Source: Hyphomicrobiales bacterium | GTDB taxonomy: Bacteria > Pseudomonadota > Alphaproteobacteria > Rhizobiales > Devosiaceae | NCBI GenBank assembly: GCA_027487555.1 | Contig: JAIYDI010000004.1 | Span: 186,001-250,000, forward strand | Direction of reading: 5' to 3' | Length of the DNA: 64,000 nt | In this document: in pieces, positions 1-64,000 of the stretch | How the letters are laid out: each line of letters opens with the position of its first letter | How positions within the stretch are numbered: the stretch's first letter is position 1 | Notes under the pieces: model-generated | Database searches by the model: none | What the model saw: the letters and a program-made list of their open reading frames with translations, nothing else | What the model was told of the DNA's origin: nothing | Program-made: the position numbers and the translations under genes

Positions 1-485
1 AGGAGGTGGTGGAGCGCAAGCTAGCAGCAACGGTGCCAGATGTTCGCTTTATTGCTATCGGCGAGACGCTGGAGCAGGTGACAAAAGCACTGGGGCAATT
101 GTCGCTCGCAGCCGCCACAGTGGGCGGTATCGCTGTCGTCAACGGCTTGCTGGTGCTGCTCGGGAGTCTCGCGACGGGACGACAACAGCGCCGTGCCGAC
201 GCGCTGATCACCAAGGTCCTGGGCGCTTCGCAAGTCGAACTGATGGTGACCTACGCGCTGCAATACCTGCTGCTGGCAGCCTTTGCGGCGCTGCTCGCCG
301 CCGGAATCGGCATAATGGTTGCCTGGGGGCTGACACTGGCGCTGCTCGACGTCGAGTTCAGTGTGAACACGGGCATCCTTGCCGTCGTCCTTGGCGGGGC
401 GGTGGCGCTGGTTGCTGTGTTCGGTGTTACGACAATCATCAGCGTGTTCCGTACCGCACCAGCAAGGCTGCTGCGGCAACTCTGA
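1..485 (+). CDS. FtsX-type ABC transporter permease, C-terminal part (5' truncated by window)
   Basis: The frame is open at the left edge, so the GTG at base 6 is probably internal and only the last ~160 residues are visible. Three long hydrophobic segments are separated by a polar stretch (RQQRRADALITKVLGAS), followed by a C-terminal APARLLRQL. That 'R..R..E...KVLGAS' loop and the TM spacing are typical of the FtsX/MacB-type permease domain of lipoprotein or peptide exporters (YbbP-like). The partner ATPase would lie outside the window. The substrate cannot be read from this fragment. It is followed after 21 bp by the DUF3830 gene on the same strand. Confidence 0.7.
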   Translation, partial: EVVERKLAATVPDVRFIAIGETLEQVTKALGQLSLAAATVGGIAVVNGLLVLLGSLATGRQQRRADALITKVLGASQVELMVTYALQYLLLAAFAALLAAGIGIMVAWGLTLALLDVEFSVNTGILAVVLGGAVALVAVFGVTTIISVFRTAPARLLRQL

Positions 486-506
486 AATCGGCTGGGGACT
501 GGCAAA

Positions 507-926
507 TTGGCGACAATCGCGATCGCGGCCGGTGGGTTTACCTTCAAGGCCGAGTTGCATGAGAACAAGGCGCCTTTGACGTGCCGGCATTTCCTCAGCC
601 TGCTGCCCTATGCGGAAAAGCTCATTCACGTACGCTGGAGCGGGGAAGGCTGTTGGATTCCGCTCGGCGAGACCGAGACTAGCCTGCCATTCGAGAACGC
701 CACCAGCTTCCCGGCGCCTGGCGAGATGCTGTTTTACCCAGGGGGCTTCAGCGAGACGGAGATACTGCTCGGCTACGGCGCCGTGTGCTTTGCAAGCAAG
801 ATGGGGCAGTTGGCGGGCAACCACTTCCTGACCATTACCGAAGGCCGGGAAAACCTGCGCGCGCTGGGAGTGAAAGTACTCTGGGAGGGCGCGCAAGATA
901 TCCGGTTCAGCCTGGAGACAGTTTAG
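507..926 (+). CDS. DUF3830 family protein (cyclophilin-like fold)
   Basis: This 139-residue cytosolic protein has no signal peptide or membrane segment. Its size, the N-terminal beta-strand pattern and the central WSGEGCWIPLG / FYPGGFSETEILLGYG segments match my recollection of the DUF3830 family, which is predicted to have a cyclophilin-like barrel and no established reaction. Family members are often found next to amidohydrolase or ABC transporter genes. The reading frame starts at a TTG 21 bp after the FtsX gene; I see no better ATG. The stop overlaps the stop of dabA on the other strand by 4 bp (tail to tail). The function is unknown. Confidence 0.65.
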   Translation: MATIAIAAGGFTFKAELHENKAPLTCRHFLSLLPYAEKLIHVRWSGEGCWIPLGETETSLPFENATSFPAPGEMLFYPGGFSETEILLGYGAVCFASKMGQLAGNHFLTITEGRENLRALGVKVLWEGAQDIRFSLETV

Positions 927-3289
927 GGGGTGACGGACTCCCAAATTGAGCCAGGCCGATAGCGCCAAGCCGGCTCGCCAGCGGACAGGATAATCAGGTG
1001 CAGCCAGCCATTGTCGAACAATGCCTGCACCGAAGGGTGCCGGGCGAGGATTTCGGCAACGGCGTCTCTCGGCGCTTCGATCAGAACCGAGAGGCGCAAA
1101 GGCTCGTGGACGAAGTCCCTGCCATCATGCACAGCCTGAAGGGGCAGACCGGCACGCAGCGTACCGCCATTGCCTTCGACGACACCAAGGCCGCCGATGA
1201 CATTGTGCAGGAGCTTGTCACCGGCGCCGAATGCCGCCTGCGCGACCGTCGAGCCGTAGTATTGGAGGCTGATCCAGCTCGCCACGACGACCGGCGCGGT
1301 CAGGATCAGCTCTAGCGTCTTGAAGTCCTGGTCCGTCCGATATTCGTAGGAATGAAGGAAGCTACGGCCACCCAGATCCCGCCCACGGGTCAGGGTCCGC
1401 GGCGCGGCAATGAAGGACGCGCACCCGGCAAGACCCCATTCGGGCCGCAACTCAGCCCAGTTTTGGGCACGCGCTGCCACCGAGCGCGGGCCGGCATAGG
1501 GCAACCGGGCGGCGCGTTCTTCGCGAGTGATGGCGCCAGCGGCCTTTAGCCACGACCGCGCGGCGGCTGTATCGGCCGCACTAGCCTGTGGCGACTGATC
1601 GTCGAACAGTTGGATCTCGTCGGTAGTGGTCACATGGAGACCGGCGAGGAAGTGCGTGTCTGCTGGCACTTCGATACCGCGGGCCTTCAGGCCTGCGCGG
1701 GTCTGGGAATCATTCAGGAGGCCGGCAAGAATGCGGGCGGATACCTCGCCTGTATGACCACCACAGGCTCCACATTGATAGGCGCTCTCGTGCGGGTTGT
1801 TGGTGACTGCGGTGCCATGGCCGACGAACAACACCGTTCGCGCAAACCCGGCTGTCAGCCCCATCGCGTTAAGGACGCTGGCTGCGATTTCCGCCTTGCT
1901 ATCTGCCGACAGCGGAACCGCAAAGTGCGGAGCGGGGGTCTGCGCTGGCCGCGAGGAGTGAATGCCAAGCGCAGCCGGGACCAGCTTTGCGCCATATGCA
2001 AGGCCGGCGGCCTCTACAAAGGCGAGCGACGAAACCGCAGCCTGCCGGAAACGACCCCAGGCGCGCACAGCCCGCGCCGAGATGCGTACTGCCGACTCGG
2101 TAGGTGAACTTGCGTGGCTCGTTACTGAAAGCGCGGGGTTCAGCAGGACCGGGAGGTGGTTGTCCGGGATATCGGTGCCGTGGTCGCAATGCGCCAGCGG
2201 CAACCCGAAGAACCCTGCGAAGCCGATGGTCTCAATTGCGGAGTCAAGGCTTTCGAGTGCGCGCCTAAACACTTCCGAGCGCACGTCGATGCAGAAGGCG
2301 GCCTGGAGCGCTGGGCGGGCTGCCGCCGGCGATGCTGGGCCCGCAAGTGTTGCGAAGAGCCGCCGCTGATAGGCACGCTCTGCTGCATCCTCGAGTATTG
2401 CATCGATGACATCGTCGGGGGAGGGCAGGACCGGCTCGAGATGCGCTGTGGCAATGCCGCGCCACAACGGCGCGATCTCGGGGGAGAGTTCGAGAAGGGC
2501 CTCTTCCCACAGGAGACGGACAGCAAGGAGTTCCAGCAGTGTCGAATCGCTGCCGCCAGAGAGTTCAGCCTCATGCATCAGATACCGTGCATGCTGCGCC
2601 CAGCCACCAAGATCCACCAACAGCCTGTGGAGCCCGGTCGCACAGGCGGCAGCATCAAGCTCGAGCTTACCAACCGCGCGCAAGATGGCCCTCTCGGCGC
2701 TGTCCGGCGCAGCACTGACGAAGGCGCAGAAGCCGGAGATCCCGGCGATCTCGGGCGTCAGGTCGTTCGCGGCCCATTCGCGCCAGGCTGCAAAGGCGCC
2801 CCTCCCGGGCTTCGGCAGCCACAGGGCCTGGCCCCGATCAAAGTGTCCGGCAGCCCAAAGGCCGATAGCCTTGGCAATGAGCGCCGGCCAATCGATGCCG
2901 GACTGATCGGCCGCGAGGTGAGCGACAGTGGGCAGGGGAGCGGCATGCACCGACTCTCTCCCAAGGGCAGCCTTGAGGGCCAGAAGGCTGTTGGGCTTTG
3001 CCAGAGACGACGAGGCAGCGAGCGCCGCCTGAAGATCGGCATCGGTGACACTTCCATCCGCGATGCGCGCCCGGAAGCTCGAACGGGGCGGGGTGACCTC
3101 GACCCCCGCAACCCGCCGCAGCCGGGCCTTGGCGGTGGCAAGATCCTCCCCGGACTGGCCGAGGAACGGATTGACCGCGACGGTTGCCGAGAGCGGGAAC
3201 GCGGGCGGAATGGCGCGGATGGCGACGTGTGCCGCAGACATGATGGCTTCGAGCCGGGCGTCGGACTGGGTAGGTATATCGATAAACAT
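923..3289 (-). CDS. dabA: DabA, inorganic carbon transporter subunit (DUF2309/UPF0753)
   Basis: DabA is the carbonic-anhydrase-like cytosolic subunit of the DAB complex, which accumulates bicarbonate using the cation gradient through membrane subunit DabB. The zinc/active-site residues known for this family are all present: C333 and D335 in FCIDVRSEV, H491 in FVGHGTAV, and C506 in YQCGACGG. The 15-residue H-to-C spacing equals that of characterised DabA. The ORF track extends 94 residues too far upstream. The ATG at 3289 (MFIDIPTQ) is preceded by AGGAG and gives 788 aa, a normal length. The gene lies 16 bp downstream of dabB, so the two form one operon. Confidence 0.93.
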   Translation of the reverse strand: MFIDIPTQSDARLEAIMSAAHVAIRAIPPAFPLSATVAVNPFLGQSGEDLATAKARLRRVAGVEVTPPRSSFRARIADGSVTDADLQAALAASSSLAKPNSLLALKAALGRESVHAAPLPTVAHLAADQSGIDWPALIAKAIGLWAAGHFDRGQALWLPKPGRGAFAAWREWAANDLTPEIAGISGFCAFVSAAPDSAERAILRAVGKLELDAAACATGLHRLLVDLGGWAQHARYLMHEAELSGGSDSTLLELLAVRLLWEEALLELSPEIAPLWRGIATAHLEPVLPSPDDVIDAILEDAAERAYQRRLFATLAGPASPAAARPALQAAFCIDVRSEVFRRALESLDSAIETIGFAGFFGLPLAHCDHGTDIPDNHLPVLLNPALSVTSHASSPTESAVRISARAVRAWGRFRQAAVSSLAFVEAAGLAYGAKLVPAALGIHSSRPAQTPAPHFAVPLSADSKAEIAASVLNAMGLTAGFARTVLFVGHGTAVTNNPHESAYQCGACGGHTGEVSARILAGLLNDSQTRAGLKARGIEVPADTHFLAGLHVTTTDEIQLFDDQSPQASAADTAAARSWLKAAGAITREERAARLPYAGPRSVAARAQNWAELRPEWGLAGCASFIAAPRTLTRGRDLGGRSFLHSYEYRTDQDFKTLELILTAPVVVASWISLQYYGSTVAQAAFGAGDKLLHNVIGGLGVVEGNGGTLRAGLPLQAVHDGRDFVHEPLRLSVLIEAPRDAVAEILARHPSVQALFDNGWLHLIILSAGEPAWRYRPGSIWESVTP

Positions 3290-3305
3290 CACGTGTCTCC
3301 TCGGC

Positions 3306-4868
3306 TCAAGATCTTGCTGCGGTGCGGAAGCCGCCGATCCATCGATCGAGCAGGGCGTTGAGATAGAGGCCGTTGACGAGGTGCACGCGCAGGCCCGCGA
3401 CTGCCGGGTGATGGGCCCATAGGGGGAACATTGCCTGGGCAACGGCGACGAGACCGAACGAGAGCAGCGCAACCACGATGATGGCCCATTCGAGCGGACC
3501 TGCCATGGGCACCGGGGGAAGGATGCCTCCCCAGATGTATTCAGCCAGACGATGGAAGCCGAAATAGGCAAGTGTGGCCCCGAGCGATGCCAAAGCGGTA
3601 CGGCGCGTCAGGGCGCGGGGTGCAGAATCTGCCAACCCCTGGGCGACAAGATAGGCAACGCCGAACACCAGTATTGCGCCAAGGGCGAGGGACTGCGCGG
3701 ACTTCTGGCCAAGCAGCAGTTCGAAGCCGAGCGCCGCCAAGCTGTAGAGTGCAATTGCCAGGAGGAAGGCACGCCCCACCGCTCTGGGACCGGGGATGGC
3801 CACCGCTCCCGGCCGCCTTACGGACTCGACAGCCGCCACTGCACTGCCGGACGAAAGGAACGCGTAGGCCTTGTAGAGCGAGTGGGCAAGAATATGCAGC
3901 AGGGCCAAAGGCCACAGGCCAAGACCGCACTGCATGAGCATGAAACCCATCTGAGCGACGGTAGACCACGCGAGAGCTGTCTTGACCGCGCTCTGGGTGA
4001 GCATGACGGTGGCGCCAAACAGTGCGGTGAACCCGCCGATCATCACCAAAGCCGCCATGGCACCAGGGCTGTGACTGACAAGGCCGGACAGTTTGATGAG
4101 CAACAGGCCGCCAGAATTGATGATGCCGGCGTGAAGGAAGGCGGAAACCGGCGTCGGCGCTTCCATGACCTCGGTGAGCCAGCCATGCAGCGGGAACGCT
4201 GCCGTCTTCAGCACTGCTGCGATGACCAGAAGCGCTATGGCGATGTGCCCGAGCGGGGTGACGCCAGGCGAGGCCAGATCACCGAGTCGCGCGAAGTCAG
4301 TGGTGCCATAAGCAACAACGAGAAAAAGCGTGGCGAGGACAAGCGCAATGTCGCCCGCAGACCACACAAGGGTGAACTTGGTCGCGGCCCGACGAGCGGC
4401 CTGACGCTCCGGGAAGAAGAGCAGCAGTCGCCGCAGCCCGACCCCGATGGCGAGGAATGCGAGAATCACAACCGGCAGGCTCGAAGCCATAGTGAGCAGG
4501 AGCACGGCGGACAGTGTCACGAGCAGTTCGGCATGGAACTTCGCCGCGCCTGTTGCTCCAACGAGATAGGTGCGCGCGTAGCGTGCGACGACCCAACCTA
4601 CGAAAGCAACGAGCAGCCCAATCGTGATGCTTACGGGATCGACCGACAGCGCAAGGCGTGCTGGATCCCAGCCGACTGCGACCACAGCCGGGCCAGCAAG
4701 CAGCAGGCCGACAAGCCCGATGCAGGCCACGGCGACGGCCAACAGGGCGGCAATTTCGGCTGCGACGCCGGCGCCGCGATCGGTCACCCGCGGACGAAGC
4801 ATGACGAAGGCTGCGGCCGCAAGTGGAGGCAGAGGCGCGATGAATGCGGCTTCGGCGAACGATGGCAT
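3306..4868 (-). CDS. dabB: DabB, NuoL/MrpA-like membrane subunit of the DAB inorganic carbon pump
   Basis: This is a 520-residue polytopic membrane protein of the proton-conducting antiporter family (PF00361), shared with NuoL, MrpA and HyfB. Family signatures visible include KTAAFPLHGWLTEVMEAPTP and SAFLHAGIINSGGLLLIK around residues 220-255, with lysines and a histidine on the proton path, plus ALLHILAHSLYKAYAFL further on. The tail is shorter than in a complex I NuoL. No other nuo or mrp genes are nearby and dabA follows at 16 bp, which settles the assignment as DabB. It diverges from a LysR gene across 102 bp. Confidence 0.92.
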   Translation of the reverse strand: MPSFAEAAFIAPLPPLAAAAFVMLRPRVTDRGAGVAAEIAALLAVAVACIGLVGLLLAGPAVVAVGWDPARLALSVDPVSITIGLLVAFVGWVVARYARTYLVGATGAAKFHAELLVTLSAVLLLTMASSLPVVILAFLAIGVGLRRLLLFFPERQAARRAATKFTLVWSAGDIALVLATLFLVVAYGTTDFARLGDLASPGVTPLGHIAIALLVIAAVLKTAAFPLHGWLTEVMEAPTPVSAFLHAGIINSGGLLLIKLSGLVSHSPGAMAALVMIGGFTALFGATVMLTQSAVKTALAWSTVAQMGFMLMQCGLGLWPLALLHILAHSLYKAYAFLSSGSAVAAVESVRRPGAVAIPGPRAVGRAFLLAIALYSLAALGFELLLGQKSAQSLALGAILVFGVAYLVAQGLADSAPRALTRRTALASLGATLAYFGFHRLAEYIWGGILPPVPMAGPLEWAIIVVALLSFGLVAVAQAMFPLWAHHPAVAGLRVHLVNGLYLNALLDRWIGGFRTAARS

Positions 4869-4970
4869 GAACTATTCTCTTCTGTCGGTTGACCCAGCAG
4901 GGAATTAGCCGTTGCAACTATTCCAGGAAATTACATATTTTGGAGCATATCTGCGCAAGGAGTAGAACGA
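4869..4970. promoter_or_regulatory. Divergent dabB/lysR promoter region
   Basis: This 102-bp AT-richer spacer lies between the divergent dabB and lysR starts and is the expected site for LysR autoregulation and control of dabBA. A sigma70-like pair is readable on the + strand: TTGCAA (4912-4917), a 17-bp spacer, then ATATTT (4935-4940). AAGGAG (4957-4962) serves as the lysR ribosome binding site. The promoter call is by eye only. No clear single T-N11-A box stands out. Confidence 0.4.
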
Positions 4971-5861
4971 ATGTCCGTCCTGAACCTGCACCACCTACGA
5001 TTGTTCCGTGCCGTTGCACTCGGAGGCAAGCTGACGGAGGCGGCTCGGCAACTGAATCTGTCGCAGTCGGCCCTGTCGACCCAGATCAAGACGCTTGAGG
5101 CAGCGCTAGGGCAGGATCTGTTTGAGCGCCGCGGCCGCGAACTGGTCTTGACCGAAGCCGGCCGTATCGCGCTCGACCATGCCGAAGCGATCTTCCGCAC
5201 GGCGGAGGACCTCAAGGCGACGCTGCGCGAGACCGGAGGCTCGCGGCGCGCCCTGCGCGTGGGCGCTCTTTCGACCCTGTCGCGGAACTTCCAGATGGCG
5301 TTCGTCGCCCCCCTGATCGGACGGAGAGATGTCGAGCTTGTGATGCGCTCTGGCTCTCAGGTGGAACTACTGAGAGCGCTGGAGGCGCTGAGTCTCGACG
5401 TGGTGCTGACAAACCTGCCTCCGTCGCGCGATACCCATACGCCCTGGCTTGTGCAGAGCCTTGCAGCGCAGCCGGTGAGCCTTGTCGGCACGCCGCGGCG
5501 GCTTGGCGCGGGACGATCGCTGTTTCAGCTATTGACCGAGGAACCGCTGGTGCTGCCGGCGATGGATACGGCCCTGAGGGCGGCATTCGACGCAATGACC
5601 TCGCGACTCGGCGTGGTACCGACGATCGCGGCGGAGGCCGACGACATGGCGATGCTGCGTCTTCTCGCGCGCGAAGACATCGGGCTCGCAGTGCTCCCAC
5701 CCATCGTCGTACGGGACGAACTGGCGCTAGGGATGTTGGCCGAGGCAGCGCGTCTTGAGGGCATCTCAGAGACCTTCCTCGCCGTGACCGTGGCGCGGCG
5801 CTTCCCCAACCCCCTGCTCCGCGAGGTACTTAACCAGGCGGAGTTCGAGGCACAAAGGTAG
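4971..5861 (+). CDS. LysR-family transcriptional regulator, NhaR-like, next to dabBA
   Basis: This 296-residue LysR protein has a winged helix-turn-helix at residues ~5-65 (LTEAARQLNLSQSALSTQIKTLE, then LFERRGRELVLTEAGR) and a periplasmic-binding-like effector domain from ~90. The N-terminus resembles NhaR, the ion-responsive LysR group. Its divergent position suggests it senses a signal linked to CO2/bicarbonate or cation status and controls dabBA. LysR genes accompany some characterised DAB operons. The effector is not readable from sequence. The ATG is preceded by AAGGAG at a good distance. Confidence 0.88.
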   Translation: MSVLNLHHLRLFRAVALGGKLTEAARQLNLSQSALSTQIKTLEAALGQDLFERRGRELVLTEAGRIALDHAEAIFRTAEDLKATLRETGGSRRALRVGALSTLSRNFQMAFVAPLIGRRDVELVMRSGSQVELLRALEALSLDVVLTNLPPSRDTHTPWLVQSLAAQPVSLVGTPRRLGAGRSLFQLLTEEPLVLPAMDTALRAAFDAMTSRLGVVPTIAAEADDMAMLRLLAREDIGLAVLPPIVVRDELALGMLAEAARLEGISETFLAVTVARRFPNPLLREVLNQAEFEAQR

Positions 5862-5892
5862 GTCGCGGCCAACCGCGGAATTGGCCACGACC
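5861..5892. terminator. Bidirectional hairpin between convergent lysR and isomerase genes
   Basis: Twelve-base arms GGTCGCGGCCAA and TTGGCCACGACC surround an 8-base loop, with one G-U-compatible mismatch. The hairpin begins in the last base of the lysR stop codon and sits in the 44-bp gap between convergent genes. There is no strong T-run on either side, so termination efficiency is uncertain. Confidence 0.5.
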
Positions 5893-5905
5893 GAAGGCAG
5901 TCGCG

Positions 5906-6817
5906 TCAGGTACCCTGACTTTGGCGGCTGTCATTGAGCTGCCAGAGCTGGCGGGCGCGCTCCAGGCTAGCAGGCTGCTCGCGGCGGTAGCGGCTGCCGA
6001 TTTCCATCATCAGCACAGTGCCAGGCAGGAAGGTCAGTTCGGAGAAGATCATGTCCCAGGCGATATCGCCCCAGCCAAGCGGCATGTGAAGGTCGCCGAT
6101 GCCGAGCGCAGTGTTTTCCTGCGGATGGAAGGCTTTGTAGAAGGCCTGCGGCCGACCAAAGCTATCGTGCACATGGAGGTGCCCGGCGACCGGCGCCATG
6201 GCGCGGATCTCATCCATGAAATCGAGGCCCTTGAAGGTGGCTTCGATATAGGCGTGGGAAAAGTCGATCAGCGCGACGACGTTCGGGTGGTTGAGTGCGC
6301 GGACGGTTGCGGCCACTTCGGACGGGGTCTGGCGGTACTGGCCGGGCTCGGTGGAGAAGATGTTTTCAAGCGCGATGCGCACGCCGTGCGGGCGGGCGAA
6401 TTCGGCGAGTTCATGCAGGGCTTCGCGCTCGCGCAGGTCGGCCCCGGCGCGCTCGGCGATCTGGTCGGCACGCAGTGCACCCGAATGCTGGACGATGATG
6501 CCGGCTTCGATGCGGTTCGAGAGCTCGACCAGCGCCTTGGCCGCATCGATCTGGTAACGGCAGGTGGCGGGGTCCATGAAGTTCGACGAGACCAAGCCGT
6601 GAACGGTGTAGCGGAAATCGAAGCTCTTGCAGAGCGATACGAAGGCTTCGGCGCGCTCGGGGATGATCCGGCCGCCAGCGACGAGATCGAGCGAGGTGAT
6701 GCCGATTTCGACGGTGTCGCAGCCCATATCCGCAAGGGCGCGGAGATCGGCTTCGAGGCTGAGCATTTCGCCGTCGTCAGAGCCGGCATTGAAGCCGGTG
6801 GCGATGATATGGCTCAT
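5906..6817 (-). CDS. Sugar phosphate isomerase/epimerase (AP endonuclease 2 / xylose-isomerase-like TIM barrel)
   Basis: This 303-residue TIM-barrel protein has a metal-site pattern consistent with the family: RIALENIFS (Glu), LIDFSHAYIEA (Asp/His), GHLHVHDSFG (His-x-His) and VLMMEIGSRY (Glu). Such proteins isomerise or epimerise sugars, inositols or sugar phosphates with a divalent metal. The ATG at 6817 follows GGGAGA; the ORF track's TTG is one codon upstream. It is the last gene of the ugp-type operon, 14 bp after ugpC, where classical ugp operons often carry the phosphodiesterase gene ugpQ. It may therefore process the imported compound, but the substrate is unknown. Confidence 0.8.
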   Translation of the reverse strand: MSHIIATGFNAGSDDGEMLSLEADLRALADMGCDTVEIGITSLDLVAGGRIIPERAEAFVSLCKSFDFRYTVHGLVSSNFMDPATCRYQIDAAKALVELSNRIEAGIIVQHSGALRADQIAERAGADLREREALHELAEFARPHGVRIALENIFSTEPGQYRQTPSEVAATVRALNHPNVVALIDFSHAYIEATFKGLDFMDEIRAMAPVAGHLHVHDSFGRPQAFYKAFHPQENTALGIGDLHMPLGWGDIAWDMIFSELTFLPGTVLMMEIGSRYRREQPASLERARQLWQLNDSRQSQGT

Positions 6818-6831
6818 CAATAGTCTCCCTG

Positions 6832-7917
6832 TCAGTGGGTTTGCTCGATGCGCTGGCCGCTTTCGAGCGAGAAGAGGTGAAGGACGCCGGAGGCAACGCT
6901 GAGATGCACCTGGGCGCCGGGGGCAAGGCTGACCCCGGAGGCGTCGACGGCGACGAGGCGGCTGCCGGCGACATCGGCATGGATGACGCGGGCGGAGCCG
7001 AGCTCCTCGATGTAGTCGACGGTGCCGGAGACGGCACCCGGCGCGTGGGGCTCGGTGCGGCGCACATCCTCGGGACGGACGCCGAGCACGGCGCGGAGGC
7101 CGGGGCGGCGCACACCGTTCAGTTGCTCGACCACCAGCCTGCCGCCGGTGCCGTGCACGAACTGGCCGTGATCGTCGAACTGGCCTTCGAGCAGGTTCAT
7201 GGCGGGCGAGCCGATGAAATCGGCGACGAAGCGGCTCGCGGGGCGGTGGTAGACTTCAGCCGGTGGGCCGATCTGCTCAACACGGCCGGCATTCATGATG
7301 ATCAGCTTGTCGGCGAGCGTCATCGCCTCGTTCTGGTCGTGAGTGACGAAGACCGAGGTGACGCCCAAATCGCGGTGCAGCTTGCGGATTTCGGCCCGCA
7401 TGGCGACGCGCAGCTTGGCATCTAGATTGGAGAGCGGCTCGTCGAACAGGAAGACTTCGGGCGAGCGCACCATGGCGCGCGCCATGGCGACACGCTGGCG
7501 CTGGCCACCGGACAACTCGGCCGGGCGGCGATCGAGATAGGGCTCGAGCGCCACGATGCGCGCGACATTGACCACCCGCATGTCGCGCTCGGCCTTGGGC
7601 ACACCCGAGACCTTGAGCGAATAGCCGATGTTCTGCCGGACGGTCATGTGTGGGTAGAGCGCATAGTTCTGGAAGACCATGGCGCAGCCGCGCTCGCGCG
7701 GCTCGAGGTCATTGACGACCCTGCCGGCGATGGCGATCTCGCCCTCGGAAATCTCCTCGAGCCCGGCGATCATGCGCAGCAGCGTGGACTTGCCGCAACC
7801 CGATGGCCCGAGAATGACGACGAACTCGCCCTTCTCGATTTCGACATCGACGCCGTGGATAACCAGCGCCTTGGGGTTGTAGCGCTTCTTTACGCCGCGG
7901 ATGGAAATGGCAGCCAT
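6832..7917 (-). CDS. ugpC: ABC transporter ATP-binding protein, UgpC/MalK type
   Basis: This 361-residue ATPase of the CUT1 family energises import from the cytosolic face. It shows Walker [11 protein letters not shown]-loop [13 protein letters not shown], signature [14 protein letters not shown], Walker [14 protein letters not shown] and H-loop VFVTHDQ. A TOBE domain occupies the C-terminal ~120 residues. The ATG at 7917 has GGAGG eight bases upstream, so I prefer it to the GTG at 7932 that overlaps the ugpE stop. It is fourth in the order ugpB-ugpA-ugpE-ugpC. Confidence 0.92.
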
Positions 7918-7928
7918 TTTCGCCTCCG

Positions 7929-8846
7929 TCACTTGTCTTTGGTGATGAGCCCCCGGACGAACCAGCGCTGCATGACGGCAACAACCAGAAGCGGCGGGAG
8001 CATGATGATGAGGGCCCCCGCCATGGTGACATTCCAGTCGGGCGTACCGTTCTGAGCGGGGACGAGGGCCTTGAGCTGCATGACCACGGTGCCGAAATGC
8101 TCGCGGTCAGTGGTGACGAGCAGCGGCCAGAGGTACTGATTCCAGGTCGAGACGAACATGATGGTGGCAAGCGCCAGCATATTGGTGCGGCTCAAGGGGA
8201 CGAGCACGTCGACGAAGAACTGCATGGGCCGTGAGCCATCCATCTTGGCGGCCTCAACCAGCTCGTCCGGGATGGTCATGAAGAACTGCCGGTAGAGGAA
8301 AGTGCCGGTGGCCGTGGCGATCAGCGGCAAGATCATGCCCTCGTAGGAATTGAGCAGATTCCAGTTGAGGGCGATCTGCACGCCGCCCAGCTGCTGCACG
8401 AGGCCGGTGAGCCCGGTGACATCGAGCAGCGCCTGCACGGGCGACAGCGCGTTGGCTGCGATGGCGTAGGTTGGCACGATGCGCACTTCGAGCGGCAGCA
8501 TCAACGTGATGAAGATGAGCCAGAAGAACACCATGCGTGCCCGATAGTTGAAGAACACGATGGAGAAGGCCGAAAGCGCGGCGATGACGATCTTGCCAAC
8601 TGTGACGCCGACGGCGACGACCAATGAATTGATCATCTTTGGCCCCAGATCGGCGCGGATCCAGGCGGCGGAAATATTCTGGAACAACTGATCGGAAGGC
8701 CACATCTGCAGTGGCACGCGCGCCACTTCGGGCAGACTGAGGGTGGCGCCGATGAACACGACCCAGAATGGCAGGAGCACCAGCACCAGCCCGATGAGCA
8801 TGGCGAGATAGGTGATGGCATTGAACAGGGGAGAGCGCTCGATCAT
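7929..8846 (-). CDS. ugpE: ABC transporter permease, UgpE/MalG type
   Basis: This inner-membrane permease has 305 residues and about six transmembrane helices. The cytosolic EAA loop that contacts the ATPase is clear ([26 protein letters not shown], quoted here in part as EAAKMDGS). It lies 9 bp after ugpA and overlaps the upstream reading frame of ugpC by 4 bp, so it is part of one transcription unit. Sequence style and gene order match the glycerol-3-phosphate type of CUT1 importers. Confidence 0.9.
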
Positions 8847-8855
8847 CGGGATGCC

Positions 8856-9740
8856 TCACGCATAGTGGATCTTCTTCTCCACCCATTTGAACTGGATGAA
8901 GGTGAGCGAGATGACGAGCAGCATGAGGACGATCGACTGGGCAGCTGCGCCCGAATAATCGAGGCCTTTGAAGCCGTCGAAATAGATCTTGTAGACCATG
9001 ACCACTGTCGCGTCGTTGGGGCCGCCCTCCGTGAGGGTATCGATGAGCCCAAAGCTGTCGGTGAAGGACGAGATCAGGTTCATGATCAGCAAGAAGAAGG
9101 TGGTCGGGGCGATCAGCGGCAATTGCAGATCCAGCATGCGGCGGAATGGACGCGCCCCATCCATAGCGCCGGCCTCGATCACCGACCGCGGGATCATCTG
9201 CAGCGCGGCGAGGAAGAAGACAAAGTTATAGCCGATGCCGAGCCAGGCATGGGCGACGATGACCATGAGCAGCGCCTGCCAGCCTACGGTGGACGGATCC
9301 CAGATACCGGGCCAGACTTGGTTGATAGTGCCGATGAGCCCGGCCTGGGGTGAGAACATGAAACGGAATGCGACGCCAGCCGCGGGTGCGGCGATGGCAT
9401 AGGGCCACACAAAGACCGACTGGAAGAGCTTGGTTCCCTTCAGGCCGCGATCGACGAAGAGCGCAAGGGTCAAGGCCATGGCCATCGACAAGCCGGTGGC
9501 GACGACCGCGTAGAAGGCCGACCGCAGAACCGTGCCCCAGTAGCGACTGTCGGAGAAGATAGCGGTAAAATTGTCAAAGCCGACAAAGGCGTTGCCGCCT
9601 CCCCAGGGTTGCTCGAGGGTGAAAGCCCAATAGAGCGCCTGCGCGGTCGGCCAGTAGAAAAAGACGAGAACGAGGAGCAACTGTGGTGCGATGAGCAGCC
9701 AGGGCAGCAGCTTGTTGCGATAATAGGCGCGCCGTTCCAT
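8856..9740 (-). CDS. ugpA: ABC transporter permease, UgpA/MalF type
   Basis: This 294-residue permease has about six membrane helices and starts with the typical RNKLLPWLLIAPQLLLVLVFFYWP first helix. Its EAA loop reads VIEAGAMDGARPFRRMLDLQ. Phrases such as TDSFGLIDTLTEGGP are characteristic of UgpA. It pairs with UgpE to form the channel. The start codon follows a GAGG Shine-Dalgarno. A strong hairpin separates it from ugpB. Confidence 0.9.
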   Translation of the reverse strand: MERRAYYRNKLLPWLLIAPQLLLVLVFFYWPTAQALYWAFTLEQPWGGGNAFVGFDNFTAIFSDSRYWGTVLRSAFYAVVATGLSMAMALTLALFVDRGLKGTKLFQSVFVWPYAIAAPAAGVAFRFMFSPQAGLIGTINQVWPGIWDPSTVGWQALLMVIVAHAWLGIGYNFVFFLAALQMIPRSVIEAGAMDGARPFRRMLDLQLPLIAPTTFFLLIMNLISSFTDSFGLIDTLTEGGPNDATVVMVYKIYFDGFKGLDYSGAAAQSIVLMLLVISLTFIQFKWVEKKIHYA

Positions 9741-9766
9741 TGAGCCTCAATCCGACAAACGAGAAA

Positions 9767-9796
9767 CTCCGGGCGGCCGCTTTGGGCCACCCGGAG
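9767..9796 (-). promoter_or_regulatory. Intra-operon hairpin between ugpB and ugpA
   Basis: Arms CTCCGGGCGGCC and GGCCACCCGGAG enclose a 6-base loop with a single mismatch. The hairpin lies in the 69-bp gap after the ugpB stop and before the ugpA start. Hairpins at this place in binding-protein-first operons commonly protect or partially terminate the message, giving more binding protein than permease. That role is inferred here. Confidence 0.5.
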
Positions 9797-9809
9797 CGGG
9801 GAGGACGGA

Positions 9810-11147
9810 TCAGGGAAGCTGGGCGCCCTGGTAGGTCTTCTCGAACTTGCGGAGCAGGGCATTGCCGTTGGCGACGGCGGTATCGAGGGCCTGCTGCACC
9901 GGCACGTTGTTGAACATGACATCGGCCATGGCGTTGCCGATTTCCTTGCGCATGGTCACGTAGTTGCCGAGGCGGATGCCCTGGGTATTCTCGGTGGCTT
10001 CGCCGTAGGTGAGGCTCTCGATGGCAACTTCGCGGCCCTTGTAGGGCGCGTTGTCGTAGAAGCCCTTTGCCTTCATCGCCTCGAAGCCTGCCATGGTAAC
10101 GGGCACATAGCCGGTGATGGTTGACCAGTGCTCGGCCTGCTCAGGGGTCGCGAGGAAATTGAAGAACGCTGCGGCGCCCTTGTATTCCTCTGCCGACTTG
10201 CCCTTCAGCGCCCAGATCGACGCGCCGCCCACGAAGGAATTCTTGCGATCGGTACCAGCCCAAACAGGCAGCATGGCGACGGTCCACTTGACCTCCGGCT
10301 TGGCCTGCTTGGTGAAGGAGCCGTGGTCAGCAATCGAGGACGAGGTGATCTGGCAGTTGCCATTGACAAAGGCGTCGTTCGGGGTCTCGCCGGCGGCCTT
10401 CGACTTGTGGACGAAAAGACCTTCGTCGAACATCTTCTTGTACCAGGTCAGCTGGTCGACGAACTTGGTCTTGTTGAGGACATACTCGGCGTCGAGCCCA
10501 CCATAGCCATTGCCCTTGGAGGCGATGGGCTGGTTGTGTACGGCCGAGAACTGCTCGAACCACTGCCACACGCCGCTGGGGTCAAACGCAACCGGGCATG
10601 CATAGCCGGCGGCCTTCAGCTTACGGGCAGCGTCCTCGACGTCTTCCCAGGTCGCAGGAATGGCGGCCACGCCTGCCTTGGTCAGCGCATCGGTGTTGTA
10701 GTAAATCACCGCGGTCGAGTTGTTGAACGGCAGCGAGAGCAGCTCGCCCTTAGATGTCGAGAAATACGAGCGGATGCCGCGCAGATAGTTTTCAGAGTTA
10801 AGCGTATAGCCACCCGCTGCCATCAGTTCACCCAGCGACATGTAAGCGCCCGAAAGCATCAGGTCGAGCGTGCCAGCGTCGAAGATCTGGGTCAGGGTCG
10901 GCTGCTTGTTGGCGCGGAACGCTGCGATGGTGTTCTGCAGGTTATTGTCGTAGTTGTCCTGGCTAACGCAGGCGATTTCAAAGTCGGTCTGCGCCTGGTT
11001 GAAACGGGTGCACATTTCCTGCACGCGCTCGCTCAGGTCGCCCGAAAGGCCATACCAGAACTCGAACTTGGTGGCGGCCTGGGCGCTGGCCGAGCTGACG
11101 AGGGCGGCAGCAGCAAAGGCTGCGCCGTAAAGCCAGTTGGTCTTCAT
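9810..11147 (-). CDS. ugpB: ABC transporter substrate-binding protein, UgpB-like
   Basis: This 445-residue periplasmic binding protein has a Sec signal peptide (MKTNWLYGAAFAAAALVSSASAQA, cleavage near 24). Several blocks follow E. coli UgpB as I remember it: SLPFNNSTAVIYYNTDALTKAG, GNCQITSSS, VGGASIWALKGK, IRLGNYVTMRKEIG and QQALDTAVANGNALLRKFEK. The ligand is probably sn-glycerol-3-phosphate, a glycerophosphodiester or a related polyol phosphate. The ORF track's 59 upstream residues are spurious; the ATG at 11147 has GGAGAG before it. It is the first gene of the ugpBAEC-isomerase operon. Confidence 0.88.
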   Translation of the reverse strand: MKTNWLYGAAFAAAALVSSASAQAATKFEFWYGLSGDLSERVQEMCTRFNQAQTDFEIACVSQDNYDNNLQNTIAAFRANKQPTLTQIFDAGTLDLMLSGAYMSLGELMAAGGYTLNSENYLRGIRSYFSTSKGELLSLPFNNSTAVIYYNTDALTKAGVAAIPATWEDVEDAARKLKAAGYACPVAFDPSGVWQWFEQFSAVHNQPIASKGNGYGGLDAEYVLNKTKFVDQLTWYKKMFDEGLFVHKSKAAGETPNDAFVNGNCQITSSSIADHGSFTKQAKPEVKWTVAMLPVWAGTDRKNSFVGGASIWALKGKSAEEYKGAAAFFNFLATPEQAEHWSTITGYVPVTMAGFEAMKAKGFYDNAPYKGREVAIESLTYGEATENTQGIRLGNYVTMRKEIGNAMADVMFNNVPVQQALDTAVANGNALLRKFEKTYQGAQLP

Positions 11148-11341
11148 GGGTCTCTCCGCTTGGGGCGCTCGAAATCGAGCGAGCGAGTTGGTAGTGACGG
11201 AACCTGACAGTCGCTTCTCAGATTGGTGAAGCTCTCGTGACATCGGCGGATTCCGATCCAGCGCCAGACCTGATACCGGAAGCAAAATGTCCGGCTGGCG
11301 CATGGCACCTTCCGGCCCAACCATAAGTGGAGGAGACTACA
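11148..11341. promoter_or_regulatory. Divergent spacer between ugpB and the aldo/keto reductase gene
   Basis: This 194-bp region must contain promoters for both directions. I see the AKR ribosome binding site GGAGGAG near its right end, but no palindrome or clear -35/-10 pair that I would defend. No PHO-box-like direct repeat is obvious by eye. Confidence 0.3.
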
Positions 11342-12271
11342 ATGAGGACGTTCAAGGTCCCGCAGGCCGGGTTCGAGGTGTCGAGCGTCGTGCTCGGCCT
11401 GATGCGAATTGCCAAAATGAGCGATGTCGAGATCCGGTCGCTCTACGATGCGGCGCGGGAAGCGGGCATCACCATGATCGATCACGCCGATATCTACGGC
11501 GGCGAGCGGCACAAGTGCGAGGCGCGTTTCGGCGAGGCCGTGACGCTGTCGCCAAACGAGCGGACCGAAATCCAGATCCAGTCGAAGGTCGGCATCCGTC
11601 CCGGTTTCTTCGACTTTTCCGCCGAACACATACTGCGCACGGTAGATGAGTCGCTTAAGGCACTGAGGACGGAATACCTCGACGTGCTGCTGCTGCATCG
11701 GCCGGACACATTGGTGGAGCCCGAGGAGGTGGCGGACGCCTTCGACACGCTGCATCAGGCGGGCAAGGTCCGGCATTTTGGCGTCTCGAACCAGACGCCG
11801 GGGCAGATCGAGCTGCTGAAGACGGCGGTGAGGCAGCCGCTGCTGTTCAACCAGGTTCAGCTCAGCATCACCCATGCCAACCTGATCGCGCAGGGGATTG
11901 CAGCGAACATGGACGGGCTCGACCAATCGATCTCGCGCGATGTGGGCCTGCTGGACTATTCGCGGCTCAAGGGCATGATGCTTCAGGCTTGGTCGCCGTT
12001 CCAGAAGGGCTTCTTCGACGGCGTGTTCATCGGTGACCGCAAGGAATATGCCGAATTAAACACCGCGCTCGACGACATCTCGGCAAAGCATGGCGTGACG
12101 CCAACAGGTATCGCGGTGGCGTGGATCGTGCGGCATCCAGCCAATATCCAGGTGGTGTTGGGCACGACCAAGCCCAGCCGCGTCGCCGACTGCGCGGCGG
12201 GCTCGGAGGTGCAGCTTTCCCGCGAGGACTGGTACCGGCTGTTCAGTGCCGCCGGGCACAAGCTGCCGTAG
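11342..12271 (+). CDS. Aldo/keto reductase (YdhF-like)
   Basis: This 309-residue NADPH-dependent oxidoreductase has a (beta/alpha)8 barrel. The catalytic tetrad is readable: D53-Y58 in IDHADIYGGE, a lysine in QSKVGIR and a histidine in VLLLHRPD. The NADP site near the C-terminus reads VVLGTTKPSRV. The start at 11342 has GGAGGAG upstream and removes five residues from the ORF track. It diverges from the ugp operon and ends 3 bp from the convergent MFS gene. It may reduce a sugar-derived aldehyde in the same pathway; the substrate is unknown. Confidence 0.85.
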   Translation: MRTFKVPQAGFEVSSVVLGLMRIAKMSDVEIRSLYDAAREAGITMIDHADIYGGERHKCEARFGEAVTLSPNERTEIQIQSKVGIRPGFFDFSAEHILRTVDESLKALRTEYLDVLLLHRPDTLVEPEEVADAFDTLHQAGKVRHFGVSNQTPGQIELLKTAVRQPLLFNQVQLSITHANLIAQGIAANMDGLDQSISRDVGLLDYSRLKGMMLQAWSPFQKGFFDGVFIGDRKEYAELNTALDDISAKHGVTPTGIAVAWIVRHPANIQVVLGTTKPSRVADCAAGSEVQLSREDWYRLFSAAGHKLP

Positions 12272-12274
12272 AAC

Positions 12275-13495
12275 TTAAGCAGGCTGCGGCAGGGGTCCAA
12301 CCCCCTGCCCTTTCGCCGAGGCCGGGGGCGGGAAGGCGAGCGCCATGGCGGCCGCCGCGAGCCCGATTGCGGCCGAGGCGACATAGAGCCAGTGATAGGT
12401 GCCGAAGGTGTCGTACAGCCAGCCACCGCCTATCGGACCGAAGGCCATGCCGATCGACGATGTCATGGTGGCGGCACCCAGCACAGTGCCCATGACGCGG
12501 GCGCTGAAATACTCGCGCGCCAGCACCGAATAGAGCGGCATCACTCCGCCATAGGCGAGCCCGAGCACAGCGGCGAGGATGTAGAAATGCGTGAGCTGGG
12601 TCAGGTAGATATAGGCGAATATGCCGACGGCCTGCAGGGCGAGACCCGCGACGATGACACGGCGGACACCAAAGCGATCTGACGCGACACCGAAGATGAC
12701 CCGGCCGAACAGCCCAGCGATGCCCTCGATGGAATAGATGAAGGCGGCGCCGCCCAGCGTCGCGCCACAGAGCATGGCGTAACTGACAGTGTGGAAAATC
12801 GGGCCAGAATGCGCAGCGCAGCAAAGAAAGAAGGTGGCGGCGAGCACGATGAACTGCGGTGTGCGCAGTGATTGCCAAGCGAGCAATCGGTGCGGTTGCG
12901 GCGCGCCAGCGGGGGAACCGGCGTCGAGCGCCTGCGGCGGACGGCGGATGAACAGGCTTGCCGGCACAAGCACGAAGATGGCGACGAAAGCGATGGTGAG
13001 CATTGCACCACGCCAGCCGATCGAGGTGATCAAGAGGCTGGCAAAAGGGGTGACCACCATGGGCGCGACGCCGCCGCCGACCGAGACCAGCGAAACGGCG
13101 AGACTGCGGTGCGCGTCGAACCAGCCGGTGGTGGCCGCCATTATAGGCGCGAAGAACGCGCCACCCGAGGCGCCGACAAGCCCGCCATAGGCGAGCTGGA
13201 ACACCAGCAGGTCATGCGCCTGGCTCGCGAGCGCCAGGCCGACGACCAGCAGGCCGGATGCCGCAAGGAGCACCGGCCGTGCGCCAATCCGGTCACTCAG
13301 CATGCCCCAACCGAAGCCCGCGACGCCCATGACGATGAAGCCGATGGTCATCGCGGCGGAGATGCCGGCACGAGTCCAGCCAGTCTCGGTGGCGATCGGC
13401 TCCAGGTAGATGGGGAGCGCAAACATCGCCCCCATCGCGATGCAGGTGATGACGGCCCCCGCCGCCACGACGACCCAGCCGTAGTTCCGCGTCAT
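12275..13495 (-). CDS. MFS transporter, monocarboxylate/oxalate-formate-like branch
   Basis: This 406-residue protein has about 12 transmembrane helices and the MFS motif between TM2 and TM3 (GMLSDRIGARPVLLA), repeated in the second half (GVASDRFGVRRVIVAG). The layout resembles the MCT/OxlT-type carriers that move small organic acids. It has GAGGGAGA before its ATG and lies 77 bp downstream of the SDR gene on the same strand. It could import or export an acid connected with the SDR/RidA/AKR enzymes. The substrate is not determined. Confidence 0.82.
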   Translation of the reverse strand: MTRNYGWVVVAAGAVITCIAMGAMFALPIYLEPIATETGWTRAGISAAMTIGFIVMGVAGFGWGMLSDRIGARPVLLAASGLLVVGLALASQAHDLLVFQLAYGGLVGASGGAFFAPIMAATTGWFDAHRSLAVSLVSVGGGVAPMVVTPFASLLITSIGWRGAMLTIAFVAIFVLVPASLFIRRPPQALDAGSPAGAPQPHRLLAWQSLRTPQFIVLAATFFLCCAAHSGPIFHTVSYAMLCGATLGGAAFIYSIEGIAGLFGRVIFGVASDRFGVRRVIVAGLALQAVGIFAYIYLTQLTHFYILAAVLGLAYGGVMPLYSVLAREYFSARVMGTVLGAATMTSSIGMAFGPIGGGWLYDTFGTYHWLYVASAAIGLAAAAMALAFPPPASAKGQGVGPLPQPA

Positions 13496-13572
13496 TTCGA
13501 TCTCCCTCGCCGCTCCTGTAGCGCCAGACGAATGGCGACGCGCGAACTCGACACTGCCGATGGAATTTCCGC

Positions 13573-14361
13573 TCAGGTCGGCCTTAGAACCTCATCGACG
13601 AAGCGCAGGTTACCGGCTGTGAGACCGGCATCGACGGCCAGAACCGCACCGGTAACCCCCGCCGCCGCCGGGGAGGCGAGGTAGCGCACGGCATTGGCGA
13701 CCTCGACAGGGGTGACCAGCCGACCGAGCGGATAATGGGGCAGGACGACATCGAGCACGTTCGGATTGGCCGCGAGCCGATGATCCCAAGCGGGTGTGCG
13801 GACGGAGCCGGGACAGACAACATTGGCGCGCACGCCATCGCGCCCACGCTCGACAGCAATGGCCTTGGCATAGGCTATGAGGCCGGCCTTGGCCGCCGAG
13901 TAGGCGGGATTACCGAAATGCATCAGGCCGTTGACCGAGGAGATAAAGACAAGGCTGCCCTGCCCGCGCTTTGCCATGGCTGCAATGAAGGGATCAGTTG
14001 CGGCATAGACGCCGCTGAGGTTGATAGCGACCTCCCGGTCCCAGCTCGTGGTGTCCAGCTCGCCGAAGTGCTCCGCACGGGTGAAACCGGCATTGGCGAT
14101 GACCACATCGGGTACATGATGGCGCGCGAGGTAGTCGGCCGCGGCGGCCCGAGTGGCGCCCGTGTCGCCCTGGTCGAAAACCAGCGTGTCGGCCAGCGGC
14201 AGCCCGGCCATCTGGTTGGCGTCACGATCAGCGCCGATGACGCGAGCGCCGGCGGCAACGAAAGCCTTGACCAACGCCTGCCCGATTGCCCCGCCGGCCC
14301 CGGTGATGAGGACGGTCTGTCCGTCGAGGCGGAACGGATCGGGGGAAAGGTCCTGGGTCAT
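13573..14361 (-). CDS. Short-chain dehydrogenase/reductase (SDR)
   Basis: This 262-residue Rossmann-fold oxidoreductase has the classical SDR signatures: TGAGGAIG for dinucleotide binding, NAG (VIANAG), the catalytic serine in FISSVNG, and YSAAK (Tyr-x-x-x-Lys). The ATG at 14361 overlaps the stop of the RidA gene as ATGA and follows GGAGGCGAA, so the two are translationally coupled. An aspartate after beta-2 (GADRDAN) favours NAD over NADP. The substrate is unknown. Confidence 0.87.
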   Translation of the reverse strand: MTQDLSPDPFRLDGQTVLITGAGGAIGQALVKAFVAAGARVIGADRDANQMAGLPLADTLVFDQGDTGATRAAAADYLARHHVPDVVIANAGFTRAEHFGELDTTSWDREVAINLSGVYAATDPFIAAMAKRGQGSLVFISSVNGLMHFGNPAYSAAKAGLIAYAKAIAVERGRDGVRANVVCPGSVRTPAWDHRLAANPNVLDVVLPHYPLGRLVTPVEVANAVRYLASPAAAGVTGAVLAVDAGLTAGNLRFVDEVLRPT

Positions 14362-14750
14362 TTCGCCTCCGGCGTCTTGTAGGCGATGCAGTCTATCTCG
14401 ACCTTGCAATCGACCATCATGTGAGATTGCACGGTGGAGCGGGCCGGCGGATGGGCGCCGAAATAGCTCTTGTAGACCGCGTTGAATGACCAGAAATCCC
14501 GCGGATCATCGAGCCAGACGCCGCATTTCACCACATGCTCGAGCCCGTAGCCCGCCTCGTTGAGGATGGCGAGGACGTGCCCAATGGCGACATGGGTCTG
14601 CTCAACGATGCCGCCATTGACGATTTCGCCATCCTTCATCGCCACCTGGCCGGAAACGAACAGGAAGCCGCCGGCCTCGACGGCGCGGGCGAAGGGGAGG
14701 TTCTGGCCGCCGGCACCGGATTTTTCGGCGCCGTACCGGGTGATGGACAT
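14358..14750 (-). CDS. RidA family enamine/imine deaminase-like protein
   Basis: This ~130-residue protein of the YjgF/YER057c/UK114 fold forms trimers that hydrolyse reactive enamines or imines or act on related carbonyls. FVSGQVAMKDGEIVNGG and VVKCGVWLDDPRDF are family blocks. The catalytic arginine seen in true RidA is replaced by another residue in the ...PPARSTVQSHMMVDCKVEIDCIAY region, so it may be a specialised paralogue. I chose the ATG at 14750 (MSITRYG, GGAG upstream). A longer start at 14777 adds 9 residues and also has a GAGG. It leads an operon with the SDR. Confidence 0.8.
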   Translation of the reverse strand: MSITRYGAEKSGAGGQNLPFARAVEAGGFLFVSGQVAMKDGEIVNGGIVEQTHVAIGHVLAILNEAGYGLEHVVKCGVWLDDPRDFWSFNAVYKSYFGAHPPARSTVQSHMMVDCKVEIDCIAYKTPEAK

Positions 14751-14777
14751 ATAAACCGCTCCAGGAGTGAAATTCAT

Positions 14778-14905
14778 TTTCTTGCCTCGCCCAGATTACC
14801 GCGAATTGCCGGGGAAATCCGCCGCACACTCGCCGAAGCCTGAAAATTTCTTACGTGAATGCCGGCTCCAACTCTGCTAGCTTTTTCACGTTTCCCGACG
14901 TCACG
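14778..14905. promoter_or_regulatory. Divergent spacer, RidA/M81 metallopeptidase
   Basis: This spacer of about 130 bp separates the divergent RidA-SDR operon and the M81 gene. It contains CTGAAAATTTCTT (near 14840-14852) with a short GAAA-A-TTTC palindrome. That weakly resembles the stronger TCTGAAAA-N3-TTTTCAGA operator candidate seen at 22145, so co-regulation is possible but speculative. Confidence 0.25.
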
Positions 14906-16375
14906 ATGAGGCGCGAGTTGCGCGTATTTACTGCGGCCCTGGCCACCGAAACCAATAGTTTTGCGCCGATCTGCATCGACCGGAAAGCCTTCGAGGCCTC
15001 GCTTTATGCGCCGCCGGGACAGCATCCCGAGACGCCGACGCTGTGCAGTGCGCCAATCACCGTGGGGCGCGAACTGGCGAAGGCCGAGGGGTTCGAGCTG
15101 ATCGAGGGTACCGCGGCCTGGGCAGACCCGGCCGGGCTGATCAATCGCGAGGCCTATGAAAGCCTGCGGGATGAAATCCTCGACCAGTTGCGGGCCGCCG
15201 GCAAGGTCGACGCCGTGGTGCTGGGGCTGCATGGCGCCATGGTGGCGGATGGCTATGACGACCCGGAAGGGGATTTTCTCGCCCACGTGCGCGAGATCGT
15301 CGGGCCTGATGTGCTGGTCTGCGCCGAACTCGACCCGCATAGCCACTTGACGAAAAAGCGGCTCGCTGCAGCGAATTTCTTCACGGTGTTCAAGGAGTTC
15401 CCGCATACCGACTTCGTCGACCGGGCGCGCGACCTGTGGTCGATTGCGCTGAGGACGCTCAAGGGCGAGATAAAGCCGGAAGTGTCGGTGTTCGACTGCC
15501 GGATGATCGACGTGTTCCCCACCTCGCGGCAGCCGATGCGCGGCTTTGTCGACCGGATGTATGCGATGGAGGCCGAGGACAAGGATCTGCTGAATATCTC
15601 GGTGATCCACGGCTTCATGGCGGGCGATGTGCCGGAAATGGGCACCAAGGTGATGGTGACCACCAATGGCGACCGCGCGAAGGGCGAGGCCCTGGCCGAG
15701 CGGCTGGGGCGCGAATTGTTCGCCCTGCGTGGAACCTTCATGGTGCCGCAGGTGAACGAACATGACGCCGTCGCCGAGGCCATTGCGGCAACCGAAGGTC
15801 CGGTGGTGATCGCCGATGTGTGGGACAACCCCGGCGGCGGCACGGCGGGCGATGCCACGGTGCTGCTGGCCGAACTGATGGCGAAGGGCGCAACCAACGT
15901 GGCGGTCGGCACGATCTGGGACCCGATCGCGGTACAGATCTGCTTCGCGGCCGGGGAAGGCGCGACGATCCCGCTGCGCTTTGGAGCAAAATCGGCGCCC
16001 GAGACGGGCAACCCGATCGACAAGCGCGTCAAGATTTTGAAAGTGCAGCGCAATGCCGAGCAGAAATTCGGCGACAGCCTGGTGCCGATCGGCGATTCGG
16101 TCTTGATCGGCTTCGACGGGATCGAGGTCATCCTCAACTCGACGCGGGCGCAGAGCTTCGACCCGAGCCTGTTCTCGGGGATGGGGGTCGATCCGTTGCA
16201 AAAGAAGATCCTGCTGATCAAATCGACCAACCATTTCTTCGCAGCGTTCTCGAAGATCGCGGCGAAGATCATTTATTGCTCGGCCGGACGGCCCTACCCC
16301 AACTCCCCGGCGCATACGAAATACCTGAAGGCGCGGCGCGACATCTGGCCGATGGTGGAGAACCCGTTCGGCTGA
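14906..16375 (+). CDS. M81 family metallopeptidase (MlrC-like)
   Basis: This 489-residue protein belongs to the DUF1485/MlrC family (peptidase family M81), named after the microcystin-degrading MlrC. Family landmarks are the N-terminal ALATETNSFAP, LGLHGAMVADGYDDPEGDFL, CAELDPHSHLT, the middle FKEFPHTD, DVWDNPGGGTAGD and the C-terminal KSTNHFFAAFSKIA. The histidines and aspartates in these blocks are the likely zinc ligands. There is no signal peptide, so it is cytosolic. I start at ATG 14906 (MRRELRV), 17 codons inside the ORF track, because M81 proteins begin at this point. The neighbours suggest a role in catabolising an unusual amide or peptide. Confidence 0.8.
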   Translation: MRRELRVFTAALATETNSFAPICIDRKAFEASLYAPPGQHPETPTLCSAPITVGRELAKAEGFELIEGTAAWADPAGLINREAYESLRDEILDQLRAAGKVDAVVLGLHGAMVADGYDDPEGDFLAHVREIVGPDVLVCAELDPHSHLTKKRLAAANFFTVFKEFPHTDFVDRARDLWSIALRTLKGEIKPEVSVFDCRMIDVFPTSRQPMRGFVDRMYAMEAEDKDLLNISVIHGFMAGDVPEMGTKVMVTTNGDRAKGEALAERLGRELFALRGTFMVPQVNEHDAVAEAIAATEGPVVIADVWDNPGGGTAGDATVLLAELMAKGATNVAVGTIWDPIAVQICFAAGEGATIPLRFGAKSAPETGNPIDKRVKILKVQRNAEQKFGDSLVPIGDSVLIGFDGIEVILNSTRAQSFDPSLFSGMGVDPLQKKILLIKSTNHFFAAFSKIAAKIIYCSAGRPYPNSPAHTKYLKARRDIWPMVENPFG

Positions 16376-16748
16376 ACCCTCAAGATGAACGGGTATTTTG
16401 CGTTTTGCCGCTGCCACAATTGCGCTGCTCCTTTCGACCTGGGGCATTATCACATGGCGGAAGGCCGCGGGGATTGATTTAAAGCCTGATGCGGCAAAGG
16501 GATTTAAGCTGCGGACGGGCTATTTCGAGAGTGGTGCGGAGCTTTGGCAAGACCGCAGCAGCCGGCTGCGCGGCGACGATTTCCGGACGTTTTATGCTGC
16601 CACCGACGGCACAAATCGCGCGCACTGCACATTGATGAACGCATCCTGAACACAAGCGCCAACGAGCAGACCCAGAATCCGCACGAGGACAGGATGCCAG
16701 GCGCACTGCCGGACTGGGAAGCGAGCGCGCCGCCAGAGGCGCATGGCC
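16376..16748. other. 373-bp intergenic region without a convincing gene
   Basis: The gap lies between the convergent M81 and methyltransferase genes. Several short ORFs on both strands (the longest 83 aa at 16398-16649) overlap one another. One starts with a short hydrophobic stretch (ATIALLLSTWGIITW) but lacks a ribosome binding site and any family pattern. It may be decayed coding sequence. Confidence 0.4.
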
Positions 16749-17477
16749 CTATTGCGGCTTGATCGCGGTGGCGAGAAAGTTGCGGGAGAGGATGGACTTT
16801 GTCTGGCCGGTTTCCGCGGCATTGAGCAGCCGGAACCCGAGCGTCCCCACCCACCACAGGAAAGCGCGCGCGGTGCTCCTGATGCCGTGTGGAACGGGGG
16901 TGTCCTCGAAGCACGCGATGCGGGTGAACCCAACTGCTCGCATGAACTGGCGCATGGACAAGTGATTGAACGCACGTTCGTGGGTCAGGTCACCATAGCG
17001 GATGGACGACCCGAAAATGGCATCGGCGTTGGGAACGTGGACGATCAGCTTGCCGCCGCCGCGCAGAACACGAAAGGCTTCGTCGCCCACACGGAACAAG
17101 GTGTCGCCATCGAGGTGCTCGAGGATATCCATCGCGAAGATGACGTCGACGCTGCCATCCGGGAGCCTCGACAGTTCCTCCACTATGTCGCCTTGCCGCG
17201 CTTCAACGAGACCTAAACGATGGGCCAGATCGATCTGCTCCTTGGAGAAATCAACGCCATCCAGCTTGGTGAACCCTCGAAGCTTGAGGAAGTACAGGAT
17301 GTTACCAGCACCACAGCCGAGGTCGAGAATGCGGGCATCGCGGTTGGCCGGCACGTGCCGGTCTATCAGCCGCAGCAGGTGTGCCCGGCTTGACGCAAAT
17401 TTCTGCTCGGCATTGATACCGCCCTGCCCCGTGGAGACATAGGCCGCGTAGAGCCGTCTCTGCCAATCCTGCGTCAT
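16749..17477 (-). CDS. Class I SAM-dependent methyltransferase
   Basis: This 242-residue enzyme has the Rossmann SAM-binding motif I (RILDLGCGAGNILYFL), an acidic residue after beta-2 (LDGVDFS), motif II/III region (VDVIFAMDILEHLDG) and LRGGGKLIVHVPN. This pattern matches the Methyltransf_11/23 (UbiE/BioC-like) families that often methylate lipids, glycans or small molecules. The ORF track adds 84 residues of low-complexity upstream sequence; I start at MTQDWQRR. It stands alone, downstream of and pointing away from the GH20 gene. The substrate is unknown. Confidence 0.78.
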   Translation of the reverse strand: MTQDWQRRLYAAYVSTGQGGINAEQKFASSRAHLLRLIDRHVPANRDARILDLGCGAGNILYFLKLRGFTKLDGVDFSKEQIDLAHRLGLVEARQGDIVEELSRLPDGSVDVIFAMDILEHLDGDTLFRVGDEAFRVLRGGGKLIVHVPNADAIFGSSIRYGDLTHERAFNHLSMRQFMRAVGFTRIACFEDTPVPHGIRSTARAFLWWVGTLGFRLLNAAETGQTKSILSRNFLATAIKPQ

Positions 17478-17667
17478 GTGCTTGGTTGTCCGGTGTGCAA
17501 GGGCATGAGATTGAAAGCCATGACATAAGGGCCTCTGGCCGCCAGTGGCAAGGCTGATGTGCAACGACCAGATGCGTAGGTTGGCCCCGCCAGCCGCTCT
17601 CCGCCGCCCGCCTCGCACGACCGGCTCCGTCTTGGTGAGGCCCGCATGCAAGTTGCGAGACGAGGCA

Positions 17668-19689
17668 TCACGCCTCCGGGATTTCCCAGTTGCCATACAT
17701 GATGGGCATGAGGCCCGCGAGGGCGGCAAAGCGCGGCCAGCTCTTGCGGTCGGGTGAGGTCCAGCCAGCCTCGGCGATGGCCGAAAGACGCGGGAAGACC
17801 AGCCGGTCGAAGATGGCGCGGTCGGTCATCGGCTCGGACCAGATGCAGGACTGCACGCCAATGAGGCGCTGCAACTCCGCCTCGGACCAGCCGGCGCGCG
17901 GATCGAAAGTATAGGTCTCCTCCGGCCCCGACCAGCCGGCCCAGCCGGCACCCGGCTCGGACCAGGAGAGGGAGTTGGCCATATCGAGATAGTAGCGCTG
18001 GCCGGGGGAGACGACGATGTCATAGCCCTCGGCGGCCAGAAGCCGGCTCGCTTCGACATTGCGCCAGCCGATGAGATAGGTGCTGTCGCGATCGACGGCG
18101 CCGCCATGGGCCGCCTCCTCCCAGCCGCCCGTCTTGGCGCCCTTCGACTTGATGATCTCGTGGACGCGGCGAATGAAATGCGCCTGAAGCACAGCCGTGC
18201 CCGAGCCACCGATGGCATCGGCGCCGCCATGGTTGCCGGTAACGCCCTTGAGCGCGGCGTGGCGGCGGGCGGCCTCGGGGCCGGCGAGTTCTTCGAGCAG
18301 CGCCAACGCCTTGGGCGAGCCGGACCACGCGGCGAGCGGCACTTCGTCGGCGCCGAGGTGGAAGATGCCCGCCGGGAACAGCTCCAGCACTTCGCCGATC
18401 ACCGTCTCGAGGAAGGTGTAGACCGGCTCGTGCGCGGGGTTGAGGCAGTTGTTGGGGAAACTCTGCACCGAAAGGTATGCGCCGGTTTCGTCCGGGTCGG
18501 CGAGCCAGGGCAGCGCCTGGATGGCGGCCCAGCAATGGCCGGGAATATCGATCTCCGGGATGATGGCAATGCCCAGATCGGCCGCGAGGGTAACGAGTTC
18601 GCGCACGGCTGCCTGCGTATAGAAGCCGCCGGTCGGCTCGGGACCCGAGCCGAGGAGTGGCGGCACCTTGAGGCCATGGCCGCGCCAGGCGCCGATTTCG
18701 GTGAGTTCGGGATAGGCGCGGATTTCGAGCCGCCAGGCCTCGTCCTCGCTGAGGTGCCAGTGGAAGCGGTTCATCTTGTTCCAGGCGATGACCTTGAGAA
18801 GCTTCGCCACTTCGGCGGAGCTGTAGAACTGCCGGGCGACATCGAGATGCGTGCCGCGGAAGCCGAGCGCCGGTGCATCCGAGATGGTGCCCGCGGCGGG
18901 GAAAACGAGATCGAATGGATGCGCCTTGGCGCCGCGCAGGATTTGCCCGAGCGTGATCAGCCCATAGACCAGGCCCGCATGGGTCGTGGCGCTGACGGTG
19001 GGGCCGGCGGCGGCGAAGCTTACCTCGTAGGCCTCGGGTCCGAAGCCCGCGGCCTCGACGATATGGACCGGCAGGCCGCCCTCGGCGACTGGCCGCACGA
19101 GGCCTTCAACCGCGAACAGATCGGCGACGAGCCGCGTGAAGGCCAAGGCCGCGCCCGAAGCGAGCGCGCCTGTTGGGCGCAGGTCGAGCCCACCGGGTAC
19201 GGTGCGCGCCCCGGAGGTGGCGACGGATTTCGGCCAGGGGATGATGGACAGACTGACCGGCGACCTGCCGGCGGGCAGCGCGTAGCGGGCGGCACCCTTC
19301 TTGAGTGGCGCGTTGTCGCCGGTCATCTCGGTTGGGGTGACGGCGACGGGGACGCGCGTGCCATCGGACAGGATGACATAGGCCGCGGTCGCGCCGTCGG
19401 ACCAGTGGCGGAGCGGATAGAGCTGCCGCGCGGTGGCGACCCAGGTATCACCCGGCCGCAGGGTGAAGCCTTCGGGCGGCGCAAGTTCGGTGAAATTCGA
19501 CAGCCGGGTGAGAATACGGCCGCCCTCGATGACCGAATCGGCATCGAAACTCGCCGGGCCGGTAAGGCAGAGCCGGAAGGCCGTGATGTCGGCCACGCTG
19601 TGATTGGTGAGCTTGAGCGCATAGGCGAGTGGGGCGCCATCGCGGGCGGGCGTCCATTGGGTGGCGAGCGAAAGCCGAATAGCGGGCAT
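17668..19689 (-). CDS. Family 20 glycoside hydrolase (beta-N-acetylhexosaminidase)
   Basis: This 673-residue GH20 enzyme removes terminal GlcNAc/GalNAc by substrate-assisted catalysis. The catalytic Asp-Glu pair is D448-E449 in FHLGADEV, preceded by the RFHWHLSEDEAWRLEI block (308-323). A GH20b-like domain lies at ~145-270 and an N-terminal beta-rich region at 1-140. No signal peptide is visible, so it probably acts on imported chito-oligosaccharides or peptidoglycan fragments in the cytosol. A strong AGGAGG precedes the ATG. It is last in the Gfo/Idh - RpiR - GH20 group. Confidence 0.88.
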   Translation of the reverse strand: MPAIRLSLATQWTPARDGAPLAYALKLTNHSVADITAFRLCLTGPASFDADSVIEGGRILTRLSNFTELAPPEGFTLRPGDTWVATARQLYPLRHWSDGATAAYVILSDGTRVPVAVTPTEMTGDNAPLKKGAARYALPAGRSPVSLSIIPWPKSVATSGARTVPGGLDLRPTGALASGAALAFTRLVADLFAVEGLVRPVAEGGLPVHIVEAAGFGPEAYEVSFAAAGPTVSATTHAGLVYGLITLGQILRGAKAHPFDLVFPAAGTISDAPALGFRGTHLDVARQFYSSAEVAKLLKVIAWNKMNRFHWHLSEDEAWRLEIRAYPELTEIGAWRGHGLKVPPLLGSGPEPTGGFYTQAAVRELVTLAADLGIAIIPEIDIPGHCWAAIQALPWLADPDETGAYLSVQSFPNNCLNPAHEPVYTFLETVIGEVLELFPAGIFHLGADEVPLAAWSGSPKALALLEELAGPEAARRHAALKGVTGNHGGADAIGGSGTAVLQAHFIRRVHEIIKSKGAKTGGWEEAAHGGAVDRDSTYLIGWRNVEASRLLAAEGYDIVVSPGQRYYLDMANSLSWSEPGAGWAGWSGPEETYTFDPRAGWSEAELQRLIGVQSCIWSEPMTDRAIFDRLVFPRLSAIAEAGWTSPDRKSWPRFAALAGLMPIMYGNWEIPEA

Positions 19690-19722
19690 GAGGGCCTCCT
19701 GAAGGTGGGGCGGTGGACGGGG

Positions 19723-20604
19723 TCAGTCGCCGAGCGGCTGGGTGTCATCGCCATCGCGGTTGAGCACAAGCTGGGTCTTGATGCGGCGCATGGCCTCGAC
19801 GGCCACGGGACCAAGCCGCGTGGCGACAGCCTGGGCGAGGATATCCACTGTGGCGAGGAAGGCGTAGCGGCCGGGCGTGGGACGACGGATATCGACATTC
19901 TCGCGCCAGTTGACCGGCAGGAGGATATCGGCCTGGGCGGCCACCATCGACCCCGAGCGGGTGGCGACGACGCGGGTGATGCCATATTCGCCCGCGACGG
20001 CGAGGGTATTGGCGAGCTGGGCATTGTTGCCCGAGAGCGAGAAGCCGACGATGACGGTGCCGGCGGGCGCCGCCGCGACGCGCATCAGCTGCAACTGGTG
20101 ATCGTCGGTGGAGGCGACCCTGAGGCCGAGGCGAAAGAGCCGCGTCTCGATCTCGCCGGCCATCATCGAAGAGGCGCCGCCCGACCCGAAGGCCAGCACG
20201 AAGCTCGAGCGGACGAGCGCGTCTGCGGCACGCTCAAGCGCCTTGAAGTCGAGCTGCTCGAAGGTTTCGTAAAGGACGGACTGGATGCCGTTGATGACGC
20301 CCTGCGCGATTTCGGGGACGCTGGACGGCCCGGCAACGGGGGTGAGGTAGCGCTGGCCGATAAAGCGCGACTGCGCCAGCCGCACCTTGAACTCGGCATA
20401 GGATTCGCAGCCGAGGCGGCGGCAGAAGCGGGTGACGGTGGGCGCGGAAATCTCGGCTTCCGCGGCGAGGTCGACGATCGAGAGCTTCAGGGCCCGATCG
20501 ATATCGGCAAGGATGAGGTCGGTGAGGGCCCGCTCGGAGCGCGTGAAACTCTGCCGTTCGGTGCGCAGGAGGCCGACGATATCGCTCATCTCCTCGACCG
20601 GCAT
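19723..20604 (-). CDS. RpiR/MurR family transcriptional regulator (HTH + SIS)
   Basis: This 293-residue regulator has an N-terminal RpiR helix-turn-helix (AAEAEISAPTVTRFCRRLGCESYAEFK, residues ~45-70) and a C-terminal SIS domain that binds phosphosugars (VLAFGSGGASSMMAGEIETRLFRLG; VIVGFSLSGNNAQL). Such proteins sense amino-sugar or sugar phosphates. Position 33 bp upstream of the GH20 gene suggests it controls hexosamine use. The palindrome at 22145-22163 is the best operator candidate. A purine-rich GGGGGG tract lies upstream of the ATG. Confidence 0.87.
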   Translation of the reverse strand: MPVEEMSDIVGLLRTERQSFTRSERALTDLILADIDRALKLSIVDLAAEAEISAPTVTRFCRRLGCESYAEFKVRLAQSRFIGQRYLTPVAGPSSVPEIAQGVINGIQSVLYETFEQLDFKALERAADALVRSSFVLAFGSGGASSMMAGEIETRLFRLGLRVASTDDHQLQLMRVAAAPAGTVIVGFSLSGNNAQLANTLAVAGEYGITRVVATRSGSMVAAQADILLPVNWRENVDIRRPTPGRYAFLATVDILAQAVATRLGPVAVEAMRRIKTQLVLNRDGDDTQPLGD

Positions 20605-20620
20605 GGCAGGCCCCCCAGAG

Positions 20621-20719
20621 CGCTTTCAGGGAAAGCTGGATGACTTTCCCGGTTCGAAAGCGCGACAAAACAATGGCTTAGATCATGTCCGCGTTTCAAC
20701 CAAAACGTGAAATGATCTA
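20621..20719. repeat. Two-hairpin intergenic repeat, copy 1 (RIME-like)
   Basis: This ~99-bp element is built of two palindromes. The outer arms CGCTTTC/GAAAGCG with inner GGGAAAG/CTTTCCC span 20621-20662. TAGATCAT/ATGATCTA spans 20679-20719. Its reverse complement aligns along its whole length with the element at 51316-51414 (shared TTGTTTTGTCG, CTTTCGA, TTTC blocks). Its edge supplies the TAG stop of the ORF at 20717-20911. Size and two-palindrome layout recall Rhizobium RIME1 elements. Confidence 0.75.
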
Positions 20720-20911
20720 GCGGACGCCATTGCTGGCGGCATCAGAGAGGTGGATGGCCGCGTGCGAAAAGCCGACCTCCACAGGTTTGGCTTCGGCCTC
20801 GGCGGCGGCCTGGTCAGAAATGACAGTCACCCCCGGCCAGCCGATCTGCCCGATGCGGCCAGCGTTCGGCACGACGATCATGATGGACCCGAGCCGCCTG
20901 CGCCGCGCCAT
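20717..20911 (-). pseudogene. Probable remnant of an ABC transporter ATP-binding protein C-terminus (TOBE-like)
   Basis: This 64-residue ORF starts at an ATG overlapping the upstream dehydrogenase stop (TGATG). The sequence ..GRIGQIG..VTVISDQAAAEAEAKPVEVGFSHAAIHLSDAASNG resembles the end of a CUT1 ATPase, where such proteins finish with 'V.F.P..IHLFD..TG'. No Walker or signature motif is present. Sugar operons with Gfo/Idh, RpiR and glycosidase genes normally include an ABC importer, so this could be what remains after a deletion. The frame ends inside the palindromic repeat. It could also be an unrelated small protein. Confidence 0.38.
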
Positions 20912-22095
20912 CAGAGCGATGCGCCGGATGCAGCGGGTTTGGCTGAGTCCGCGCCCAGTGCCGCATCGAAGCGCGACCAGATGGGCGCCATGTCGATAAC
21001 GGTTCGGGTGCGGCGTGCCTCGTCCATGGTGAGGGCGAGGAGGCCCGCCTCTAGCGCATCGACCACCGAGACCGGCAGCGCGGCACCATCGTGGATATGG
21101 CTCAGGATATCGGCGGCCATCTGCTCGTCAGCGCCATAGTGCTGCGACAGATCGGAGGTCTGATAGATCTTGTCGATCAGCTTGTCGGAGGTGCGGGCGT
21201 CGGTGACTTCGAAGAAGTTGCGGACGAAATCGCCCTCGGCCATGCCCTTGTGACCGATGACGGCAAAGCGCCGAAAATCGTCGGGCACGTTGAGATTGGT
21301 GTGGAAGGTGAGCGCGGCGCCATTCTCGTATTCGACCATGGCCGTCTGATAGTCGATGATGTCGGCGTCGGTATCGAAGACCTTGTCGGTGCCCATCCAG
21401 CCGCTCGGCTTGCGATAGTAGACCTCGAGATCGTTGATGCCCGCGACCTGCGGCGCATTCTTCGGGATGAAGGTGCGGCGGCCGCCGAAACTCGACACAT
21501 AGCGCGGGCGGCAGCCCATCACGCCATTGTAGAGATCGAGATCATGGCAGCACTTTTCGAGCATGAAGCTGCCCGAATAGCGTTCGTAGCGGCGCCAATC
21601 GCGCATGAAGAAGGCGCCGTGATAAGGCGGGATATGCTCGGACGCCTCGATGGAGACGACATCGCCGAGCTGCCCGTCGGCCTGCGCCTGCCGGAGGTCC
21701 TTGTAGAGCGGGGCGTAGCGCAGGACGAGGCCGACCATGACATTGTCGGTGCCGTATTGCCTGAGCAGGCCGGCGAGCTCGATGGTCTCGTCGATGGAGG
21801 TGACCACCGGCTTTTCGGTGAAGATCTTCAGGCCGCGATCGAGCCCTTCGCGGATATGGCCCAGATGCAGGTGATTGGGCGAGCCGACCATCAGGAGATC
21901 GAGCCTGGCCTCGTCGATCATCTCGGTCAGGCTCTTGTACTGGGTGCCGACCGAGATGCCATGCTCCTCGGTGTAGGGCAGGCCGGCGGGCGCCGGATCG
22001 ACATAGCCGACGATCTCGAATGACTCAGAGGCGAGCGAAAACACCCGCGACAGATACCCCAGCCGATACCCGAGCCCGACAATACCTACCCGCAT
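20911..22095 (-). CDS. Gfo/Idh/MocA family oxidoreductase
   Basis: This 394-residue NAD(P)-dependent sugar dehydrogenase has an N-terminal Rossmann motif VGIVGLGYRLGYL, the EKPV (FTEKPVVTS) catalytic-lysine block at ~92-99, and CCHDLDLYNGVMG with the conserved His/Asp of the second domain. Members oxidise or isomerise sugars, inositols or hexosaminides. Some act as retaining glycosidases through NAD+. Placement first in the unit with the RpiR and GH20 genes suggests an amino-sugar or glycoside substrate. The start at 22095 lies 50 bp from a perfect palindrome (22145-22163). Confidence 0.86.
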   Translation of the reverse strand: MRVGIVGLGYRLGYLSRVFSLASESFEIVGYVDPAPAGLPYTEEHGISVGTQYKSLTEMIDEARLDLLMVGSPNHLHLGHIREGLDRGLKIFTEKPVVTSIDETIELAGLLRQYGTDNVMVGLVLRYAPLYKDLRQAQADGQLGDVVSIEASEHIPPYHGAFFMRDWRRYERYSGSFMLEKCCHDLDLYNGVMGCRPRYVSSFGGRRTFIPKNAPQVAGINDLEVYYRKPSGWMGTDKVFDTDADIIDYQTAMVEYENGAALTFHTNLNVPDDFRRFAVIGHKGMAEGDFVRNFFEVTDARTSDKLIDKIYQTSDLSQHYGADEQMAADILSHIHDGAALPVSVVDALEAGLLALTMDEARRTRTVIDMAPIWSRFDAALGADSAKPAASGASL

Positions 22096-22144
22096 AATTT
22101 CCTGTCCGAAGCTGCCGGCACGACGCCCTGGTCAGGCCAGCTTG

Positions 22145-22163
22145 TCTGAAAAGTATTTTCAGA
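22145..22163. promoter_or_regulatory. Palindromic operator candidate upstream of the amino-sugar gene group
   Basis: The perfect inverted repeat TCTGAAAA-GTA-TTTTCAGA lies 50 bp upstream of the Gfo/Idh start. RpiR-family regulators commonly bind AT-rich TGAAA/TTTCA-type palindromes, and an RpiR gene lies in the same transcription unit. The assignment to that regulator is inference. Confidence 0.5.
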
Positions 22164-22605
22164 TGCTAGGGGCGGTTCGAAGGGCCTGTCAACACCAAAA
22201 GAGACAAGTCTAATACCAATTGAAGCCACCGCGCGGAACCGTTGCGTTTCCGAGCATTTCGCACAGGAACTCGGCAGTTAATGGCTGATCGGACAGAAGC
22301 GAGCGGGCGAGGCATGGCCTCTCCGTGGCCGCGGTTGTCGAAATTGGTATCTATGTGGACTTTCTGGCGGCAGGCCGCTTCGTGCCCAAAATGAAAATGC
22401 GCAACAAAAGCGCCCCATCGCAAGGCCCCGTGCACGAGATTGCGATGGGGCCAGCGGGCGTGCCGGGGCGCTGAAGACGAATGCGTTGGTGACCCAGCCG
22501 TCCGATACCGGCTCTGACTTTGTGCCGCACCCTGTGCATTCGGCCAGCGCGAACCGACTGGCTTCCTATATCTTTGCCCGAGCGACCAGACGCAGCGAGG
22601 TGGGC
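22164..22605. other. Non-coding stretch between the Gfo/Idh operator and the PAP2 gene
   Basis: I see no convincing gene in these ~440 bp. An 89-aa ORF on the minus strand (22166-22435) has no family pattern. The stretch contains the distant inverted pair ATACCAATT (22213-22221) and AATTGGTAT (22342-22350), which bracket a 120-bp segment and look like the ends of a small repeat unit. Confidence 0.4.
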
Positions 22606-23349
22606 ATGACCGGACCGAACGAGACCGAAGCGAACGCGGCTGCGGGCCCAGTGCTGCGCCCGGATCCGCCAGCGCATCCGGCAGCGCGGTCCGGCTGGCC
22701 GCAGCGGCGACCGCTGTTCTGGCTGGGGGGCGGAGTGGTGGCGTTGCTGTTCGGCTTCGGACTGCTGGCCGAGGAAGTGGCCGAGGGCGACACCAGCGCC
22801 TTCGACCGCGCGATCCTGCTGGCGCTGAGGGAAAATGCCGACAAAGCGGACCCGATCGGCCCGATGTGGGTGGAGGAGGCGGCGCGCGACATCACGGCGC
22901 TCGGCAGCTTCTCGGTGCTGGGCCTCATCCTCTGCGCGATCGTGGGATATCTGTATTTGTCGGGTCGGGCGCGGACGGGGATGTATCTGGGGTTCGCGGT
23001 GGTGTGCGGCGCACTGATCAGCACGGTGCTGAAAATGGCCTTCGACCGGCCGCGGCCGGACTTCGCGGCGAGCGCCCGGGTGTTCACGGCGAGTTTCCCC
23101 TCCGGCCACGCGCTGGTTTCGGCGGTGGTGTACCTGACGCTGGCGGCGCTGTTGGCGGAATCGGCGCGAGAGCCAAAGTTTCGCGTCTTCTTCATCGGGG
23201 CGGGTGTGGCGCTCACGGTGATCGTGGGGTTGAGCCGGATCTATCTGGGCGTGCACTACCCGACGGATGTGCTGGCGGGCTGGTCGATCGGCACGGCCTG
23301 GGCACTCGCCTGTGCGATGGGATTGCGGCTCTGGCGCGAGGCGCGCTGA
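22606..23349 (+). CDS. PAP2-family membrane phosphatase
   Basis: This 247-residue lipid-phosphatase-like protein has about five to six membrane helices. The three PAP2 signatures are present: KMAFDRPRP (motif 1, KxxxxxxRP), SFPSGHA (motif 2, PSGH) and SRIYLGVHYPTDVLAGW (motif 3, SRxxxxxHxxxD). Such enzymes dephosphorylate phosphatidate, undecaprenyl pyrophosphate or similar lipids at the periplasmic face. The ATG at 22606 has GAGGTGG just before it, so the first 40 residues of the ORF track are dropped. Its last 94 bp overlap the histidine kinase on the other strand. Confidence 0.85.
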   Translation: MTGPNETEANAAAGPVLRPDPPAHPAARSGWPQRRPLFWLGGGVVALLFGFGLLAEEVAEGDTSAFDRAILLALRENADKADPIGPMWVEEAARDITALGSFSVLGLILCAIVGYLYLSGRARTGMYLGFAVVCGALISTVLKMAFDRPRPDFAASARVFTASFPSGHALVSAVVYLTLAALLAESAREPKFRVFFIGAGVALTVIVGLSRIYLGVHYPTDVLAGWSIGTAWALACAMGLRLWREAR

Positions 23350-24734
23350 AGGCGGATTTCGGCGGAGAACCCGCTCGACTTGCCTGGAACCGGAGAGGCG
23401 AAGGTGAGGCTGCCGCCCGTCTGCTCGAGGATGGAGCGGACGATGGAGAGCCCTAGACCGGTGCCGTTGGCGCGGGTATCGCCGCGCATGAAGGGCTGGC
23501 CGAGCGTGGCCAGAATTGCGGGAGCGACCACCGGCCCGGCATTTTCGACACGGACGCTGTCGGGGCCGACCAGCACGTCGATTTCGCCCGAGGCATTGCC
23601 ATGGCGAGCGGCGTTATCGACGAGGTTGCGCAACGCTATGGCAAAGGCATCGGGATCGATGGCGGCGATGAGGCTTGTGGCCTCGACCTCGAGATTGATG
23701 CGGCCCGCGGTGATGTCACGGCTGTTCAGGTCACGCACCATCAGGCGGATGACGGGCAGGAGATCCGTCTGGGCCTCGGCGCGGGCGAAACCGGCTTCGA
23801 GGCGGGAGAGCTGCAGCAGCTTTTCCGAGAGACCGCCGAGGTTGCGCAACGCCATTTCGATCTCGTGGACGCGCGCGAGGCGGGGGCTGTGGGGGCCAAG
23901 TTCGGAGGCGAGCTGCTGGGTCTGCGCCAAGGCGCCGGCGATGGGGGTGCGGAGTTCGTGCGCGGAGCGGGCGGCGAAATGGCGCTCGGCCTCGAGGGCG
24001 GAGCGCAGGCGCCCGAGGAGCGCGCCGATGGTTTCCGCCAAGGGGCGGAGCTCGCGCGGCTGGGTATCGGCCGCCAGAGGCGCAAGGTTGCGGCCATCGC
24101 GGGCATCGAGCTCGGCCCGAAGGTTCTGGAGGGGACGGAGCGCGACGCGGAGGGCCAGCCAGATGGTGGCGGCAATCAAGGGCAGCAATCCGAGCAGCGG
24201 CAGGATCAGGCCCACGAGGCTGCGCTGGATGGCGGCGGCGCGACGATCCGAGCGCTCGACGATGACAATGGAATAGCCCGACCGCGGATCGGTGAGCGAG
24301 AAGGTGTGCAGGCCATTGATTTCGCCATATCCCGACAGCGGCGCATCGATGGTGAAATTGGCGGGCACATCCTCGTCACGCAGGACGATGGCACCCGAGC
24401 TGTCGCGGATGACGTAGGAAAAGGATTCGTCGTCGAACTCGCGGCCGCCTTCCTCGTTCTCGTCCTCGCCCTCAGCGTCACCGCCGGAGATGCGCGAGGA
24501 GGCGTCGGGATTGCCGTCGAGTTCCAGTCGGCGACGGTCCCAGGGCTCGCGGAGGTTGTGCACAGCGAGCGGCAGGATGCGGAGCGCGCTTTGCCTGAGG
24601 CTGTCATCATAGGCGGCACTGAGGTCTCGCTCGAGCGAATGCAGCGCAATGGCGGACGCGCCAAGCCAGAGCAGCGTCAGGCCGGCGCCGAGCCAGAGGC
24701 CGAGCCGGAGGGCGATGGATGGCGGCGGGGTCAT
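23256..24734 (-). CDS. Sensor histidine kinase (QseC/TctE-like), partner of the OmpR-type regulator
   Basis: This 492-residue inner-membrane kinase has TM1 at ~10-30 and TM2 at ~165-185, enclosing a periplasmic domain with an acidic run (GGDAEGEDENEEGG). HAMP, HisKA (RSAHELRTPIAG), N-box (ALRNLVDNAARHG) and G-box (GTGLGLSIV) follow. The acidic loop suggests a cation or positively charged ligand, as in PmrB-type sensors; this is inference. Its ATG overlaps the regulator stop (ATGA). The C-terminus runs 94 bp into the convergent PAP2 gene. It sits divergent to the DUF2271-PepSY-ApbE operon and probably controls it. Confidence 0.88.
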   Translation of the reverse strand: MTPPPSIALRLGLWLGAGLTLLWLGASAIALHSLERDLSAAYDDSLRQSALRILPLAVHNLREPWDRRRLELDGNPDASSRISGGDAEGEDENEEGGREFDDESFSYVIRDSSGAIVLRDEDVPANFTIDAPLSGYGEINGLHTFSLTDPRSGYSIVIVERSDRRAAAIQRSLVGLILPLLGLLPLIAATIWLALRVALRPLQNLRAELDARDGRNLAPLAADTQPRELRPLAETIGALLGRLRSALEAERHFAARSAHELRTPIAGALAQTQQLASELGPHSPRLARVHEIEMALRNLGGLSEKLLQLSRLEAGFARAEAQTDLLPVIRLMVRDLNSRDITAGRINLEVEATSLIAAIDPDAFAIALRNLVDNAARHGNASGEIDVLVGPDSVRVENAGPVVAPAILATLGQPFMRGDTRANGTGLGLSIVRSILEQTGGSLTFASPVPGKSSGFSAEIRLQRASRQSRNPIAQASAQAVPIDQPASTSVG

Positions 24735-25387
24735 GCCGGCACCTGATAGCCGAGGCCGCGCGATGTCACGACGAAATCGCGCCCGAGCTTCTTGCGCAGC
24801 CGGCTGACATAGACCTCGACGGCGTTGGATTCGATTTCGGCGCCGAAGGCGTAGAGCGCCTCCTCGATCTCGTCCTTGGTGACGATGGCGCCGCGGCGGG
24901 CGAGGAGGCGTTCGAGCAGGCGCCACTCCCGCGCGGTGAGGGTTTCGGGCTTGCCGTCGACGGTGACGGTGCGGCGCCCGAGATCGACCACGACCGCGCC
25001 GATGACGATGCCGGGCGAGGCGCTGCCGCCATAGCGGCGGGCGACGGCGGCGATGCGGGCGGTGAGTTCCGAAAGGTCGAAGGGCTTCACCAGATAATCG
25101 TCGGCGCCGGAATTGAGCCCCTCGATGCGGATGGCGACCTGGTCCATGGCGGTGGTGATGATGACGGGCACATCGCTGCCCCTGGCGCGCAGCCCGCGCA
25201 GCAGATCCAGCCCGCGACCATCCGGCAGGTTGAGATCGAGCAGCACGAGGCTGTAGTTGACGGTCGAGAGCGCCAGTTCGGCATCATCGAGGCGCTGCAT
25301 CCAATCGACGGCGTGGCCGGACGCGGTGACATGATCGCGCATGGCGGCACCCAGAACCCTGTCATCTTCGACCAGCAATACGCGCAT
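24731..25387 (-). CDS. OmpR-family response regulator
   Basis: This 218-residue regulator has a receiver domain (LLVEDDRVL acidic pocket, LVLLDLNLPDG phospho-acceptor Asp, KPF lysine) and a C-terminal winged helix (LTAREWRLLERLLARRG; VEVYVSRLRKKLG). It belongs to the PmrA/QseB/TctD branch, which binds direct repeats. Exactly such a repeat, GTTTCA-N5-GTTTCA, lies 57-73 bp upstream of its own start in the spacer to the flavinyl-transfer operon. The ATG at 25387 follows AAGGTGG. It is coupled to the kinase by a 4-bp overlap. Confidence 0.9.
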   Translation of the reverse strand: MRVLLVEDDRVLGAAMRDHVTASGHAVDWMQRLDDAELALSTVNYSLVLLDLNLPDGRGLDLLRGLRARGSDVPVIITTAMDQVAIRIEGLNSGADDYLVKPFDLSELTARIAAVARRYGGSASPGIVIGAVVVDLGRRTVTVDGKPETLTAREWRLLERLLARRGAIVTKDEIEEALYAFGAEIESNAVEVYVSRLRKKLGRDFVVTSRGLGYQVPA

Positions 25388-25443
25388 GTGTTCCACCTTA
25401 CCGGACAAGGCTGGGCCCCCGAGCTTACGCGCACCTGAACGAA

Positions 25444-25460
25444 GTTTCATGTTGGTTTCA
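25444..25460. promoter_or_regulatory. OmpR-type direct-repeat binding site in the divergent spacer
   Basis: GTTTCA at 25444-25449 and GTTTCA at 25455-25460 are separated by 5 bp, giving the one-turn (11-bp) spacing used by PmrA/QseB-type regulators. It sits in the 133-bp spacer between the response regulator and the DUF2271 gene, so it could control both directions. A weaker third ATGTCA follows at the same period. Confidence 0.5.
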
Positions 25461-25520
25461 GCCTGATGTCAGGTGGGGGCGGTTGAAGAGGGCAACAGAC
25501 CACGACGAACGGACAAGACG

Positions 25521-25988
25521 ATGAAGAAGATTGTGCTGTTGCTGCTTTCGGCCACCGCGCTCGTGACGCCGAGCCTTGCCTTTGCCCGCGAGGTGACGAT
25601 CGAGACGCGACTGATCAACTACTCGGGCAATGCCGCCTACCTTGCCGTGTACCTGACCAAGGCCGACGGCAGCTACGACCAGACGCTGTGGCTCGCGGGC
25701 CAGAAGCAGCGCTATTTCGGCGCGCTGCGCGGCTGGGTGAAGGCGATTGCCAATGAGGCGCAAATCTCCGTCGATGGCATAACCGGCGCCAGCGTCGGTG
25801 GCGGCCAGATGCTGCAGGTGAAGGCGGACCTGGCCGACAGCCTTATCGATGCGGGCTATGTGATCCATGTCGATACCGCGGTGGAACATGGCGGCGAATA
25901 TGCCGACGACGCGACCATTCCGCTGACCTCGACGGGCGGCAGCGCCCAGGGCACCGGCTACGTGTCGACGCTGAGCCTCAGCCTCTGA
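25521..25988 (+). CDS. Periplasmic DUF2271 protein with an ApbE-type flavinylation motif
   Basis: This 155-residue exported protein has a Sec signal peptide (MKKIVLLLLSATALVTPSLAFA, cleavage near 22). The rest is a beta-rich DUF2271 domain. Residues 85-91 read DGITGAS, which fits the D-x-x-[ST]-G-A-[ST] sequence to which ApbE attaches FMN in NqrC and RnfG. Thr88 would be the acceptor. Together with the adjacent PepSY/flavoreductase and apbE genes this suggests a flavin-loaded periplasmic electron carrier. FMN attachment is predicted, not shown. The ATG at 25521 is used rather than the ORF track's upstream start, because it exposes the signal peptide. Confidence 0.82.
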   Translation: MKKIVLLLLSATALVTPSLAFAREVTIETRLINYSGNAAYLAVYLTKADGSYDQTLWLAGQKQRYFGALRGWVKAIANEAQISVDGITGASVGGGQMLQVKADLADSLIDAGYVIHVDTAVEHGGEYADDATIPLTSTGGSAQGTGYVSTLSLSL

Positions 25989-26080
25989 TTGCCCGCATGT
26001 GGCCGGGTGCAGAGCCCGGCCGATCGCTGTGTAACCCGCCGTGCCTCTTCCGGCCGGCGGGACGTGACGGAGTTCCTGCC

Positions 26081-28258
26081 ATGCGCCGCATCCATTCATT
26101 CTTTGGTCTAGGGGCCTTTGTGTTCATCAGCTTCATGGCGATCACCGGGGCCCTGCTGTCGCTGCAGCCGGCCATCGACGCTGTGACGAGTGCGCCGTCG
26201 GCCGCGGGACAAACCGTGGCGGAACTCGCCGCCAAGGTGAGCGCGACCCTGCCGGGCGTCGAGCGGGTGACCCGCAGCGCCTCGGGCCAGGTCGTGGCCT
26301 ATTACAGTGACACTGGCGCGCGCCTTTCTGCCGTGGTTGACCCAGCCTCGGGCGCCGTGATCGCGCCCTACCAGCCCTCGGGCTTCTTCACCTTCCTTAC
26401 CGAACTGCACCGCTCGCTGTTCCTCGGCGCCAATGGCCATATCGTTTCGGGCATCGCGGCGATTGCCATGGTCGTGCTCGCGCTCAGCGGCTTGTTGGTG
26501 CTCGTGCACCGCATGGGCGGCTGGCGTTACCTGCTGCAGCCGGCGCGCGGCACATTGAGCCAGCGCTGGCATACCGACCTCGCGCGGATCGGCATGGTGG
26601 CGCTGTGCATCACCGCGCTCTCGGGCGCCTATATGTCGGCGGTGAATTTCGGCTTTGTCGGCGACGGCGAAGCGACCGGCTTCAGCCTGCCCGTCTCCGG
26701 TTCGGGCGCAACGCCCGCGCCGATCGGCACGCTCGAAGGGCTTGCCGAGAGTTCGATCCGCGACCTGCGCGAACTGGTGTTCCCTGCCGTCGGCGACACA
26801 AGCGACGTGTTCACCCTCACCACGCACCAGGGCCTCGGGTATATCGACCAGGCGACAGGCGAGATTCTGAAATTCACCGCCAATTCCGGCCTGAAGCAGC
26901 TCTACGAAGCCATCTACATGCTGCATACCGGCGACGGCATCTGGTGGCTGGGGCTCGTGCTCGGGCTGATGGCGCTCTGCGTGCCGGCGCTGGGTGTGAC
27001 GGGCGTGGTGATCTGGGCGCGCCGCCGCGCCAATACCCCGAAAATCCGGGACAATGTCCGTGCGCCCGATGCCGATACTGTGATCCTTGTCGGCTCGGAA
27101 GGCGGCAGCACCTGGGGCTTTGCCGAGACCCTGCATCGTGCGCTCACCGAGGCAGGCCGCAAGGTGCATGTCGCTGCCATGAATGATATCGGCCCCCATT
27201 ATGCCAAGGCAACTCGCATGCTGGTGCTCACCGCCACCTATGGCGAAGGCACCGCGCCCGCTTCTGCCGGCAAGTTCCTCGCCCGGGTCGGCAAGCTGCA
27301 GCGCACGCCCGTCGAAGAAATCGCCGTGCTTGGCTTCGGCGATCGCAACTTCCCGCATTTCTGCGGCTTTGCCGAAGATGTCGAGGCGGCCCTCACCGCC
27401 ATCGGCGCCCGTACCATCGTGCCCTACACCACCATCGACCGGCAGTCCCCGCAGGATTTCGCCGCCTGGGGCCGCGCCCTCGGCCAGCAGATGCACCATC
27501 CGGTCGAGCTCGTGCATGTGCCCAGGCATCCCAAAACCATCGGGCTCGAGCTCATCGCGCGCGACGATTACGGCATCGAGGTGCAGGCACCCACCGTCGT
27601 GCTCCGCTTCGCGGTGCCCCGGCGCGGGCTCGGCAAGTTCACCGCGGGCGATCTCGTCGGCATCGTGCCTCCGGGCTCCACCCTGCCGCGCTTTTATTCG
27701 CTCGCCTCGGGCAGCGAGGATGGCGTGCTCGAAATCTGCGTGCGGAAGTTCACCGGTGGGCTCTGCTCGGAATTCCTTCACGGGCTCGAACCTGGCCAGA
27801 CGGTCGAGGCCTTTATCCGGCCGAACCCGGAGTTCCGGCCCAGCCATGGTTCGAAGCCGGTGATCCTTGTCGGCGCCGGCGCCGGTGTCGCCCCGCTCGT
27901 CGGCTTCGTGCGCGCCAATCACCGCCACCGCCCCATGCACCTGCTGCTCGGCGTGCGCGATGCGCAGTCGGATTTTCTCTATGGCGCCGAAATGGTGGCG
28001 GCGCAACGGGATGGGCGGCTCACGTCGCTGCAGCCGGTGTTCAGCCGGGCAGCGGGCGGCGGTTATGTGCAGGATCGTATCCGAGACCAAGCCGATGCCG
28101 TGCGCGACCTGATCGCCAGTGGCGCGCAGATACTGGTCTGCGGCAGCCGCGACATGGCGAGCGGCGTGCGCGAGGCGATCGACGAATGCCTCGCGCCACT
28201 TGGACTCAGCTCCGACGACCTTAAGCAGAAGGGCCGCTATCTCGAGGATGCGTATTGA
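26081..28258 (+). CDS. PepSY-domain transmembrane protein fused to a CysJ-like flavodoxin/FNR reductase
   Basis: This 725-residue fusion protein has an N-terminal PepSY_TM part (1-~340) with four membrane helices near 8-30, 125-150, 175-200 and 300-325, and a periplasmic PepSY loop. A flavodoxin-like domain follows (~355-490; GSEGGSTWGFAETL, TYGEGTAPAS), then an FAD/NAD(P)H-binding ferredoxin reductase module (~505-725; PRFYSLASGSEDG, ILVGAGAGVAPLVGF). It should draw electrons from cytosolic NAD(P)H and pass them across the membrane, most likely to the flavinylated DUF2271 protein or ferric chelates. The ATG at 26081 follows GGAG. Confidence 0.88.
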   Translation: MRRIHSFFGLGAFVFISFMAITGALLSLQPAIDAVTSAPSAAGQTVAELAAKVSATLPGVERVTRSASGQVVAYYSDTGARLSAVVDPASGAVIAPYQPSGFFTFLTELHRSLFLGANGHIVSGIAAIAMVVLALSGLLVLVHRMGGWRYLLQPARGTLSQRWHTDLARIGMVALCITALSGAYMSAVNFGFVGDGEATGFSLPVSGSGATPAPIGTLEGLAESSIRDLRELVFPAVGDTSDVFTLTTHQGLGYIDQATGEILKFTANSGLKQLYEAIYMLHTGDGIWWLGLVLGLMALCVPALGVTGVVIWARRRANTPKIRDNVRAPDADTVILVGSEGGSTWGFAETLHRALTEAGRKVHVAAMNDIGPHYAKATRMLVLTATYGEGTAPASAGKFLARVGKLQRTPVEEIAVLGFGDRNFPHFCGFAEDVEAALTAIGARTIVPYTTIDRQSPQDFAAWGRALGQQMHHPVELVHVPRHPKTIGLELIARDDYGIEVQAPTVVLRFAVPRRGLGKFTAGDLVGIVPPGSTLPRFYSLASGSEDGVLEICVRKFTGGLCSEFLHGLEPGQTVEAFIRPNPEFRPSHGSKPVILVGAGAGVAPLVGFVRANHRHRPMHLLLGVRDAQSDFLYGAEMVAAQRDGRLTSLQPVFSRAAGGGYVQDRIRDQADAVRDLIASGAQILVCGSRDMASGVREAIDECLAPLGLSSDDLKQKGRYLEDAY

Positions 28259-28270
28259 AAAGGGGGCGAC

Positions 28271-29152
28271 ATGCTGGACCGTCACGTCTTTAACGGCCCG
28301 ACCATGGGCACACGCTGGTCGGTGACCGCCTATGTGCCTGTGACGGTCGACAGATCGATGCTGCAGCGCGCGCTGCAGGCCGGAGTCGACCAGGTGGATG
28401 CGCATATGTCGAACTGGAAGGCCGACAGCGCGCTGATGCGGCTCAACCATGCGCCGGTGGGCGAATGGACCAGCGTGCCCGCCGACCTGTTCGACGTCAT
28501 TGCGGCGGGGCTCGACATTGGCCGCCGCTCGGAGGGCGCGTTCGATATCGGCATGGGGCGCCTGGTGGCGGCTTGGGGCTTCGGGCCGGATGGCAGCCTC
28601 ACCGACCGGAGGCCCGACACGAGAGCTGTGGTGCCGGCGCATCAGATGCTGGAGCTCGACGAGGCGGGCGAGCGGATCAGGAAGCACGGCGAGGTGACGC
28701 TCGATCTGTCGGGGATTGCCAAGGGCTATGGCGTCGATGTGCTGGCGGGCATGGCCCATGCCGCGGGCATCGCGCATTTCCTTGCCGCCATCGATGGCGA
28801 GTTGAGCGCGCGCGGCGGCAAGCCTGACGGAAGCCCGTGGAGCATCGCGCTCGAGAAGCCGGTGGAAGGTCGGCGCGAGGCGGGCGCCGTGATCGAGCTC
28901 ATCGACGGCGCGATCGCCACCTCCGGCGACTACCGGCATTTCCACGACGTCGAGGGCCAGCGCGTCTCCCACACCATGGATCCGCGCACCGGCCTGCCGG
29001 TCGAAAACGGCATAGCCTCGGTGACGGTGAAGGCGCGGTGCTGCATGGATGCGGATGCGTGGGCCACGGCGCTGATGGTCGCGGGCCGCGAGGCGGGCGA
29101 GAGTCTTGCCGCCCGCGCCGGCATCGAGAGTCTCGTGCTGCTCAGGCAGTGA
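28271..29152 (+). CDS. apbE: ApbE, FAD:protein FMN transferase, without a signal peptide
   Basis: This 293-residue enzyme transfers FMN from FAD to Ser/Thr of a target protein in a Mg-dependent reaction. Conserved blocks are PTMGTRWSV at the start, LDLSGIAKGYGVD, IATSGDYRHF, HTMDPRTGLP and MDADAWATALMVAG. Most Gram-negative ApbE proteins are exported lipoproteins, but this one begins directly with the catalytic domain. It cannot be extended upstream, because the in-frame codon 12 bp before the ATG is the TGA of the PepSY gene. Its obvious substrate is the DUF2271 protein two genes upstream. A GGGGGC tract before the ATG acts as ribosome binding site. Confidence 0.9.
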   Translation: MLDRHVFNGPTMGTRWSVTAYVPVTVDRSMLQRALQAGVDQVDAHMSNWKADSALMRLNHAPVGEWTSVPADLFDVIAAGLDIGRRSEGAFDIGMGRLVAAWGFGPDGSLTDRRPDTRAVVPAHQMLELDEAGERIRKHGEVTLDLSGIAKGYGVDVLAGMAHAAGIAHFLAAIDGELSARGGKPDGSPWSIALEKPVEGRREAGAVIELIDGAIATSGDYRHFHDVEGQRVSHTMDPRTGLPVENGIASVTVKARCCMDADAWATALMVAGREAGESLAARAGIESLVLLRQ

Positions 29153-29203
29153 GCTGCCTGTTGCCGCGCCATTCGGGCCTGGCCCTCATGGCCTCCTCGG
29201 GGA

Positions 29204-29224
29204 CATCGCGCCACTGGCGCGATG
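29204..29224. terminator. Perfect hairpin in the apbE/fixK convergent gap
   Basis: CATCGCGCCA-C-TGGCGCGATG is a perfect 10-bp inverted repeat about 50 bp after apbE. The core CGCGCCACTGGCGCG is also found in the repeat-rich gap near 58735, so it may belong to a dispersed repeat as well as acting in termination. Confidence 0.45.
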
Positions 29225-29246
29225 CCTTATCCCTCGGAGTTGGCTC

Positions 29247-29283
29247 GCAGAGCCCCAGCGGGGCTCTGCGCCGGCTTTGCCGG
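29247..29283. terminator. Strong double hairpin, probable bidirectional terminator
   Basis: GCAGAGCCCC-AGC-GGGGCTCTGC (29247-29269) is a perfect 10-bp stem. It is followed directly by CCGGC-TTT-GCCGG (29271-29283) and then ACATTTT on the + strand. The pair lies just before the stop codon of the convergent Crp/Fnr gene and probably ends both transcripts. Confidence 0.6.
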
Positions 29284-29295
29284 ACATTTTCGAAG

Positions 29296-29925
29296 TCAGG
29301 CGCACATGTCCTCGAGCCGCGCGGGGTCGAGGATTTCAACCTCGTGGACGGATTTGAGGCGGATGACGCCCTGGTCCTTGAAGCTGCGGATGAGACGCGA
29401 CACCGTCTCGAAGGTGAGACCGAGATAATCGGCGATATCGTTGCGCGGCATGGCGAGGCGAACGTGGCGGTCATCGCCCTGGCGCTCCATCACATCGGTG
29501 AAAAAGACCGCCAGCTTTTCGGCCGCGGTGCGGCGACCAAGCAGCAGCAGGTGGTTTTGCGCCCGGCCAAGGCCCTGCAGGGCAAGATTGAGAATATTGG
29601 GATCGGCAAGGCCGGCCTGCTGGCGCACAAGGCGGATGCCGGCGCCGTCGACGCTTTCGGCATAGGTTTCGTGCTCTGCACCCGAGGCGAAGCCAAACAC
29701 CTCGCCGGCCATGTGGAAGGCACTGATCTGCCGACGTCCGTCGGCCGTGACGGAGCAGATGCGCACGGTGCCAAACTCGACGAGATAAAGTGCGCCTGAC
29801 TTGTCGCCCTGTGCGTAAATGGCCGTGTCGGCGGGGTAGAAGGTTGCCGCCGCCGCTGGCAGTGCACCGGCGAGGCCGCCGCGTGCCTTGACCGAACCCC
29901 TGCTGAAACCGTGCTGGATATGCAT
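29296..29925 (-). CDS. Crp/Fnr family regulator, FixK-like
   Basis: This 209-residue protein has a cyclic-nucleotide-binding beta-roll (IYAQGDKSGALYLVEFGTVRI..., residues ~30-115), a dimer helix and a C-terminal HTH (RNDIADYLGLTFETVSRLIRSFKDQGVI). The ETVSRLIR recognition helix is the FNR/FixK type that reads TTGAT-N4-ATCAA. It lacks the N-terminal cysteine cluster of oxygen-sensing FNR, so it should be controlled at expression level, probably by the FixJ-like gene 109 bp upstream. The ATG at 29925 has a GGTGAGG ribosome binding site that is folded into a hairpin. Confidence 0.85.
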   Translation of the reverse strand: MHIQHGFSRGSVKARGGLAGALPAAAATFYPADTAIYAQGDKSGALYLVEFGTVRICSVTADGRRQISAFHMAGEVFGFASGAEHETYAESVDGAGIRLVRQQAGLADPNILNLALQGLGRAQNHLLLLGRRTAAEKLAVFFTDVMERQGDDRHVRLAMPRNDIADYLGLTFETVSRLIRSFKDQGVIRLKSVHEVEILDPARLEDMCA

Positions 29926-29931
29926 TTCGCA

Positions 29932-29952
29932 CCTCACCTTTTCTTGGTGAGG
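29932..29952 (-). promoter_or_regulatory. Hairpin sequestering the fixK-like ribosome binding site
   Basis: On the transcribed strand CCTCACC-AAGAAAA-GGTGAGG forms a 7-bp stem whose 3' arm is the Shine-Dalgarno, six bases before the ATG. When folded it would block ribosome access. This suggests translational control or a temperature- or RNA-binding switch on the fixK-like message. Confidence 0.5.
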
Positions 29953-30034
29953 ACCCTGCAGGTTCCAGAGCCGAAGCGAAATTCCGGTCGGCCTCTCAGC
30001 AACCCCCCTCAGGGACAATACGGAGGCCGCCGGT

Positions 30035-30652
30035 TCAGGCGTGGAGACCGACGGGCAGCACCATGCGGACGAGCTCCGGCAGGCTCTTGGCCTGCATCTT
30101 GCCCATGAGGCCGGCGCGATAGACCTCGACGGTGCGAGGGGAAATGCCGAGTTCCAGGGCTATGGCCTTGTTGGGCTGGCCTGCGACGACGCCCCGCAGC
30201 ACCTGACGCTCGCGCTCGGACAGGCTGTCGAGGCGCTGGCGAACCTGCCCCAGCATGGTTTCGGACTGGTCGCGCTCGGCGGCGCGGCTTGCGGCGCGGG
30301 TGATCGATTCGATCAGCACGTCATCGCTGAACGGCTTTTCGAGGAAATCGATGGCACCGTTCTTCATGGCTTCGACGGCCATCTGCACGTCGCCATGGCC
30401 GGTAATGACAATGGCGGGAAGCATTGCGTCGATCTGGCGCAGCCGACGGAGCAGCTCGACCCCGTCGATCTCGGGCATGCGCAGGTCGGTAATGAGGCAG
30501 CCATTGCGGATATCGGGCGCGATCGACAGGAATTGCCCCGCGCTTTCATGCACCCGTACGGCAAAGCCCGCCGACGACAGCAGAAAGGCAAGCGAGGCGC
30601 GCACGGGCTCCTCGTCGTCGACGATATGGATGACGGTCTGCGTCGTCTGCAT
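30035..30652 (-). CDS. FixJ-like response regulator (receiver + LuxR HTH)
   Basis: This 205-residue regulator, the usual FixJ length, has a receiver domain (HIVDDEEPVRASL; phospho-acceptor Asp in LITDLRMPEIDG; Thr in VITGHGDV; Lys in FLEKPF) and a GerE/LuxR HTH (LSERERQVLRGVVAGQPNKAIALELGISPRTVEVYRAGLMGKM). In rhizobia FixJ activates fixK under low oxygen with the haem kinase FixL. Here a FixK-like gene follows directly but no fixL or other kinase is adjacent. The ATG at 30652 (MQTTQTVI) replaces a 44-residue longer ORF. Confidence 0.85.
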   Translation of the reverse strand: MQTTQTVIHIVDDEEPVRASLAFLLSSAGFAVRVHESAGQFLSIAPDIRNGCLITDLRMPEIDGVELLRRLRQIDAMLPAIVITGHGDVQMAVEAMKNGAIDFLEKPFSDDVLIESITRAASRAAERDQSETMLGQVRQRLDSLSERERQVLRGVVAGQPNKAIALELGISPRTVEVYRAGLMGKMQAKSLPELVRMVLPVGLHA

Positions 30653-31080
30653 GGAAGCTGAACCGCTTGGTATTCCGCAAGGGGTCGGCGCGCCATCGGC
30701 ACTTTCACGCAGGCCCTTCGACGATGTGTAGCCGCCATGCGCGGCGGTTTCAACGCCTGATGCGCCCAAGCGGCTGATTGACAATGCCTCGCCGCAACCG
30801 CTGCAGAACGGTGCGCGGTGCCCAAACTTTCGCGTTTCCGAGCGGAACCACTTGCAGACTGCCGCATTTCCTCAGGTCGGCGCGTTCAGCAAACCAATAC
30901 CAGACCAAAGGAATCGCGATTGCGCGGTCGGGATTAGCTTCCCCGTTCGCAGTTTGTGGTGTACCCAACGCAGCATCGGGGAGTTTACTCCGGGATAGCG
31001 GCCCTTTCCGGAGGACGAGTCAAGTTGCCCGATTACAGCGTTGCGGCAGAACCACTCGGGTATTGCCAAGGACATTTTTG
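30653..31080. other. 428-bp divergent regulatory spacer, fixJ-like/ROK
   Basis: This is a long non-coding gap between two divergent regulator genes. ORF-track frames crossing it are extensions of the neighbours without ribosome binding sites. I see AAGGA before the ROK start near its right end and no clear FixK box (TTGAT-N4-ATCAA) or other strong palindrome. Confidence 0.35.
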
Positions 31081-32304
31081 ATGGGCGATCAATCAGATAT
31101 TTTCGACGCAGCCGGTCTCGGCATGCAGCAGACTGGCGTTCGCCAGACCAATCAACGGGCGATCTTCACGCTGATCGCGCAGGAACCGGGCCTCTCGGCC
31201 GCAGAACTCGCGCGGCGCTCGCGCCTCGCGCCGCAGACGGTGTCGGCCATTCTCGACGACCTCGACAGGGCGCAGTTGCTGAAGCGCGGCGAAGTCTTGC
31301 GCGGCCGCCGCGGGCAACCCGCGACCCCTATCTATGTGAATGCCCACGGCGCCTACACGATCGGCATCGAATTGAGCTGGCGCCATGTCGAAGCGGTGCT
31401 GGTGAACCTGGCCGGTGAAACGATCGGGCATTACCACCGCGACTACAGCTATCCGGACCCGCGCACGCTGTTCAACGAACTGGGGGCGGTGTCGCGGCAA
31501 TTGAGCGAAAAGCTGCCGGAAGACGAGCGCGGCAAGCTGTTTGCCGTCGGACTTGCGGCACCGAGCCTCGAGCGCAATCTCGGGCTGCTGGGCGCGCCCG
31601 ACGCGGTGGCCGAGAAGTGGCGCGAGATTGACCTGCAGATGGAAGCCGAACGGGCGATCGACCTGCCCGTGCAGGTGGTGAACGACGGCAATGCCGCCTG
31701 CTGGGGGGAGTTGATGGCGCAGCCGCAGCCGCGCCCGTCGAACTTCGCCTACCTGACCATCGGCACCTTCATCGGCGCGGGCATCGTGGCCGAGGGCACG
31801 CTGTGGGAGGGCCCCACCGGCAATTCCGCCAATCTCGGTTCGATGCTGGTGGTCGACCGGCACGGGGACCTGAATTTCCTGCACCTGCTCGGCTCGATCT
31901 ATGCGCTCGAACAGCGTCTTGCGGGCGCGGACCTGCATGTGCCTCCGACCACGCCGCTGTTCTGGCCATGGGACGAGTGGGAACCGAATGTCAGCGACTG
32001 GATCGCCGAGAGCGCTTCGGCAATTGCCAAGGTGCTGCTCAATACCGGCGCGGTGATCGAGGTGGAGAACGCGGTGATCGACGGCGTGATGCCGCCCGAG
32101 ATCCTCGACCGGCTGATCACCGAAACCCGGGAGGCCATGGCGACGCTGCCGACGCTGACCTTCAACCCGCCGACGATATCGCGCGGGCACCTGGGCGGCA
32201 GCGCCGCGGCGACGGGGGCGGCCTTTCTGCCACTCTACCGCCGGTTTTTCGCACGGTACCTGGCGCCAACGCGGGCCAATGCCTTCGAGATGCTGCCATT
32301 GTGA
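31081..32304 (+). CDS. ROK-family transcriptional repressor (NagC/XylR type)
   Basis: This 407-residue protein has an N-terminal winged HTH (FTLIAQEPGLSAAELARRSRLAPQTVSAILDDLDRAQLL, ~28-65) followed by a ROK actin-like domain (TIGIELSWRHVEAVLVNL; VVNDGNAACWGELM; YLTIGTFIGAGIVAEGTLWEGPTGNSANLG). The CxCGxxGCxE zinc motif of ROK kinases and of typical NagC/Mlc is missing, so it is a regulator rather than a sugar kinase and may have an altered effector site. The ORF track begins 101 codons too early; the ATG at 31081 has AAGGA upstream. The target genes are not evident locally. Confidence 0.85.
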   Translation: MGDQSDIFDAAGLGMQQTGVRQTNQRAIFTLIAQEPGLSAAELARRSRLAPQTVSAILDDLDRAQLLKRGEVLRGRRGQPATPIYVNAHGAYTIGIELSWRHVEAVLVNLAGETIGHYHRDYSYPDPRTLFNELGAVSRQLSEKLPEDERGKLFAVGLAAPSLERNLGLLGAPDAVAEKWREIDLQMEAERAIDLPVQVVNDGNAACWGELMAQPQPRPSNFAYLTIGTFIGAGIVAEGTLWEGPTGNSANLGSMLVVDRHGDLNFLHLLGSIYALEQRLAGADLHVPPTTPLFWPWDEWEPNVSDWIAESASAIAKVLLNTGAVIEVENAVIDGVMPPEILDRLITETREAMATLPTLTFNPPTISRGHLGGSAAATGAAFLPLYRRFFARYLAPTRANAFEMLPL

Positions 32305-32335
32305 GGCCGAGAGGCCCCTGGGAGCAAAGGTGGAG

Positions 32336-32361
32336 CCCGGCGGGACGTTTCCGCCGGGTTT
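32336..32361 (+). terminator. Rho-independent terminator after the ROK gene
   Basis: CCCGGCGG-GACGTTT-CCGCCGGG is followed by TTT, 32 bp after the stop. The perfect 8-bp GC stem and short T-run are typical. It also insulates the HD-GYP operon that begins at 32446. Confidence 0.7.
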
Positions 32362-32445
32362 GAACCGAACACTATATTCGAGAGATTGAATTAATTCGAT
32401 ATTTGTACCTTTGCGGCATTGTCTTCTCCGCTAAGGGAGACGCTG

Positions 32446-33501
32446 ATGCGCCTGATGATCGTCGAGGACAACCGCACGAACCTGCTGGTCCTCAAGGGGA
32501 TTCTGCAGCGGTTCGAGGATTGCGAGGTTGAAGCCTTCGCCGACCCCCTCGAGGCAATAGCTCGTGCGGAAGCCGAACGGTTCGACCTGGTTCTCGTCGA
32601 CTACATGATGCCGGACCTCGATGGCCGCGGCTTCATCACGCGGCTGAGGGCCCGTGACGAATACCGACACGTGCCCATCGTGATGATTACCGCCGACGGC
32701 AACCGGCAGACGCGCATCGAGGCGATCACCGCCGGCGCGACGGATTTTCTCAACAAGCCGGTGGATCCGGTGGAGCTGAAGGCGCGGGTGGGCAACCTCC
32801 TCGTCATCCGCCGCCAGCAGATCGAACTGGCGAGCCACGCGCAATTCCTGCTGCAGGAAGTGGCGCGGGCCACCAAGAAGCAGATCGACCAGGAAGAAGA
32901 AGTGATCTGGCGGCTGTCGCGCGCGCTCGATTATCGCGACGAGACCACCGGCGAGCACACGACCCGGGTCGCGACGATCTCCAAGCTGATTGCCGAGGAA
33001 ATGGGCTTCGGTGCCGAGGAGGCGCGCACGATCTACCTCGCGGCGCCGCTCCACGATATCGGCAAGGTGGCGATCCCCGACGCGATCCTCAACAAGCGCG
33101 GACCGCTCACATCCGAAGAGGTGCAGATCATGCGCCAGCATGTGCCGATCGGGGAAGACATCCTCGCCGATGGCAATTCGGAACTGGTGCAGATGGCGGC
33201 GCGGATCGCCGCGACGCACCACGAACGCTGGGACGGGACAGGCTATCCGCACCGGCTCGATGGGCCGGAGATCCCCCTCGAGGGTCGGATTGTCTCGGTG
33301 GCGGACGTGTTCGATGCGCTGTGCTCGGACCGGCCCTACAAGCGCGCCATGCCGCCGATCGAGGCGCGTGGCGAAGTCGAACGCTGCGCCGGCACGCAGT
33401 TCGACCCCGCCTGCGTGCAGGCCTTCATCAACCGCTGGGACGAAATCTCGGCGCTCTACCCCGAGGCAGCGCTGGCGCCGCGCGTACAGGCTGTGGCCTG
33501 A
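32446..33501 (+). CDS. HD-GYP response regulator (RpfG-like c-di-GMP phosphodiesterase)
   Basis: This 351-residue protein has an N-terminal receiver (MIVEDNRTN; Asp in LVLVDYMMPDLDG; Lys in FLNKPVDP), a coiled linker (~125-160) and an HD-GYP domain. Catalytic signatures are intact: LHDIGKVAIPD, then HHERWDGTGYPHRL. It should hydrolyse c-di-GMP when phosphorylated. The start at 32446 follows GGGAGA. It heads a three-gene unit with a periplasmic protein (28 bp later) and a hybrid kinase that is its likely phosphodonor. Confidence 0.9.
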   Translation: MRLMIVEDNRTNLLVLKGILQRFEDCEVEAFADPLEAIARAEAERFDLVLVDYMMPDLDGRGFITRLRARDEYRHVPIVMITADGNRQTRIEAITAGATDFLNKPVDPVELKARVGNLLVIRRQQIELASHAQFLLQEVARATKKQIDQEEEVIWRLSRALDYRDETTGEHTTRVATISKLIAEEMGFGAEEARTIYLAAPLHDIGKVAIPDAILNKRGPLTSEEVQIMRQHVPIGEDILADGNSELVQMAARIAATHHERWDGTGYPHRLDGPEIPLEGRIVSVADVFDALCSDRPYKRAMPPIEARGEVERCAGTQFDPACVQAFINRWDEISALYPEAALAPRVQAVA

Positions 33502-33528
33502 CGGCCACGCACAGGACCCGAAAGAGAC

Positions 33529-34047
33529 ATGAAGATGCTGAAGCTGATTTCGACCATCGGCACCGCCGCCCTCCTCGCCGCGCTGCCTGCCCTGCCCGCG
33601 ATGGCGGGCGAACTGGCCAAGCCGACCGGCAAGGTGGTGCTGACCATATCGGGCCAGATCGACAACACCAATGGCGACGGCGTCGCCGAGTTCGACATGG
33701 CGATGCTCGAGGCGCTGGCGCAGGGCGAAACCAAGACCAAGACGCCTTGGTATGATGGCGAGAAGACCTTTACCGGCCCCACAGCCAAGGCGCTGGTCGA
33801 GGCCGTGGGCGGCAAGGGCACGACCATGACCGTGCTGGCGCTGAACGACTACGCGACGGAAATTCCGCTCGCCGACTTCACCGACCTGCCGGTTATCCTT
33901 GCGACCAAGCTCGATGGCGAGGCGATGTCGGTGCGCGACAAGGGCCCGATCTTCGTGATCTACCCGTTCGACCAGCAGCCGGAACTGAATAACGAGACCT
34001 ATTACGGGCGCTCGGCCTGGCAGGTCAAATCGATCGAATTCAAGTAA
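33529..34047 (+). CDS. Periplasmic protein with a molybdopterin-oxidoreductase (SUOX-like) fold
   Basis: This 172-residue exported protein has a Sec signal peptide (KLISTIGTAALLAALPALPAMAG, cleavage near 26). The mature part follows the oxidoreductase molybdopterin-binding domain layout (KVVLTISGQIDN near the start, FTGPTAKALVEAVG, MTVLALNDYATEIPLADF, VLATKLDGEAMSVRDKGPIFVIYPF). It is much shorter than a true sulfite-oxidase-type enzyme and has no cysteine to bind molybdenum. It is therefore more likely a ligand-binding or sensor accessory of the hybrid kinase encoded 6 bp downstream. Confidence 0.75.
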   Translation: MKMLKLISTIGTAALLAALPALPAMAGELAKPTGKVVLTISGQIDNTNGDGVAEFDMAMLEALAQGETKTKTPWYDGEKTFTGPTAKALVEAVGGKGTTMTVLALNDYATEIPLADFTDLPVILATKLDGEAMSVRDKGPIFVIYPFDQQPELNNETYYGRSAWQVKSIEFK

Positions 34048-34053
34048 GGGCCG

Positions 34054-36333
<2,280 letters not shown>

Positions 36334-36431
36334 TCGGCTTTCCATCCTGACGCGGCACCAAGAGCGGCTGCGACACCTATCCCCTTGCCGTGCCCGAGAA
36401 TTCGGGGAGTATAGGCGCCAGGGAGACTTAC

Positions 36432-37970
36432 ATGGCACAGGCACATTTCGTGGTGGTCGGCGGCGGCACGGCCGGCTGGATCAGCGCGTTCATCATCCAG
36501 GACTCAATCAGGCGCAAAGGGCTCGATGCGCGGGTTTCGGTGGTGGAATCGAGCAAGATCCCCACCGTGGGCGTGGGCGAGGCGACGACGGCGGCCTTCC
36601 ACGTGTTCCTCCGGCATTTCGGCATCGACATCTTCGATTTCTTCCGCAAGACCGAGGCCAGCTACAAGCTCGGCATCCGCCACGAGGACTGGCGACGGAA
36701 GGGCTATACTTACTACGGCCCGATCGACGACCCGCATCAGGTGATCGCGCCGCCGCCCGGCGCGCCGTCCGATTATCTCAACGTCTATGCGGTGAGTGCC
36801 GGCCACAAGGTGCAGGACATGCACCTGTTCGGGCCCTTGCTCGAAAGGAAGAAGGCCCCGTGGGCGCTGAAGGAGGATGGCAGCCTGATCGCGCTCGGGC
36901 CGTTCCTGCCCGCCTATCATTTCGACCAGGCGCTGGTGGGAAAGTACCTGAAGGCCAAGTCGCAGGGCGTGACCATCGTCGACAATGTGCTGGCAGGGGT
37001 AGAGCGCGACGGCGCAACCGGCGACGTCACTGCGCTGAAGTTCGAGGATGGCGAGCGGCTCGAGGCGGACTTCTTCATCGACGCCACGGGCTTCGGCAAG
37101 AAGCTGATCGTGAAGGAACTGGGCGCGCCATGGATTTCCTATGCGCGCGAACTGCCGGTGAACCGTGCGCTGCCTTTCTGGATCGAGCATGAGCCCGGTG
37201 CGCCCTTGCCCAACTATACCCGCGCCTGGGCGCAGGAAGCCGGCTGGATGTGGCAGATCCCCACGCAGAGCCGGTTCGGCTGCGGCTATGTCTATTCCGA
37301 CGAATTCCGCACGCCGGACGAGGCGCATGCGGAGGTGGAGCGGGTGCTGGGCCGGAAGATCGAGGTGCGCGGCGATATCCGTTTCCAGATCGGGCGGCTG
37401 GAAAAGGCGTGGATCAACAATGTCGTGGCGGTGGGGCTGAGCTCGAGCTTCCTCGAGCCGCTGGAGAGCACCTCGATCCACGGCACCATCGTGCAGATGA
37501 TGATGTTCGCCGGGCAATATCTGCGCGCGCCCAATCAGATGCGTCAGAGCCTGCGCGACGACTACAACAGGCGGGTGGGACGGCAGGTCGACGATTTCCG
37601 GACCTTCGTGAACACGCATTACCTGACCGAGCGCGACGACACGCCGTTCTGGCGCGAGGTGCGGGAGAACCGCATCCATCCGGAGACAAAGGAACGGCTC
37701 GCGCGGTGGAAACAGCAGATGCCGCGGCGCGAGCATTTCCCCGATTACCTGTTCGGCCTGCCGCATGTGGAGACGCAGCTGCATTACCCGGTGCTCGACG
37801 GGCTCGGGCTGCTCGACCCCGCCACCGCCAAGGCCGAGATGGCGCGCGACCCCAAGCTGAGGAAATTTGCCCGCGAGACGCATGACAGCCTCGTCAAGGA
37901 GTACAAGCAGGCGGCGACAAAGGCGCTCGACCACCGCGCCTTCCTCGACCACGTGAATGCGATGAGGTGA
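36432..37970 (+). CDS. Flavin-dependent tryptophan-type halogenase
   Basis: This 512-residue enzyme of the PrnA/RebH family uses FADH2, O2 and halide to chlorinate or brominate an aromatic substrate. The key positions fall where PrnA has them: the FAD motif VVGGGTAGW (8-16), the catalytic lysine K79 (ASYKLG), the WxWxIP halogenase signature WMWQIP (272-277) and the LEPLEST block with Glu at 345. The enzyme therefore looks intact. The ATG at 36432 follows GGGAG. No partner flavin reductase or biosynthetic genes lie next to it. The following genes are MFS carriers, so product export is possible. The substrate is unknown. Confidence 0.9.
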   Translation: MAQAHFVVVGGGTAGWISAFIIQDSIRRKGLDARVSVVESSKIPTVGVGEATTAAFHVFLRHFGIDIFDFFRKTEASYKLGIRHEDWRRKGYTYYGPIDDPHQVIAPPPGAPSDYLNVYAVSAGHKVQDMHLFGPLLERKKAPWALKEDGSLIALGPFLPAYHFDQALVGKYLKAKSQGVTIVDNVLAGVERDGATGDVTALKFEDGERLEADFFIDATGFGKKLIVKELGAPWISYARELPVNRALPFWIEHEPGAPLPNYTRAWAQEAGWMWQIPTQSRFGCGYVYSDEFRTPDEAHAEVERVLGRKIEVRGDIRFQIGRLEKAWINNVVAVGLSSSFLEPLESTSIHGTIVQMMMFAGQYLRAPNQMRQSLRDDYNRRVGRQVDDFRTFVNTHYLTERDDTPFWREVRENRIHPETKERLARWKQQMPRREHFPDYLFGLPHVETQLHYPVLDGLGLLDPATAKAEMARDPKLRKFARETHDSLVKEYKQAATKALDHRAFLDHVNAMR

Positions 37971-38091
37971 CGATCCGGCCGGCAGGCCAAGCATCGCCCC
38001 GGCGGGCGCGGCCACCTTGCTTCCAAAGATGGCTTGTTCCGTTGGAACGTTATCACTAGGGTCACCGCCAATTCGTGCGTGGGCCAGATAC

Positions 38092-39273
38092 ATGAGATTC
38101 GGACTGGAGCTGCCGCCGCAAAAGCGGGTCTACGGCAGCTTTTTCGTTTATGCGTTCTGCATGGGCAGCCTGCCGCCGCGGCTGCCGGATATTCAGCACG
38201 CGCTGGGGGTGACCGAGGGTGAACTCGGCCTCGGCCTGATCGGCGTCGCCACCGGCACGCTGATCTCGCTCACCTTCGCGGCGCCCATCGTCGAGCGCAT
38301 CGGCGCAAAGCGCGCCTTGCTCATCCTCCTGCCGCTGATGGCGCTCGCCTATGCCTGCGCCAGCTTTGCCTCGGGCTGGCTCAGCCTCTATCTGCTGCTG
38401 CTGCCGGCAGGTCTCTTCATCGGCGGCATCGAAATCCTGCTCAATCTCGAGGCGGACCGCACCGAGCACCTGATCGGCCGACGCATCATGAACCGCTGCC
38501 ATGCCTTCTGGAGCTTCGGCATGGTGGCTGCCGGGCTGTTCGGCGGCGTGCTCGCGCAACTGGGCGTGAGCCCGCAGATCCACCTCATTGCCATGGTGCC
38601 CCTGGTGACACTGGGGGCGGGGCTGATGCTCGGCCGATTCGAGCCGGCGCCGGCGCGCGTTTTGACCCATTCGGATCCGCCGGCGCGCTTCGCGCTGCCG
38701 ACACTGCCCATCATGATTCTCGTGGCGGTGACGCTCTCGGCCGTGATCCTCGAAGGGGCGGGGCTCGATTGGTCGGCCATCTACATGAAGCAGGAGTTCC
38801 TCTCCTCGTCGTTCATCGCCGCCTTCGCGGTGGCGCTCGGCTCCTTCATGCAGGCGCTTGGCCGGTTCTTCGCGGATGGCTTTGTCGAGCGCTACTCGCC
38901 CACCCTCGTCGCCCGCGTGCTGATCGGCGTGAGTGGCGTGGGCGCGGGACTGGTCTACTTCGCGCCGGATCCGGTGACGGCGCTGATCGGCTTCGGGCTC
39001 ATGGGGCTCGGCACGAGTGTCATCTTCCCGCTCGCGATGTCGGCGGCGGCGCAGCGCACCGACCGGCCGGCGAGCACCAATGTCGCGGCGCTGGCGCAGA
39101 CCGCCTTCGTCGCCTTCCTGCTCGGACCGCCATTGCTCGGCTTCGTGGCGCAGCATTTCGGCATCCGCTGGAGCTTCGGCATCGGCATACCGCTCGTGAT
39201 CCTCAGCCTCATTCTCGCAGACTCATTGGGCAAGAAGCCCGTTCGCCATGCCGTCGACCGAGCTGTCGACTGA
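38092..39273 (+). CDS. MFS transporter, first of three related carriers (YbjJ-like)
   Basis: This 393-residue protein has about 12 membrane helices. It shares with the two carriers downstream the opening 'GSLPPRLPDIQ' / 'GMLSRLPDLQ' and the LGRRIMN(R)CHA/HGxWS block around 145-160. It also has SAAAQRTDRP near 310 and a long C-terminal helix pair. This set resembles E. coli YbjJ-type carriers as I remember them. The start at 38092 removes 25 unlikely residues; its ribosome binding site is weak. The substrate is unknown. Confidence 0.8.
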   Translation: MRFGLELPPQKRVYGSFFVYAFCMGSLPPRLPDIQHALGVTEGELGLGLIGVATGTLISLTFAAPIVERIGAKRALLILLPLMALAYACASFASGWLSLYLLLLPAGLFIGGIEILLNLEADRTEHLIGRRIMNRCHAFWSFGMVAAGLFGGVLAQLGVSPQIHLIAMVPLVTLGAGLMLGRFEPAPARVLTHSDPPARFALPTLPIMILVAVTLSAVILEGAGLDWSAIYMKQEFLSSSFIAAFAVALGSFMQALGRFFADGFVERYSPTLVARVLIGVSGVGAGLVYFAPDPVTALIGFGLMGLGTSVIFPLAMSAAAQRTDRPASTNVAALAQTAFVAFLLGPPLLGFVAQHFGIRWSFGIGIPLVILSLILADSLGKKPVRHAVDRAVD

Positions 39274-39285
39274 CCGGAGACGACC

Positions 39286-40470
39286 ATGAAGATCGCCCCG
39301 CAGATCCGTATCTATGCCGTGTTCTTCCTCTTCGCCATCGCGCTGGGGGGCATGCTGTCGCGCCTTCCGGACCTGCAGCGCCACCTCGATGTGGGCGAAC
39401 GCGACCTCGGCCTGACGATGATCGGCATGGCGATCGGCTCGCTGATCGCGCTCACGGTTTCGGCGCCGCTGATCGGCCGGCTCGGGGCGAAGTGGACGGC
39501 AATCATCACCGTGTTCGGCACGGCGGCGGTCTATGCGCTGGTGCCGTGGCTGCCGACGGCGCCGGCGGTGTTCGGCGCGCTGTTCGTCGCGGGCTTTCTC
39601 GCGGGGGCGCTCGAGATCAACGTCAATATCGAGACAGACAAGCTCGAGGCGCAACTGGGCCGAAGGATCATGAACCGCGCCCACGGCATGTGGAGCCTCG
39701 GCTTTTTCGTGACGGCGCTGGCCGGCGCGGGCATCCGCCAACTCGGCATCTCGATGGAGATGCACATGCTGCTGCTGCTGGTGGTGGTGCTGGTGGCGGG
39801 CCTGGTGTTCTTTTCGGGCATGGTGACGACCCCGGACCGGGCGGATGCGCACAAGGGCGAACACCCGAAATTCGCGCTGCCGACCTGGGGGCTGCTGCCG
39901 CTCTGCCTGATCGGCATCGCGGCCTTCCTCGTCGAGGGCGCGGGCGTCGACTGGTCGACTATCTATATGCGCGACGTGTTCAGTGCCGAGCCGTTCGTCG
40001 GCGGTCTGGGGCTGACGGTGTTCACCTTCGTGATGGCGATCACGCGGCTCTATATCGACCCGTTCGTCGACCGATACGGCCCGCGTCAGGTGGCGCTGCT
40101 GCTGCTGTGCGTCGCGACAGTGGGCGTGCTGGCGGTGGGTTTCGCGCCTGACCAGGTGGTGGCGATCGTCGGGTTCGGACTGATGGGCATGGGCTGCAGC
40201 GCGGTCTATCCGCTGGCCGTATCGGCAGCGGCGCAGCGCACGGACCGCCCGGCGGCGGTGAATGTCGCGGCTATCGGGCAGGTCACCTTCGTGGTGTTCT
40301 TCCTCGCGCCGCCGCTGCTGGGCACCGTGGCCGAGTATACCGGAATCAGGAACTCCTACCTCATCTGCCTGCCGGTGATCGCGCTGGCGTTCCTCGCGTT
40401 GCCGGCACTGGCGAAGCGACGTCCGAAGGAGGAGGGCGCGCTGCCCGAGCCGCTCACCCCAAATGGCTGA
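39286..40470 (+). CDS. MFS transporter, second related carrier (YbjJ-like)
   Basis: This 394-residue carrier with about 12 helices is clearly paralogous to the genes on either side (FLFAIALGGMLSRLPDLQRHL; LGRRIMNRAHGMWSLGF; EGAGVDWSTIYM; VSAAAQRTDRPAAVNVAA). It follows the first carrier after 12 bp with GGAG before the ATG, and its last 8 bp overlap mmcB. The three-gene MFS series plus mmcB is one co-directional unit. Confidence 0.85.
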   Translation: MKIAPQIRIYAVFFLFAIALGGMLSRLPDLQRHLDVGERDLGLTMIGMAIGSLIALTVSAPLIGRLGAKWTAIITVFGTAAVYALVPWLPTAPAVFGALFVAGFLAGALEINVNIETDKLEAQLGRRIMNRAHGMWSLGFFVTALAGAGIRQLGISMEMHMLLLLVVVLVAGLVFFSGMVTTPDRADAHKGEHPKFALPTWGLLPLCLIGIAAFLVEGAGVDWSTIYMRDVFSAEPFVGGLGLTVFTFVMAITRLYIDPFVDRYGPRQVALLLLCVATVGVLAVGFAPDQVVAIVGFGLMGMGCSAVYPLAVSAAAQRTDRPAAVNVAAIGQVTFVVFFLAPPLLGTVAEYTGIRNSYLICLPVIALAFLALPALAKRRPKEEGALPEPLTPNG

Positions 40471-40939
40471 ATGGGGCGCGGAGCTCCCGCCGATCACCGA
40501 CCTCAGGCAATCGCCCAATGCGCTGCGCGTGCAGCGCGGGGTGATGCGGCTGATGCGTGGCGCGTTCGATTTCTGCTGCTATACCGAGGTGCCGCTGGCG
40601 AACGGGCGGCGCGCCGACATCCTGGCCGTGGGCCCCAAGGGTGAGATCTGGATTATCGAGATCAAGTCGTCGCTGGTGGATTTCCAGGTCGACCGCAAAT
40701 GGCCCAACTACAAGGAATTCTGCGACAGGTTCTTTTTTGCGAAACCGCCGGAGCTCGACCCCGATATCTTCCCGCAGGAGGAAGGGCTGATCGCCGCGGA
40801 TGCGCATGATGCGGCGATCCTGAGGATGGCGGCGGAGACACCGCTGCCCAGCGCGCGGCGCAAGGCCCTGATGCTGAAGCTGGCGCGGCTCGGCGCCGAC
40901 CGCATCCATGTGCTGATGGACCCAGAGGACCGGATCTGA
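40463..40939 (+). CDS. mmcB: MmcB family DNA repair protein (putative endonuclease)
   Basis: This 158-residue protein belongs to the DUF1052/MmcB group, SOS-controlled and linked to mitomycin C resistance in Caulobacter. The restriction-endonuclease-like core is readable: TEVPLANGRRADILAVGPKGEIWIIEIKSS has the E...D...ExK pattern of PD-(D/E)xK nucleases, with KSSLVDFQVDRKWPNY after it. It overlaps the preceding MFS gene by 8 bp and the next by 1 bp (TGATG), so it is translated within the carrier operon. No LexA box is visible, since it has no spacer of its own. Confidence 0.88.
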   Translation: MAEWGAELPPITDLRQSPNALRVQRGVMRLMRGAFDFCCYTEVPLANGRRADILAVGPKGEIWIIEIKSSLVDFQVDRKWPNYKEFCDRFFFAKPPELDPDIFPQEEGLIAADAHDAAILRMAAETPLPSARRKALMLKLARLGADRIHVLMDPEDRI

Positions 40940-42084
40940 TGGCAGTGCCCGTCTCGCGCGCCCGGATGGCGGCAGTGTTTTTCCTGCATGCGCTGCCGCA
41001 GGGCGCATTGTTTACCCGAATTGCCGACCTGCAGATGATGCTTGGCCTCTCGAAATCCGAGCTGGGGCTGGCGCTGCTCGGGCAGCCGGCGGGCGCGATC
41101 CTGACGTTCCTCGTCGCAAGCCGGATCGTCGAGCGGATCGGCACGCGGCTTGCGATGCTGGGCTCGATCGGAGGCATGGCGCTGGTACTGTTCGTGATGG
41201 GGCTGGCGGCAAATCTCTGGAGCCTGTTCGCGGCGCTGGCGGTGTTTGGCGCGATCTTCGCGGTCTCGAACATTGCCATCAATGTCGAGGCGGACCGGGT
41301 GGAGGCGGCGCTTGGCCGCCGGGTGATGAATACCTGCCACGGCACGTGGAGCGTCGGGCTGCTGGTCTCGTCGCTGGCGGGTGCCGCGATCCGGGGTGCG
41401 GGGATGGAGCCTGTGCTGCATTTCGCGCTGATCGGCGTGCCGACGGCGCTCGGTATCGTGCTCGTCGCCCTGCCCTTCGCGGAGGCGCCGGCGCGGGTGC
41501 ATGCGGGCGGTGCCGCGGCGCGTCGCATCGCGCTGCCCAGCGTGATGACGCTGCTGCTGCTCGGCTACTCGGTGGCGTCGAGCTTTGCCGAAGGCGGCTT
41601 GCGCAACTGGTCGGTGATCTTCATGCGCGACAGTTTCTCCGCGCCCGACTGGCTCGAAACATTGACGCTGCCGGTGTTCATGGCAGCGCAGGCGGCGGGA
41701 CGGCTGCTCGCGGATCGGGCGGTGACGCGCTTCGGGCCGGTGCGCTTCGCGCAGGCGCTGGTCGTGACGGCACTCGGCGGCCTGCTGCTCATCGTGTTTT
41801 CGCCCAACCTGCCACTGGCGCTGTTGGGCTTTGCGCTGCTCGGTGCAGGGGTCTGCGCGTCGTTCCCGCTGTCGACATCGGCAGCGGCGCGGCTGACCGA
41901 CCGGCCGTCATCGGAGAATGTCGCCGCCTTGACCATGAGCCAGCAGGTGCTGCTGCTCGGCGCGCCGGCGCTGCTCGGCTGGGTGGCGGACGGGTACGGC
42001 ATCCGCATGGCGTTTGCGATCATGATCCCGCCGCTGATCCTCGCGTTCCACCTCGCGCACTATCTCGCACCCAAAACCAAGTAG
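40939..42084 (+). CDS. MFS transporter, third related carrier (YbjJ-like)
   Basis: This 381-residue membrane protein has about 12 helices and the same blocks as the two upstream carriers (HALPQGALFTRIADLQ; LGRRVMNTCHGTWSVGL; EGGLRNWSVIFMRD; SAAARLTDRPSSENVAA). It starts on the mmcB stop (TGATG) and ends 12 bp from the convergent beta-CASP nuclease gene. Divergence from its neighbours suggests old duplication and possibly different substrates. Confidence 0.85.
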   Translation: MAVPVSRARMAAVFFLHALPQGALFTRIADLQMMLGLSKSELGLALLGQPAGAILTFLVASRIVERIGTRLAMLGSIGGMALVLFVMGLAANLWSLFAALAVFGAIFAVSNIAINVEADRVEAALGRRVMNTCHGTWSVGLLVSSLAGAAIRGAGMEPVLHFALIGVPTALGIVLVALPFAEAPARVHAGGAAARRIALPSVMTLLLLGYSVASSFAEGGLRNWSVIFMRDSFSAPDWLETLTLPVFMAAQAAGRLLADRAVTRFGPVRFAQALVVTALGGLLLIVFSPNLPLALLGFALLGAGVCASFPLSTSAAARLTDRPSSENVAALTMSQQVLLLGAPALLGWVADGYGIRMAFAIMIPPLILAFHLAHYLAPKTK

Positions 42085-42096
42085 TCTCCGGGCCGG

Positions 42097-43767
42097 CTAT
42101 TCCCCGCTCGGCTCGCCATGCAGCGCCTTGGCGGTGCGGCCCGGCTGGGTCTTCAGCGCCAGGGGCGGGGCGACAGGGCCGGTTTCGGCGAGCACGGATT
42201 TCAGCGCCGACATGACGCGGTTGCGCTCGGAATCGGACGGTGCCGATTGCAGCTGGTGGCTCAGATCGATGATGAAGCTCGCATAGGCATTGTGCCAATC
42301 GGACGAAACCTGAGCGAGATCGACCCTTCGGGCGGCGGGACGCTCGACCGCCGCGATGCCCTCCGAGCGCAGTTCGACCTGATCATCGAGCAGCGGCAGG
42401 ATCACCTGATCGCCCGCGAGGCCATCCTCGCGCATCAGCGCGTCGCGCAGCGCGGTGCGTTCCTCGTCCTCGCCATGGGTGAGAAAGACCGCGCCATGGG
42501 CCGGCAGGCGCTTCGTGACCCAGTCCACCAGTTCGGTATGGTCGGCATGGGCGGAGTAGTTGCCCAGGCTGCGGATCTGGGCGCGAACCGGCACAAGCTC
42601 GGAATGAATGCGCACCTCGCGCGCGCCGGACTGGATGATCTGGCCCAGCGTGCCCGGCGCCTGGTAGCCGACGAACAGCACGGTGGCGTTCTGGCGCGGC
42701 AGATTGGTGCGCAGGTGATGCTTGATACGGCCGGCCTCGGCCATGCCGGAAGCGGACATGATGATGGCGCCCGAGCGGATCTGGTTGATCGCCTTGCTTT
42801 CCTCGACACCCTCAATGATGCGGAAGCGGGGATCGTTGAACAGCTCGTCGGCACTCAGTTCCATGTCGTCGAACATGGCCGCGTGCTGGCGATAGACGGC
42901 GGTGACCTTCGAGGCGAGCGGGGAATCAAGGAAGACGAGCCGCGGGTTGATCTCGCCCGAGCGGATCAAGACGCCGAGGTCATGCAGCAGCTCCTGGCTG
43001 CGCTCGACAGCGAAGGTGGGGATGACCAGATTGCCGCCGCGTCCAAGCGCTGTGTTGACCTCGGCCTTCAGCGCCTCGCGGCGCTCGACAAGCGTCATGT
43101 CCTGCCGGTCGCGGCCGCCATAGGTCGATTCCGAGACGATGTAGTCATAGCCCGAGGGCGCGTCCGGGGCTTCGTAGAAGACCTTCTGCTCGGGCCCGAG
43201 ATCGCCGGAGAACAGGATGCGGATCGGCTTGCCGCGATCCTCGACCTCGACTTCGATGGAGGCCGAGCCGAGGATGTGACCGGCATTCCAATAGCGGGCG
43301 CGCACGCCCGGGCCGGGCGACACCCATTCCTCGTAGCGCAGGGTCTTCCTCAGCTTCAGTACCGCCTCGGCATCTTCCATGGTGTAGAGGGGCTGGAAGG
43401 CGGGCTCGTCGCGGCGGCTGCGCTTCTTGGTTTCGCGCTCGGCCTCGCTTTCCTGGATGCCGGCGGAATCGGGCAGGAGATACTCGAGCAGGCCGGAGGT
43501 GGGCTCGGTCATCCAGATCGGCTGGTGGTAGCCGTTCTTCGTCAGCTTGGGCAGGAGCCCGACGTGATCGATATGGGCGTGGGTGAGCAGCACATAATCG
43601 AGCGCTTTCGGGGCGAAGGGGAAGGGCTTGTAGTTGAGGTCGCGGACCGTCTTGTTGCCCTGGAACATGCCGCAATCGACGAGGAACTGCCCCTTGTCAT
43701 GCACCACGCGGTAGCAGGACCCGGTGACGGTGCCGGCGGCGCCGTGGAAATAGAGTGTGACGGTCAA
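42097..43767 (-). CDS. MBL-fold beta-CASP nuclease (CPSF/Ysh1-like, RNA-processing type)
   Basis: This 556-residue metallo-beta-lactamase fold protein has the zinc motif LLTHAHIDHVG, the downstream AGHILGSASI and FSGDLG, and beta-CASP motifs VIPTFAVERSQELL, MSASGMAEAGRIKHHL and NYSAHADHTELVDW. It lacks the RNase J C-terminal domain and fits the bacterial COG1236 group of predicted RNA exo/endonucleases. The start is a TTG at 43767, supported by GAGGAGG; there is no ATG alternative. It is transcribed towards the MFS operon. Confidence 0.85.
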   Translation of the reverse strand: MTVTLYFHGAAGTVTGSCYRVVHDKGQFLVDCGMFQGNKTVRDLNYKPFPFAPKALDYVLLTHAHIDHVGLLPKLTKNGYHQPIWMTEPTSGLLEYLLPDSAGIQESEAERETKKRSRRDEPAFQPLYTMEDAEAVLKLRKTLRYEEWVSPGPGVRARYWNAGHILGSASIEVEVEDRGKPIRILFSGDLGPEQKVFYEAPDAPSGYDYIVSESTYGGRDRQDMTLVERREALKAEVNTALGRGGNLVIPTFAVERSQELLHDLGVLIRSGEINPRLVFLDSPLASKVTAVYRQHAAMFDDMELSADELFNDPRFRIIEGVEESKAINQIRSGAIIMSASGMAEAGRIKHHLRTNLPRQNATVLFVGYQAPGTLGQIIQSGAREVRIHSELVPVRAQIRSLGNYSAHADHTELVDWVTKRLPAHGAVFLTHGEDEERTALRDALMREDGLAGDQVILPLLDDQVELRSEGIAAVERPAARRVDLAQVSSDWHNAYASFIIDLSHQLQSAPSDSERNRVMSALKSVLAETGPVAPPLALKTQPGRTAKALHGEPSGE

Positions 43768-43900
43768 GCGAGCCTCCTCGTTTCTTGTGTCGTTGCTTGG
43801 GTCATGTTGTTGGGATCAACGTGGACCGAAGCGCGGAGGCTGTCACGAGGGAATGACGCAGATGTGGCGGGGGAATGATGTGGTGGCCGGCAGTCTGGGT

Positions 43901-43947
43901 CCTTCTCCCGCAAGCAGGAGAGGGAATCCCGACTGAGAGAGCGAGGA
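43901..43947. repeat. Dispersed 'TCCCGC..GGGAGAGGGA..CCGACTGAG' repeat, copy 1
   Basis: CTTCTCCCGCAAGCAGGAGAGGGAATCCCGACTGAGAGAG sits immediately next to the actR stop codon. It matches the sequence near 58761-58803 (TCCCGCAGGCGGGAGAGGGACGCCGACTGAGGGAGAGG). The CTCCCGC/GCGGGAG core can form a hairpin. It probably belongs to a genome-wide intergenic repeat family. Confidence 0.55.
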
Positions 43948-43948
43948 C

Positions 43949-44512
43949 CTACTTCGGCGCGCGCTTGGCCAAAATCCGCTGCAGGGTGCGGCGGTGCATG
44001 TTGAGGCGGCGGGCGGTTTCCGAGACGTTGCGATCGCACAGCTCGTAGACGCGCTGGATATGTTCCCAGCGAACGCGATCGGCCGACATTGGGTTTTCGG
44101 GCGGCTCGGGGTTATCTCCCACCCGCGCCAAGAGCGCGTTGATGACATCCTCGGCATCGGCGGGCTTGGCGAGGTAATCGACGGCGCCGAGCTTCACCGC
44201 GGTGACGGCGGTGGCGATATTGCCATAACCGGTGAGCACCACGGCGCGAGCATCCTCACGCTTGTCGTGCAGCGCGGCGACGACATCGAGGCCGTTGCCA
44301 TCCTCGAGCCGCAGATCGACCACGGCATAGGCAGGTGCCGACTCGGAGACGGCGGCGAGACCACCGGCGACGGTATCGGCGATGCGGACATCGAAGCCGC
44401 GCTTCTGCATCGCCCGCTCGAGGCGGGTGAGGAAGGTCTTGTCATCATCGACAAGCAGCAGGCTCCTGTCGCCTGCGGGAAGGTCATCTGGCGTGCTCAT
44501 GTGCATGTTCAT
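43949..44512 (-). CDS. actR: ActR/RegA/PrrA-family response regulator
   Basis: This 187-residue redox response regulator has a receiver domain (LLLVDDDKTFL; Asp in AVVDLRLEDGNG; Thr in VVLTGYGNI; Lys in LAKPADAEDV), a proline-rich hinge (NPEPPENPMS) and a Fis-type HTH (ETARRLNMHRRTLQRILAKRAP). This recognition helix is almost invariant in the RegA/PrrA/ActR family, which controls respiration, CO2 fixation and similar redox functions. The ATG at 44512 has GGAAGGA before it. It follows the kinase gene by 78 bp on the same strand. Confidence 0.93.
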   Translation of the reverse strand: MNMHMSTPDDLPAGDRSLLLVDDDKTFLTRLERAMQKRGFDVRIADTVAGGLAAVSESAPAYAVVDLRLEDGNGLDVVAALHDKREDARAVVLTGYGNIATAVTAVKLGAVDYLAKPADAEDVINALLARVGDNPEPPENPMSADRVRWEHIQRVYELCDRNVSETARRLNMHRRTLQRILAKRAPK

Positions 44513-44590
44513 TTAGGTCCTTCCTTCCGAAAGGTCAAAGGCTGGCCGAAAGGCCGAAGTCTTTGCCACGTCACTTATACGGATTGCGGC

Positions 44591-45898
44591 TCAGACGGAT
44601 TGCATTTCAAGCGCGGCACGCGGCCACACCACCCGGACGCGGGCGCTGCCATGGCTCGCCTCGTTTTCGAAACCCAAGCGGGCGCCGGAACGGGCGAGGA
44701 GGGTCTTGGCGATGAAGATGCCGAGACCGAGGCCGCCAGGCTCGGCACCCTCGGCATTGCGGGCGCGGGTGGTGAGATAGGGCTCGCCAAGCCGCGTGAT
44801 GAGATCGGGCGGGAAGCCCGGCCCGTCGTCGGTGATGGTGACAAAGATGGCGGTCTTGTCCCAGCCGACTTCGATGAGAACGGCAGCCTCGGCGAACTGC
44901 GCGGCGTTTTCGATGAGATTGCCGAGACCGTAAAGCAGGCCGGCCGAACGCCGGACGACAGGGGCGGCGCCGGCCCCTCGCTCTGCCCGTACCGAAAGCA
45001 CCTTGCCCTGGTTGTCGAGCGGCTGCACGAGTTCGGCGAGCAGCGCGTCGATGGGCACGGCGACGAATGGATCGCCCGGTGTCTCGCGCAAGGTCCGCAG
45101 CTTGACGAGGATTTCGCGGCAGCGGGCGGCCTGCGAGATGATGAGCTCGATATCCTCGCGCACCGGACCCTCCGGCACCTCGTCGCGGATTTCGCGGGCG
45201 GCGAGAAGAATGGTCGAGAGCGGGGTGCCGAGCTCATGGGCGGCCGCGGCGGCGAGGCCATCGAGGGCGTTGAGCTGTTCATGCCTCGAGAGCGCCAGTT
45301 CGGTGGCGGCAAGCGCATCGGCCAGTTGCCGGCTCTCGTGGGCGACGCGGTTGGTATAGGCGGCCACAAAGGTGACGCCACAGATGAGGCTGACCCAGAT
45401 GCCGATGACATAGACCCGGTCGAAGACGAGATCCTCCCCGGGCTTCCAGGGCAGATCGAGATGCACGACCGCGAGAATGGAGGCGCAGGTGACGACGAGC
45501 GAGCCCAGCAGCAGGGTGGAGCGCTGCGGCAGCGTTGTCGCAGAGACGGCGACGGGGGCGAGATAGAGCAGCGCGAAGGGGTTCTCGAGACCGCCAGTCA
45601 GCGCGAGGAGGCCGCTCAGCTGCAGGATATCCCAGCTGAGCTGCAAGGTGGCCGCCATGGCCGAAGGGCGCTGCACTTCGCCATATTTGAGGGTGAGCGC
45701 GACATTGAGCAGCACCGAGAGCCCGATCAGTGCGAAGCAGGGGATGAGCGGCAGCGGAAAGCCGAGGCCGAAGGCGACGATGAGGATGCCGGCGGACTGC
45801 CCCGCAATGGCGAGCCAGCGCAGGCCGACCAGGGTTCCGAGGCGGAGGGGGCGCCAACTGGTGCGCTGCACCCGGGCTTCGGCTTCGGCAAGGCTCAT
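44591..45898 (-). CDS. actS: ActS/RegB/PrrB-family redox-sensing histidine kinase
   Basis: This 435-residue kinase has six N-terminal membrane helices (25-190). The quinone-sensing heptad region GGLENPFALLYLAPV lies between them. The H-box is AAAAHELGTPLSTI, and the redox-active cysteine of RegB is present in SQAARCREILVKLRTL. N and G boxes (GLGNLIENAAQFA; GGLGLGIFIAK) complete it. It should report quinone-pool redox state to ActR. The ATG at 45898 follows AAGGA; seven upstream residues of the ORF track are dropped. Confidence 0.93.
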   Translation of the reverse strand: MSLAEAEARVQRTSWRPLRLGTLVGLRWLAIAGQSAGILIVAFGLGFPLPLIPCFALIGLSVLLNVALTLKYGEVQRPSAMAATLQLSWDILQLSGLLALTGGLENPFALLYLAPVAVSATTLPQRSTLLLGSLVVTCASILAVVHLDLPWKPGEDLVFDRVYVIGIWVSLICGVTFVAAYTNRVAHESRQLADALAATELALSRHEQLNALDGLAAAAAHELGTPLSTILLAAREIRDEVPEGPVREDIELIISQAARCREILVKLRTLRETPGDPFVAVPIDALLAELVQPLDNQGKVLSVRAERGAGAAPVVRRSAGLLYGLGNLIENAAQFAEAAVLIEVGWDKTAIFVTITDDGPGFPPDLITRLGEPYLTTRARNAEGAEPGGLGLGIFIAKTLLARSGARLGFENEASHGSARVRVVWPRAALEMQSV

Positions 45899-46053
45899 CA
45901 AATGTCCTTTCTGGGGCACGAAGGTGCCGATTTCATGGGGGCAGTATAGCGGATTTCAAGAGATGAAATCGGACACGAACGCGTTGGGGCGCGCGTTGAA
46001 GGGACGCAGAGGGGGGCCACATGATCCGCTGTTGTCGACTGGGAGAATGGACG

Positions 46054-46509
46054 ATGAATACAGCCTTGATCAGACCGCAATGGGGTCCGGCGACGGTCGC
46101 CCTGATGGTACTGGGCTTTGTGGTATGGTGGCCGCTCGGGCTTGCCATGCTGGCCTATATCCTCTGGGGCGAGATGTTCGGCGGCTCTGCCGAAAAGGCG
46201 CAGCGGTTCATGAGCCGCTCGCGTCACTTCGCCGAAGGCTGCGCCAAGCGCGGCCCGTGGGCGAATGCGGAGCGCAGCCGCGGCTTCGGTGGCTTCGGCC
46301 CGACAAGCGGCAATGCCGCCTTCGATGACTACCGTGCCGAGCAGCTTCGCCGGCTCGAGGAGGAGCGCAAGCGCCTCGACGAGGAAATCGAAGCGTTCCA
46401 GGCCTATATGCGGAACCTCCGCATGGCCCGGGATCGCGAGGAGTTCGACCGCTTCATGCGCGACCGCAACAATGGTCGCAATGATGTCGGCCCGGGCAAC
46501 ATGGCCTGA
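46054..46509 (+). CDS. DUF2852 family small membrane protein
   Basis: This 151-residue protein is of a kind found widely in Hyphomicrobiales and Rhodobacterales. It has one or two N-terminal hydrophobic helices (VALMVLGFVVWWPLGLAMLAYILWG) and a Gly/Arg-rich middle. A charged coiled-coil tail (YRAEQLRRLEEERKRLDEEIEAFQAYMRNL) ends in RNNGRND. The function is unknown. The ATG at 46054 follows GGGAGA. It diverges from actS across ~155 bp. Confidence 0.8.
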   Translation: MNTALIRPQWGPATVALMVLGFVVWWPLGLAMLAYILWGEMFGGSAEKAQRFMSRSRHFAEGCAKRGPWANAERSRGFGGFGPTSGNAAFDDYRAEQLRRLEEERKRLDEEIEAFQAYMRNLRMARDREEFDRFMRDRNNGRNDVGPGNMA

Positions 46510-46550
46510 CGCGGTCCTCGTTGACCTGAACCAGCGCCTCCGGCTCACAC

Positions 46551-46619
46551 GGCCGGGGGCGCATTCGTTGGCGCCCTAGGCATCCGCGCCAGGCAAAGGC
46601 CGGGGGCGCATTTGTTTGC
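46551..46619. repeat. Short direct repeat GGCCGGGGGCGCATT(C/T)GTT(G/T)GC
   Basis: Two 22-bp copies (46551-46572 and 46598-46619) lie 47 bp apart, with two differences, in the gap between DUF2852 and the metallopeptidase gene. They may be a local duplication or a paired binding site. Confidence 0.5.
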
Positions 46620-46645
46620 ACCGCCGAATCGTCGATGATGGGCGG

Positions 46646-47395
46646 ATGATCTTCAAGATTCCCGGAGCGAAACCTGCGGCCACCATACCTGCGTCCACCG
46701 AAGTGGAGGTATTGGGCCGCAGCGTGCGAATCGAGGTGCGGCATTCGACGCGCGCCCGCAGCTATCGGCTGAGCGTGCCGCACCATGGCGCGCCCGTGCT
46801 GACGCTCCCCAAGACCGGCCGCTGGACCGAGGCGGAGAAATTCCTCGGGCGGCACCTCGGCTGGCTCGAAGTGCGGCTCAAGGCGGCAGCACCTAAAACG
46901 CCGTTTGTCGACGGGCAGCTGATCCCGTTGCGCGGCGAGCCGCACCGCATCCATGCGACGGGCCGACTGCGCGGACGGGTGGAGGCGGGCGAGATCGACG
47001 GCGAAAAGGTCATCCTCGTGCCCGGCGAAGCGCCGCATCTGTCGCGCCGCCTGACCGACTGGCTGAAGGGCGAGGCGGCGATCGACCTGGCGAGGCGTTC
47101 AGATGTGCATGCCGCAACGCTGGGCGTCGAGGTCAAGTCCATCGCCATGCGCTCGCAGGCGACGCGCTGGGGCTCGTGTTCATCGAGCGGACGGCTCAAC
47201 TACAACTGGCGGCTGATCCTCGCGCCGGGCTTCGTGCTCGACTATGTGGCAGCGCACGAGGTGGCGCATCTTGTGGAGATGAACCACTCGGTGCGGTTCT
47301 GGCGCACGGTGAAGCGCGCCCTGCCCGACATGGAACGCGGCCGCGACTGGCTGAAGCAGCATGGCAAGGAGTTGATGGGCATGGGGCTGGAGTAG
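46646..47395 (+). CDS. SprT/YgjP-like zinc metallopeptidase (M48/DUF45)
   Basis: This 249-residue cytosolic protein has the zinc-protease motif VAAHEVAHLVEMNHS (HExxH) and the preceding TRWGSCSSSGRLNYNWRLILAP block, which is diagnostic for the DUF45/YgjP group. The N-terminal half has the RHSTRARSYRLSV pattern. Physiological substrates are not established for this family. I start at ATG 46646 (MIFKIPG), ten codons inside the ORF track; the ribosome binding site is weak. It ends at a perfect hairpin. Confidence 0.85.
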   Translation: MIFKIPGAKPAATIPASTEVEVLGRSVRIEVRHSTRARSYRLSVPHHGAPVLTLPKTGRWTEAEKFLGRHLGWLEVRLKAAAPKTPFVDGQLIPLRGEPHRIHATGRLRGRVEAGEIDGEKVILVPGEAPHLSRRLTDWLKGEAAIDLARRSDVHAATLGVEVKSIAMRSQATRWGSCSSSGRLNYNWRLILAPGFVLDYVAAHEVAHLVEMNHSVRFWRTVKRALPDMERGRDWLKQHGKELMGMGLE

Positions 47396-47416
47396 CGGGA
47401 GCCCGAGGGCTCCCGC
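47395..47416. terminator. Hairpin directly after the metallopeptidase gene
   Basis: GCGGGAGCCCGAGGGCTCCCGC begins on the last base of the stop codon. It has a 9-bp GC stem but no T-run. It lies between convergent genes and is followed at once by a copy of the nested-palindrome repeat. Confidence 0.5.
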
Positions 47417-47470
47417 ATGGTTCGTGGTTCGGCGCGCTCACGATGAGGAAGCTCACCGTGAGGACGAGGA
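47416..47470. repeat. Nested-palindrome intergenic repeat, copy A
   Basis: The core TTCGTGGTTCGGCGCGCTCACGATGAGGAAGCTC aligns with copies at 58501-58560 and 63292-63354 (shared TTCGTsGT, GCTCACsAyGAGGAA, ATGAGG/GTGAGGACGA). The inner TCGTG/CACGA pair is kept, while the outer arm is degenerate here. Confidence 0.6.
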
Positions 47471-47486
47471 TGTGCGCGGAAGCCGA

Positions 47487-48758
47487 TCAGGCCTTTTCGA
47501 GCGCCTGGGTGATATCGGCGATGATATCATCGACATGCTCGATGCCCACCGAGATGCGCACCAGATCCTCGGAGACGCCGGCGCGGGCCAGTTCCTCGGG
47601 GTTGAGCTGGCGATGCGTGGTCGATGCCGGATGGGTGGCCAGCGACTTGGCATCGCCGATATTGACCAGGCGGTAGATCAATTGCAGCGCGTCGATGAAG
47701 CGACCACCCGCCTCGCGGCCACCCTCGATGCCGAAGCTCAGGATGCCCGACGGCGTGCCACGGGCGTATTTCTTCGCCAGCGCATTGTACTTGTTGTTGG
47801 GCAGGCCCGCGTAGTTGACCCACTTCACCTTGGGATGGCTATCGAGGAATTCTGCCACCTTCTGCGCGTTCGCCACATGCCGATCCATGCGGATGGCGAG
47901 GGTTTCGAGCCCGATGAGGATGAGGAAGGCGTTGTGCGGTGAGAGCGCGGCGCCGGTGTTGCGGAGCGGCACGACGCGGCAGCGGCCGATGAAGGCCGCG
48001 GGCCCCAGCGCCTCGGTATAGACGACGCCGTGATAGGACGGGTCGGGCGTGTTCAGCACCGGGAAGCGCGCGGCATTGGCCTTCCAGTCGAACTTGCCGG
48101 AATCGACGATGATGCCGCCGATCGAGTTGCCATGCCCGCCAATATACTTGGTGAGCGAGTGCACGACGATATCGGCGCCGAAATCGAAGGGCCGGGTGAG
48201 GTAGGGGGTCGCCACGGTGTTGTCGACGATGACCGGGACGCCGTGCTTGTGCGCGATTGCCGCGATGCGCTCGATATCGACGACATTGCCTGCCGGGTTG
48301 CCGATGGATTCGAGGAAGACGGCCTTGGTGCGATCGTCGATCAGGCGATCGAAGGCGTCGAAATCATCGGCGGCGGCGAGGCGGACTTCGATGCCCTGGC
48401 GCGGAAAGGTATGGACGAAGAGATTGTAGGTGCCGCCATAGAGCTGGCTGACCGAGACGATGTTGTCGCCCACGCCCGCGATGGCCTCGATGGCGTAGGT
48501 GATGGCGGCCATGCCCGAGGCGACGCAGAGGCCGGCAATGCCGCCCTCGAGTTCCGCCACGCGCTGCTCGAGCACGGCGGTCGTCGGGTTCATGATGCGG
48601 GTATAGATGTTGCCGGCGACCTTGAGATCGAACAGATCGGCGCCGTGCTGGGTGTTGTCGAAGGTGTAGGAGGTGGTCTGGTAGATCGGCACTGCGGCCG
48701 CACGGGTGGTGGGCTCGGGCTTGTAGCCATGGTGCAGGGCGATTGTCTCGGGCTTCAT
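47487..48758 (-). CDS. metY: O-acetylhomoserine (thiol)-lyase / sulfhydrylase
   Basis: This 423-residue PLP enzyme of the Cys/Met metabolism family makes homocysteine from O-acetylhomoserine and sulfide, a direct route to methionine. The PLP lysine is in VVHSLTKYIGGHG. Other family marks are TRIMNPTTAVLEQRVAELEGG, SQLYGGTYNLF, VDNTVATPYLTRP and the C-terminal THRQLNPEELARAGVSEDLVRISVGIE. The ATG at 48758 has AAGGAGG. The leader can fold that ribosome binding site into a hairpin. It is not part of an operon. Confidence 0.9.
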   Translation of the reverse strand: MKPETIALHHGYKPEPTTRAAAVPIYQTTSYTFDNTQHGADLFDLKVAGNIYTRIMNPTTAVLEQRVAELEGGIAGLCVASGMAAITYAIEAIAGVGDNIVSVSQLYGGTYNLFVHTFPRQGIEVRLAAADDFDAFDRLIDDRTKAVFLESIGNPAGNVVDIERIAAIAHKHGVPVIVDNTVATPYLTRPFDFGADIVVHSLTKYIGGHGNSIGGIIVDSGKFDWKANAARFPVLNTPDPSYHGVVYTEALGPAAFIGRCRVVPLRNTGAALSPHNAFLILIGLETLAIRMDRHVANAQKVAEFLDSHPKVKWVNYAGLPNNKYNALAKKYARGTPSGILSFGIEGGREAGGRFIDALQLIYRLVNIGDAKSLATHPASTTHRQLNPEELARAGVSEDLVRISVGIEHVDDIIADITQALEKA

Positions 48759-49140
48759 GAGCCGGTTCCTCCTTGTTGATTGGAGGAGAGTGTGTAGCGC
48801 GGCCCGCAGGCGGTGAAAAGCGTTGCCGCGGCAAGCCATGGTCAAAGCCGGGTGCGAGCCCGACATTTCCAACCGCAGGGCGGGGCATAGCGAGCACGGC
48901 GTTTCGCCACGGCACAAAGGCCTGTGCCAAAGCAGCCACAGGGGCGCGGCGGAGATTGACCGGGGGCGCAACGCCACATAAACCGGCCACAATTAGCCTC
49001 GATAGCCTTCGGTCAGTACCGGACGACGTCGAACGGCGCGCCGGACCGAGCGCGGCGCAGAGGACTAGCCGGGCCGCCTCCCGCCGAACGGTCGAGGTTG
49101 GTAGACGCACAAGCTTCAGCCTAGAGGGCCGGACCCGTCC
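48759..49140. promoter_or_regulatory. metY leader / PBP upstream region
   Basis: This 382-bp non-coding divergent spacer holds regulatory structure on the metY side. In the mRNA sense, TCCTCC-AATCAACAA-GGAGGA pairs the Shine-Dalgarno (48767-48772) with an anti-Shine-Dalgarno (48782-48787). The 12-bp palindrome TTGCCGCGGCAA and a CGGG-loop-CCCG hairpin lie further up. I could not fit the SAM-II consensus. The right half, before the PBP gene, has no obvious ribosome binding site or promoter. Confidence 0.4.
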
Positions 49141-51318
49141 ATGGATTTCGAGATTTCGCCGGATGACCGCGTCGGAGGCGCGCCCAGGAAGGGCGGCAGG
49201 CCGACGCCGGCCGCAAAGCGCGTGGTCAAGAAGCCGGCGCGCGGGCGGAAGGCGGAACCTGGCTTTGCGGAATCGGGCGAGGTCTATCTCGACGACGACG
49301 ACCTGCCCACGCCGACCCGGCGCGGACGATCGAGCCGCGGCGGAAAGCCGGAAAAGGCGCCGCGCGGCAGGCGGCGGCGCGAGAAGAAGCCGCTGACCTT
49401 TGGCCGGGTCGTGCTGAAGCTCATAGGCTGGTTGTTCATTCTGGGTATCTGGGGAGCGATCGCCGTGGGTGGCGTGGTGGGCTACTACGCCTTCCAGCTG
49501 CCGCCCGCCGACACATGGAAAGTGCCCGACCGGCCGGCCAATATCCGCATTCTCGCGGCCGATGGGCAGTTGATCTCGAACCGCGGCAAATCTGGCGGCG
49601 AGGCGGTATCGCTGCACGAGTTGCCCTATTACGTGCCGGCAGCCTTCGTCGCCATCGAAGACCGGCGGTTCTACGAGCATTTCGGGCTCGACGTGATCGG
49701 GCTGGCCTCGGTGGCGCTCGAAAGCGTGCGGGCTGGTGGCGTGACGCGCGGCGCCTCGACGATCACTCAGCAGGTGGCCAAGAACCTGTTCCTCACCCCG
49801 GACCAGACCCTGGGCCGCAAGGTGCAGGAAGCAGTGCTGGCGCTGTGGCTGGAGCGGAACTACACCAAGGCGGAGATCCTCGAGCTCTACCTGAACCGGG
49901 TGAATTTCGGCCACGAGAAATACGGCATCGAGGCCGCGGCGCAGTTCTATTTCGGCAAATCGGCGCGCAACCTGTCGCTGTCGGAAGCGGCGATCCTCGC
50001 CGGTTCGCTGCAGGCCCCGTCGCGGCTGAACCCCAAGGGCAAGCCGGAACTGGTGCAGGCGCGGCAGCAGCTGGTGCTGAAGGCCATGGCGCGCGAGGGC
50101 TATATCTCGGACGCCGAAGCGAAGGCGGCGACCATCGACCAGGGCGAGACGGTCCGCACGCGCGTCGTGGGCTCGGAAAGCTATGTGGCCGACTGGGTCG
50201 AGACGCTGATGACCGCGTATCTCGGCGACCTCAAGGATGATGTGATCGTGCGTACCACGATCAACTGGGACCTGCAGAAGCAGGCGGAGTTCGTGCTGCG
50301 CGAAGCCGTGGCCCAGCACGGCAAGGACATGGGCTTCGGCCAGGGTGCCATGGTGGCGATGGATGTGGATGGCTCGGTTCGGGCGCTCGTGGGCGGCATC
50401 GACTACACCCAGAGCCAGTTCAACCGCGCCGTGACATCGCGCAGGCAGCCGGGCTCGACCTTCAAGGCGTTCGTCTATCTCGCCGGCATGGAAAAGGGCT
50501 ACACGCCCGATACGGTGGCGGATGATGCGCCGATCGACATCAATGGCTGGCAGCCCGCGAATGCCGACGGCAATTTCAACGGACCGATGACGCTGCGCGA
50601 GGCGCTGGCCAAATCGCGCAACACGATTGCCGCCGTGCTGGCCAACGATGTCGGCCCCGAAAAGGTGGTGGAGGCCGCCATGCGGCTCGGGATTTCCTCG
50701 CCGCTGCAGCCGGTGCCCTCGATTGCGCTCGGCACGCAGGAAGTGTCGCTGCTCGAAATGACGGCAGCCTATGCGCCCTTCGCCAATGGCGGCATCGGGG
50801 TGATCGCCAATGTCATCACCCGCATCGAGACGCCGGACGGCAAGGCGCTCTATGACGCGGTACCGGCCGGTCCGGGCCGTGTGATCCAGCCCAATATCGT
50901 GGCGGAAATGAACGACATGCTGCACGCGGCGGTGGAAATCGGCACCGGCAAGCGCGCCCAGCTCAATGGCTGGCCGATGGCGGGCAAGACCGGCACCAGC
51001 CAGAAGGCGCGCGATGCGTGGTTCATCGGCTATACGTCACGCATGGTGACTGGCGTGTGGCTGGGCAATGACGACGACGTGGGCACCAAGCTGTCGGGCG
51101 GCAATATTCCGGTCGAGGTGTGGAGCCAGTTCATGGCCAAGGCGCACGAGGGCATCCCGGTGGCGGACCTGCCTGGGCTGGTCGGCGCGATGAGCACCGA
51201 CGGCACGTTGCAGCCCATGGAGCAGCCGGTGGTGAATGCGCCGACCGAGCCACAGCAGGGGGAACGGCCGAAGCGTACGCTGACCGACCTGCTCGAAGGC
51301 ATATTCGGCGGCGGCTAG
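49141..51318 (+). CDS. Class A penicillin-binding protein (PBP1A family)
   Basis: This 725-residue bifunctional peptidoglycan synthase has a long basic, disordered cytosolic N-tail (1-85, rich in RR/KK), one TM helix (~90-112) and a GT51 transglycosylase domain (IEDRRFYEHFGLD; GASTITQQVAKNLFL; catalytic Glu in each block). A transpeptidase follows with SxxK (RQPGSTFKAF), SxN (KSRNT) and KTG (AGKTGTSQ). The start has no good Shine-Dalgarno. The TAG stop codon is the first base triplet of the palindromic repeat at 51316. Confidence 0.92.
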   Translation: MDFEISPDDRVGGAPRKGGRPTPAAKRVVKKPARGRKAEPGFAESGEVYLDDDDLPTPTRRGRSSRGGKPEKAPRGRRRREKKPLTFGRVVLKLIGWLFILGIWGAIAVGGVVGYYAFQLPPADTWKVPDRPANIRILAADGQLISNRGKSGGEAVSLHELPYYVPAAFVAIEDRRFYEHFGLDVIGLASVALESVRAGGVTRGASTITQQVAKNLFLTPDQTLGRKVQEAVLALWLERNYTKAEILELYLNRVNFGHEKYGIEAAAQFYFGKSARNLSLSEAAILAGSLQAPSRLNPKGKPELVQARQQLVLKAMAREGYISDAEAKAATIDQGETVRTRVVGSESYVADWVETLMTAYLGDLKDDVIVRTTINWDLQKQAEFVLREAVAQHGKDMGFGQGAMVAMDVDGSVRALVGGIDYTQSQFNRAVTSRRQPGSTFKAFVYLAGMEKGYTPDTVADDAPIDINGWQPANADGNFNGPMTLREALAKSRNTIAAVLANDVGPEKVVEAAMRLGISSPLQPVPSIALGTQEVSLLEMTAAYAPFANGGIGVIANVITRIETPDGKALYDAVPAGPGRVIQPNIVAEMNDMLHAAVEIGTGKRAQLNGWPMAGKTGTSQKARDAWFIGYTSRMVTGVWLGNDDDVGTKLSGGNIPVEVWSQFMAKAHEGIPVADLPGLVGAMSTDGTLQPMEQPVVNAPTEPQQGERPKRTLTDLLEGIFGGG

Positions 51319-51414
51319 ACCATTTCAGCGTTTCAACCGAATCGTGAAATGGTCTAAACCGTTGTTTTGTCGGGCTTTCGAGGCAGGAAAGCCATGCAAC
51401 TTTCCTTCGAAGCG
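51316..51414. repeat. Two-hairpin intergenic repeat, copy 2 (RIME-like)
   Basis: The ~99-bp element fills the gap between the PBP and gyrB stop codons. A perfect 12-bp inverted repeat TAGACCATTTCA/TGAAATGGTCTA (51316-51356) is followed by GTTGTTTTGTCG. A second nested palindrome (CTTTCGA..AGGAAAG..CTTTCCT..TCGAAG) ends it. It aligns over its length with the reverse complement of copy 1 at 20621-20719. The first TAG is the PBP stop codon. Confidence 0.78.
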
Positions 51415-51416
51415 TA

Positions 51417-54128
<2,712 letters not shown>

Positions 54129-54377
54129 ATGGCCGACACCGCCTTCAGCGACATCAAGACCATGAGCTTCGAGCTGGCGCTCAAGGAACTCGAAACCATC
54201 GTCGGCAAGCTCGAAAGCGGGCAGGCGCCGCTGGCGGAATCGATTGCCCTGTATGAACGCGGCGAGGCGCTGAAGGCGCGCTGCGAGGCGCTCTTGAAGG
54301 AAGCCGAGATGCGGATCGAGAAGATCACGCTCAAGGGCGGGCAGCCGGTGGGCACCGAGCCGCTCGACACGCAGTAA
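54129..54377 (+). CDS. xseB: Exodeoxyribonuclease VII small subunit
   Basis: This 82-residue protein is a typical XseB ([53 protein letters not shown]). It forms a helical coil that associates with XseA in a nuclease degrading single-stranded DNA. xseA is not in the window. tlyA follows after 12 bp, suggesting co-transcription. Confidence 0.95.
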
Positions 54378-54389
54378 GGCAGGGCTCAG

Positions 54390-55127
54390 ATGGCTGAGCG
54401 GATACGGCTCGACCTGGCGCTCGAAGCGCGCGGCCTGCTGCCGAGCCGGGCGCGGGCCCGCGACGCGGTGCTGCGCGGCACGGTGAAGGTGAATGGCGTC
54501 ACGGCGACGAAACCGAACCAGCCGGTGGGCGCGGCGGACAGCGTCACGCTCGATGATCCGGCGGCGCGTTATGTGAGCCGCGCGGCGCTGAAGCTGGTCG
54601 CGGGGCTCGATGCGGGCGGGATCGACCCCACGGGCCGGGTGGCACTCGATATCGGCGCCTCGACGGGCGGGTTCACGCAGGTGCTGCTGGAGCGTGGCGC
54701 GGTGCGGGTCTTCGCGGTCGATGTGGGACACGGCCAGCTGCACCCCGAGATTGCGGCGGACGGACGGGTGGTGAGCCTCGAGGGCACGAATGCGCGCGAT
54801 CTCACCCGCGAGACGATCCCCGAGGAAGGGGATCTGCTGGTGTGCGACGTGAGCTTCGTGTCGGTGGTGAAAGTCCTCGAGGCGCCGCTCGCGCTCTGTG
54901 CGGATGCGGCCGATGCGGTGATCCTGCTGAAGCCGCAATTCGAGGTGGGGCGCGAGCATGTGGGTCGCGGCGGGCTCGTGACGGACGAGGCAGCGATCGC
55001 GGAAGCGGTCGGGCGGGTGACCGGCTTCATGGCCGATTGCGGCTGGCGGCACGTGGTTTCCGCCCCCTCCCCCATTGCCGGTGGCGACGGCAACCGCGAG
55101 ACAGTGGCGGTGTTCCGGCGGGGCTAG
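54390..55127 (+). CDS. tlyA: TlyA family rRNA 2'-O-methyltransferase
   Basis: This 245-residue protein has an N-terminal S4 RNA-binding domain (RIRLDLALEARGLLPSRARARDAVLRGTVKVNG, ~1-65) and a FtsJ-type Rossmann methyltransferase with the SAM motif ALDIGASTGGFTQVLLERGA (~85-105). LVCDVSFVSVVKVLE follows. TlyA enzymes methylate 16S/23S rRNA riboses; the 'hemolysin A' label is historic. Its end overlaps the convergent receiver-like gene by 4 bp. Confidence 0.9.
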   Translation: MAERIRLDLALEARGLLPSRARARDAVLRGTVKVNGVTATKPNQPVGAADSVTLDDPAARYVSRAALKLVAGLDAGGIDPTGRVALDIGASTGGFTQVLLERGAVRVFAVDVGHGQLHPEIAADGRVVSLEGTNARDLTRETIPEEGDLLVCDVSFVSVVKVLEAPLALCADAADAVILLKPQFEVGREHVGRGGLVTDEAAIAEAVGRVTGFMADCGWRHVVSAPSPIAGGDGNRETVAVFRRG

Positions 55128-55705
55128 ACCCGCACCACGTCCATAGGACTTGCGCCGCCGAAGATTTCGCGGCGGAAGACCATATTGCCGATGAGCGGAT
55201 CGCGGCGGATGGTGAGGCGGCTGAACGGGTTGCCGCCTTCGCGGCGCGGATCGCCCGGATCGCCGGGCTTTTCCATGCGGCGACGATCCGGGCCGAGATA
55301 TTCGGATGTGCGGATATAACTGGGCGGCGAGGTGAGCTGCTTGCTGAGCCGGCCGGTCAGCACGTCACGCCGCTCGGGCACGATGATGACATCGTCGAAG
55401 CCGAGATCGATGTGGTGAAGTACGGTTTCAGCGGGGCCATCGGGGGTGAGGATGATGGCCGGGGCATAGCGCAGCCGATCAGTGCCGCTCTTGCGCAGCT
55501 GGTCGAGCAGCGAGCGCTTGGCGCTATGGGGCATGGAGACATGCACGAGGAAGAACACAACCGGGCGGAGAGCCACCTGCGGGTCAGTGAAGCTGGCGGA
55601 TTCGATGTTGCCGAAGCCGATCAAGCGGGCCAGTTCGACCAAGGCCCTGTCATCGGCCTCGGTCGCGGCAACCACCATGGCTCCGCACAGCTCCAGCATA
55701 CGCAT
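55124..55705 (-). CDS. Receiver-like protein with degenerate phospho-acceptor
   Basis: This 193-residue protein has ~120 residues that follow a CheY-like alternation (MVVAATEADDRALVELARLIGF; VFFLVHVSMPHS; APAIILT; GFDDVIIVP). The usual phospho-acceptor Asp position is occupied by V-H-V and the acidic pocket is weak. A C-terminal tail contains YIRTSEYLGPDRRRMEKPG. A Y-x-GPDRRR stretch recurs in alphaproteobacterial receiver-only proteins. No output domain is present. It probably works without phosphorylation. The ATG at 55705 follows GAGGGGGGA. Confidence 0.6.
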   Translation of the reverse strand: MRMLELCGAMVVAATEADDRALVELARLIGFGNIESASFTDPQVALRPVVFFLVHVSMPHSAKRSLLDQLRKSGTDRLRYAPAIILTPDGPAETVLHHIDLGFDDVIIVPERRDVLTGRLSKQLTSPPSYIRTSEYLGPDRRRMEKPGDPGDPRREGGNPFSRLTIRRDPLIGNMVFRREIFGGASPMDVVRV

Positions 55706-55878
55706 TCCCCCCTCGGGAGCGCACCATGCTTGAGAAAACTTTCGCAAGTGTTTCCCAATGCATACCGAAGCGGGCACCGCCGGATGCCGGCGCTTTTGTC
55801 GCATGAATCTGGGCGCCAAAGCCGCGTTTCACAAGACAAATCAAGGGGCCGCACTTAATCCCGCGCGGCAGCCGCCCC
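55706..55878. other. Spacer with a terminator-like hairpin (55778-55797)
   Basis: This 173-bp gap lies between aroC (ending at 55879) and the next minus-strand gene. CGCCGG-ATG-CCGGCG is followed by CTTTT on the + strand, which is the wrong orientation to end aroC. It may stop antisense or read-through transcripts from tlyA. Confidence 0.35.
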
Positions 55879-56985
55879 TCAGTAGCCGAGCCCGCCGTCG
55901 CGACCTGTTTGCCCCCGATGGCGGAGGAAATGATCGGCGAGCACCAGCGCCATCATCGCCTCGCCGATCGGCACGGCGCGGATGCCGACGCAGGGGTCAT
56001 GCCGGCCCTTGGTGACAACTTCGGTGTTTTGGTTGGCGGTGGTGACGGTTTCGCGCGGCGTGATGATGGACGAGGTGGGCTTGACCGCAAAGCGCAGGAC
56101 GATCGGGTCGCCATTCGAGATACCGCCAAGTATGCCGCCGGCGTGGTTCGACTTGAAGGCGGGACCGCTGTTGCCGGCGCGCATTTCATCGGCATTTTCG
56201 GTGCCGGTGAGCGCTGCGGAGCCCATGCCCTCGCCGATTTCGACGCCCTTGACGGCATTGATCGACATCATGGCGGAGGCGAGGTCGGCGCTCAGCTTGC
56301 CATAAATGGGGGCGCCCCAGCCGGGCGGCACCCCTTCGGCGACGACCTCGATGACGGCGCCGACGGAATTGCCATCCTTGCGGATGCCGTCGAGATAGGT
56401 CTCCCATTGCTTCGCGGCGACCGGATCGGCGCAGAAGAACGGATTGTTGGCCACCTCATCCCAGTCAAAGCGGGCGTAGTCGATCTTGTGCGGGCCGATC
56501 TGCACCAGGGACGCCCGTATGGTGACACCGGGGATGACAAGGCGGGCGACCGCGCCGGCGGCGACTCGGGCGGCGGTCTCGCGCGCCGAGGCGCGACCCG
56601 AGCCCTTGTAGTCGCGGATGCCGTATTTCTGGTGGTAGGTGAAATCGGCGTGGCCCGGCCGATACTTGTCCTTGATGTCGGAATAGTCCTTGGAGCGCTG
56701 GTCGGTGTTCTGGATCTCGAGTGAAATCGGCGTGCCGGTGGTCTTCAAGAGCCCGTCACGCTCATCCTCGAACGTGCCGGACAGGATGCGGACGATGTCG
56801 TCCTCGCGGCGCTGCGTGGTGAAGCGCGACTGGCCGGGCTTGCGCCTGTCGAGATCGCGCTGGATGATTTCGGCCGAGATCGGGATGCCGGGCGGGCAAC
56901 CATCGACCACGACGCCAAGCGCCGGTCCGTGGCTTTCGCCCCAGGTGGTGAAACGGAACAGATGGCCGAAGGTGTTGAAGCTCAT
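55879..56985 (-). CDS. aroC: Chorismate synthase
   Basis: This 368-residue FMN-dependent enzyme performs the last shikimate-pathway step, EPSP to chorismate. Hallmarks are [20 protein letters not shown] at the N-terminus, [32 protein letters not shown] (the chorismate synthase signature) and the C-terminal [26 protein letters not shown]. Length and start are typical. It is a single gene diverging from a small secreted protein gene across 119 bp. Confidence 0.97.
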
Positions 56986-57104
56986 GGAACTGCCCGGAAT
57001 GTCTGGGGCCGGTCATAGGGCGAGCGGCGGGAGGGGTCAATGCCGGGCCGGACGACCCACGCGGAGCGATAGCCATTTGCCGCGGGCTCGACTATGATTT
57101 CGGG

Positions 57105-57482
57105 ATGCTCAGCTATGCTCGCAGTTTGTCGTTTGTCATCGCGCTGGCCCTCGCGGCAGCGCCGGTTCTTGCCCAGGATATCGTCGGCGACGTACCGGCC
57201 GATGCGCAGAAGGACCTCTGGTGCGGCACGGCCTTCGGGCTGATGCTGAAGGAAGCGCCCGCGGAAAAAGGCGGCGACCAGACCGGGCTCAAGGACGCGT
57301 TCAAGGCCGGCAGCGCGGGGCTGATCGAGCGGGCGCTGCCGATCTATCTCGAAAGCGGCTACAGCAACGAGACGCTCGAGGCGTTCCGGCTCAAGCTCGA
57401 GGGCGAGGTGAGCCGGACGATAAATGGCGGCGAGACGGGGCCCTACACATTCCAGGATTGCTCGGCGCTGATCGGGCAATGA
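57105..57482 (+). CDS. Small secreted protein of unknown function, paralogue 1
   Basis: This 125-residue protein has a Sec signal peptide (LSYARSLSFVIALALAAAPVLAQ, cleavage near 23) and a helical mature part. DVPADAQKDLWCGTAFGLML and the C-terminal FQDCSALIGQ each hold one cysteine, a likely disulfide pair. The protein encoded at 58140-58496 has the same start (DVPAEADRLLWCGSAMYWL) and a similar end (ECPALAEQ), so the two are paralogues flanking pncA. I do not recognise a named family. Confidence 0.7.
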   Translation: MLSYARSLSFVIALALAAAPVLAQDIVGDVPADAQKDLWCGTAFGLMLKEAPAEKGGDQTGLKDAFKAGSAGLIERALPIYLESGYSNETLEAFRLKLEGEVSRTINGGETGPYTFQDCSALIGQ

Positions 57483-57507
57483 GTTCTTGCGACCAAGGAA
57501 ATTGACG

Positions 57508-58143
57508 ATGACGATTGCGCTCCGATCCGATGACCTGCTGCTGGTGGTGGATGTGCAATATGATTTCCTGCCCGGCGGCAGCCTCGCGGTGACCGACGGT
57601 GACCAGGTCATCGGGCCGATCAACGCGCTAGGCCGAAAGTTCGCCAATGTGGTGCTGACGCAGGACTGGCACCCGAAGGGGCATATCTCGTTTGCTTCGA
57701 GCCACGCCGGCAAGGCGCCCTTCGAGACGGTGCAACTGAGCTATGGCACGCAGGTGCTCTGGCCCGACCATTGCGTGTGGGGAACCAAAGGCGCCGAACT
57801 GAGCGCCGCGCTCGACCTGCCGCAGGCGCAATTGACCATCCGCAAGGGCTACCACCCAAAGGTGGATTCCTATTCAGGCCTGCAGGAAGCGGATCGCCAG
57901 ACTAAGACCGGGCTTGCAGGATATCTGAAGGAGCGCGGCATCGGGCGGGTATTCGTGACCGGGCTTGCCACGGATTTCTGCGTGAACTGGACGGCGCAGG
58001 ATGCGGCGCGGGCCGGGTTCGAAACCTATGTGGTGACGGATGCGTGCCGGGGCATCGCCTCGGGCACGGCGCTCGAGGCGGCCTATGCTGAGATGGAAGC
58101 GGCAGGGGTGGCCCGCATCACCAGCAGCGAGATTGCGGGATGA
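57508..58143 (+). CDS. pncA: Nicotinamidase (bifunctional nicotinamidase/pyrazinamidase)
   Basis: This 211-residue amidase converts nicotinamide to nicotinate in NAD salvage. The catalytic triad of the isochorismatase-like family is visible: Asp in VVDVQYDFLPGGSL, Lys in TIRKGYHP and Cys in GLATDFCVNWTA. The metal-site histidines are in QDWHPKGHISFA. The ATG at 57508 follows AAGGA. The stop overlaps the next start (ATGA), so it is co-translated with the second secreted-protein gene. Confidence 0.93.
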   Translation: MTIALRSDDLLLVVDVQYDFLPGGSLAVTDGDQVIGPINALGRKFANVVLTQDWHPKGHISFASSHAGKAPFETVQLSYGTQVLWPDHCVWGTKGAELSAALDLPQAQLTIRKGYHPKVDSYSGLQEADRQTKTGLAGYLKERGIGRVFVTGLATDFCVNWTAQDAARAGFETYVVTDACRGIASGTALEAAYAEMEAAGVARITSSEIAG

Positions 58144-58496
58144 GGGCGCTGCGCGTCCTTGCCGGTGGGCTGGCGCTGCTGATGGCTTCGGCGGCGTTGG
58201 CGGCTGACGTGCCGGCCGAGGCCGACCGCCTGCTGTGGTGCGGCAGCGCCATGTATTGGCTGTCGATCAGCGCGTCGGACGCAGGAAACGACGCGGAGGC
58301 CGACCTGTACCAGGGTTGGGCCGATACGCTGACCGGGCGTGGCGCGCAGCACCTGATATCGGCAGGCTTTGCCGCCGATGCGATCGACGCGGTGGTGTCA
58401 GGTTATGACGAGAGGGTGGTGGTAGACCTCAAGGGGTCGACACCACCCCATTACGCGGCGGAATGCCCGGCGCTGGCGGAACAGCCGGCGGGGTAG
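58140..58496 (+). CDS. Small secreted protein of unknown function, paralogue 2
   Basis: This 118-residue protein has a signal peptide (MRALRVLAGGLALLMASAALAA, cleavage near 22), then DVPAEADRLLWCGSAMYWLS, a helical centre and a C-terminal AAECPALAEQ. The cysteine positions match those of the protein at 57105-57482. It is translationally coupled to pncA by a 4-bp overlap. No known domain is recognisable. The pairing with a cytosolic salvage enzyme is puzzling and may only reflect duplication. Confidence 0.7.
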   Translation: MRALRVLAGGLALLMASAALAADVPAEADRLLWCGSAMYWLSISASDAGNDAEADLYQGWADTLTGRGAQHLISAGFAADAIDAVVSGYDERVVVDLKGSTPPHYAAECPALAEQPAG

Positions 58497-58500
58497 TGCT

Positions 58501-58560
58501 CGTCGACCTCGTGCTTCGTCGTGCGACAAGCTCACGACGAGGAACTCAGCATGAGGTCGG
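58501..58560. repeat. Nested-palindrome intergenic repeat, copy B
   Basis: The outer arms CGACCTCGTGC / GCATGAGGTCG pair, and the inner arms TCGTCGTG / CACGACGA pair. Compared with copy C (CGTCCTCGTGC / GCATGAGGACG) the outer stem shows a compensatory T:A to A:T change. This supports a selected or faithfully copied hairpin. Confidence 0.65.
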
Positions 58561-58820
58561 GCGGGCGCACGATCTCGCCGCGCCCCCTTCCCCTGCTCGC
58601 GGTGGAGGGTGCCCGAAGGGCGGGTGGGGGTGCACCTTGCGCAGAATAACTCAAGCGTGTGAGAGGTTTAGCGCAAGCGCTCCCCCTCACCGGGCGCTCC
58701 GCGCCACCTTCATCGCCTACCGCCGCGCCACTGGCGCGTCGGCTTCCTGCGGAACCGGCTCGAAGTCCCGCAGGCGGGAGAGGGACGCCGACTGAGGGAG
58801 AGGCCGTCCCGACCCAGAGA
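58561..58820. repeat. Repeat-dense intergenic region after pncA
   Basis: I find no gene here. The region holds a GGTGGAGGGTGCCCGAAGGGCGGGTGGGGG block, the CCGCGCCACTGGCGCG hairpin also seen near 29205, and a second copy of the TCCCGC-GGCGGGAGAGGGACGCCGACTGAGGGAGAGG element (58765-58803). All look like mosaic units of dispersed intergenic repeats between the convergent pncA group and grpE. Confidence 0.55.
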
Positions 58821-59405
58821 TCAGGCGCTTTTGTCGACCGTTTCGGCTTCACCAGCATGGGTGGGGCCGCCCTTGGCGACGCCGACCATGGCTGGACGCA
58901 GCACGCGATCGCCGATGGCGAAGCCGGCCTGTACAACCTGCACGACAGTGCCCTCGGGCTTGGTCGGATCGGGCACCTCGAACATGGCCTGGTGCTTGTG
59001 CGGATCGAATTTCTGGCCTTCGGCGTCGATCGCCTTGACACCGTGCTTGCCGAGCAGCCGCTGCATTTCGCGCTCGGTCATTTCGATGCCGTCGATCAGC
59101 GACTTGATGGTGACATCGGTAGAGGCGCGGGCCTCGGCAGGCAGCACCATGAGGGCGCGGCTGAGCGAATCGGTGGCGGTCAGCATGTCGCGGGCGAAGC
59201 TGGCGATGGCGTAGGACCGGGTATCGTTGATTTCGCGCTCGGTGCGCTTCCGCAGATTTTCCATTTCGGCGACCGTTCGCAGCAGCTTGTCGCGTAGATC
59301 GGCGTTTTCGGACTTCAGCGTCTCGACCGGATCCGGCGCGGAAGCCTGAGCTGTCGCATCGGCCTCGGGCGCGTTATCCTGTGGCTTCAAGTTCTCGTCG
59401 TGCAT
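58821..59405 (-). CDS. grpE: GrpE, nucleotide exchange factor for DnaK
   Basis: This 194-residue protein has an acidic N-tail ([13 protein letters not shown]), a long coiled coil ([38 protein letters not shown]) and the GrpE beta-domain ([48 protein letters not shown]). It releases ADP from DnaK and acts as a thermosensor. The start at 59405 removes 25 spurious residues. It follows hrcA by 97 bp, an order common in alphaproteobacteria. Confidence 0.95.
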
Positions 59406-59502
59406 TCTGACCCTGGGAAGGTTTGAGCGGCCGATCACGGCCTTGTCATTCGTGCCCGGATATCGGGCAATGGGCGGCAAGTTTCAAGCCTTGAGGTGGC
59501 TG

Positions 59503-60600
59503 TCAGCTGGTCTTGCGGCTCAGGACCGCGGAAACGACATGTGCGGTATAGTCGACCACCGGCACGATACGGGCATAGTTGAGCCGCGTCGGACCGATGA
59601 CACCGAGCACGCCGATCACCTTCTGGTTGGCATCCTTGTAAGGCGAGAGGATGACCGAGGAGCCCGAAAGCGAGAAGAGCTTGTTCTCGGACCCGATGAA
59701 GATCTTGACGCCCTGCGCCTGCTCCGCGTCGCCGACGAGATCGATAAGCCCCTCGTGGCTTTCGAGTTCGTCGAAGAGCTGGCGGATGCGACCCAACTCC
59801 TCGGACGCCATGGTGTCGTTGATAAGGTTGGCGCGGCCACGGACGATGACGGTGGGCTGCGTCGTGCTACCGGTGCCTGAGAGCGTCGCGAGCCCGGCTT
59901 CGACCAGCTTGCCGGTCAGCTCATCGAGTTCGGCGACGACTTCGGCGCGCTTTGATTGCAGCGCCTTGCGGGTTTCGCTCAGGGTCTGGCCGACTGCGAG
60001 ATGCGCCAGATAGTTGGACGCACGGGTGAGCGCATCGGCGGCGAGGCCGGGCGGCAGCGGAAAGACGCGGTTTTCGACCGAGCCATCCTCGCCTACCAGC
60101 ACCACCATGGCCCGCTCGGCATCGAGACGGATGAACTCGATATGCTTCAATATCAGATCGGATTTCTGCGCGATGACGACGCCCGCGCCATGGGACAGGC
60201 CCGAAAGCAGCTGGCTCGCCTGGGTGAGCAGATCCTCGACCTTGCCCTCGGCGGCGCGCGCCTCCATCTGCTGCTCGATGGCGCCACGCTCCTCGGCATC
60301 CACGGCGCCGACTTCGAGCATGGCATCGACAAAGAACCGGAGGCCCTGCTGGGTGGGGAGGCGCCCGGCGGATGTGTGGGGCGCCGCGATGAGCCCCAGA
60401 TCCTCAAGATCAGCCATGACATTGCGCACGGAAGCCGGCGACAGGCCGACGGCAAGCAGCCGCGACAGATCGCGCGAACCCACCGGTGTTCCGGTCTCAA
60501 GGTAGCGTTCGACGAGCCGCCGGAATATATCCTGGCTGCGGGCGTTCAGCACCGCGAGCACGTCTTCGGTGACTTTCGTTGTCGCTGCCATATTCACCAT
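59503..60600 (-). CDS. hrcA: HrcA, heat-inducible transcription repressor
   Basis: This 365-residue repressor of groESL/dnaK operons has an N-terminal winged HTH (LVERYLETGTPVGSRDLSRLLAVGLSPASVRNVMADLEDLGLI), a central GAF-like domain and the C-terminal SPYKDANQKVIGVLGVIGPTRLNYARIVPVVDYTA typical of HrcA. It binds CIRCE operators, but none is visible next to hrcA or grpE here. Two ATGs (60600, 60591) are possible. It diverges from rph across ~100 bp. Confidence 0.95.
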   Translation of the reverse strand: MVNMAATTKVTEDVLAVLNARSQDIFRRLVERYLETGTPVGSRDLSRLLAVGLSPASVRNVMADLEDLGLIAAPHTSAGRLPTQQGLRFFVDAMLEVGAVDAEERGAIEQQMEARAAEGKVEDLLTQASQLLSGLSHGAGVVIAQKSDLILKHIEFIRLDAERAMVVLVGEDGSVENRVFPLPPGLAADALTRASNYLAHLAVGQTLSETRKALQSKRAEVVAELDELTGKLVEAGLATLSGTGSTTQPTVIVRGRANLINDTMASEELGRIRQLFDELESHEGLIDLVGDAEQAQGVKIFIGSENKLFSLSGSSVILSPYKDANQKVIGVLGVIGPTRLNYARIVPVVDYTAHVVSAVLSRKTS

Positions 60601-60701
60601 TTAGGCGGAAACAGGTTGATCGCCAAGAGCGCAGCGCTTGTACCCCCCCATTGCAAGGGGTTAAGACGCGGTTAACGACCCCAACGAGGTGATTTGACCC
60701 C

Positions 60702-61418
60702 ATGCGGCCTTCCGGACGCCAAGCTGATGAGATGCGCGCCGTTTCGCTCGAGCGCGGCGTGGCGCCCAAGGCCGAGGGCAGCTGCCTCGTGACCTTCGGG
60801 GGCACCAAGGTCTATGTGACGGCGACGGTGGAAACCACGCTCCCGTCGTGGCGGCGGAATTCCGGCCTCGGCTGGGTGACGGCCGAGTATGGCATGCTGC
60901 CGCGCGCCACCGACCAGCGCACCCGCCGCGAGGCTGCCGCCGGCAAGCAATCTGGCCGGACGCAGGAAATCCAGCGCCTGATCGGGCGCTCGCTGCGCGC
61001 GGTGGTCGACATGCAGGCCTTGGGTGAAAACCAGATCACGCTCGATTGCGACGTGCTCGAAGCCGACGGCGGCACGCGCACCGCCTCGATCACCGGCGCG
61101 TATGTGGCGCTTGTGGATGCGGTCAGGTGGCTCGAGGCCCGCGGGTTGACCAAGGGCCCGCATGTGCTGCGCGATTCGCTGGCGGCGGTATCGTGCGGGA
61201 TCTATCGCGGCGTGCCGGTGCTCGACCTCGATTACCTTGAGGATTCAGAGGCGCATACGGACGCCAATTTCGTGATGACCGGCGAAGGCCGCTTCGTCGA
61301 AATCCAGGGCACAGCCGAGCAGGTGCCGTTCAGCCGTGCCGAACTCGACAGCCTGATGGGGTTGGCGGAAAAGGGCATCAACGCGCTGACGGTCTTGCAG
61401 AAGGCGGCGCTCGCGTGA
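60702..61418 (+). CDS. rph: Ribonuclease PH
   Basis: This 238-residue phosphorolytic 3'-exoribonuclease trims tRNA precursors. Family marks are [48 protein letters not shown] and [25 protein letters not shown]. The length is typical. GAGGTG lies upstream of the ATG. Its stop overlaps the GTG start of rdgB (GTGA), so the two are coupled. Confidence 0.97.
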
Positions 61419-62080
61419 CCGAGGCCCCCCTCCTGTTGCGGCGTGGCGACCGGCTGGTGCTGGCGACCCACAATGACGGCAAGCTCCGCGAGTTCAAGGC
61501 GCTGCTGCAGCCGTTCGGGCTCGAGATCGTCTCGGCCGGGGAACTTGGCTTGGCCGAGCCCGACGAGACGGGCACGACTTTCGCCGAAAACGCGCGGATC
61601 AAGGCGCATGCGGCGGCGAAGGCTGCGGACTGCATCGCGCTTGCCGACGATTCCGGCCTTGTGGTCGAGGCGATCGGGGGACGCCCCGGCGTCTATACCG
61701 CCAACTGGGCGCAATCGGGCAACATGCGCGACTATCGGGTGGGCATGCGACGGGTGGAAGATTCGCTCGAGGCGGCGGGCGCACTGAGCCCCAAGGACCG
61801 GCGCGGCTCATTCAATGCCACACTGTGCCTCGCCCATCCGGATGGCCGCGACGCGCTGTTCGTCGGCGTGGTCGAGGGCGTGATGGTGTGGCCGCCACGC
61901 GGCGACAAGGGCTTCGGCTTTGATCCGATGTTCATGCCTGACGGCTTCGACATCACGTTCGGCGAGATGAGCTCGGACGAAAAGCACTCCTGGGCGCCGG
62001 GCAAGGTGGGCCTCAGCCACCGGGCGCGTGCCTTCGGGCTGTTTGTCGACAGCGCCCTTGGAGGCGATGTTGAGCACTGA
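61415..62080 (+). CDS. rdgB: RdgB/HAM1 family non-canonical purine NTP pyrophosphatase (XTP/dITP)
   Basis: This 221-residue enzyme hydrolyses dITP/XTP to keep hypoxanthine and xanthine out of DNA. The signatures are [68 protein letters not shown] and the C-terminal [11 protein letters not shown]. It starts with GTG overlapping the rph stop. hemW follows after 20 bp, giving an rph-rdgB-hemW unit that is common in alphaproteobacteria. Confidence 0.96.
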
Positions 62081-62100
62081 ACGGGCGGGAAGGTAATCGC

Positions 62101-63282
62101 ATGACGGCAGGTGCCAACAGCGTCGATCCGCGCTCGAACGGGCTGTTCGGGGTCTATGTGCATTGGCCGTTCTGCGCGGCCAAGTGCCCGTATTGCGACT
62201 TCAACTCGCATGTGCATCGCGGCGCATTCGACGAGGCCGACTATGTCGCGGCCTATGAACGCGAGATCGCGCATTTTGCCCAGAAGACGCAGGGGCGCGT
62301 GGTGCAGTCGATTTTTTTCGGCGGCGGCACGCCCTCGCTGATGGACCCGCGCTCGGTGGGCGGCATTCTCGACGCCATCGCCAAGCACTGGGAAATCGAC
62401 CCTAAGGCCGAGATCACGCTCGAAGCGAACCCGACATCGGTGGAAGCCGACCGGTTCCGCGGCTACCGCGCTGCAGGGGTGAACCGCGTGTCGCTCGGCG
62501 TGCAATCGCTGCGCGAGGGTCCGCTCGCCGAACTCGGCCGCAAGCACTCGGTGGATGAGGCGATCGCCGCGGTACGGCTGGCGCAATCGATCTTTCCGCG
62601 TTCGAGCTTCGACTTGATCTATACCCGCCCGCGCCAGACGCTCGAGGATTGGGAAGACGAACTGACCGAAGCGCTGTGGCTCGCCGAACCCGGGCATTTG
62701 TCGCTCTACCAGCTGACCATCGAGCAGGGCACGCGCTACTATGACCTGTTCAAGGCCGGCAAGCTGAAGATGCCGGACGAAGATATCAGCGCCGATTTCT
62801 ACGAGCTGACGCAGGAACTGACGCAGAAGGCGGGTCTGCCGGCCTATGAGATTTCGAACCATGCCCGCCCCGGGCAGGAGAGCCGTCATAACCTGATCTA
62901 TTGGCGCTATGGCGAATATGTCGGCATCGGGCCGGGCGCGCATGGGCGGCTGTTGATCAACAACCAGCGGCACGCCACGGCAACCGAGAAACTGCCCTTC
63001 GAGTGGCAGAAAAAGGTGCTGGCGCGCGGCCATGGGCTCGTCACCGACGATATCCTCACCTGGGAGGAAGAGGGCGACGAGTTGCTGGTGATGGGGCTTC
63101 GCTTGCGCGAAGGTATCGACCCGCGGCGGTTCACGCAGATTTCGGGCCGGACGATCTCGCAGCGGCAGATCAATGAGCTGAAAGCCATCGGCTTTGTCGA
63201 GACGCTGCCCAACGGCTTTATCCGCGTGACGGACAAGGGCTGGCCAGTGCTCGACGCCGTGGTGGCGGATCTGGCAGCCTGA
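62101..63282 (+). CDS. hemW: HemW (radical SAM haem chaperone, formerly 'coproporphyrinogen III oxidase-like')
   Basis: This 393-residue radical SAM protein has the [4Fe-4S] motif CAAKCPYCDFNSH, the SAM-binding GGGTPS and the HemW-typical SRHNLIYWRYGEYVGIGPGAHG. HemW binds haem and delivers it to respiratory enzymes and does not oxidise coproporphyrinogen, so the old HemN name should be avoided. It ends the rph-rdgB-hemW unit. A palindromic repeat follows 10 bp after the stop. Confidence 0.95.
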   Translation: MTAGANSVDPRSNGLFGVYVHWPFCAAKCPYCDFNSHVHRGAFDEADYVAAYEREIAHFAQKTQGRVVQSIFFGGGTPSLMDPRSVGGILDAIAKHWEIDPKAEITLEANPTSVEADRFRGYRAAGVNRVSLGVQSLREGPLAELGRKHSVDEAIAAVRLAQSIFPRSSFDLIYTRPRQTLEDWEDELTEALWLAEPGHLSLYQLTIEQGTRYYDLFKAGKLKMPDEDISADFYELTQELTQKAGLPAYEISNHARPGQESRHNLIYWRYGEYVGIGPGAHGRLLINNQRHATATEKLPFEWQKKVLARGHGLVTDDILTWEEEGDELLVMGLRLREGIDPRRFTQISGRTISQRQINELKAIGFVETLPNGFIRVTDKGWPVLDAVVADLAA

Positions 63283-63291
63283 GGGCGAGAT

Positions 63292-63354
63292 TTTCGTCCT
63301 CGTGCTTCGTGGTTAGACACGCTCACCATGAGGAAGCTCGGCATGAGGACGAAA
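63292..63354. repeat. Nested-palindrome intergenic repeat, copy C
   Basis: The arms TTTCGTCCTCGTGC and GCATGAGGACGAAA pair over 14 bp with one G-U mismatch. An inner CGTGGT/ACCATG stem lies between them. It is the best preserved of three copies (with 47416-47470 and 58501-58560). Confidence 0.7.
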
Positions 63355-63410
63355 GACCATCATGCGCAGGCTCATGCAGTTGTGGCACTGAGTTTGTCCA
63401 CCGCGAGAAC

Positions 63411-63432
63411 CTCATCCTGAGCCTGTCGAGGA
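63411..63432. repeat. CTCATCCTGAGCCTGTCGAGG-type short repeat
   Basis: The string CTCATCCTGAGCCTGTCGAGG resembles a very common alphaproteobacterial intergenic repeat (CTCATCCTGAGCYTGTCGAAGG). Only one copy is visible here. Recognition is from memory. Confidence 0.4.
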
Positions 63433-63470
63433 ACCGGGTTCTTATGCTCTCCGGCCCCGCTTGCACTCCC

Positions 63471-63492
63471 GTTAGTAAACCGCTTTACTAAC
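63471..63492. promoter_or_regulatory. Perfect palindromic operator candidate upstream of the adenine-deaminase-like gene
   Basis: GTTAGTAAA-CCGC-TTTACTAAC is a perfect 9-bp inverted repeat ending 29 bp before the ATG at 63522. It is AT-rich within a GC-rich context and has no T-run, so an operator is more likely than a terminator. The regulator is unknown, although a GntR-, LacI- or ROK-type dimer would fit. Confidence 0.5.
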
Positions 63493-63521
63493 CCGGAGAC
63501 CCGCAAGCCCGGAAGCGTGAG

Positions 63522-64000
63522 ATGCCCCTGCCCGACGACCTGATCCTCAATGCCAAGGACGAAGTGACCATCCGCCAGCACCTGGTGCTGGTGGCGCTGG
63601 GGAAGCGCCCGGCGGACCTTGCGATCGAAGTGGGCCGGGTGCTGGCCGTGCATTCGCGGCAATGGCTCGATGACCAGGAAGTCATCGTCTCAGGCCGCCG
63701 CATCGCATATCTTGGGCCGCGCGGCAGTTACAAGGGGGAAGTGGCGAAGCGCGTCAGCTACCCCGGGCTTTCGGCGGTACCGGGCTTTGGCGAAGTGCAC
63801 AAGCATATCGAATCCACCCATCTGACGCCGGAATTCGAGGCGGCGCTGGTGATTCCGCGCGGCAATACCTGGACCTGCGAGGCCTCCCACGAGTTTGCGA
63901 ACGTCAACGGGCCGAAGAATACCGAGTTCTGGCAGAAGGCGCGGCGAGAGGGCTCGCAGCTGAAGGTGTTCATCCAGCCCGGATCGGCGGTGCCGCCGAG
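63522..64000 (+). CDS. Adenine deaminase-like amidohydrolase (3' truncated by window)
   Basis: This frame is absent from the ORF track because it has no stop before the window ends. I translated ~159 residues: MPLPDDLILNAKDEVTIRQHLVLVALGKRPADLAI..., SGRRIAYLGPRG, then VPGFGEVHKHIESTHLTP and CEASHEFANVNG. The HKHIES block is the metal-binding H-x-H of amidohydrolases. The following 'CEASHEFANVNG' parallels the ADPHEIANVLG block of adenine deaminase AdeC. The enzyme probably deaminates adenine or a related purine. GGAAG lies before the ATG. Confidence 0.75.
   Translation, partial: MPLPDDLILNAKDEVTIRQHLVLVALGKRPADLAIEVGRVLAVHSRQWLDDQEVIVSGRRIAYLGPRGSYKGEVAKRVSYPGLSAVPGFGEVHKHIESTHLTPEFEAALVIPRGNTWTCEASHEFANVNGPKNTEFWQKARREGSQLKVFIQPGSAVPP

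Follow-up and report, generated by a model that had tools for sequence, protein, structure and literature searches.

Short mobile repeats of the kind analysed here are already known from RUP, Correia, BOX and RIME and, judging from passages of one report (PMC2229807), the nearest well-studied parallel is RUP with IS630-Spn1. As passages of PMC2229807 and PMC3049150 describe it, this 107-bp repeat of S. pneumoniae, of IS630-Spn1 type, is like our element in size, in its approximately 100 copies, in its TA target, in its IS630-like terminal repeats and in its bias towards convergent genes. It differs in sequence and in host; moreover our element has no presumed autonomous partner in its genome, prefers CTAG and carries ends that would rebuild TAG stop codons.

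Repeat-supplied stops without truncation are also known, from the BOX repeats of S. pneumoniae, where passages of PMC3049150 place the ends of 36 genes inside a repeat-encoded stop without strong evidence of truncation. BOX shares with our element these stops and the enrichment between convergent genes, and differs in its modular structure and IS family; a rule by which TA plus G regenerates the stop is not described in those passages of PMC3049150. The Correia/NEMIS and ERIC sequences, in the passages of PMC2229807 and PMC10969869 concerning them, are likewise small and mobile; they carry terminal repeats, fold as RNA and affect mRNA, but their sequences are unrelated to ours and RNase processing has been shown for them. 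Finally, the Rhizobium-specific intergenic mosaic elements (RIME; Osteras 1995, cited in PMC2573895) are, in the part of PMC2573895 that characterises them, short intergenic palindromic repeats of Hyphomicrobiales like the element studied here, a likeness of description.

Here we analyse an element that is, with good confidence, a non-autonomous IS630-type (Tc1/mariner-like) MITE that inserts at TA and regenerates stop codons, its present copies being the presumed survivors of selection. What is useful beyond the systems above is the stop-regeneration rule, which would give a simple mechanical reason for small repeats to supply stops without shortening proteins. The analysis also places a widespread repeat of the Hyphomicrobiales, probably akin to RIME, among the IS630-type MITEs. 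For annotation, genes ending inside such repeats are to be expected, and some of the TAG stops in these genomes are repeat-made.

Two inverted copies of a two-hairpin element

The window, that is the whole 64-kb stretch of DNA analysed here, carries two mutually inverted copies of the element, each with two hairpins, as seen in sequence and alignment. A first, sequence-only reading had recognised inverted copies with matching palindromes, and both elements, their orientation and their two hairpins are seen in the sequence as it described them. It placed them at 20621-20719 and 51316-51414; the element is indeed present there, but its true ends lie about 5 bp further out, at 20615-20720 and 51315-51420, where each terminus reads CTAG or a decayed version of it. 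The element is about 105 bp long, with two hairpins and CTAG at each end, and the family consensus is CTAGATCATTTCACGTTTTGGTTGAAACGCTGAAATGATCTAAGCCCTTGTTTTGTCGCGCTTTCGAACCGGGAAAGTCATGCAGCTTTCCCTGAAAGCGCTCTAG. The features of the two copies are as follows.

20615..20720, minus strand: copy 1, in which hairpin 1 precedes hairpin 2 when read along that strand (alignment; profile match 20616-20720, E 8e-34)
20717-20720: hairpin-1 end of copy 1, CTAG
20615-20618: hairpin-2 end of copy 1, CTAG decayed to CCAG
20679..20719, minus strand: hairpin 1 of copy 1 (sequence; family fold and pair counts)
20620..20663, minus strand: hairpin 2 of copy 1 (sequence; family fold and pair counts)
51315..51420, plus strand: copy 2, CTAG at both ends (profile match 51315-51419, E 5.5e-23; sequence)
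51316..51356, plus strand: hairpin 1 of copy 2 (sequence alignment and minus-strand profile match)
51372..51414, plus strand: hairpin 2 of copy 2 (sequence; family fold)

Hairpin 1 of copy 2 (51316-51356) has its centre inverted relative to the family consensus, with a minus-strand match to model positions 4-49, as if the palindrome had been flipped.

Abundance, gene context and relatives

The repeat had been proposed to be spread over the genome rather than confined to two sites, and this was borne out by a profile search of the 4.53-Mb genome (52 contigs), which gave 131 matches at E<=0.01, a figure that includes inverted half-hits on the same copies. Resolved with their flanks, 98 separate copies were obtained, 70 of them full length. 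The genome holds about 100 copies or more, far beyond chance. Among the 70 full copies, 39 lie between convergent genes, 29 between tandem genes and 2 between divergent genes or none, against 49, 246 and 53, respectively, in the sampled genome. The suggested link of the family to gene 3' ends is seen genome-wide as an enrichment at such ends.

Copy number is uneven among congeners, ranging from none to more than 60. When the conserved-core pattern was compared with GTDB genomes only three exact matches were found, and those in named genomes belonged to Devosia and Pelagibacterium, so that the host is probably a Devosia or closely related to that genus. Relatives of the element are present on replicons of Sinorhizobium, Agrobacterium and Allorhizobium, with a full-length relative at 72.6% identity on Sinorhizobium megaplasmids. 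A resemblance to RIME1, proposed early on from size and layout, is supported as far as these relatives in Rhizobiaceae replicons go, and by description the element is probably kin to RIME; we know of no IS630 origin or TA target for RIME1.

Solitary hairpin-1 units occur on S. meliloti megaplasmids (L243/L244 around 2501-2548; L246), and in Sinorhizobium sp. K101 a full element adjoins such a unit. A different repeat lies beside the element at L241 2591-2741 and is found at no more than 10 places per Sinorhizobium replicon.

Genes that stop at the ends of the element

Reading frames were judged by a codon-usage score for which the window served as training set, and the stop positions of the genes facing each element end were scored. 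How often the terminal TAG ends a reading frame, a check already proposed from the sequence, can be answered for the whole genome: 43 gene-facing ends among the 98 copies stop exactly at the terminal TAG (or at TAA after one change). The full-length set holds 38 such exact ends, in 32 of its 70 copies. In 6 copies, copy 2 of the window included, each element end provides the stop of one of two convergent genes. The genes at copy 2 are listed below.

49141..51318, plus strand: penicillin-binding protein (PBP) gene, transglycosylase and transpeptidase (Pfam PF00912, PF00905), ending in the element
51316..51318, plus strand: TAG stop of the PBP gene, TA probably from the target and G from the element
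51417..53873, minus strand: gyrB (Pfam PF00204, PF00986), ending in the element from the opposite side
51417..51419, minus strand: TAG stop of gyrB, TA being the presumed second target copy (orthologue C-termini)

In the sequence-only reading the terminal TAG was the stop of the adjacent gene at both window copies. This is the case at copy 2, for the PBP gene and also for gyrB, which had been missed, but not at copy 1. The copy 1 frame that ends at 20717 has a weak codon score of 12.5, while the neighbouring GFO/IDH oxidoreductase gene scores 167, and it gave no hit in Pfam or, with tblastn, in the plasmid collection, which leaves the proposed ABC-ATPase remnant unsupported. The GFO/IDH oxidoreductase gene stops 194 bp earlier, and the decayed end of copy 1 (CCAG) sits just upstream of an rpiR-type regulator gene.

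The proteins themselves were compared with orthologues from up to 18 congeners. For gyrB, radC, smpB, hisN, rlmE, tsaE and an epimerase gene, the orthologues have no element at the matching place and end at the same final residue or no more than a few positions away from it, with TGA, TAG or TAA as the stop. Because these element-free orthologues end at or near the same residue, the native stop codon of the seven genes is where the element lies, and on the evidence of their C-termini we reject the idea that coding 3' ends were truncated by the insertion. That the main effect is insertion into gene ends, or the evolution of protein tails, is not supported: the C-termini of these genes are unchanged relative to orthologues, and genes read into the element at about 11 ends only.

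At about 10 ends the gene enters the element in a frame in which the terminal TAG is not read, and it runs to a TGA that in most cases lies 25 or 34 nt into the element. Such read-through genes gain short element-coded tails, for example at C39:27791, C24:240149, C22:82789 and C41:22553.

Folding of the element and mRNA 3' ends

The fold of the family consensus consists of two hairpins (-44.5 kcal/mol), hairpin 1 being followed by a U-rich linker. These hairpins were taken from consensus folding and pair counting; RNAalifold, run on the copy alignment, returned no structure. Pair cells are kept at 89.6%, and in 9 pairs both partners have changed, values that nearly all shuffles fall short of; part of this conservation is owed to subfamilies. 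Together with the position of 39 of the 70 full copies between convergent genes, the two strong hairpins, the kept pairs and the linker would suit an mRNA 3'-end module, acting as a bidirectional terminator or exonuclease barrier, that the host maintains at stops for that function.

We consider such a module unlikely, since single copies break pairs (91 cells) more often than they keep them through a one-sided change (40 cells), and neither window copy has a canonical Rho-independent terminator (a G+C-rich stem with a T run directly after it). Moreover some congeners have no copies and others more than 60, and the orthologous gene ends manage without the element, while a convergent bias is also found in the parasitic repeats RUP and SPRITE, according to passages of PMC3049150. 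Searched at the gathering score, Rfam gave no match within the window. A folded transcript may nevertheless secondarily shape mRNA 3' ends.

Insertion at TA

For the IS630-type MITE that we favour, the insertion site can be read from the ends. Where the terminal TA is intact the inner base is nearly fixed (left G in 31 of 31, right C in 27 of 34), and the outer flanking base is variable, with C...G preferred. In G029, whose copies are near-identical and young, 7 of 8 copies have CTAG on the left, and on the right CTAG or CTAA is found.

As had been suggested, occupied sites were compared with empty ones in relatives, and the empty sites read CTAG or CTAA. Specifically, five loci of relatives (in G003, G014, G001 and G007, and a second G011 locus) read GGTTCTAGGGGC with an uninterrupted CTAG, and the occupied counterpart in G010 reads GGTTCTA[GAGC...GCTC]CAGGGGC, its second TA decayed to CA. 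At another site, GCC TAA in G003 stands against ACT TAG plus the element in G011. A Sinorhizobium copy comes directly after GAGCTAG, where a gene ends that carries the annotation rsiB2 in another strain; this GAGCTAG is also present in S. meliloti, there lacking the element, although the right flank is rearranged. The right flank is lost in the L260/G010 alignment, and L256/G035 is not a clean empty-site pair.

The best reading of these sequences is that an element GA...TC inserts at TA with a 2-bp duplication, the occupied/empty pairs all having a decayed TA. A 4-bp duplication of CTAG is disfavoured by the left CTAG and right CTAA seen in the young G029 copies.

Proposed regeneration of stops and the availability of targets

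We propose that the element inserts at TA, with CTAG (YTAR) preferred, and that the TA would be duplicated in the process. With an element that starts with GA and ends with TC, each insertion would bear TA-G at both ends, read inward, and a TA target followed by G at both ends would thus regenerate TAG on either strand. Where the TA that is hit forms part of a TAA or TAG stop, that stop would be rebuilt as TAG and the protein left unchanged; where convergent genes share a CTAG, both stops would be rebuilt. Protein-neutral insertions would then persist, and those in genes or promoters would presumably be lost by selection.

At 33 of the 38 exact ends the reconstructed pre-insertion codon is TAG or TAA, and at the other 5 it is a sense codon (TAC or TAT). 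Ends that do not serve as stops have an intact TA in 33 of 124 cases, whereas stop-serving ends keep it by definition; the loss of TA at unused ends is consistent with selection for the stop after insertion, and does not prove it. As a tentative and rather unlikely extension, the G after TA at both ends might be an adaptation that makes any landing in TAA or TAG silent on either strand, in which case stops, and the shared CTAG of convergent genes, would be safe sites for the whole IS630-type class.

The use of stops was set against the available targets in approximately 463 kb of the same genome outside the copies. The CTAG sites there number 20 at stops, 74 in intergenic DNA and 67 within predicted genes. 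Up to 100 nt from a gene end the ratio of exact to near positions is 38:51 for the element, against 21:21 for CTAG sites (p 0.46) and 33:61 for YTAR sites (p 0.36), neither difference being significant. Since the exact-stop share near gene ends matches the availability of CTAG and YTAR, stop-codon targeting is unneeded there. When all non-genic CTAG sites are considered, stop use is 32:38 for copies and 20:74 for sites, about three times that expected (p 0.001), an excess that calls either for other sites to be selected against or for a degree of targeting.

This excess is what speaks for active recognition of stop codons or gene 3' ends by the element or its transposase, beyond the TA/CTAG preference. 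Such recognition is nonetheless very improbable, given that exact and near use follow site availability close to gene ends and that the overall excess is expected if promoter-near insertions are lost. The simplest reading is that target preference, combined with the loss of insertions in genes and promoters, explains the bias towards gene ends and convergent genes. In passages of PMC3049150 the same convergent bias of pneumococcal RUP and BOX is explained by the authors along the same lines.

Probable relationship to IS630-type transposons

The IS630 transposase domain PF13358 gave no match at E<=1e-5 in the window's genome, and an IS630 transposase is absent from the copy-rich G011 as well; some relatives have one. 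G016 and G038 carry full IS630 elements, of 1052 and 1087 bp respectively, with the ends TAGAGCGGTTTCC and TAGAGC(A/G)TTTTCC on both sides, and single ends of the same kind occur in G001, G041 and G052. The transposons of these five genomes have the same termini as our element, TA-GAGCryTTTC, and differ from it in being approximately 1.05-1.09 kb long with a transposase, which the element lacks. After the TA, the G052 IS end and the G029 element end are identical at 18 of 20 bases, most other IS/element pairs matching over a short stretch. The IS630 ends were searched for by a pattern derived from the element itself; at IS630 loci this pattern has a density about 20-30 times that of background DNA.

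As in IS630-type MITEs, the element has TA flanks at both ends (a presumed duplication, the second TA being decayed in the pairs), terminal inverted repeats in common with the IS630 elements of relatives over short stretches, a short length without a transposase gene, and many dispersed copies. There is no autonomous IS630 partner in the window's genome; such a partner in the same genome is typical, yet not required of a fossil MITE family. Its ends suggest that the element was moved by an IS630-type transposase, which this genome no longer has. A repeat of the REP/BIME type, mobilised by a RAYT (tyrosine) transposase, would equally be palindromic, largely intergenic and of high copy number, but is extremely improbable in view of the TA at both ends, the precise empty sites (CTAG/CTAA) and the terminal repeats common to IS630 elements.

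G029 carries a broken IS630 (L353, G029:C5:60895) with one end resembling hairpin 1. Its broken transposase is the only one of IS630 type found among seven other copy-bearing genomes, and the G029 copies are the most uniform. In G041 the IS630 end is present twice in tandem, as TAGAGCGTTTCCGGTTTAAT and then TAGAGCATTTCCGGTTTAAC (L329 1352-1400).

Follow-up and report, generated by a model that had tools for sequence, protein, structure and literature searches.

The Rap2a/Tai4 periplasmic immunity proteins are helical and contain a single disulfide from helix 1 to helix 4 (PMC3852654), and HdeA and Spy are small periplasmic chaperones (PMC8144458). In a stretch of 64,000 nucleotides from a Devosiaceae genome (hereafter the window), the nicotinamidase gene pncA lies between the genes of two small proteins, P1 and P2, which in size, predicted compartment and predicted helical build recall these systems. 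The genes of the locus are as follows.

57105..57482, plus strand: P1, small exported protein (predicted), 125 aa, upstream-of-pncA subfamily; signal peptide at about residues 1-23; Cys40 and Cys119
57508..58143, plus strand: pncA, nicotinamidase; ATG start with AAGGA upstream
58140..58496, plus strand: P2, small exported protein (predicted), 118 aa, pncA-grpE subfamily; ATGA overlap with pncA; Cys34 and Cys109
58821..59480, minus strand: grpE, convergent neighbour and member of the conserved locus
59503..60600, minus strand: hrcA, member of the conserved locus
60702..62080, plus strand: rph (by Pfam) and rdgB, conserved far end of the locus
55879..56985, minus strand: aroC, divergent neighbour of P1 in the window

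The three plus-strand genes are thus enclosed by aroC and grpE, both on the minus strand. The end of P1 is separated by 25 nt from the pncA ATG, and the pncA stop is overlapped by the ATG of P2 (ATGA, 4 nt). An earlier note on this DNA had called the middle gene a nicotinamidase, and the NCBIfam equivalog NF008623 agreed with this (183.8 bits, cut-off 174); the closest relatives of the window's pncA were records named Devosia. An alternative TTG start of pncA at position 57487 is less likely, because the orthologues align from the ATG. Immediately upstream of P1 (positions 57080-57105) a TATGAT box was found only 6 nt before the ATG, and no clear ribosome-binding site was seen, unlike in the relatives; the P1 transcript is possibly leaderless, or the real start lies elsewhere. 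The earlier note had also taken P2 to be translationally coupled to pncA. The overlap is indeed present here, but it is specific to this genome, and in the nine relatives checked pncA and P2 were 1-68 nt apart.

P1 and P2 had been described as paralogous small secreted proteins that flank pncA. Both ORFs were found in place, and pairwise BLASTP aligned the proteins over 97 aa with 27% identity and an E-value of 2e-8, so that the resemblance is above chance. As judged by inspection, the two N-termini are signal-like and carry Ala-type cleavage sites, in keeping with the signal peptide attributed to both. The strings DVPADAQKDLWCGTA and DVPAEADRLLWCGSA are literally present in P1 and P2, respectively, as are the C-terminal CSALIGQ and CPALAEQ, and LWCG[TS]A is found in both proteins. 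Among the shared motifs that had been proposed, LWCGxA and both cysteines hold throughout the family, but the final Gln of Cys-x-ALxxQ does not: the P2 orthologues end in CPDLV... and lack it, so that this part of the motif is partly a coincidence. When close orthologues were compared, the dN/dS values of P1 and P2 were 0.05-0.21, and therefore both are real proteins under purifying selection.

A profile search for the size of the family and its linkage to pncA, which the earlier note had suggested, was run iteratively and gave 41 members and then 74 ORFs with 76 domains, near-copies being set aside. All 76 mature domains carry exactly two cysteines, and these, one in LWCG and the other C-terminal, form the two invariant columns of the alignment, spaced by 67-83 residues. 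The first Cys is preceded by Trp in 74% and followed by Gly in 78% of the domains, and among the polar residues Cys alone exceeds 66% conservation. The majority of members are acidic, the median pI being about 4, and the dnaK-adjacent pair of the window's own genome is basic. With the enlarged profile, matches at E<=1e-4 were obtained in 53 of 136 Devosiaceae genomes, from 8 of 16 genera, and no strong match was found outside Devosiaceae in 385 genomes of the class, 398 of the order and 299 of the phylum. The genome of the window has five copies, namely P1, P2, two next to dnaK on contig C34 and a fifth on contig C2. Members from one chromosomal site form well supported clades (P2 97%, lon 97%, dnaK-adjacent 99%, and P1 96%, the last covering 21 of the 23 P1 rows), and tandem duplication and divergent paralogues occur within the family.

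The search did not place P1 and P2 in any known family with a clear role, which had been named as the outcome that would overturn the claim of an uncharacterised family. Neither protein matched Pfam or NCBIfam, except for one sub-threshold 11-bit match of P2, and 39 members searched against the same libraries gave only stray weak matches to one or two of them. P1 compared with plasmids and P2 with phages gave no match. In the literature, no paper was found that combined Devosia, nicotinamidase and hypothetical protein, and a search on small periplasmic paralogues of this genus likewise returned nothing relevant. The family is best filed as new, unnamed and of an ordinary kind, undescribed and missing from the curated libraries searched. 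The weak matches outside it at loci L198-L204, L210 and L213-L216 appear to reflect signal peptides or chance. In another family of the same order, two exported proteins (L196:1426-2166(+) and L197:1474-2166(+)) are weakly similar to the family profile and show a repeated Cys-containing helical pattern.

The AlphaFold models, which were built on an alignment of 21 sequences, are confident for both proteins and show the same four-helix fold. In P1 (pLDDT 87, pTM 0.74) the helices are predicted at residues 32-50, 60-83, 88-108 and 116-123, and in P2 (pLDDT 88, pTM 0.77) at 26-47, 51-74, 79-98 and 106-114. In both models one invariant cysteine is located in the first helix and the other in the last. 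Because the cysteines are invariant and the compartment is oxidising, they most likely form one structural disulfide that would join the first to the last helix. A fold search of the PDB with the two models gave no significant match, nothing being below an E-value of 1.9. When the PDB was searched by sequence, the low E-values came from designed helical proteins, and no stretch passed on its own.

The earlier note had presented the proteins as a recurrent family next to pncA, and this was upheld by the wider sample: a P1-type gene was located immediately upstream of pncA in 23 genomes, which belong to 5 genera, and 14 of the 23 also have a P2-type gene after pncA. In the ten loci checked the P1-pncA gap was 10-25 nt and the pncA-P2 gap -4 to +68 nt; since these gaps are short, the three genes probably form one transcript. 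Where the loci were long enough to show it, the string was nearly always placed between a divergent dnaK and a convergent grpE-hrcA-rph-rdgB, and the order dnaK-[P1-pncA-P2]-grpE-hrcA was found across the genera g1, g3, g7 and g9, and partly in g14, where P1-pncA and a P2-type gene are some 40 kb apart. The relatives have dnaK at the end of the locus where the window has aroC, which argues that the window's arrangement is a rearranged one. Near dnaK there is also a second family of small exported two-Cys proteins (VEFTLINNSSQALHYFY...DQCLYDFRF...DICTLDSYTLTD) with no Pfam match, with the following representatives.

L149:4775-5107, plus strand: second two-Cys family near dnaK, in the window's own genome
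L037:1764-2093, minus strand: the same family
L044:1724-2056, minus strand: the same family
L060:1739-2071, minus strand: the same family

Copies and pncA also occur apart from each other at this locus. Four genomes of genus g16 have a copy between dnaK and grpE with no pncA, and this copy groups with P2 (87% support). The main Devosia clade, which contains the named species, keeps the order dnaK-pncA-grpE with no copy of the family, and in many of its loci pabBC precedes pncA (identified by Pfam in L181). In the hrcA tree these 20 copy-less Devosia loci form one clade (95%), which is consistent with a single loss of the copies in the main Devosia clade. Elsewhere, a copy directly follows lon in eight genomes of genus g15, where the copies form a clade of their own, further copies adjoin bacA/uppP, DAHP synthase or ABC genes, and at all four loci checked the two-domain members have Sel1-repeat genes beside them:

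L156:3540-4322, minus strand: two-domain member by Sel1-repeat genes
L172:1763-2416, plus strand: two-domain member by Sel1-repeat genes
L157:3480-4172, minus strand: two-domain member by Sel1-repeat genes
L170:3651-4421, minus strand: two-domain member by Sel1-repeat genes

The two-domain members and the Sel1-repeat genes are possibly a separate functional pairing. Since the copies keep differing fixed sites, each subfamily is specific to a site, and pncA is only one of several neighbours.

A distant two-Cys family was traced from weak matches. Its proteins, with the pattern RCSAAFA...MPxCL, occur in one other alphaproteobacterial family, probably the sphingomonads, of which 35 of 81 genomes have them. 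With a mature-domain profile lacking signal peptides they ranked first among all ORFs of their loci, and in 111 genomes of that family the signal-free profile gave E<1e-3 in 12, nine of which were these same proteins. The profile-profile probability against the Devosiaceae family was 82%, over helices 1-3 only. All 30 proteins tested have exactly two cysteines. They resemble P1 and P2 in their export signal, the two cysteines and a similar helix-1 motif, and differ in that most of their loci have a glutathione S-transferase gene alongside rather than pncA. Their profile likeness points to a probable homology with the Devosiaceae family. Their loci are L230-L260, the last of which apparently holds two domains.

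The explanation that we favour, with somewhat more confidence than doubt, is that P1 and P2 are anciently duplicated members of one exported, four-helix, disulfide-pinned binding family whose link to pncA is mostly positional. The signal peptide would direct the proteins to the periplasm, where oxidation of the two invariant cysteines would close the helix bundle. A non-enzymatic binding role is proposed because no polar or catalytic residue is strongly conserved, and by analogy with HdeA/Spy or Tai4 the proteins might act as small periplasmic stabilising or inhibitory proteins, which is a guess. The interval from dnaK to grpE-hrcA would be an old site of the family that also holds pncA, hence the adjacency; the link is read as mostly positional because g16 has a copy but no pncA, and the main Devosia clade pncA but no copy. 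The tie to NAD salvage that the earlier note had implied is weakened by these same loci and by the subfamilies located elsewhere. If P1 and P2 were instead partners of the nicotinamidase, for instance by capturing or sensing nicotinamide in the periplasm and feeding the cytoplasmic PncA, the tight and conserved P1-pncA string of 23 genomes, with P2 in 14, would be accounted for, and this adjacency, which is also the pattern of a functional partnership, counts against the positional reading. Nevertheless, we regard such a partnership as unlikely, given that g16 and the main Devosia clade each keep one partner without the other, that most other subfamilies adjoin unrelated genes, that the P2-type gene of g14 is remote from P1-pncA and that the compartments of P1/P2 and PncA differ. 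A role in NAD salvage is unnecessary to explain the linkage, although a conserved co-transcription, which is probable, would leave room for such a role.

The location of paralogues at heat-shock loci (dnaK, grpE-hrcA and lon) raises the question of an envelope-stress chaperone that takes part in the proteostasis response. The copies between dnaK and grpE and those behind lon represent two distinct sites, and the members are small, exported, helical and mostly acidic, as such a chaperone might be; however, the pattern was recognised post hoc from only two independent sites, and the neighbours of other copies are bacA/uppP, DAHP synthase, Sel1-repeat and ABC genes. An RpoH-type pattern that recovered both dnaK promoters used as controls found no promoter facing the family genes except for one weak match (L160), and therefore a stress role is without regulatory support. 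We consider it doubtful, with perhaps one chance in four. Broader and less probable still is the proposal of an unrecognised alphaproteobacterial superfamily of helical periplasmic proteins, disulfide-pinned and expanded in Devosiaceae, whose members by dnaK, grpE and lon would form an envelope arm of proteostasis. Least probable among these readings is that the proteins serve as immunity proteins or inhibitors, like Rap1a/Tai4, against a periplasm-acting toxin. The divergent paralogues and tandem duplication would suit it, as would the compartment, helical build and helix 1-helix 4 disulfide of Rap2a/Tai4, and Tai4 was the top Foldseek match of P1, at a non-significant level (E 3.4, probability 0.10, TM 0.27-0.31). 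In contrast, none of the 39 members matched the Rap1a or Tai4 Pfam profiles, and where the neighbours of copies were examined, none was recognised as a toxin gene. Relatives of Tai4 were found in none of 150 genomes, but in none of the controls either, so that their absence carries no weight.

Under the positional reading, common inheritance of one locus can account for the conserved P1-pncA-P2 string, which advises caution in assigning the proteins to NAD salvage through guilt by association. The results define an orphan secreted family whose signature is two invariant cysteines plus LWCGxA and whose subfamilies are tied to fixed chromosomal sites; were the proteostasis reading true, which is unproven, it would be a new family of envelope chaperones. 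Membership of P1 and P2 in Rap2a/Tai4 (PF16695) or HdeA/Spy is supported by no sequence or structural test, and no member among the 39 matched the HdeA/Spy Pfam profiles. With HdeA/HdeB and Spy the proteins share a small, exported, helical and non-enzymatic nature, a likeness of size and compartment only. Rap1a (PF18602) is likewise a small exported helical protein with a Cys near the C-terminus, but the members fetched were mostly four-Cys proteins with CxGYxxG that end in PC, and the identity was rejected on the profile comparison (hhalign, 0.2%). Rap2a/Tai4 differs in that no effector gene was seen by the copies of the P1/P2 family, and resembles P1 and P2 in the predicted export, the all-helical build and the putative disulfide between the first and the fourth helix.
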